From a virus, in the IMG/VR virus record IMGVR_UViG_3300035663_000123, positions 1 through 21,211 of that record: 21,211 bases of DNA; one strand, 5' to 3'. A program made the translations under genes and the position numbers. Under the pieces are notes generated by a model. That model had not been told where the DNA came from. It worked only from the letters and a program-made list of their open reading frames with translations, and searched no databases. Position 1 is the first letter of the stretch; every line of letters starts with the position of its first letter. Shown here piece after piece: positions 1 to 21,211 of this stretch.

Positions 1-428
1 GCTGTTCGTACATCACGCCATCGAGAAAAGGGAAATACAGGATTTAATCCTAACTCCTCCTCTATATCATCCATGACCAATTGATCTAAATTACCCCGAG
101 CCCATACCCAAGACTTGGGCTCCTTATACTGTGCAGCCCACTGTCTTAACTCATGATACCCATCCTCAAACTTAGCATCAATCGGCGTGGGATACACCGA
201 CTTATGCTTTACATTCTCACACTGATTCTTCCACCAGTCAATCGATGATGGCGTCACGGATCGCTTTAATCGCTTAATCTGATCCTCTGCATCAAATTTG
301 ATAAACTTAGTATTTCGCCTTAAATCCTCTGGGCTAGGCTTACCATCAGGATCAAAATGAGTCACAGCAAGAGATAATATCACAGCATTGGATCGCTTGC
401 CCAATGTCTCAACATCAAACATAAACAT
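1..428 (-). CDS. dexA: DexA-like 3'-5' exonuclease (partial, C-terminus off the window)
   Basis: The frame opens at an ATG at 428 (a second ATG at 422 is possible) and stays open to base 1, giving about 142 residues. The N-terminus reads MFMFDVETLG, a DEDD-exonuclease motif I (D5, E7). A second motif, WARGNLDQLVMDD (residues 109-121, D115), fits motif II. The stretch FSRWRDVRT just before the edge matches the segment that leads to motif III, which lies outside the window. This is the RNase H-fold family of T4 exonuclease A (DexA) and the Rv2179c-like exoribonucleases, which hydrolyse nucleic acid from 3' ends using two metal ions. The gene follows the 59-aa gene with one spacer base and shares its sigma-70 promoter, so it looks early-expressed. 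The family is fairly sure; whether the substrate is DNA or RNA cannot be told. Confidence 0.82.
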   Translation of the reverse strand, partial: MFMFDVETLGKRSNAVILSLAVTHFDPDGKPSPEDLRRNTKFIKFDAEDQIKRLKRSVTPSSIDWWKNQCENVKHKSVYPTPIDAKFEDGYHELRQWAAQYKEPKSWVWARGNLDQLVMDDIEEELGLNPVFPFSRWRDVRT

Positions 429-429
429 A

Positions 430-609
430 TTATCGCCCAGTAAACCTACTCAGTACCTCTGAAGCCTCAGGAAAAATACCTGAACTTAATTTCCGCTCAA
501 TCGATTCAAAATCAATCACGGTCAATGTATAATCTGGCTGAGGATGTGGCTTGCTCATGTCAACTACATGCACCACTCGAAACGTCGTGTCAATATTCCA
601 TCGGTTCAT
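430..609 (-). CDS. Small protein of unknown function (59 aa), first gene of the exonuclease unit
   Basis: A 59-residue soluble protein with no motif I recognise. It starts MNRWNIDTTFRVVHVVDM and is mixed alpha/beta in character. I chose the ATG at 609 because AGGAG (616-620) lies six bases upstream. The alternative ATG at 615 would sit right against the Shine-Dalgarno. It is the first gene after the sigma-70 promoter at 631-659 and ends one base before the DexA-like gene, so the two are probably co-transcribed and translationally coupled. Coding potential is supported by this packing; the function is unknown. Confidence 0.6.
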   Translation of the reverse strand: MNRWNIDTTFRVVHVVDMSKPHPQPDYTLTVIDFESIERKLSSGIFPEASEVLSRFTGR

Positions 610-615
610 AATCAT

Positions 616-620
616 CTCCT
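616..620 (-). promoter_or_regulatory. Ribosome binding site AGGAG that fixes the start at 609
   Basis: AGGAG on the minus strand lies six bases before the ATG at 609 and immediately next to the ATG at 615. It therefore supports the inner start of the 59-aa gene. Confidence 0.6.
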
Positions 621-630
621 AAAAAATCAT

Positions 631-659
631 ATCATACACACTAATCATCTAACTGTCAA
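631..659 (-). promoter_or_regulatory. Consensus sigma-70 promoter (TTGACA - 17 bp - TATGAT)
   Basis: On the minus strand a perfect -35 TTGACA (654-659) is followed by a 17-base spacer (637-653) and a -10 TATGAT (631-636), five of six consensus bases. The expected start near 624 gives a short leader holding AGGAG and the ATG at 609. The -35 overlaps the 3' end of the upstream gene, whose stop is at 649-651. It would let unmodified host RNA polymerase transcribe the small-protein/exonuclease unit early, independently of the upstream fibre genes. I did not find another match this good in the window. Confidence 0.8.
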
Positions 660-1008
660 GCACCGGATCCTCCTGAAAGGAAATAGTCATGGCAATTCTA
701 GGTACTTTTAAACAAAAAACAATATGCGGAAATGATGTTCGAATTAAGGTAGGTTCACTCAACTGAAAAGAAGAAACTGGCTGAATCTTTTTAATCAAAT
801 TACTGTCCCAATACTTTGTACCTCCGGGTGTCATCTGATACTTGTCTCTGTACTCCTCGGGTATATCATAAAAACAAGTCAAAGACTCTTCACAATTCAA
901 TATGGGAAGATTTAATCTGATATTCACACCACTGTTTAATCCTGTAGTGTGATCGGTATGCAAATTTGATTGACTATTGTATATGGTCAGTAATGTAATC
1001 TGCTTCAC
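649..1008 (-). CDS. 2OG-Fe(II)-oxygenase-like protein; start uncertain
   Basis: From a GTG at 1008 the frame encodes 119 residues. The segment holds an H-x-D pair (LHTDH), the strand LNLPILNCEESLTCFY, and a later LIRTSFPHIV with a histidine before a final strand RIAMTISF. This H-x-D...H pattern in a beta-rich context resembles small phage double-stranded-beta-helix (2-oxoglutarate/iron type) proteins. The match is from memory and modest. The start is doubtful: the same frame is open without a stop far upstream (to about 1230) and reads as protein there, but has no ATG, GTG or TTG before this GTG. See the separate entry for 1009-1230. It follows the small fibre-linked gene and ends inside the sigma-70 promoter of the next unit. 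Confidence 0.5.
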   Translation of the reverse strand: MKQITLLTIYNSQSNLHTDHTTGLNSGVNIRLNLPILNCEESLTCFYDIPEEYRDKYQMTPGGTKYWDSNLIKKIQPVSSFQLSEPTLIRTSFPHIVFCLKVPRIAMTISFQEDPVLDS

Positions 1009-1230
1009 CTCACCAAACTTTTGAAGTTCACCATGAAATTCTCTATGAGTAGAAAAATACTCCTCATAATATTCGGTCTTAAACTCCTTCCAAAATGTAT
1101 TCTCTACATTAAACTTCTTGGGATTTAAATTATAATAATAATAAAAATCCCTAGAATGTTTCTCGAAGTTTAATAACTCTACTCTTTTCCAATATGATAT
1201 AGTTATTTTAAGAACCCGAAGTGTTGCTTG
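1009..1230 (-). other. Open-frame N-terminal extension of the oxygenase-like gene, no canonical start codon
   Basis: This stretch continues the downstream frame upstream to a TAG at about 1231-1233. It encodes a plausible globular sequence rich in Trp and Tyr, for example ISYWKRVELLNFEKH, then NPKKFNVENTFWKEF and EYYEEYFSTHREFHGEL, running straight into the 119-aa part. The only start-like codons near the end of the preceding gene are ATA (1204-1206 and 1198-1200). Possible explanations are a rare ATA start, a start codon lost by mutation, a single-base error, or +1 frameshifting from the 95-aa gene that stops at 1208. I cannot decide between these. Confidence 0.45.
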
Positions 1231-1495
1231 ATTGTTGTTCTAATAGGGTTATTAATTGTCGGAGTGTTTCAATATCATTCGGAGGTGATTCTGGTTGTGG
1301 TAATGGATCCGCAGGTTCAGGAGTATTACCTTCACTTACCTTTACATATTCAACACCATTATATTCATAGCCATCCAACCACTTCAAATAAACCTGATAA
1401 TCTCCATTATTCTCATCCATTGGAATATTAGCCATGTCAGCTAAACGTAATACAACATTTGGTTCACCAAATGGGTTACTAACTAATTTGTACAT
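1208..1495 (-). CDS. Small conserved phage protein following the fibre genes (95 aa)
   Basis: The N-terminus MYKLVSNPFGEPNVVLRLAD followed by IPMDENNGDYQVYLKWL is a pattern I recognise from short phage proteins encoded next to tail-fibre genes: a Y-K-L opening, an R-L-x-D-x-A-x-I-P-x-D segment and a D-Y-x-x-Y-x-x-W helix. Here an extra GYEYNGVEYVKVSEGN segment and a Pro/Glu-rich linker precede a C-terminal helix, DIETLRQLITLLEQQ. It starts 14 bases after the last fibre gene, with GAGGAAG just before the ATG. A role in fibre assembly or as a small structural part is inferred from position only. Confidence 0.65.
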   Translation of the reverse strand: MYKLVSNPFGEPNVVLRLADMANIPMDENNGDYQVYLKWLDGYEYNGVEYVKVSEGNTPEPADPLPQPESPPNDIETLRQLITLLEQQSSNTSGS

Positions 1496-1509
1496 TTCTT
1501 CCTCTCTTA

Positions 1510-2739
1510 TTATGTTGGCTCTGCATCAGCTTTAAAATGATAACCAGCTAGAGCATGGGTAGGATTTCCTGCTAGATAAAACATTGCACCATGTCGAGTG
1601 ACACCAGAAGTGGCCGCAGCAGAATCACCTATAAAACTGATATTTTGATTCCATATTGCTCCATAACCTGCGTTTCCCGGAGAATTATATCCAAAATTTT
1701 GTACAGTAGGCGCTGCCCTCATAGGAGTAGGCCATTTCCAATTAAGATATTGTTGAACGGTAGTATACTGCAAATCGGTATGCAATAACATACCGACAAT
1801 CGATTGTGTTCCAGGTGCAGTACCATATGCCCAACTCTTTTGAAAATATCTCATACACAAATCCAATTCTTGCTGAAATGGTCTCACCTCAAATGGGCTA
1901 GCATAAAAATTAGATTGAAATTGCCCTGTTCCTATAAATTCTAGTTGAATACCCGTCAATCTCAGAGTTGAATTTAAAGTGTCAACTAATTGAATTGAAG
2001 TAGCATTGGTGGCCAATACAGTTGATGTTGCTGCCCAAGCGGCTAGCCCTGTTGTTCCTCTATAAGTGGTACCTATACCTAAATTAAATATTAATCTTAA
2101 TCCGGTGTTAATGTCATTCAACCAAGTGCCCGTTTGATCAACAGGAATTAATATTTCTTGGTATTCCCATGTGTTAGCTGTAGCCACAGTATAAACTTGA
2201 TGAAATGTTCTATTCTGAGCACTGTTCTGTAATCGTACAGTATAAGTTCCAGTTCTCGAAGCTTTAGTCCAAAATGAAAGCATCATATAATTTAAATTGA
2301 TGCTTTCACCAAATTGCATATCTGCAATATGTCTACCCTCAATATTTTGTCCAAAAGCATAAACATCAGTTGATCCTAATGTTCTTGCAGCAGTACATTT
2401 TAATTCCACACATTTATCGAAGGTACTGCTTGGATATAAATTGATATTCCTACGACCACCATAATACACTGTAGTTGAAGTAGGTCCATCACTGACGATT
2501 TGAGTTGTGAATGTACTTGCAACAGATCCTATTGTATACCAACGATCAATAGTAAAGAATCTCGTTGTAAAATTAGTTCCAGTAACACCTGGTGCTATCT
2601 GATTTATACGGAAATCTCCGTTAATTATTCTATTTCTCAGCGGAAAAAAAGTAGCACCCGTTGCTGTCCTACCCTCTTTCAGCGCAGCATCGGTCGCTGA
2701 GTAGTGCCCAAGATACTTGTCTGATAGAACCATTGCCAT
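1510..2739 (-). CDS. Tail-fibre/receptor-binding-type protein, paralogue 3 (409 aa)
   Basis: Third of three adjacent related genes. After a short N-terminal part (residues 1-34) comes LRNRIINGDFRINQ (35-47) and TIDRWYTIG, the signature opening of a jelly-roll carbohydrate-binding-like domain. It continues through MLSFWTKASRTGTYTVRLQN (153-172) and WEYQEILIPVDQTGTWLNDI to LTGIQLEFIG (261-270). A conserved hinge, LDLCMRYFQKSWAYG (292-306), then leads to a unique C-terminal domain of about 100 residues that shares little with its two paralogues. That is the expected layout for a distal fibre protein with a variable tip. The start has AAGGA before the ATG at 2739. No collagen-like repeats, chaperone domain or enzyme motif is visible. 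The fibre role is inferred from domain type and tandem context. Confidence 0.75.
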   Translation of the reverse strand: MAMVLSDKYLGHYSATDAALKEGRTATGATFFPLRNRIINGDFRINQIAPGVTGTNFTTRFFTIDRWYTIGSVASTFTTQIVSDGPTSTTVYYGGRRNINLYPSSTFDKCVELKCTAARTLGSTDVYAFGQNIEGRHIADMQFGESINLNYMMLSFWTKASRTGTYTVRLQNSAQNRTFHQVYTVATANTWEYQEILIPVDQTGTWLNDINTGLRLIFNLGIGTTYRGTTGLAAWAATSTVLATNATSIQLVDTLNSTLRLTGIQLEFIGTGQFQSNFYASPFEVRPFQQELDLCMRYFQKSWAYGTAPGTQSIVGMLLHTDLQYTTVQQYLNWKWPTPMRAAPTVQNFGYNSPGNAGYGAIWNQNISFIGDSAAATSGVTRHGAMFYLAGNPTHALAGYHFKADAEPT

Positions 2740-2750
2740 TTTTTTATTCC

Positions 2751-4646
2751 TTAGATAGTATCAGCATCGATTGCAGCACAACCATAATAACCATAGTGGG
2801 ATATCCCCGTGTTATAATCTACTCGCGTTAAACAAGAACTTTCAGAAGAATTGAAAGTATAACCTACAACAGTTTGCCCCCCATTATCTAATGTTACATA
2901 ACCTCTAGTGCCGTTATTAGAAAATAATGTAATAGTAGGTGCTGCTACCTTAGGTGTAAATTGTAGAGGAATATATGTTGTTGTTGAACATGCAGTTTTA
3001 AATCTATAATAGATTCCTAAACTACCACCAGCAGAATTTCCTGTTGCAGGAATCACAAGACTTTCATCAGCAGTTTTCTCGAAATATCTTAAACATCTTA
3101 AATGATCTACACCAGAGTCCATTTTAGATGTGCCCGATGAAACACCCAGTTTAAATTGCTTATCATCCTGTATTGTTGTTGCAGTATATGCGTAGTTATA
3201 TAACTGAGAAGATGTATTCCACCAAATACCAGGACTAGTAGTCTCTATTGTGCCTTGAACTGCGGTTAAAGCTTTCGTATAACATCTATATCCTACGGTG
3301 CTTGTAACGATTGCTCTAGCATAGGGATAGTTAGCACCATTATTATTGTAACCTGGATTTAACTCAAGATATGTTGTTCCGTTTGCGTTTGTTGTATATA
3401 AAACATCAAAAAAGTTATATCCTTCATAAGTTTCAGATGTTCCATAGAAAGTAAACTCTACAATAGTTTTATTAGCACTACTACCACCAAAGTTGTATCC
3501 TTCCCATCTTAACACATATCCAGTTAAACTAGACCCATCTGGTTGTGTAACCGTTCTTGATCCGCCATACAAGGTCAATAATCTTTTGTCACCCTTAAAA
3601 AACCCAACATGTGGCACAGAGGGTGTAGTAGGATTTAATGCAGTGGGAACACTACCCCAACTTCCTGCCGAATTTGTACCGAGAGTTCCGTTCGTACTAA
3701 CATATAATGTACTAGTTGTTTGCCCAAACATTCTAATAGGGAAACCTATAGATACTGTGAATGATGTATCATCAAAATCCCCATTCTGTAGTAATGTTAA
3801 ACCTGTAGTTCCATTTGTTGGAACGCTAGTATTTCTCATTACATACATGGGTATTGCTGAAGCTGTCGCTCTTTCTAAACAAACACCAGTGAGATCAAAT
3901 GTATGCCCCGCAGTCTGATTTATAAAATTTGTTTGATATTGATTGATCAAATAGTTTCCATCTACCCACAAAGATTCTGATCCTGAAGGGACGCTAAACG
4001 TTGATCCTGAGGACAAGGCCCAAAAGATTCTCAATGAAAATGTACCAGTCCAAGTTCCATCACCGCAGGGTGGAAGAGGAATATAAACTTTTGTCCATGT
4101 GTATGGACTTAATGTGTACTGAGTTACAAATGATTTATTACTGGACGCATTTCTAAATGAGACACAGTATGTGCCTGCAACTGATGTTCTAGCCCAGAAA
4201 GATAAAACAAAAGGAACTCCATATGGGCTACCAAAATATCCATCATAAAAATCACCAAGTTCGATTCCGGTTTGAATTCCACAATAATCTCCGGATGCGC
4301 TTGCTGTATTCGTTAAATTTTGTATTTGAATATAAGAATCGTGACCTTCCGGAGTTGAAGATGTAGTACCATATACTCTTTTATAACTGGTTACATTCGA
4401 TGCGGAAGCAAAATAACTATAAAATCTAAATCTGTCGGCAGCAAAATGTTTAACGCTACTATCGGTCGTACTGCTAGGGTGTGTGGTGGTATTATCAACA
4501 GTTCTTTGAGAAAGAACCATGTTTCCATTAGAGATTCTATTTCTGTATGGGCTTGGATCCGCACCAATAGTCGTTAATGGATAAGTTTGAGAAGATCCTG
4601 TTGCATCGAAAATTATACCGCCGTTTGCAGTTAAAGTAATTGCCAT
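2751..4646 (-). CDS. Tail-fibre/receptor-binding-type protein, paralogue 2, with inserted nidogen-like domain (631 aa)
   Basis: Middle and largest of the three paralogues. It carries the same opening, YRNRISNGNMVLSQR (34-48), then FAADRFRFYSYF (68-79), FVLSFWARTSVAGTYCVSFR (146-165), TWTKVYIPLPPCGDGTW and FDLTGVCLE (250-258). The shared hinge LRCLRYFEKT lies at 516-525. Between the last jelly-roll strand and the hinge, where the paralogues have about 30 residues, there are roughly 200 extra residues (about 286-477). They have the look of a nidogen-like phage beta domain: IGFPIRMFGQTTSTLYVSTN, VLRWEGYNF and IVEFTFYGTSETYEGYNFFD. The C-terminal 110 residues again differ from the sister genes. 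AAAGGA precedes the ATG. Host-surface binding is the likely role. The insertion is seen by comparison within the window; the nidogen label is from memory. Confidence 0.77.
   Translation of the reverse strand: MAITLTANGGIIFDATGSSQTYPLTTIGADPSPYRNRISNGNMVLSQRTVDNTTTHPSSTTDSSVKHFAADRFRFYSYFASASNVTSYKRVYGTTSSTPEGHDSYIQIQNLTNTASASGDYCGIQTGIELGDFYDGYFGSPYGVPFVLSFWARTSVAGTYCVSFRNASSNKSFVTQYTLSPYTWTKVYIPLPPCGDGTWTGTFSLRIFWALSSGSTFSVPSGSESLWVDGNYLINQYQTNFINQTAGHTFDLTGVCLERATASAIPMYVMRNTSVPTNGTTGLTLLQNGDFDDTSFTVSIGFPIRMFGQTTSTLYVSTNGTLGTNSAGSWGSVPTALNPTTPSVPHVGFFKGDKRLLTLYGGSRTVTQPDGSSLTGYVLRWEGYNFGGSSANKTIVEFTFYGTSETYEGYNFFDVLYTTNANGTTYLELNPGYNNNGANYPYARAIVTSTVGYRCYTKALTAVQGTIETTSPGIWWNTSSQLYNYAYTATTIQDDKQFKLGVSSGTSKMDSGVDHLRCLRYFEKTADESLVIPATGNSAGGSLGIYYRFKTACSTTTYIPLQFTPKVAAPTITLFSNNGTRGYVTLDNGGQTVVGYTFNSSESSCLTRVDYNTGISHYGYYGCAAIDADTI
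3216..3791 (-). other. Inserted nidogen-like domain within the 631-aa fibre protein
   Basis: Approximate bounds of the segment present in this paralogue and absent from its two neighbours, residues about 286-477. Boundaries were judged by eye from where the shared jelly-roll end and the shared C-[ML]-R-Y-[FY]-x-K hinge resume. Confidence 0.55.
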
Positions 4647-4658
4647 ATACTTTTTCCT

Positions 4659-5813
4659 TTAATTTGTAGCGGCATCGCATACTGCACGATATTGTATATA
4701 AGCGCCATAAAATTGTTCAACACCAGCTTTACCTAAACTTGCTGGATTTGGGCCATATATTTGAAAATTGCTGTCACTTATTTGATTAAAAGTCGCAGTA
4801 CCATTTACATACGAACCCTTATCTATAGAAAAAACTCCTGCTGTTCCACCACTTGCACCGTAAACAGTTACAGTGGGTGCAACCCTCATTCTAGTTTGAA
4901 ATGGAATCGTGTACCAAAATGAAAATGTTGAATAGGAATGACTTCTTTGCTGAGTCCATGTGTAACCATACGCCCCATCGAAGGTGCTAGTAGCCACAGT
5001 GGTTGCATATGCATAACTTTTCTGATAGTACCGCATACATCTTTTCAATTCTAGGGCATATGGAACAAACTCAAATTGTGTTGGATAGGAACCGGGTTCT
5101 ATTTGTACCTTAGCTAGATCGAATGTAGCACCATTTGTTCCTATCAAATTCACATTAGAAGATGTTCCTGCAAAAACTGATGTTGAAAAAGTGTTTTGTA
5201 CGGTACCCTGATATGTCGAACCTATACCACCAACAAACCAAATACCGAATTGAAAATTATTATCAACTGGTGGAGCAGGGCAAGTATATGCCGAGCTTAC
5301 CTGAAAAGATAAGTATTGATATTGCCATTTATTAGCAGTTGTTATTGAGTATGTCTGAAAAGAATAGTACCATGTTCCTGCACTATTTCTAGCTCCCAAC
5401 ATTACGCTATAAGTCCCTGCAATAGAACTTCTAGCCCAAAAACTCACAGTAACTTTTTTTGAATATCCTGCTGCTATTCCTAAATTTAGTGATACTACAT
5501 CAGCACCTTCTAACAGTTGAGTTGCAAGCCAAAAAAATGATCCTGAAGTAACCGCTGCTGCACTCGTCACTGTAGCTCTATAAAAATATCCAGGAAAGTT
5601 TGCTGTTGTTTGTTGAGAAACTGATACACCTCCATAATTAAATCCAGTGGACCACCTATCTAAATTCATAAAGGAGGAGGAAGTATATGAAGCCGCAGCC
5701 CTTTGATTTACACGAAAATCTCCATTATAAAGAACATTCCTAGTTGTGGTAAAATCGTTCCCGAGACTACCGGCAGGTAATACAATATTGTCCGTTGACA
5801 TTGTAATCGTCAT
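4659..5813 (-). CDS. Tail-fibre/receptor-binding-type protein, paralogue 1 (384 aa)
   Basis: First of the three fibre-like genes in transcription order. After about 25 leading residues it has RNVLYNGDFRVNQRA (25-39), LDRWSTGFNYGG (51-62), VTVSFWARSSIAGTYSVMLG (121-140), WQYQYLSFQV and FDLAKVQIEPGSYPTQFEF (231-249). These match strand by strand the jelly-roll domain of the other two paralogues. The hinge LKRCMRYYQKSYAYA (256-270) starts a C-terminal region of about 115 residues specific to this protein. The ATG at 5813 lies three bases after the stop of the preceding small gene. A T4-type late promoter motif lies about 40 bases upstream, which fits late expression of a virion protein. Function as a receptor-binding fibre is inferred. 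Confidence 0.76.
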   Translation of the reverse strand: MTITMSTDNIVLPAGSLGNDFTTTRNVLYNGDFRVNQRAAASYTSSSFMNLDRWSTGFNYGGVSVSQQTTANFPGYFYRATVTSAAAVTSGSFFWLATQLLEGADVVSLNLGIAAGYSKKVTVSFWARSSIAGTYSVMLGARNSAGTWYYSFQTYSITTANKWQYQYLSFQVSSAYTCPAPPVDNNFQFGIWFVGGIGSTYQGTVQNTFSTSVFAGTSSNVNLIGTNGATFDLAKVQIEPGSYPTQFEFVPYALELKRCMRYYQKSYAYATTVATSTFDGAYGYTWTQQRSHSYSTFSFWYTIPFQTRMRVAPTVTVYGASGGTAGVFSIDKGSYVNGTATFNQISDSNFQIYGPNPASLGKAGVEQFYGAYIQYRAVCDAATN

Positions 5814-5816
5814 ATT

Positions 5817-6071
5817 TTACTCTTGTATTTCGTGTGAATTTTTCATTACCATCATATTTATAAACTCTACCGCATCATCTTCCAAACAAAAATATCTTAT
5901 GAAAGTTTGTGCTGTGTATTTAGAAACTACCATCAAAAGTATTTTTTCACTTTCAAAGATGGAAAATTTGATGATCCACCCGTTCCTTACGACCGGGCGG
6001 AAACATACTAAATTATCCCTTATTTGATCCGAAAGGGATGTTTTCGAGTTCTTGTACGACTTTTCTTGCAT
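5817..6071 (-). CDS. Small phage protein of unknown function; start ambiguous
   Basis: The C-terminal two thirds read as a compact conserved-looking domain: NGWIIKFSIFESEKILLMVV, then SKYTAQTFIRYFCLEDDAVE and FINMMV. This resembles short phage proteins with a strand-strand-helix layout, but I know no function. The start is unclear. The only in-frame ATG (6071) overlaps the previous gene by 59 bases and lacks a good Shine-Dalgarno, and the first 30 residues look like out-of-frame translation of that gene. An ATG at 6006, placed better after the previous stop, is out of frame. A hairpin at 5976-6000 whose loop contains AAGGA sits where an initiation region would be. The true product may be about 55 residues. 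Confidence 0.5.
   Translation of the reverse strand: MQEKSYKNSKTSLSDQIRDNLVCFRPVVRNGWIIKFSIFESEKILLMVVSKYTAQTFIRYFCLEDDAVEFINMMVMKNSHEIQE
5855..5862 (-). promoter_or_regulatory. T4-type late promoter motif TATAAATA before the fibre block
   Basis: A perfect TATAAATA on the minus strand, the late-promoter -10 box of T4-like phages, 42 bases upstream of the first fibre gene's ATG at 5813. It lies inside the 3' part of the preceding small gene. It would direct late transcription of the fibre genes by a phage late sigma factor. In A+T-rich DNA an eight-base match can arise by chance; the position raises its credibility. Confidence 0.5.
5976..6000 (-). other. Hairpin with AAGGA in the loop near the start of the small gene
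   Basis: On the minus strand CCGCCCG (5994-6000) pairs with CGGGTGG (5976-5982), seven pairs including one G-U, around an 11-base loop GTCGTAAGGAA. It is unusually G+C-rich for this window. No U-run follows, so it is not a classic terminator. The Shine-Dalgarno-like AAGGA in the loop suggests control of initiation, but this is conjecture. Confidence 0.35.
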
Positions 6072-6231
6072 TAGTAAAATACAATCCGTTCATGTAATTG
6101 ACACCTTTTGTATATGTAGCAAAATCGGGACCTACCATCTTCTCGAATGCAGATACAAATTCTTTCGATACTTTTTCTTGCATATCAATAACTGCAAGAG
6201 AAAAAGTTTTTAGTTGTTCTTTAGCGACCAT
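6013..6231 (-). CDS. Small helical protein of unknown function (72 aa)
   Basis: The ATG at 6231 is chosen because GGAGAG (6236-6241) lies four bases upstream; a longer in-frame extension to 6309 would run into the preceding gene and starts poorly. The product begins MVAKEQLKTFSLAVIDMQEK and is predicted mostly helical, with KEFVSAFEKMVGPDFATYTK and NARKVVQELENI. There is no signal peptide or membrane segment. It has a faint phasin-like feel (amphipathic helices, short length), but I would not assign that. A late-type promoter motif, CATAAATA, sits 30 bases upstream. Confidence 0.6.
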   Translation of the reverse strand: MVAKEQLKTFSLAVIDMQEKVSKEFVSAFEKMVGPDFATYTKGVNYMNGLYFTNARKVVQELENIPFGSNKG

Positions 6232-6259
6232 GGTTCTCTCCTTATAAAAACCTATGATA

Positions 6260-6460
6260 TTATTTATGCTGCATTGCACAAATATTAGAGTCAACCCATT
6301 CTTTTTCACCTAGAAATTCTGGGCTATCCTCTAGTTGTTTCTGAGTTTCCCATAGAATCTTATAGAGTTTCTGTTTAGCACCAAACTGTGTAAATCCATC
6401 CATTCTAGGATCCCGAATGTAATAACCATAATCTCGTATTTGATCCACAATTGTATTCAT
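6260..6460 (-). CDS. Small conserved phage protein of unknown function (66 aa)
   Basis: It begins MNTIVDQIRDYGYYIRDPRM and continues FTQFGAKQKLYKILWETQKQ, then a C-terminal EFLGEKEWVDS. The D-Q-I-R-x-Y-G-Y-Y-I-R-x-x-R opening is one I associate with small marine phage proteins of unknown role. The ATG at 6460 follows GGGGTG. A GTG at 6466 that overlaps the previous stop as GTGA would add two residues and is equally possible. It sits in a tight run of small genes between pstS and the fibre block. Confidence 0.6.
   Translation of the reverse strand: MNTIVDQIRDYGYYIRDPRMDGFTQFGAKQKLYKILWETQKQLEDSPEFLGEKEWVDSNICAMQHK
6261..6268 (-). promoter_or_regulatory. Late-type promoter motif CATAAATA
   Basis: One base off TATAAATA and matching the looser NATAAATA late motif reported for cyanophages. 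It lies 30 bases upstream of the ATG at 6231, at the extreme 3' end of the 66-aa gene. Confidence 0.35.
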
Positions 6461-6462
6461 AG

Positions 6463-6639
6463 TCACCCCATCTTTTTAACTGGTGTCCAATTATATTCAT
6501 CCAGCAAAGGTCGTGTTTGCCAGATTGTACCATCATCACACAAAGCAAACAATACTACCTGCCCCGTATTAGTTACTGCGGATGATATTTGCACAGGTTT
6601 TCTTTTTTGTTTCACTTCAGGTTTAGTTTCTTCAGCCAT
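6463..6639 (-). CDS. Small protein of unknown function (58 aa)
   Basis: A 58-codon gene starting MAEETKPEVKQKRKPVQISS and continuing VTNTGQVVLFALCDDGTIWQ, then PLLDEYNWTPVKKMG. A charged N-terminal tail precedes a single strand-turn-strand unit in which V-L-F-A-L-C-D-D-G-T-I-W resembles a beta-propeller blade or a small 'display' repeat. I have seen similar short proteins in aquatic phages, with no known role. The ATG at 6639 overlaps the stop of the preceding gene as TAATG, and its TGA lies just before the next start. This coupling at both ends is the main evidence that it is real despite its size. Confidence 0.65.
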   Translation of the reverse strand: MAEETKPEVKQKRKPVQISSAVTNTGQVVLFALCDDGTIWQTRPLLDEYNWTPVKKMG

Positions 6640-7043
6640 TATTCATCTCCTCTCCATTCTTTTCCATTTTCGTCTGTGAGTTTAAGTGGTCCTGAATAAT
6701 ATGTATCTATGTAATGAAGTGACCATCCATTCTCTTCAAGTTCTTCATCATCCATATATTGAATCTGCTCTTTTTCTTCTTCGGTCAATTCATCACAAAA
6801 GTTATTGAATGACCAACAACCATCATCAGCATACATGTCTGGATATTCTAAATCTTCTGTGACATTAAAACCATGTTCATTTTTTAAATCGATATCAGGA
6901 AATTCTTCAGACTCAAATGATGCAGAACCCCAGCGCCAACCATACTCTCGCTCAAACCAAAGTTTTCTCTCACCATCTTCTTTAAACCAGTTTTGAATGT
7001 CTGTTACTGATTTTTTCCAAATAGGTTCTAATGTATATCTCAT
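6639..7043 (-). CDS. Conserved acidic phage protein of unknown function (134 aa)
   Basis: The start at 7043 is preferred over an in-frame TTG at 7055 because GAGG lies six bases upstream and the longer form would overlap pstS. The product opens MRYTLEPIWKKSVTDIQNWF, then has WFEREYGWRWGSASFESEEF. It is strongly acidic through the middle and C-terminus (DELTEEEKEQ, YMDDEELEENGW) and ends SGPLKLTDENGKEWRGDE. The R-Y-T-x-E-P-I-x-K-K-S and E-R-x-x-G-W-R-W pieces recur in uncharacterised T4-like phage proteins. The high acidity and aromatic content could suit a DNA-mimic or protein-binding role, but this is speculation. It is coupled to the 58-aa gene by TAATG. Confidence 0.68.
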   Translation of the reverse strand: MRYTLEPIWKKSVTDIQNWFKEDGERKLWFEREYGWRWGSASFESEEFPDIDLKNEHGFNVTEDLEYPDMYADDGCWSFNNFCDELTEEEKEQIQYMDDEELEENGWSLHYIDTYYSGPLKLTDENGKEWRGDE

Positions 7044-7051
7044 AATCAACC

Positions 7052-8059
7052 TCAATTTTTAATTTGTGACCATACACGTTTGCGAATCTCATTTTGTAGT
7101 GATTCTGGTAAATGAACGTAATCTAATTCTTCACTCATCTTAGCACCATTTCTAAATGCCCAATCGAAGAATTTTAGTACATCATTGCTTGCCTTTGTAT
7201 CTTTAGGCTCTTTGTACATAATAATAAAACTTGCTGTACTAATGGGCCAAGTATTTTTTCCTGATTGTTCAACAATACTTAATCCCATACCCGGAACACT
7301 AAACCAATCTGCACCAGCAGCAGCAGCAGCAAAAGCGGTGTCATCAGGATCCACGAAAACACCATCTTTGTTTTGCAATTTCATATATGTCATATTATTT
7401 TTCTTAACATATGCATATTCAACATAACCAATAGAACCTTTAATACGATTCACATTAGCTGCAACACCTTCATTACCTTTACCACCAACTGAACTTGCTG
7501 CGGGCCATTTCACAGCAGCACCACGCCCAACTTTCTCTTCCCATTCTTTACTTACGACAGTTAAGTAATCAGTAAAGTTAAATGTCGTTCCCGATCCATC
7601 TGCACGATGAACAACAGTGATTGCAGAATTTGGAAGATTCTTTCCGGGATTCAAATCTTTAATCTGAGGATCATTCCATCGAGTAATCGTACCCATAAAA
7701 ATTCGTGAAAGAACCACACCATTGATCTTCAATTCACCTGGGCTAAAATTATCTAGATTAATGATTGGTACTGTACCACCAATAATTGCAGGAAATTGTA
7801 TCTGCCCTCTTTTCTCTAGTTCATCACCTTTCACAGGAGCATCCGATGCACCAAATGTAACTGTACCAGAGTTGATTTGTCGAATGCCTCCTGAACTACC
7901 GATACTTTGATAATTTAAACTAACACCAGATTCTTTCTTATACGATTCAGCCCACTTCGCATAAATCGGATATGGAAATGTTGCACCAGCCCCAGTAATG
8001 ATTTGTGCATTCACTGACATTGAAAAAGTAGCAATCAATAAAAATAATAGTTTCTTCAT
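7052..8059 (-). CDS. pstS: Phosphate ABC transporter periplasmic substrate-binding protein PstS
   Basis: A full-length (335 aa) PstS. A signal peptide, MKKLLFLLIATFSMSVNA, is followed by the mature protein. Phosphate-binding positions are in place: ATFPYP (T27, F28), SIGSSGG (51-58), ASDAP (D73) and HRADGSGTT (R152, S156, G157, T158). The protein would be exported to the periplasm to bind inorganic phosphate for the host PstCAB transporter. No pstC, pstA or pstB is nearby, so it would work with host machinery. PstS is a known auxiliary gene of aquatic T4-like phages and may support phosphate supply during infection. The start at 8059 follows AAAGGA; an in-frame TTG at 8074 would only add charged residues before the signal peptide. 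The sequence looks proteobacterial, suggesting transfer from a past host. Confidence 0.95.
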   Translation of the reverse strand: MKKLLFLLIATFSMSVNAQIITGAGATFPYPIYAKWAESYKKESGVSLNYQSIGSSGGIRQINSGTVTFGASDAPVKGDELEKRGQIQFPAIIGGTVPIINLDNFSPGELKINGVVLSRIFMGTITRWNDPQIKDLNPGKNLPNSAITVVHRADGSGTTFNFTDYLTVVSKEWEEKVGRGAAVKWPAASSVGGKGNEGVAANVNRIKGSIGYVEYAYVKKNNMTYMKLQNKDGVFVDPDDTAFAAAAAGADWFSVPGMGLSIVEQSGKNTWPISTASFIIMYKEPKDTKASNDVLKFFDWAFRNGAKMSEELDYVHLPESLQNEIRKRVWSQIKN

Positions 8060-8077
8060 TTTTTTTCCTTTCAAAAA

Positions 8078-9067
8078 TTAAGCTGCTCTACCCCAAACTT
8101 CATCCCAATTACCACTCAATGCACCTTTTGCATAATCAGTTGCGCGATTCTCAAAGAAATTAGTGTGCGTAGGTGCATTAATCATTTCTTCAACCCAAGG
8201 CAATGGATTCTTTTTGACTTTCATTATACCCTTGAGGCCAAGACTAATAAGCCGACGATCAGTAATATAACGAATATACTGTTTAACGTGATCAGCAGAT
8301 AGATCATGCATATCGCCCATGCTGAATGATAAATCAATAAACTTATCTTCGAGTTCAACCATTCTTGTTGCAATAGTGTAGATTTTAGATTTGAGATTAT
8401 CGTTCCAAATTTCACGATTTTCCTCTATATAAGTTCTAAACAGTTTAATCATAGATTCGGCATGCATTGTCTCATCAACAATCGACCAAGTTACAATCTG
8501 ACCCATTCCTCTCATTTTACCATGTCTTGGAAAATTTAGCAACATAATAAACGAACTAAACAATTGCATACCTTCGGTGAATGCAGAGAATAATGCAATG
8601 TTGGTTGCGACTGTTGATGCATTTACAACACCATTAGCCTGATTCAAAATGTAATCATGTTTATCACGCATTTCCTGATATTCAAGAAACTGATTATATG
8701 TAGTTTCTGGTAGCCCAAGGGTTTCAATCAAATGACTATATGCAGCAACATGCAAAGACTCTCTTGCAGCAAAGCCAGACAGCATCATGCGAATTTCAGG
8801 CTGAGGAAAATGAGGTAAATAATTACGGACGTAACCGCCAGCAACGTCAATATCTCCCTGCGTAAAAAATCTAAAAATATGCGTGAGAAATTCTTTTTCA
8901 TTTTGTGTCAACCTATTCTTCCAATCTTTAACATCTTCAAGCATAGGAACTTCAGTATGAAGCCAATGGCTCTGTTCATGTTTGAGCCATGCTTCATAAG
9001 CCCATGGATATGTAAAGGGTTTAAAGTAATTTCGTTCATCTGTTAGTTTTAATTTTTTCTTAACCAT
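8078..9067 (-). CDS. nrdB: Ribonucleotide reductase class I beta subunit NrdB
   Basis: A 329-aa NrdB/R2 protein with the di-iron and radical residues visible. An acidic ligand in TQGDIDVAGG (D72/D74) is followed by ARESLHVAAY (E103, H106 and the radical tyrosine Y110 at the expected E-x-x-H-x-x-x-Y spacing), TEGMQLF (E165) and VDETMHAE (E199, H202). The C-terminus, SGNWDEVWGRAA, fits the tail that docks into NrdA. R2 makes the tyrosyl radical that NrdA uses to reduce ribonucleotides. The gene overlaps the thioredoxin-like gene by eight bases and follows nrdA in one operon. With the standard tyrosine present it should be a normal Fe- or Mn-Fe-loaded class I enzyme; the subclass cannot be fixed by eye. 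Confidence 0.95.
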   Translation of the reverse strand: MVKKKLKLTDERNYFKPFTYPWAYEAWLKHEQSHWLHTEVPMLEDVKDWKNRLTQNEKEFLTHIFRFFTQGDIDVAGGYVRNYLPHFPQPEIRMMLSGFAARESLHVAAYSHLIETLGLPETTYNQFLEYQEMRDKHDYILNQANGVVNASTVATNIALFSAFTEGMQLFSSFIMLLNFPRHGKMRGMGQIVTWSIVDETMHAESMIKLFRTYIEENREIWNDNLKSKIYTIATRMVELEDKFIDLSFSMGDMHDLSADHVKQYIRYITDRRLISLGLKGIMKVKKNPLPWVEEMINAPTHTNFFENRATDYAKGALSGNWDEVWGRAA

Positions 9068-9302
9068 TTGCCCACTCTCTTATTTGTTCTGGTGTGTGTA
9101 CTCCGACTAATCTCTTTTGATTCGCACCATCCATTAGAATCAATGTTGGCACAGACCGAATTGCATATTCAACAGCAACCTCATCAAACACATCAATATC
9201 AATAACTTCAATGGGAATATCTAATTTAGCCAATTCTAAATTTTTGGCTAATGATTTACATGGCTGACACCATGAAGCGGTAAATCTAAAAATCTTTTTC
9301 AT
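9060..9302 (-). CDS. Thioredoxin/glutaredoxin-like redox protein
   Basis: A short (80 aa) thioredoxin-fold protein: MKKIFRFTASWCQPCKSLAK has the active-site C-x-x-C (CQPC), and SVPT further on supplies the cis-proline. At 80 residues it is shorter than bacterial thioredoxin (about 105) and close to T4 NrdC in size. It sits between nrdA and nrdB and is the likely electron donor that re-reduces the NrdA C-terminal cysteines. The ATG at 9302 is chosen because AAGGA lies six bases upstream; an in-frame TTG at 9317 would overlap nrdA. It follows the nrdA stop by two bases. T4 nrdC function is inferred, so I leave the symbol empty. Confidence 0.9.
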   Translation of the reverse strand: MKKIFRFTASWCQPCKSLAKNLELAKLDIPIEVIDIDVFDEVAVEYAIRSVPTLILMDGANQKRLVGVHTPEQIREWANG

Positions 9303-9304
9303 TT

Positions 9305-11098
9305 TTATCCTTCGCAAGCTAAACAGTTTTCACCTTCAGCTAGTGCTTTCAGGTCAATTTCTTGAATTACATTTCGTTCAATCTTATTAGACACTTTATC
9401 TGCTTTAGCTAACTTCTCACTACGACAATAATACAATGTCTTTAGCCCTTGTTTCCAAGCTTGAAAGTGTACAGCATGAAGATATTTAATGTCAACATCT
9501 GGTCTGAAAAACAGGTTAATGGATTGCGCTTGATCGATGTAACTCTGTCGATGACTTGCATGTTCTACAATCCATCGTTGGTCAATCTCCATAGAGGTTT
9601 TGAATACTTCTTTAACCCATTCTGACATCCACTCTAGGTGCTGAACTGATCCATCATTTGCAATGATACTGCTCCAAGTTTTATCATAATCAATTGAAGC
9701 ATCATCTTGACAAGCTTCAAAAATGATTTTATCTAAAAATTTGTTTTTATTCAGGAAAGATCCCGATAAAGTATCTTGACGATAAGCATTAGCGCGATAA
9801 GGCTCAACGCTAGGGCTGGTATTGCCCATAATAATAGATGAACTTGCATTGGGAGCAATAGCCATAAGATGGGCAAAACGATTCCCAGAGCCAGCGCAAT
9901 CAGGGGCTTCGCCGCGTTCAGTACCCAATTCTCTATTTGCAACATCAAGTGACTCCCGAATATGTTTAAAGATTTTCTTATTGACACTTACTGCGAGTGG
10001 TGATTCCCAGGGGATGTTTTTCTTTTGTAGATATGCATGAAAACCGAGGGCACCAATACCAATAGAGCGTTCCATAGTAGCAGAATATCTTGCTCGCGAT
10101 ATGCTATCAGGAGCATTATCAATGAAATACTGTAGAACGTTATCAAGCATCTCGGCCACGTCCCGAAGAAAAAGTTTGTCATTTTTCCAAGCATCATAAT
10201 ACTCCAAATTTAATGAAGACAGACAGCATACTGCGGTTCGATCTTTGTCGGTTGGTAATACAATCTCACTACAAAGGTTTGATTGTTTAATTGATAGACC
10301 CTTTTCTTTTTGATACCAAGGCAAATGACGATTGCTTGTATCAATGAAGTGGATGTAAGGCTCACCAGTGAGCATTCTTGTTTCGAGAATCTTTTGCCAT
10401 AGTTCCCTTGCTGATACTGTATCACGAATTTCACCATTATGTGGATCAATAAAGTTCCATGAATCATCAGCATTTGGATCTAACATGCATCGTTCGATAA
10501 TTTGCATAAAGTCATCAGTAATATTAATACCGTGATGCAAATTCAACGTTCGCATATTAGGATCACCTGTTGGTTTCCGCATTTCAAGGAAGATAGGAAC
10601 ATCAGGGTGGGAAACATCAAGATATGCAGCATAAGAACCGCGGCGAGTGCGACCTTGACGATATGCCAGCGAGGAGGCATCGTAAGTACGCAAGTGAGGC
10701 ATAATGCCAGTAGACTTATCATCAGCAGAACGTATTCCAAGACCGATTCCAATTCCACCTCCTAACATTGAGAGCCAATTTACTTCCGACAAACAGCCCA
10801 CCAAACCTTCTGCGCTATCGTGTAGGTAGGGTAGAAAACATGAAATAGGCAAGCCACGACGAGAACGCCCAAAAGACAAAATGGGAGTAGAATAACTGAG
10901 CCAATGGTTACTACTGTACTCATATAGCCTTTGAGCATGTTCCGGCGAGGAAGAGAAAGCTTTTGAGACATATGCAAACCTTTCTTGTGGAGATACTTCT
11001 TCGTCCTTCATATAGGATTCTTTTAGTCTGATTTTTCCCAATTCATCAAATAGACTATCCCGAGAATAGTCCACCTTTATACCGTGAATGATATCCAT
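9305..11098 (-). CDS. nrdA: Ribonucleotide reductase class I alpha subunit NrdA, short form without ATP cone
   Basis: The catalytic subunit that reduces ribonucleotides to deoxyribonucleotides. Active-site features are visible: LPISCF (C87), SNLCSEI (N274, C276, E278), a cysteine pair at 291-292, PNASSSIIMGNTSPSVEPY (416-434), the radical-transfer tyrosines of LYYCRS (Y556, Y557) and the C-terminal shuttle cysteines CLAC (C592, C595). At 597 aa it is clearly shorter than E. coli or T4 NrdA (about 750-760). It begins directly in the helical region before the barrel, so the roughly 90-residue N-terminal ATP cone that senses ATP/dATP is absent. That implies an enzyme not switched off by dATP, useful for a phage making large amounts of DNA. 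GGAG lies before the ATG at 11098. It forms an operon with the thioredoxin-like gene and nrdB. Confidence 0.95.
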   Translation of the reverse strand: MDIIHGIKVDYSRDSLFDELGKIRLKESYMKDEEVSPQERFAYVSKAFSSSPEHAQRLYEYSSNHWLSYSTPILSFGRSRRGLPISCFLPYLHDSAEGLVGCLSEVNWLSMLGGGIGIGLGIRSADDKSTGIMPHLRTYDASSLAYRQGRTRRGSYAAYLDVSHPDVPIFLEMRKPTGDPNMRTLNLHHGINITDDFMQIIERCMLDPNADDSWNFIDPHNGEIRDTVSARELWQKILETRMLTGEPYIHFIDTSNRHLPWYQKEKGLSIKQSNLCSEIVLPTDKDRTAVCCLSSLNLEYYDAWKNDKLFLRDVAEMLDNVLQYFIDNAPDSISRARYSATMERSIGIGALGFHAYLQKKNIPWESPLAVSVNKKIFKHIRESLDVANRELGTERGEAPDCAGSGNRFAHLMAIAPNASSSIIMGNTSPSVEPYRANAYRQDTLSGSFLNKNKFLDKIIFEACQDDASIDYDKTWSSIIANDGSVQHLEWMSEWVKEVFKTSMEIDQRWIVEHASHRQSYIDQAQSINLFFRPDVDIKYLHAVHFQAWKQGLKTLYYCRSEKLAKADKVSNKIERNVIQEIDLKALAEGENCLACEG

Positions 11099-11116
11099 TT
11101 TTACTCCAGATTATTT

Positions 11117-11800
11117 TTATTGTTCTACAAATTCAGATGAAAGAGGAAACACCTCAGCAATCACTTTCGCACATTCTCTAGCAACTTCACGGTGCTCTTT
11201 TTGTGTGCCATTACCACTACGCAACTCAATAAAATGGACCCATGAACGTAAGGTGCCATTCATGTAAATTCTGGACACTGTAAGACCTTCTGGTAAAACG
11301 GCTCTTGCTTGCTCTTTTGCAATACCTTTACTGATAGCCCATTCATATGCAGATTTGGCTTCCGTCAATACACGCTGCTGCATCATTTCCCATTGATATG
11401 CGATTTGTCGATCCGCATCGTTTCTTAAATCAATATCAACGCTGTTTTGCCTATTTTTAGTATCTTGATACCGTGCTTCACGCAAAACAAAATTCAAATC
11501 TTTAGTGGGATCTGCATATCTCTGACTAAATTCCTGAAAGGAAAATGAACGATGCCTGAGAATTTGCCTAGCAATATCTCGGGTCGTTTCGATTTCCAAA
11601 CAAGCAGATACCATCTCCAGGGGACTCCAGTGCTTATGTTTAATCAAATAACGAATCAATTTTTCAGATGTTTCCAAATTGAATTGATTGCTTGGGTTAG
11701 AAACTCTAGCACAAAACGCAATCAACTCTTGTGCCGTATAGATACCTTCTTTCTGAAATTCAGCAGATGGTTTACTTGAACTAATTAACTTTACTTTCAT
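11117..11800 (-). CDS. thyX: Flavin-dependent thymidylate synthase ThyX
   Basis: A 227-aa ThyX with the signature RHRSFSFQEFSQR, matching R-H-R-x-x-S-x-x-x-x-S-x-R (about residues 82-94 from this start). ISKGIAKEQARAVLP and TLRSWVHFIELR further on are also typical of the family. The enzyme methylates dUMP to dTMP using methylene-tetrahydrofolate, FAD and NADPH, and works as a tetramer in the cytoplasm. The ATG at 11800 overlaps the primase stop as TAATG and has GGAAGA upstream; an in-frame TTG at 11815 would add MEENI and lie within the primase gene. Its place between primase and nrdA fits a dNTP-supply operon. Confidence 0.95.
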   Translation of the reverse strand: MKVKLISSSKPSAEFQKEGIYTAQELIAFCARVSNPSNQFNLETSEKLIRYLIKHKHWSPLEMVSACLEIETTRDIARQILRHRSFSFQEFSQRYADPTKDLNFVLREARYQDTKNRQNSVDIDLRNDADRQIAYQWEMMQQRVLTEAKSAYEWAISKGIAKEQARAVLPEGLTVSRIYMNGTLRSWVHFIELRSGNGTQKEHREVARECAKVIAEVFPLSSEFVEQ

Positions 11801-12828
11801 TATATTTTCTTCCAAAAAACAAATTTTGTAATCGCTTCCAAACCGTAAAATGTGTTATTACTTATAATCGCTTCAATTTCATCTGTTGAAATTCCCGACA
11901 TAATCATCTCATTGATGTCTTTCTGTCGAATATTATCTGGCCAAACAACAACATAATTCATTGATTTAATTGCTTTTTCCATGAGACTCACGATTTCCTT
12001 ATTCCGAGGCTCATTATCGAAAATTAATATTTTTTTATTTGAGTTAATATTTTTACCTGCAATGCTCAAACTTGAATCACCTGAAGCAACACAATTTTTC
12101 AGAAATAAAGAATCAATAGGACCTTCTACAATCTTAACTGGCTCAGATAAGTCTACACGATCCATACCGTAGATTAGTTTACCTTCACTTTCATTTGTGC
12201 GAATGGTGACATACCGAAGTTTCTCATCGGATGTAACCAATGCGCGACCTGATACCGCAATCAGATTATTATACTCGTCAAAAAACGGAATTACTAGCCT
12301 TGCATCGGGTGTAATTTCTTTGTCGTGATTAGGATATACTTCATCACAAAACTTTTTAAAATTTGCGGTAAAGTATAGTTTGTTATGATATTCTGTAGGT
12401 ATATGTCTGCGTGTCAAATATATTTTACAGAAATGTTTATCAGCTAGAGAATCACATCTTTCAGCATTATCGAACGTAGGTGCATCTATTTTACCGAATC
12501 TAGGTGAGGGTACATTGAATACTTGTGCCCGAGTATTAGCACCGTTAATTTCACCCGATTTATATCTCTCTAGTACATAAGACTTATAGATTGAATCATC
12601 AACTTGTTTGATGAGATTACCCACAGACATACCAGCACCACAGTTATGGCATTTATAAAACAAATCATTACCTTTGCGGTAAATGTACCCGCGCATCTTG
12701 CTTTTGTTTTTGCGGGAATCTCCACAAATTGGGCAACGCACATTGAAAAGGTAATCAGACTTTCTCTGAAACTTTTCAAAACGTGGAGATAAAAGGAGGG
12801 TATACTTTAGATCGACACTTAGACTCAT
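11800..12828 (-). CDS. DNA primase, zinc-finger/Toprim type (T4 gp61-like)
   Basis: A 342-aa primase that makes RNA primers for lagging-strand synthesis. The N-terminal zinc-binding domain has CPICGDS (C32, C35) and YKCHNCG (C60, C63). The catalytic Toprim part has KIVEGPIDS (E235), ILIFDNEP (D271, E273) and KDINEMI (D304). LVIPFFDEYNNLIAVSGRAL (about 178-197) is the RNA-polymerase-fold strand before Toprim. Length matches T4 gp61 (342 aa). No helicase domain is fused, so a separate gp41-type helicase should be encoded elsewhere. It lies 17 bases after the 144-aa membrane protein, starts the replication/nucleotide block, and is coupled to thyX by TAATG. Confidence 0.9.
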   Translation of the reverse strand: MSLSVDLKYTLLLSPRFEKFQRKSDYLFNVRCPICGDSRKNKSKMRGYIYRKGNDLFYKCHNCGAGMSVGNLIKQVDDSIYKSYVLERYKSGEINGANTRAQVFNVPSPRFGKIDAPTFDNAERCDSLADKHFCKIYLTRRHIPTEYHNKLYFTANFKKFCDEVYPNHDKEITPDARLVIPFFDEYNNLIAVSGRALVTSDEKLRYVTIRTNESEGKLIYGMDRVDLSEPVKIVEGPIDSLFLKNCVASGDSSLSIAGKNINSNKKILIFDNEPRNKEIVSLMEKAIKSMNYVVVWPDNIRQKDINEMIMSGISTDEIEAIISNNTFYGLEAITKFVFWKKI

Positions 12829-12845
12829 AATATAAAAAGAAAAGG

Positions 12846-13280
12846 TTACTTAAAGATTTTAGTAATCATATCAAGATTTACGTTAGAAAGCAACCATGCG
12901 AGAGCAACAATACCTCCGGCAGCCATCCATTTCCATTCCAAAATCTTTTTAATTTCACCGTCTTCTTTTTTATTGTGTTCTTCGATATGTTCACGGAGCG
13001 ATTTAAATTCTTCCATAATTCTTCGCTCTGTTAATTCTATCTTATCTGATAGGTTTCTGTCAACTGTTGTTATGCGAGAGTGCAATTCTTTTATATCCAT
13101 GACAGTATCATTTTTTCTTCTGTCCATATCGGTATAGATTTGATCAACTGCTTTATCTTGATTGTCCATAAGTTTCTCAATAACCTTATCCATTTTATCA
13201 CAGAGTTGGGTCAACGAGGCGACTTGTGTTTTAAGTACGCCTACGTCAACCTTCATTTGAATTGCCTCTTTCTCGTCCAT
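12846..13280 (-). CDS. Coiled-coil protein with C-terminal membrane anchor (144 aa)
   Basis: Residues about 5-110 are a long heptad-rich helix: VGVLKTQVASLTQLCDKMDK, LHSRITTVDRNLSDKIELTE and EEFKSLREHIEEHNKKE. One membrane segment follows, WMAAGGIVALAWLLSNVNL (about 118-136), and a short amphipathic tail. This layout is like XhlA-type phage haemolysin/holin helpers and is common in T4-like aquatic phages near lysis genes. The charged coiled coil would face the cytoplasm. It overlaps the preceding 71-aa gene's stop as TAATG. A lysis-related role is inferred from layout and neighbours; no function is proven for the family. Confidence 0.68.
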   Translation of the reverse strand: MDEKEAIQMKVDVGVLKTQVASLTQLCDKMDKVIEKLMDNQDKAVDQIYTDMDRRKNDTVMDIKELHSRITTVDRNLSDKIELTERRIMEEFKSLREHIEEHNKKEDGEIKKILEWKWMAAGGIVALAWLLSNVNLDMITKIFK

Positions 13281-13495
13281 TATTTCTTTTCAGGAACTTT
13301 CGTACCCTCTAGTTTTTGATGAACTTTAATCTCTTTACAATCTTGCACTGGCTTTCCTTCTTTATCGAGAACTTTTTTACCATCGTTTGTCACTTTATCG
13401 ACACAAACTCTTTTTGTTTCTGCTGCAAAAGAAATATTATGGTAGCTCAGAATAGGAATTAAACCTATGATTGCTGCTGTGATAATCAGTTTCAT
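13280..13495 (-). CDS. Small exported protein with one cysteine pair (71 aa)
   Basis: The N-terminus MKLIITAAIIGLIPILSYHN ending SFAA is a signal peptide, probably cleaved near residue 25. The mature part of about 46 residues is highly charged and has two cysteines in CVDKVTNDGKKVLDKEGKPV and QDCKEIK. They could form one disulfide in the periplasm. It ends KLEGTKVPEKK. I recall closely similar short proteins in the lysis regions of uncharacterised aquatic phages, with no known function. AGGA lies before the ATG at 13495. Confidence 0.65.
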   Translation of the reverse strand: MKLIITAAIIGLIPILSYHNISFAAETKRVCVDKVTNDGKKVLDKEGKPVQDCKEIKVHQKLEGTKVPEKK

Positions 13496-13505
13496 ATTTA
13501 TATCC

Positions 13506-13742
13506 TTATTTTAGTAATGGTTGTGAAGGTGGTGGTGATTTTGGAGCAAATTTCTCGGATGCTGTGAATCCTAAACCAGCAACTACGATATACATCATTG
13601 AATCAAATAATGCTGGAGTAACTTTATGTCCCATAATATCAGCAATAAAACCTCCTACACAGACTAGAAAAGCCAGAAAAGTGACAACTCTTTTGCTACT
13701 TATTGAACCATTAATGCTATCTTGAAAAATAGATTCTAACAT
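13506..13742 (-). CDS. Two-segment membrane protein, holin candidate (78 aa)
   Basis: A 78-residue protein with two hydrophobic segments, VVTFLAFLVCVGGFIADIM (about 19-37) and LFDSMMYIVVAGLGFTA (about 46-62), joined by a short loop, and a Pro-rich charged tail ending PKSPPPSQPLLK. Size and topology match class II holins (two membrane helices, both ends in the cytoplasm). A charged N-terminal stretch with SSKRVVTF leads into the first helix. It is located in the lysis cassette, next to another two-helix membrane protein. It is the better holin candidate by size, but sequence alone cannot prove holin activity. Confidence 0.62.
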   Translation of the reverse strand: MLESIFQDSINGSISSKRVVTFLAFLVCVGGFIADIMGHKVTPALFDSMMYIVVAGLGFTASEKFAPKSPPPSQPLLK

Positions 13743-13743
13743 T

Positions 13744-14199
13744 TTAAATCTCCGGCTGAGGAGCAGCAGGTGGTGCTAATTTACCACCAAATCCTGGTGA
13801 GGGTTGTTGCGCTGGAACCGACTGTATTCCTAATGAGGGTTCTTTCTTTTCAGGTCTGGGTTCTGGTGCTTGCTTTCTTGTTTCTTCCATTGTAGTTTTG
13901 AAAGATTCAGTAGCCTGCTTTTGTGCTGCCAACATTGCTTCTTGATCTTCTTTCTTTGATCCAGCTAACATGATACCTGATAAGGTGCCTGTCAAGAATG
14001 TTGCAATCGGAACAATCAACTCAAAGAACTTTTGATCGATTGGTGACATTGCATTCAATGGTTGTGTTACAAAGATAATCGAATACAATACAACGAATAC
14101 GATACCTGTTAATGTTAGTGCAAGACAAACTCCAATGAAGAATTTCAATCTTGCCATCAACTGTTCTTCAGTATAAACTATTGGTGCATTATTTTGCAT
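13744..14199 (-). CDS. Two-segment membrane protein with long Pro/Gln-rich tail (151 aa)
   Basis: Residues 1-17 (MQNNAPIVYTEEQLMAR) are soluble. Two membrane segments follow, FFIGVCLALTLTGIVFVVLY (20-39) and FELIVPIATFLTGTLSGIML (about 62-81). A charged helix, KKEDQEAMLAAQKQATESFK, then runs into a disordered tail rich in Pro and Gln. Proteins starting with T-E-E-Q-L-M-A-R-L-K-F-F are frequent near lysis genes of aquatic myoviruses. A holin or holin-partner role is possible. AAGGAG stands six bases before the ATG at 14199, and the start overlaps the previous gene's end. Confidence 0.65.
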   Translation of the reverse strand: MQNNAPIVYTEEQLMARLKFFIGVCLALTLTGIVFVVLYSIIFVTQPLNAMSPIDQKFFELIVPIATFLTGTLSGIMLAGSKKEDQEAMLAAQKQATESFKTTMEETRKQAPEPRPEKKEPSLGIQSVPAQQPSPGFGGKLAPPAAPQPEI

Positions 14200-14482
14200 T
14201 ATTAGCTCCTTGCGGTGGGCAGGCTTGACACGTTTGCCCAGTTTGTGACATTGGCTGAGTTCTCGTTTCTGGTGGTCCTAGTCTTGGATCACGTTGACCT
14301 TTAAAAATATGCTCTGGGCAGGTTCTCGTTACATCACACTGCGGCATCTTACACATTTCTTTATCCCAATTCTTAGGGTCTTGACAAGGATATCTAAAAC
14401 GATCCCCACCAAATATCGCAAGTGTAAGAGGAAGTAGTAATAAAATAAGAAGCCCAAGAAATAGTTTTCTATCGCTCACCAT
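14189..14482 (-). CDS. Membrane-anchored cysteine-rich protein of unknown function (97 aa)
   Basis: One N-terminal hydrophobic segment (LFLGLLILLLLPLTLAIFGG, 7-26) is followed by a soluble part with six cysteines (C33, C44, C49, C55, C85, C88), including an F-R-Y-P-C-Q-D-P-x-N-W-D block and CQACPP near the end. The topology suggests a periplasmic domain stabilised by disulfides, or a metal site. The FGGDRFRYPCQDP segment is one I associate with small conserved membrane proteins in aquatic phage lysis regions. It begins directly after the endolysin stop, with no spacer. Confidence 0.66.
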   Translation of the reverse strand: MVSDRKLFLGLLILLLLPLTLAIFGGDRFRYPCQDPKNWDKEMCKMPQCDVTRTCPEHIFKGQRDPRLGPPETRTQPMSQTGQTCQACPPQGANNAK

Positions 14483-15103
14483 TTATACCCCCAGAACGTG
14501 TAGAGCATGTTCGTAATGTTTAATACGATCATCTAAACCTATCGTCCCACCATTGATTCTTTTTGTTAATGTAAGAATATCACCTTTGTCAGCCCATTGA
14601 TTGAGTTTGTTGCTTTCCCAAAACCAACAAGCAGATTGTGCAGCACCTTCAAATGTTGTTAGATACTCGGAAGCTTCTTCTGGAGATATTTCAAGTGATG
14701 CAGCAAACCAAGTATAATTATGTCTACCAGTAAGTTGAATTAATCCACGCCCTCTAAAACGATAGCCATCACCTGATGCTTCATCACCATTACCCATACG
14801 GCTTGCATAGATTCTATTTGCTATTGCTTCTTGTTTGTTTGAACGATTTGCGTAATCTTGTGCGATTGCATCATCTGGAAAATATTTTGGAAATACTTTT
14901 CTCAATGATTGCCAACGATAGTTCAAATTCTCAACCAGTGCAGTAAATCCTGCGGATTCGTGAGCACATTGCGCTATGAATGCAGCCATTCTGTGTGGTG
15001 TATTAATCTCGTAGTCAGGAAATAATTGTTCAAGTGCCTTGTGCCAGTGTGAGACATAAGGATTCTTTGGCAATAATTGTTTTAATTGTTCTTGTGTAAT
15101 CAT
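14483..15103 (-). CDS. Endolysin, glycoside hydrolase family 19 (chitinase-like)
   Basis: A 206-aa single-domain GH19 lysozyme/chitinase-type endolysin that cuts the glycan strands of peptidoglycan. FIAQCAHESAGF (42-53) contains the catalytic glutamate E49, and MGNGDEASGDGYRFRGRGLI followed by QLTGRHNY (103-130) is the second catalytic and substrate-binding stretch, the most typical GH19 endolysin signature. WESNKLNQWADKGDILTLTK and RINGGTIGLDDR complete the fold. There is no signal peptide or wall-binding domain, so release through a holin is expected. The ATG overlaps the outer-spanin stop (ATGA), giving an inner spanin - outer spanin - endolysin order. Confidence 0.93.
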   Translation of the reverse strand: MITQEQLKQLLPKNPYVSHWHKALEQLFPDYEINTPHRMAAFIAQCAHESAGFTALVENLNYRWQSLRKVFPKYFPDDAIAQDYANRSNKQEAIANRIYASRMGNGDEASGDGYRFRGRGLIQLTGRHNYTWFAASLEISPEEASEYLTTFEGAAQSACWFWESNKLNQWADKGDILTLTKRINGGTIGLDDRIKHYEHALHVLGV

Positions 15104-15363
15104 TTGACATCCTCAAAAATCTTTTTTTGTACTTTATACCATTCAATCCATGCTTTAGATTTCAATGAGCAGTCATGATATAACATATAATTATCAGTTA
15201 CAGTTTTTGCAATATCACTCAATTTAACTTCTGTTTCTAATTTTTTAAGTTCCGCGCAAGGCTCAAGCAACATATCCGGTGCAGTAGGAAATTTAGGTTT
15301 TATTGGCACTGGCGTAGAACATCCCGCTAATAATAAAAGTGTGCATAATAAAACAATTCTCAT
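15100..15363 (-). CDS. Outer-membrane lipoprotein spanin (Rz1-like)
   Basis: An 87-aa precursor with a lipoprotein signal peptide, MRIVLLCTLLLLAGCS. The lipobox L-A-G-C places the lipidated cysteine at residue 15. The mature part begins with a Pro-rich stretch (STPVPIKPKFPTAPDMLLEP), common in outer spanins. It continues with a helical segment CAELKKLETEVKLSDIAKTV and ends WIEWYKVQKKIFEDVK. Anchored in the outer membrane, it would pair with the inner spanin to fuse the two membranes at the end of lysis. The ATG overlaps the inner-spanin stop as ATGA. This supports a Gram-negative host. Confidence 0.85.
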   Translation of the reverse strand: MRIVLLCTLLLLAGCSTPVPIKPKFPTAPDMLLEPCAELKKLETEVKLSDIAKTVTDNYMLYHDCSLKSKAWIEWYKVQKKIFEDVK

Positions 15364-15794
15364 TGTATTTTCTCTGCTGCTTTATTGTGTACATCTACGA
15401 ATGCAGGAGGTATTTCACATTTATTATCAAATTTAACAACTTCGCGGTCAACGTACTGGATAATATCTTTACCTTTTTCTTTTATAACTTTCTGTTGAAC
15501 TACAACTTTTTCAACAATCTTAACTGTTTCAACTGCACCTTTTGCTTCTGCTTCAGCAAGTTTAGCTTCAACTTCTTTTACTTTTGCAAGCCACGATTCA
15601 TTGTTTGCTATTGAACCCGCCATATAAACACCAATGACAATAAAAATAACCGATACGATTTGTATCGGAGCTTTGTACATGTAAAGTGCGGGGATTGGAA
15701 TGAATTTAAGCAAATAGGTTATTAAGAAACCTATTACACCTATAAACAGTATTGCGTAGAATATCCAGTTAGGAAGCCACTCTAATATCCACAT
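15360..15794 (-). CDS. Inner-membrane spanin-like protein (Rz-like), two N-terminal hydrophobic segments
   Basis: Residues about 11-31 (IFYAILFIGVIGFLITYLLK) and 44-64 (IQIVSVIFIVIGVYMAGSIA) are hydrophobic. A charged coiled coil follows (WLAKVKEVEAKLAEAEAKGA and VEKVVVQQKVIKEKGKDIIQ), ending with KCEIPPAFVDVHNKAAEKIQ. The coiled coil, the downstream lipoprotein gene with an ATGA overlap, and the endolysin after that identify an inner spanin. Classical Rz has a single membrane helix. With two, the N-terminus would have to lie in the periplasm for the coiled coil to be periplasmic. It is coupled to the preceding gene by TAATG. Confidence 0.78.
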   Translation of the reverse strand: MWILEWLPNWIFYAILFIGVIGFLITYLLKFIPIPALYMYKAPIQIVSVIFIVIGVYMAGSIANNESWLAKVKEVEAKLAEAEAKGAVETVKIVEKVVVQQKVIKEKGKDIIQYVDREVVKFDNKCEIPPAFVDVHNKAAEKIQ

Positions 15795-16126
15795 TACCGC
15801 CCTCGACCATATCTAAGGTACATCATTGCGCCTGTCTGTTCATCTTCAAGTACAATGCCTTCTTTCCAGTTTTTATTTGCATATTCTGAAATCTCTTTTG
15901 CAATTACTGGATCACCTAGATACGATTCGAATCGTGCATACTTTCGTTTGAGCATTCTTGCCATTACGAAATTTTTTGTTGGAACTTTAAATACTCTAGA
16001 ACCTGCAAACTTCTTTTTAATTCCAGGTTCTGCTTGATTGGGTAGATTTGGATTAGGAACACCAATACCAGCAATCGCACCACCGGCGACTGCATTTGTT
16101 GGTACTGCATCTTCTTTAATCTTCAT
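15794..16126 (-). CDS. Conserved phage protein of unknown function (110 aa)
   Basis: The ATG at 16126 is preferred over an in-frame TTG at 16132; it still overlaps the 75-aa gene by 11 bases. The first 40 residues are Gly/Ala/Pro-rich and probably flexible (NAVAGGAIAGIGVPNPNLPN). The rest is a small folded domain: FAGSRVFKVPTKNFVMARML, KRKYARFESYLGD, then GIVLEDEQTGAMMYLRYGRG. The flexible N-terminus plus a K-x-R-Y-x-R-[FY] core resembles small conserved proteins beside structural genes in T4-like aquatic phages. No enzymatic motif is visible. Confidence 0.66.
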   Translation of the reverse strand: MKIKEDAVPTNAVAGGAIAGIGVPNPNLPNQAEPGIKKKFAGSRVFKVPTKNFVMARMLKRKYARFESYLGDPVIAKEISEYANKNWKEGIVLEDEQTGAMMYLRYGRGR

Positions 16127-16343
16127 TTGCAAACCTAAATGTTGTGTCTTTATTTCTTCTATTCATTGTATAGTTTGTTTGCAATCTAATTTCTGGATTT
16201 TGAAATGTCCAGCATTGCCCATTATCATCTAGAAACACCACCCATTCAATATGGTGTTCTTGACTTCTCTCTATCATAAAAAATGCCCATCCGCTTCCTT
16301 TTGGTGTCACCATCGGTATCGGTGGGTTCAACTGAATCATCAT
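16116..16343 (-). CDS. Conserved small phage protein of unknown function (75 aa)
   Basis: It begins MMIQLNPPIPMVTPKGSGWA, followed by FFMIERSQEHHIEWVVFLDD and GQCWTFQNPEIRLQTNYTMN. The N-P-P-I-P-x-x-T-P-K-G opening, the H-H-x-x-W-V-V-F-x-D-D-x-G-x-C-W-T-F centre and N-P-E-I-R are strongly reminiscent of a widespread short phage protein family with no assigned function. It is predicted as a small beta-sheet domain. The ATG at 16343 overlaps the previous stop as ATGA. Confidence 0.7.
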   Translation of the reverse strand: MMIQLNPPIPMVTPKGSGWAFFMIERSQEHHIEWVVFLDDNGQCWTFQNPEIRLQTNYTMNRRNKDTTFRFANED

Positions 16344-16735
16344 ATAATATTATTCCTCAATACTTCTGCTATTCTCATATCAACTGGAATATCCGAAGAG
16401 TGAATATCTCTTCCTTTTATTCCTTTTACTACATTCGGCATATTATTTAGAAATAACAAATACGTTTTTAACGCTGAATAATCATCTTCAATAATTTTAT
16501 AGAACAACATTCTTGTCGCAGGTTCAACTCCAAACACATTATATAAAACAATCAAATGATTTATTACAAGTCTCTCTTTTAACTCACCTTCTTTTCTATA
16601 CCTACGAAAAAGCCTCTTCAAATAATTGAACTTCTTCATGTCTTCTCTAAACTCACTCATTATGCAATTAGGTTTGTCATATGCTTTAATTGCATACATG
16701 ACAAAATTGTCACTTGTTAAATCATCAAAAGACAT
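16340..16735 (-). CDS. Conserved T4-like phage protein of unknown function (131 aa)
   Basis: A helical protein: FVMYAIKAYDKPNCIMSEFR, EDMKKFNYLKRLFRRYRKEG, ELKERLVINHLIVLYNVFGV, then EPATRMLFYKIIEDDYSALK and TYLLFLNNMP. The Y-D-x-P-x-C, M-K-x-F-x-Y-[IL]-K-R-L-F and L-x-x-R-x-x-x-N-H-[IL]-I-V-L-Y-N-V-F-G blocks are hallmarks of a protein conserved in many T4-like aquatic phages, which I know only as a family of unknown function. It is cytoplasmic, with no membrane segment. The start overlaps the preceding stop as TAATG. Confidence 0.75.
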   Translation of the reverse strand: MSFDDLTSDNFVMYAIKAYDKPNCIMSEFREDMKKFNYLKRLFRRYRKEGELKERLVINHLIVLYNVFGVEPATRMLFYKIIEDDYSALKTYLLFLNNMPNVVKGIKGRDIHSSDIPVDMRIAEVLRNNII

Positions 16736-17121
16736 TATTTCTCAGATTCGCCTTCGACTCCTGAATTTAGCATCTCTTCTGCACCTTCTTCATCAGTCAC
16801 TTCAGCGTAAAAATCGTAATAACCATCATCGGTTGGATAATACAGAATGTAAATATACTTATCTGTACCATCAATAGCTTCAACTATTTCTTCTCCTTCA
16901 GAACTTAAATCATATATTGGATGAAAATCTAAATTTTCAACCATGAGTATTTTTCTGACCAAAGTAATTCCAGTTTCTGGTGTGTAAACTGGATCTTCCA
17001 ATACAACATTCAACATCAGATTCAACTTTTCAACAACCGAAGAGTCTAATGAAGATGAATCTACCGGCACATCACCGGTAGATTGCTCATAATCTTCTTT
17101 AATAAAGTTTTTAAAATTCAT
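16735..17121 (-). CDS. Acidic phage protein of unknown function (128 aa)
   Basis: It begins MNFKNFIKEDYEQSTGDVPV, an opening (M-x-F-K-x-F-[IL]-x-E) common to proteins near the head genes of T4-like aquatic phages. The middle has VVLEDPVYTPETGITLVRKI and a beta-rich stretch, YIYILYYPTDDGYYDFYAEV, and the acidic C-terminus ends EMLNSGVEGESEK. It is strongly negative overall. A hairpin with a perfect 10-bp stem lies near the 5' end of the gene (17058-17084). The start overlaps the previous stop as TGATG. No function is recognised. Confidence 0.62.
   Translation of the reverse strand: MNFKNFIKEDYEQSTGDVPVDSSSLDSSVVEKLNLMLNVVLEDPVYTPETGITLVRKILMVENLDFHPIYDLSSEGEEIVEAIDGTDKYIYILYYPTDDGYYDFYAEVTDEEGAEEMLNSGVEGESEK
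17058..17084 (-). other. Perfect 10-bp inverted repeat near the start of the 128-aa gene
   Basis: On the minus strand AATCTACCGG, a 7-base spacer, and CCGGTAGATT form an uninterrupted 10-bp stem, 37 bases into the gene. No U-run follows, so it is not an intrinsic terminator. It could act as an RNA structure affecting translation or decay, or as a protein site, or be chance. Confidence 0.5.
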
Positions 17122-17711
17122 CAGCTATCTTTAAAAATCGTATCATCGGAAGCATCAACAATACCTTGAGTTCCGATAGTACCCATAGCAACAAGAGTTT
17201 CGACTTGCGTTCTACCTGCACGACCACCCATTGTTATCGTGATAGCAACGTTAGAGTTAGCAACTGTACCTACAACTGGAGAACGTTCGTAGTTACCACC
17301 ACTATTGATTTGAATACCGGTGATTAACCCTGTTGTAGCATTTGCAACGATTTGTGCATTGGCTGCTGTTGTTCCTGTACCACCACCAGTAAATGTCAAA
17401 TAAACTGTACCAGTAATCGAATCTGGTGAATAAGAATTCGCATTTGCAGTGAGTGATGCAATAGGACCTGTTCCTTTCATTACAGCAACCCAACCAGCAT
17501 GTTGCGGTTTGACATTGCTTGTTTGTGCGACGGACTGTTCAGTAACGTCAACACCGAAGATACCGACAGTACCTTTGTATCCTGTTTGAAACGCGCCGAT
17601 TTGTGTATTACCAAATACTGTCTCACCATTGGCGCTTGCTGCAATACCAGTAGAAATACCGGTAAATTTTGGTGCAGCATTAGCTGAATCTGATTTTGCC
17701 CAAAGTGACAT
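17121..17711 (-). CDS. Probable virion structural protein with internal beta-domain insertion (196 aa)
   Basis: The ends match a small structural family of T4-like aquatic phages: MSLWAKSDSANAAPKF at the start, then TVFGNTQIGAFQTGYKGTVG and IFGVDVTEQ, HAGWVAVMKGTG (71-82), and after a gap GGRAGRTQVETLVAMGTIG (162-180). In the family as I remember it, the HAGW...GTG part runs directly into GGRAGR. Here about 80 residues (83-161) of Thr/Gly-rich beta sequence intervene, containing GLITGIQINSGGNYERSPVV, similar to a repeat found in many phage structural proteins. The gene has AAGGAG (17719-17724) and a late-type promoter motif directly upstream, so abundant late expression is expected. The exact place in the virion is unknown. 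Confidence 0.68.
   Translation of the reverse strand: MSLWAKSDSANAAPKFTGISTGIAASANGETVFGNTQIGAFQTGYKGTVGIFGVDVTEQSVAQTSNVKPQHAGWVAVMKGTGPIASLTANANSYSPDSITGTVYLTFTGGGTGTTAANAQIVANATTGLITGIQINSGGNYERSPVVGTVANSNVAITITMGGRAGRTQVETLVAMGTIGTQGIVDASDDTIFKDS
17229..17465 (-). other. Inserted G-I-x-I-x-S-G-G-x-Y beta domain in the 196-aa structural protein
   Basis: Approximate bounds of residues 83-161, which interrupt the HAGW...GTG / GGRAGRTQ core. The segment is almost pure beta and Thr/Asn/Gly-rich. Boundaries and insertion status rest on recalled family layout, not on an alignment. Confidence 0.4.
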
Positions 17712-17718
17712 TTAAAAT

Positions 17719-17724
17719 CTCCTT
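17719..17724 (-). promoter_or_regulatory. Strong ribosome binding site AAGGAG
   Basis: AAGGAG, seven bases before the ATG at 17711 of the 196-aa structural protein. It is one of the closest matches to the anti-Shine-Dalgarno in the window and fits high late expression. Confidence 0.65.
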
Positions 17725-17732
17725 ATTTTTTA

Positions 17733-17740
17733 TATTTATG
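17733..17740 (-). promoter_or_regulatory. Late-type promoter motif CATAAATA before the structural gene
   Basis: CATAAATA on the minus strand, one base from T4 TATAAATA and fitting the looser NATAAATA late motif. Initiation about six bases downstream would give a leader of roughly 16 bases containing AAGGAG. It lies in the 32-base gap between the 482-aa and 196-aa genes, one of the few real gaps in this packed region. Confidence 0.5.
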
Positions 17741-17743
17741 AGT

Positions 17744-19192
17744 TTATACTTTTACGATTTGTGAAGAGAGTTCAGGTTCAGATTGAAAAGTTTCTGGCTT
17801 TTCTTTTTTATTATCTTTACCTTTTTTAGCTAAATCTTTTACCATACCTGCCGTCTTTGAAAGGCTTCTTTTAGCAGCAGTGTTCACTTTATCTTCAGCG
17901 TCTTCTGGCTCCATATTTTCTTTGATTCCAGCTTGTCTTTTCGCTGCGGCTTTAGCTAGTTCTTTAACCCTCTGCATAGGATCTTTTTTATTTTCTGAAG
18001 AAACTATTGTGGGATTCTTAAAAGGAACTTTTGGCTGACCAGATATGAAACGACCCTCATGTGCACCGGATGCTGTAGCTTGTTCGGTAGCCATTTTGAT
18101 ACCTTTTTGTCTACGAGCAATAATATTTTTAGCAAAACTTCCATATTCACCTTTTACATGAGGCTTTAATTCTTTAACTTCTGCTTTAGCCTTTTGAACA
18201 TAAGATTTTTTTGTTTCTTGACTGATTTCATCAAGTTGTTCAACTTCTTCTTTTTTCATTCTTTCACGCTTTGCAGCAGCAGTTTCTTTGCCAGATTTAG
18301 TGAAACCATATTTTGCATATTTGCCGCTTGCAAGATCATGAGCATAAGTTCCTGGTGCAGCCGGTGCTTTAATATTCTTTCTGGGTGTCACAATAATTTC
18401 ACTCTCTTTAATCTCAGCTTGCTTCAAAATGCCTTTCACTAAAGGAGCTTTTAATTGTTTGTGACGAGGAACGGAAATATGATGTTCAGCTTCAGAATGT
18501 GTGTATACATCATGGCTGCCTGATGATCTCGACAACTTCCATCCTTTTTTCTTCAAATGGGAATGAACTGCGCGAGTATCCATATTTGCACCAGGCATCT
18601 CATCGAGTTGTTCAACTTCTTCACTTACAGACTTCCAGCCACCACCTTTTGATTTGTACCACTTAGCAGCCCAACCATTTGCGTAAGCAGAAGGATACAC
18701 ATCAAATTTAGATTTAGCTAGTGCTTTTGCGCGGGACCACAATGCAGGATTTGTTGGTGCATTTTTTTCTTCGAGATATTCAACTTCTTCATTCATCGCA
18801 GATTTTGCTGCTTCAATAGAAGTGTAATATTTTTGTTTTTTGCCATTTTTATATAACGCAAATGCATCTTCACCATATTTTTCAATATGATTTTCACCTT
18901 TTTTGAATACAACTTCACCACCCGACTCTTTAATGTATTCTTCGTTCATTTCAGCAGTCATATAGTTTGCAACTGTAGAAATATAATCTTCAGCTAAAGT
19001 AATCTTAGACTGGCACCATTCAGGCAAATTAGTGTTTGGCTCTAGCATATCATGAAGACGTTGAGCATTATGCATGATACTACGAAGATCGGACATAGCC
19101 ATATCACCTTCGTAGTCGTACTCGCCTCTATCTTCATCCTTGGATTCGGTGATGCCTCTCACCGAATCTGCAACTTTCGAAAATTTTTTCAT
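17744..19192 (-). CDS. Modular Lys/Glu-rich phage protein with embedded HicA-like domain (482 aa)
   Basis: A string of short modules rather than one fold. In order: a helical unit SDLRSIMHNAQRLHDMLEPN...LPEWCQSKITLAEDYI (34-72); a strand-rich AFALYKNGKKQKYYTSIEAA unit (about 94-133); a conserved W-x-R-A-K-A unit, LWSRAKALAKSKFDVYPSAY then ANGWAAKWYKSKGGGW (151-186); a HicA-like unit (204-261); a GTYAHDLASGKYAKYGFTKS unit (281-300); a helical ISQETKKSYVQKAK...RRQKGIKMATEQ unit (323-371); and a basic tail. The motif E-E-V-E-Q-L-D-E stands at 191-198 and 315-322 and a variant at 135-142, between modules. The preceding gene has the same design. The L-D-E ends fit the hydrophobic-x-Glu rule of T4 prohead protease sites, so it may be a head-packaged protein processed into pieces. 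That is inference. It starts two bases after the 468-aa gene. Confidence 0.68.
   Translation of the reverse strand: MKKFSKVADSVRGITESKDEDRGEYDYEGDMAMSDLRSIMHNAQRLHDMLEPNTNLPEWCQSKITLAEDYISTVANYMTAEMNEEYIKESGGEVVFKKGENHIEKYGEDAFALYKNGKKQKYYTSIEAAKSAMNEEVEYLEEKNAPTNPALWSRAKALAKSKFDVYPSAYANGWAAKWYKSKGGGWKSVSEEVEQLDEMPGANMDTRAVHSHLKKKGWKLSRSSGSHDVYTHSEAEHHISVPRHKQLKAPLVKGILKQAEIKESEIIVTPRKNIKAPAAPGTYAHDLASGKYAKYGFTKSGKETAAAKRERMKKEEVEQLDEISQETKKSYVQKAKAEVKELKPHVKGEYGSFAKNIIARRQKGIKMATEQATASGAHEGRFISGQPKVPFKNPTIVSSENKKDPMQRVKELAKAAAKRQAGIKENMEPEDAEDKVNTAAKRSLSKTAGMVKDLAKKGKDNKKEKPETFQSEPELSSQIVKV
18227..18250 (-). repeat. Linker repeat E-E-V-E-Q-L-D-E (residues 315-322 of the 482-aa protein)
   Basis: One copy of a 24-base, 8-residue direct repeat found four times in near-identical form across the two modular genes. 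It is followed here by I-S-Q-E-T, the start of a helical module. Confidence 0.75.
18410..18583 (-). other. HicA/YcfA-like mRNA-interferase domain inside the 482-aa protein
   Basis: Residues 204-261 contain the HicA pattern nearly complete: a first helix and strand in LKKKGWKLSRSSGSHDVYTH (213-232), with the G-S-H signature whose histidine (H227) is the catalytic residue in HicA; then HHISVPRHKQLKAP (237-250), the V-P-x-H strand-turn; then LVKGILKQAEI (251-261), the final helix that in HicA reads x-G-T-[LV]-x-x-I-L-[KR]-Q-A-[GE]-[IL]. Free HicA is about 60-80 aa, so the module is full length. A linker motif precedes it and no HicB antitoxin gene is seen in the window. Confidence 0.72.
18599..18622 (-). 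repeat. Linker repeat E-E-V-E-Q-L-D-E (residues 191-198 of the 482-aa protein)
   Basis: Second copy in this gene, directly before the HicA-like module (next residues M-P-G-A-N-M). Cutting after the final Glu would free the N-terminus of that module. Confidence 0.75.
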
Positions 19193-19194
19193 AC

Positions 19195-20601
19195 TTAGTC
19201 CTTCTTAGCCATTTTGGTAGCAGTAGCGTACATAACTTCTTTTGCTCTTTCACCATAACGCTGTTTGAATCCTTCAAGCCCCTTTTTCATAGACTTGACA
19301 TATTTCTCGCGCTTTTCCATTTCACCTGAAGATAATGTGCGCTCATCAATTTGTTCGACTTCTTCTTTATTTAATTTACCGGTGCCTCTTACGACACCTC
19401 TGGAACCAGCACCAATACCCATTTTTTTAGTAGCTAATTCCATACCTGACCTTCTTTTGGCAAATCTAGCTTGATGAGGATCTCTCATTTTCTGGATTTC
19501 ATCGGAAGCTTTTGAGAGAGCCTTGTGTACGGCAGGTGCGTTTGTTTTGGAAATAGGATTAGCACCTCTCATTCCTGGAGCACCCTTATTAGTATTTGCC
19601 ATTAAACGTTTTACTTTTTGATGTTCTATACCTAACTTATTATCTTTGTCAAAGGCATCATACTGATCCTTTGCAGCAGCCTTTTTATAACGACTTAAAA
19701 GGTTTTTAGATAATTCATCTAATTGTTGATACTCTTCAGTTTGCATGAAGTTTTCGATATCTTCAATAGTAAATGTTTGTTCAACCGATTCTTGTTTTAC
19801 AGCCTGAACTGCGGGCTTTGCAACTTCAGCTTTTGCTTTACCCTGAGATTTATCTTGTGCTTTCTTGATTTCAGCATTGAACTCATCTTGTGAAGCTTCT
19901 TCTTTGATTGGATGAAAACCCATCTCTGCATGTCTTTTTCTATTTTCTGGAGTATCAACGATAACTTTTTCTCTTCCAGATGTCTTATGAACAAGCATAA
20001 CTGTTTTTTGTTTTTTCTTTACTGGACCTAAATCATCACTCTCGGCAATTTCAACTTCTTCTTTTTTCAAACCACCGCGAGCTTCAGCCGATTTAAGCAT
20101 TGCGATACGATCACGATAACCACCGGTCCCTGACTTCATGTGCTTAGAGGCTTCCATCTCACCTTTAGTAGGATTCTTGATGTGCTTCATTGTAGTTTTA
20201 GCTTGATGACTTTGTGCTTCATCAACCTGCTCAACTTCTTCTTTCTTCATTCCAGGTTCTTTTTGTGGTGCGCTCCCTGCTTTACCTTTAACTAAAGTAC
20301 CTTTAGCTTGACGAGCTAGGAATTTAGCAGCACGTTCATCATGACCAGGCATCAAACTTGTCATTGGAACTTTACCTTCAGGAGCCTTACGTTCATTTTC
20401 TGGATTGTCATAGCCTTTACCTTTGACAACTGCTTCCTTAACTGGCTTATGACCAGCACGAAGTTTGGATAGATCGCCAGCATCAATCTTGTGTTTTGGT
20501 TCACTCATCTTAGCAATAGCTTTCTGTTTTGATGAAAGTTCTGCTTCCATGACTTGTTTTACTGCCTCTGCTACTGATTTTAGAATCTTATCGTTATACA
20601 T
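19195..20601 (-). CDS. Modular Lys/Glu-rich phage protein (468 aa)
   Basis: Same architecture as the next gene. Modules in order: an N-terminal helix and ELSSKQKAIAKMSEPKHKID (21-40); NPENERKAPEGKVPMTSLMP with GHDERAAKFLARQAKG (67-101); SHQAKTTMKHIKNPTKGEME with GYRDRIAMLKSAEARGGLK (131-179); a strand-rich TVMLVHKTSGREKVIVDTPE unit (200-219); a helical LDELSKNLLSRYKKAAAKDQ unit (294-313) reaching RRSGMELATKKM (383-394); and SSGEMEKREKYVKSMKKGLE with RYGERAKEVMYATATKMAKK (424-467). E-E-V-E-Q-[VI]-D-E stands at 121-128 and 413-420, with variants at 181-187 and 291-296. No signal peptide or membrane segment. Many modules recur in proteins of aquatic T4-like phages, but none has a function I can name. 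AAGGGG lies before the ATG. A role as a head-internal or structural protein is inferred. Confidence 0.66.
   Translation of the reverse strand: MYNDKILKSVAEAVKQVMEAELSSKQKAIAKMSEPKHKIDAGDLSKLRAGHKPVKEAVVKGKGYDNPENERKAPEGKVPMTSLMPGHDERAAKFLARQAKGTLVKGKAGSAPQKEPGMKKEEVEQVDEAQSHQAKTTMKHIKNPTKGEMEASKHMKSGTGGYRDRIAMLKSAEARGGLKKEEVEIAESDDLGPVKKKQKTVMLVHKTSGREKVIVDTPENRKRHAEMGFHPIKEEASQDEFNAEIKKAQDKSQGKAKAEVAKPAVQAVKQESVEQTFTIEDIENFMQTEEYQQLDELSKNLLSRYKKAAAKDQYDAFDKDNKLGIEHQKVKRLMANTNKGAPGMRGANPISKTNAPAVHKALSKASDEIQKMRDPHQARFAKRRSGMELATKKMGIGAGSRGVVRGTGKLNKEEVEQIDERTLSSGEMEKREKYVKSMKKGLEGFKQRYGERAKEVMYATATKMAKKD
19342..19365 (-). repeat. Linker repeat E-E-V-E-Q-I-D-E (residues 413-420 of the 468-aa protein)
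   Basis: Copy of the 8-residue linker that precedes the C-terminal helical module. Codon choices differ from the other copies, pointing to selection on the peptide rather than a recent DNA duplication. Confidence 0.72.
20218..20241 (-). repeat. Linker repeat E-E-V-E-Q-V-D-E (residues 121-128 of the 468-aa protein)
   Basis: First copy of the linker in transcription order. It is followed by A-Q-S-H-Q, giving V-D-E|A, the junction closest to the T4 prohead-protease rule of a small residue after Glu. Confidence 0.72.
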
Positions 20602-20621
20602 GGTTGCCCCTTTTTAAGTTT

Positions 20622-21211
20622 TTATCTAGTAACTTCTTCCCAGTCCATAGAACCATATATGTCTGCACCATTGGAACTTGCGGCTGCGACTAAGGTTAAT
20701 TCATATGGAGTGTTTGTCAAACCGTTTCTTTCTAACTGAAATTTGAATAATGCTTCTTTTAGAATATCAATTGGTGCTGATGCTTGATTAGTTGATGCAG
20801 TAAAACCTGAAGCTAAAACTCTACCACCAGTAACCGATCCACCATCTATCTTATATTCTACCGCAGAATTATCTCCAGCACTCACCCATGTTCCACCACC
20901 AGAGGTATTCGCACCTGCTCTTACTTGCCAATTGTAATATGCATTTGAAATTCCCAAAATTGATAATGCTGTTAAAATAACAATCGCATCCAAACGATTA
21001 GGTGTTGTTTTTAATCTTATTGAAATAACAGGATAATATGTTCCTGCTGTGGGCAAATCTACTGGTGATGTAATTGGTACTTGAACTGCTTGTTGTGAGC
21101 CAAACAATTCATATCCTCCTTCAGACATTATAGAGGAACAAATCTGACTCAGTGTTGAATTACTTGTGGTTATACCTGTATTTTTTATTTCGATTCTTAA
21201 AGGTAATGATG
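20622..21211 (-). CDS. Virion-type protein of T4-like phages (partial, N-terminus off the window)
   Basis: An ATG at 21128 could start a 168-residue protein, but it has no Shine-Dalgarno. The frame stays open to the right edge, encoding LPLRIEIKNTGITTSNSTLS then QICSSIMSEGGYE, and I judge this upstream part genuine. The -R-x-E-I-x-N-T-G... and Q-I-C-S-[ST]-[IV]-x-S-E-G-G-Y motifs belong to a beta-rich protein frequent in aquatic phages. That makes the Met internal. Later stretches (TYYPVISIRLKTTPNRLDAI, GGTWVSAGDNSAVEYKIDGG, LVAAASSNGADIYGSMDWEE) fit the same family. The gene ends with VTR just before the 468-aa gene. I take it as a virion structural protein; which part of the particle is unknown. 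Confidence 0.72.
   Translation of the reverse strand, partial: SLPLRIEIKNTGITTSNSTLSQICSSIMSEGGYELFGSQQAVQVPITSPVDLPTAGTYYPVISIRLKTTPNRLDAIVILTALSILGISNAYYNWQVRAGANTSGGGTWVSAGDNSAVEYKIDGGSVTGGRVLASGFTASTNQASAPIDILKEALFKFQLERNGLTNTPYELTLVAAASSNGADIYGSMDWEEVTR

Follow-up and report, generated by a model that had tools for sequence, protein, structure and literature searches.

The closest described counterparts of the protein analysed here are (i) the internal proteins of phage T4 (IPI, IPII, IPIII and Alt), (ii) the HicA toxins (PF07927), (iii) the polyvalent proteins of phages, and (iv) the T4-GC 119 family and related proteins (S-SM2_109, S-BM3, S-SCSM1_29, S-CREM2 gp137 and gp160). According to the available text of PMC9026906, the T4 prohead protease gp21 cleaves after L/I-X-E, and the N-terminal 10 residues of IPIII are enough for targeting to the head; there and in PMC5694885, each T4 internal protein is described with one mature part. 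IPII and IPIII start with MKTYQEFIAEA and IPI with MKTFKEFTSTTTPVSTITEA (NC_000866). A survey of 2024 distinguishes 14 context classes of HicA, including bicistronic hicAB with an example from a cyanobacterial phage, and also models the HicA of a cyanobacterial phage; in the available text, a phage mosaic protein is none among the 14 classes (PMC10865869). Polyvalent proteins are multidomain phage proteins, some of them predicted to be packaged and injected, and the main text of the accessible article on them names HicA 0 times (PMC5512222). T4-GC 119 is called hypothetical in the available part of PMC3037559, despite three cyanophage proteomes. No published account of a HicA toxin module in phage head cargo was found in the accessible portion of the open-access literature.

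The window, i.e., the whole stretch of 21,211 nucleotides that was analysed, encodes a 482-aa mosaic protein with an internal HicA domain (Table 1). Likeness to the T4 internal proteins lies in the capsid-targeting-sequence-like (CTS-like) leader of its relatives, in [LI]xE sites and in the gp21 and gp23 genes of related phages; the mosaic proteins differ from them by several shuffled modules, by a site at many of the junctions and by HicA as one of the modules. Profile, fold, active-site signature and the size after predicted cleavage are shared with HicA toxins, whereas here the domain sits as a module inside a virion-type mosaic protein and HicB was not found. Like a polyvalent protein, the 482-aa protein combines several domains in one phage polypeptide; in contrast to polyvalent proteins, neither a peptidase nor an ADP-ribosyltransferase is among the 12 Pfam families of 116 mosaic proteins (the linker motif occurs in 146 non-redundant ORFs, among them a few gp22-like or other proteins; 116 were scanned). 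The T4-GC 119 family and related proteins have modules in common with the mosaic family, but no HicA module was seen in them. On the evidence given below, the 482-aa protein is probably head cargo, and the explanation as a whole, i.e., head cargo of a T4-like phage that is cut by gp21 and frees an injected HicA, is modestly favoured.

Identification of the HicA domain

The sequence-only reading had located a complete HicA-like fold at residues 204-261 of the 482-aa ORF, which indeed correspond to 18583-18410 on the minus strand. Profile and fold confirm the HicA domain; as a unit, the module is somewhat larger than had been proposed and comprises residues 199-263 (Table 1). The ORF matches the HicA_toxin family PF07927 over aa 209-261 (profile positions 4-58 of 58, E 5.5e-13, 49.2 bits) and a 60-aa piece alone reaches 54 bits (E 1.8e-14), the cut-off being 27 bits; the region also matches PHROG 353, 'toxin' (E 2.1e-14). 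An AlphaFold2 model computed from 29 module sequences (mean pLDDT 83.6) displays the order helix-strand-strand-strand-helix with a pLDDT of ~90 over the core. The best seven Foldseek matches in the PDB comprise five HicA/HicAB entries, one Streptococcus toxin-antitoxin complex and one Thermus hypothetical protein (1whz), with the top match 6g26_E (TM 0.75, E 3.8e-4) being the only one of the seven with E <0.001. Among predicted viral structures (BFVD), a 71-aa 'Toxin' is the best match (E 5.3e-4), followed by several small HicA-like phage proteins, including one from S-RIM8. With the sequence alone (phmmer), HicA chains were matched weakly (best E 0.048). Scans against NCBIfam and PADLOC were uninformative (TraE_Enteroc 14.6 bits, cut-off 100; a CARF model with E 0.0022), and an HHH_3 match in the Pfam scan stayed below its cut-off (14.9 vs 27 bits).

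H227 stands in the context G-S-H-D-V, and the histidine of G-x-H is presumably the catalytic residue of HicA. The domain has the PF07927 score, the α-β-β-β-α dsRBD-like fold and the G-x-H signature of the family; since neither the free form of ~60-85 aa nor a HicB partner was found, the domain sitting inside the 482-aa ORF and measuring 65 aa only if cut as predicted, it is not classed as a member of a HicAB toxin-antitoxin system. In agreement with the sequence-only reading, no hicB was found in the window: PF15919 and PF05534 remained unmatched and nothing HicB-like lies beside the HicA gene. Each of these two HicB families was matched in 0 of 12 records including the window, which are mostly fragments; the same families were matched in 4/14 and 1/14 control genomes, respectively.

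Conservation and spread of the module

A search of viral contigs with the HicA module by itself yielded 50 loci, and there are 42 distinct ORFs bearing the module; 12 records were checked, and every one has exactly one HicA match. The position of the module start within its protein varies from residue 1 to ~300, and the stretches next to the module group into 17 clusters on the upstream side (39 stretches) and 14 on the downstream side (42 stretches). In one 155-aa protein (L125:5001-5465) the order is reversed, the HicA module coming first and a CTS-like SFSQFIAEA after it. A HicA module of this kind has been seen neither in a virion nor in an isolate; among 50,697 phage records, three matched the module at 32-46 % identity. 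With respect to a cellular origin of this HicA subtype, genome contigs scanned with alignment A1 gave 57 pattern matches and 0 confirmed relatives.

The G-x-H-D signature is kept in all 35 distinct module copies, which were gathered by similarity, and 20 of the 69 columns of alignment A1 (29 copies) are invariant, including R25, G28, H30, D31, P45, R46, H47 and Q49-L54. The median dN/dS is 0.185, with none above 0.391, for the 380 of 861 pairs with dS of 0.1-1.5 (481 pairs outside this range were dropped). The module is thus under purifying selection, and signature and selection together suit a working domain, be it an RNase or an RNA-binding one.

The predicted free HicA product has 65 aa and, computed from the window sequence, a pI of 10.0; the two C-terminal pieces of the 482-aa protein have pI values of 9.7 and 9.9, and the EYD-bearing piece one of 4.6. 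Such basic pieces would also be compatible with a packaged HicA fold that serves as nucleic-acid-binding bead, condensing DNA or filling the head without any RNase activity, all the more as HicA has a dsRNA-binding-type fold (available text of PMC10865869) and lysines of T4 internal proteins touch the packaged DNA (available text of PMC3012670). A bead, however, has no need for a signature without exception or for that many invariant columns, and is considered rather unlikely. The intact active-site residues would likewise not be required if the injected HicA-like protein were a decoy that binds host HicB or other defence parts and thereby blocks toxin-antitoxin defence; we regard this as improbable, even though HicA loci have been proposed to act in anti-phage defence (PMC10865869, as far as available) and the T4 protein IPI, once injected, inhibits a restriction enzyme (PMC3012670, as far as available).

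Mosaic organisation of the 482-aa protein

At least 548 relatives of the 482-aa protein were found in viral contigs, 80 of which were kept. Ten mosaic loci that were compared contain the same modules in different orders. HicA is one movable module within this mosaic family of T4-like phages. Other modules of the 482-aa protein are related to cyanophage proteins, i.e., the KNxPTNP module to the T4-GC 119 protein of S-BM3 (76 % identity over 55 aa) and the EYDYEGDM module to a protein of cyanophage S-H9-1 (66 % over 58 aa). In the full-length model (mean pLDDT 64.5), low confidence is seen at residues 1-22, 133-142, 189-201 and from 266 onwards; these stretches hold the [LI]xE sites at 16, 142 and 198 and adjoin the site at 263. 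The linker that the sequence-only reading had noticed ahead of the HicA domain is EEVEQLDE, and its DNA recurs in the window, namely at 18228-18250, at 18600-18622 and at two places of the sister gene (Table 1), with 1-4 differences in 23 bases, as retrieved with a search pattern built from those same linkers. The repeated linker DNA could provide a route for recombination of modules.

Table 1 Features of the mosaic-protein locus in the window (coordinates are window positions)
Feature	Position	Strand	Evidence or remark
482-aa mosaic protein with HicA	17744..19192	-	ORF list, relatives, confident blocks split by low-confidence stretches in model
N-terminal leader MKKFSKVADSVRGITE, ITE site at 16, possible capsid-targeting sequence	19145..19192	-	
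EYDYEGDM module, residues ~21-85, acidic	18938..19132	-	no [LI]xE exactly at head
Linker EEVEYLEE, residues 135-142	18767..18790	-	
KNxPTNP...YPSAYANGWAAKWY module, residues 143-190	18623..18766	-	PHROG 27331 over 152-182
Linker EEVEQLDE, residues 191-198, predicted gp21-type site before HicA	18599..18622	-	
HicA module, residues 199-263	18404..18598	-	Pfam, alignment A1, fold, flanking sites
H227 codon (His of G-x-H-D)	18512..18514	-	
IKE, residues 261-263, predicted site at C-terminal end of HicA	18404..18412	-	
Linker EEVEQLDE, residues 315-322	18227..18250	-	inside confidently predicted helix
Sister mosaic protein, 468 aa, same linker type	19195..20601	-	linker DNA at 19343-19365, 20219-20241
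128-aa protein	16735..17121	-	start MNFKNFIKED looks like targeting leader on visual comparison; no family matched
Virion structural protein (PHROG 1645)	20622..21209	-	truncated by record end

The 482-aa protein had also been labelled late-type, which agrees with its neighbours. A search for a T4-type late promoter gave no evidence of one, as the sequence TATAAATA occurs twice in the window (2.12 expected by chance) and not before the mosaic genes; therefore the label derives from the neighbouring genes. Counts of promoter-like and terminator-like sequences in the window equal chance. In a 1431-aa mosaic protein of another contig (L005:5453-9745), an intein-like insert lies within a conserved YPSAYANGW module (Intein_splicing 20.1 bits, below the cut-off of 35.8).

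Predicted processing sites at module junctions

Module starts were defined solely by residues inside the module, with heads picked after inspection of the proteins, and the junction counts treat related sequences as separate. On this basis, [LI]xE ends exactly at the start of HicA in 30 of 31 contexts. The same exact register is found at the heads KNxPTNP (26/26), GRPSQ (18/18), S..TL..Y (34/38), RxLTxxE (24/26) and S..T..SY (1/1), and in case of DUF6321 the triplet ends one residue before the head in 16 of 18; heads without exact [LI]xE are EYD.EGDM (0/39, one within three residues) and EEPTNDE (0/11). The background frequency of the triplet is 941 in 76,726 positions (1.2 %). In a second count, an upstream [LI]xE site is present in 38 of 40 HicA contexts, and in 31 of 40 a further site would free a HicA piece of at most 80 aa, as compared to a fraction of 0.230 for random starts (this second count covers contexts in which at least 95 residues follow the module start). 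The linkers are E-rich and the site pattern is short, both of which speak against cleavage.

At the sequence level, the 482-aa protein does have gp21-type [LI]-x-E processing sites, and its HicA module is flanked by LDE198 and IKE263. Of nine [LI]xE triplets altogether, three (at 58, 68 and 322) fall within predicted helices. A triplet by itself is therefore no sufficient guide to cutting, and cleavage at the 315-322 linker is less sure because this linker is part of a confidently predicted helix. The linker ends nevertheless match the cleavage rule of gp21 and are regarded as predicted sites.

The repeated linker DNA together with the shuffling of HicA neighbours also fits a protein that acts in the infected cell uncut and unpackaged, its EEVEQLDE linkers being spacers or places of recombination. 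This is very improbable in view of the exact [LI]xE register at unrelated heads, the CTS-like leaders and the family members reported in virions (both described below). Linkers may serve recombination and cleavage both.

Leader sequences and head genes of related phages

In two HicA proteins the N-terminal leader (MKSFTQFINEEVEILDE in L095, MKTFKAFISEEVELLDE in L094) is followed by MPGAN, i.e., by HicA directly, so that some HicA proteins seem to carry a T4-like capsid-targeting leader, which is clear in these two cases. A CTS-like pattern occurs at the start of 26 of 194 mosaic ORFs vs 18 of 1262 other ORFs, with a p-value (4e-13) that is overstated because related sequences are counted separately and the background ORFs include non-genes; in addition, a DUF6321 protein of the same type is present among the 18 'other' ORFs in at least two copies. 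The leader of the 482-aa protein itself is IPI-like by eye and does not fit the CTS pattern.

Among 14 records with mosaic proteins, gp21 (PF03420) was matched in 10 and gp23 (PF07068) in 11; all four records that lack a gp21 match are shorter (57-82 kb) than the other ten. Searches for gp21 and gp23 in the window fragment gave no match, nor did any control genome match, and both were not found in a 57-kb near-twin of the window (G001), which matches 12.3 kb of the window at 97.6 % and the remaining 9.0 kb at 85 %. The N-terminus of gp23 is legible in 9 of the 11 loci, and in each of them an L-x-E followed by A or T precedes the conserved part; this cut site is a presumed one, because other [LI]xE triplets lie nearer the start. 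The resemblance of a window ORF (15794-16132) to the gp23 N-arm falls short of significance (45 % over 20 aa, E 0.16), and this candidate was rejected.

In two small proteins (L029:12050-12412 and L019:12266-12628), the residues directly after a CTS-like leader align to the gp23 N-arm (E 6e-13 and 1e-7), and in this alignment the leader end coincides with the presumed gp23 site. S-CREM2 gp160 (L159:21843-22736) likewise has a copy of the gp23 N-arm near its N-terminus (E 8e-8). All three are small head-type proteins. A further protein of 146 aa (L134:662-1099), encoded just before gp21, carries the linker motif EEIEILDE ahead of a basic tail, in the place that core proteins occupy in T4.

Family members in virions

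In CsCl-purified virions of S-CREM2, gp160 (7 unique peptides, 13.1 % coverage), gp137 (4 unique peptides, 4.1 % coverage) and gp154 (3 peptides) were detected, according to the available text of PMC10665884. Gp160 has modules in common with L043:5716-6735 (53 % over 190 aa, E 7e-57) and with 5 of the 42 HicA-bearing ORFs (33 % over 156 aa in the best case, E 8e-12). With the 482-aa protein of the window itself, the match is short (42 % over 31 aa, E 5e-4). Gp137 matches 4 of the 42 (best L094, 40 % over 87 aa, E 1e-15). Gp154 starts with MKNFSSFLTEA and shares 36 % over 194 aa with the first part of a G001 protein. S-SCSM1_29, whose record carries the label 'virion protein', matches 12 of the 42 HicA-bearing ORFs. 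This label is presumably based on the mass spectrometry of S-SCSM1, for which 45 virion proteins are reported in the accessible text of PMC9602691, together with the caution that some proteins may stay in suspension after CsCl purification. In S-SM2 the family member (T4-GC 119) is encoded between the two terminase genes, and in S-BM3 one is encoded just after the small subunit.

Proposed function

The sequence-only reading had suggested a cargo toxin kept inactive in the precursor or capsid. Its head-cargo part gains from the junction sites, the leaders of relatives, gp21 and gp23 in related phages and the reported virion members; cleavage and packaging of the 482-aa protein, latency of the precursor, injection and a toxic RNase activity are what we infer in addition. 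HicA would accordingly be described here as part of predicted head cargo, with packaging like that of a T4 internal protein and with the modelled fold and the active site of HicA.

As envisaged, the 482-aa mosaic precursor would enter the prohead core, where gp21 would cut at [LI]-x-E in the acidic linkers and release a basic HicA of ~65 residues, the ordinary size of free HicA. The freed HicA would stay with the packaged DNA, enter the host with it and most likely bind and cut host mRNA early in infection, with no HicB found in the phage records to restrain it. Action as an mRNase in the host is, taken by itself, a plausible proposition of slightly less than even standing. If true, it would be capsid maturation, and not an antitoxin, that governs a toxin fold. 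Injected head cargo would then be a common role, open to testing, for many 'hypothetical' mosaic proteins that T4-like phages of marine and fresh waters encode, and one sequence rule would predict their mature products.

Gene neighbourhood

Upstream of its two mosaic genes, G001 encodes proteins of 902, 121 and 438 aa. The 902-aa protein (L163:2891-5596) starts with MKFKDFLAE and matches Zeta_toxin (40.3 bits, cut-off 22.3), and the 121-aa protein combines the leader MKRYKDFIAE with DUF6321. The gene order in L095 is as in G001, with the HicA module in a small leader-bearing protein and a Zeta_toxin match above cut-off in L095:2212-4953 (46.8 bits). The ~900-aa proteins of G001 and L095 thus possess a CTS-like leader, a Zeta_toxin P-loop domain and, further on, a mosaic module; they also contain a cytidylyltransferase-like domain, above cut-off only in G001. 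In another phage, a 243-aa protein (L107:275-1003) encoded 3.6 kb before the HicA gene matches RelA_SpoT just under the cut-off (26 vs 27 bits).

This neighbourhood suggests a payload of effectors. One may speculate that an aquatic lineage of T4-like phages carries in its head toxin-antitoxin-type effectors (HicA, the Zeta-toxin-type P-loop protein of the G001 cluster, and the RelA/SpoT-like protein of the other phage), which would be shuffled or leader-tagged, released by the protease and injected, thereby shutting off mRNA, cell wall or nucleotide metabolism of the host ahead of phage gene expression, with capsid maturation in place of an antitoxin; as a joint claim, this is tentative and on the whole doubtful.

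Elsewhere in the window, the ORF at 7052-8074 encodes a PstS-like periplasmic binding protein (PBP_like_2), near which genes of the nrdA, nrdB and thyX type are recognized by eye, as in marine T4-like phages.
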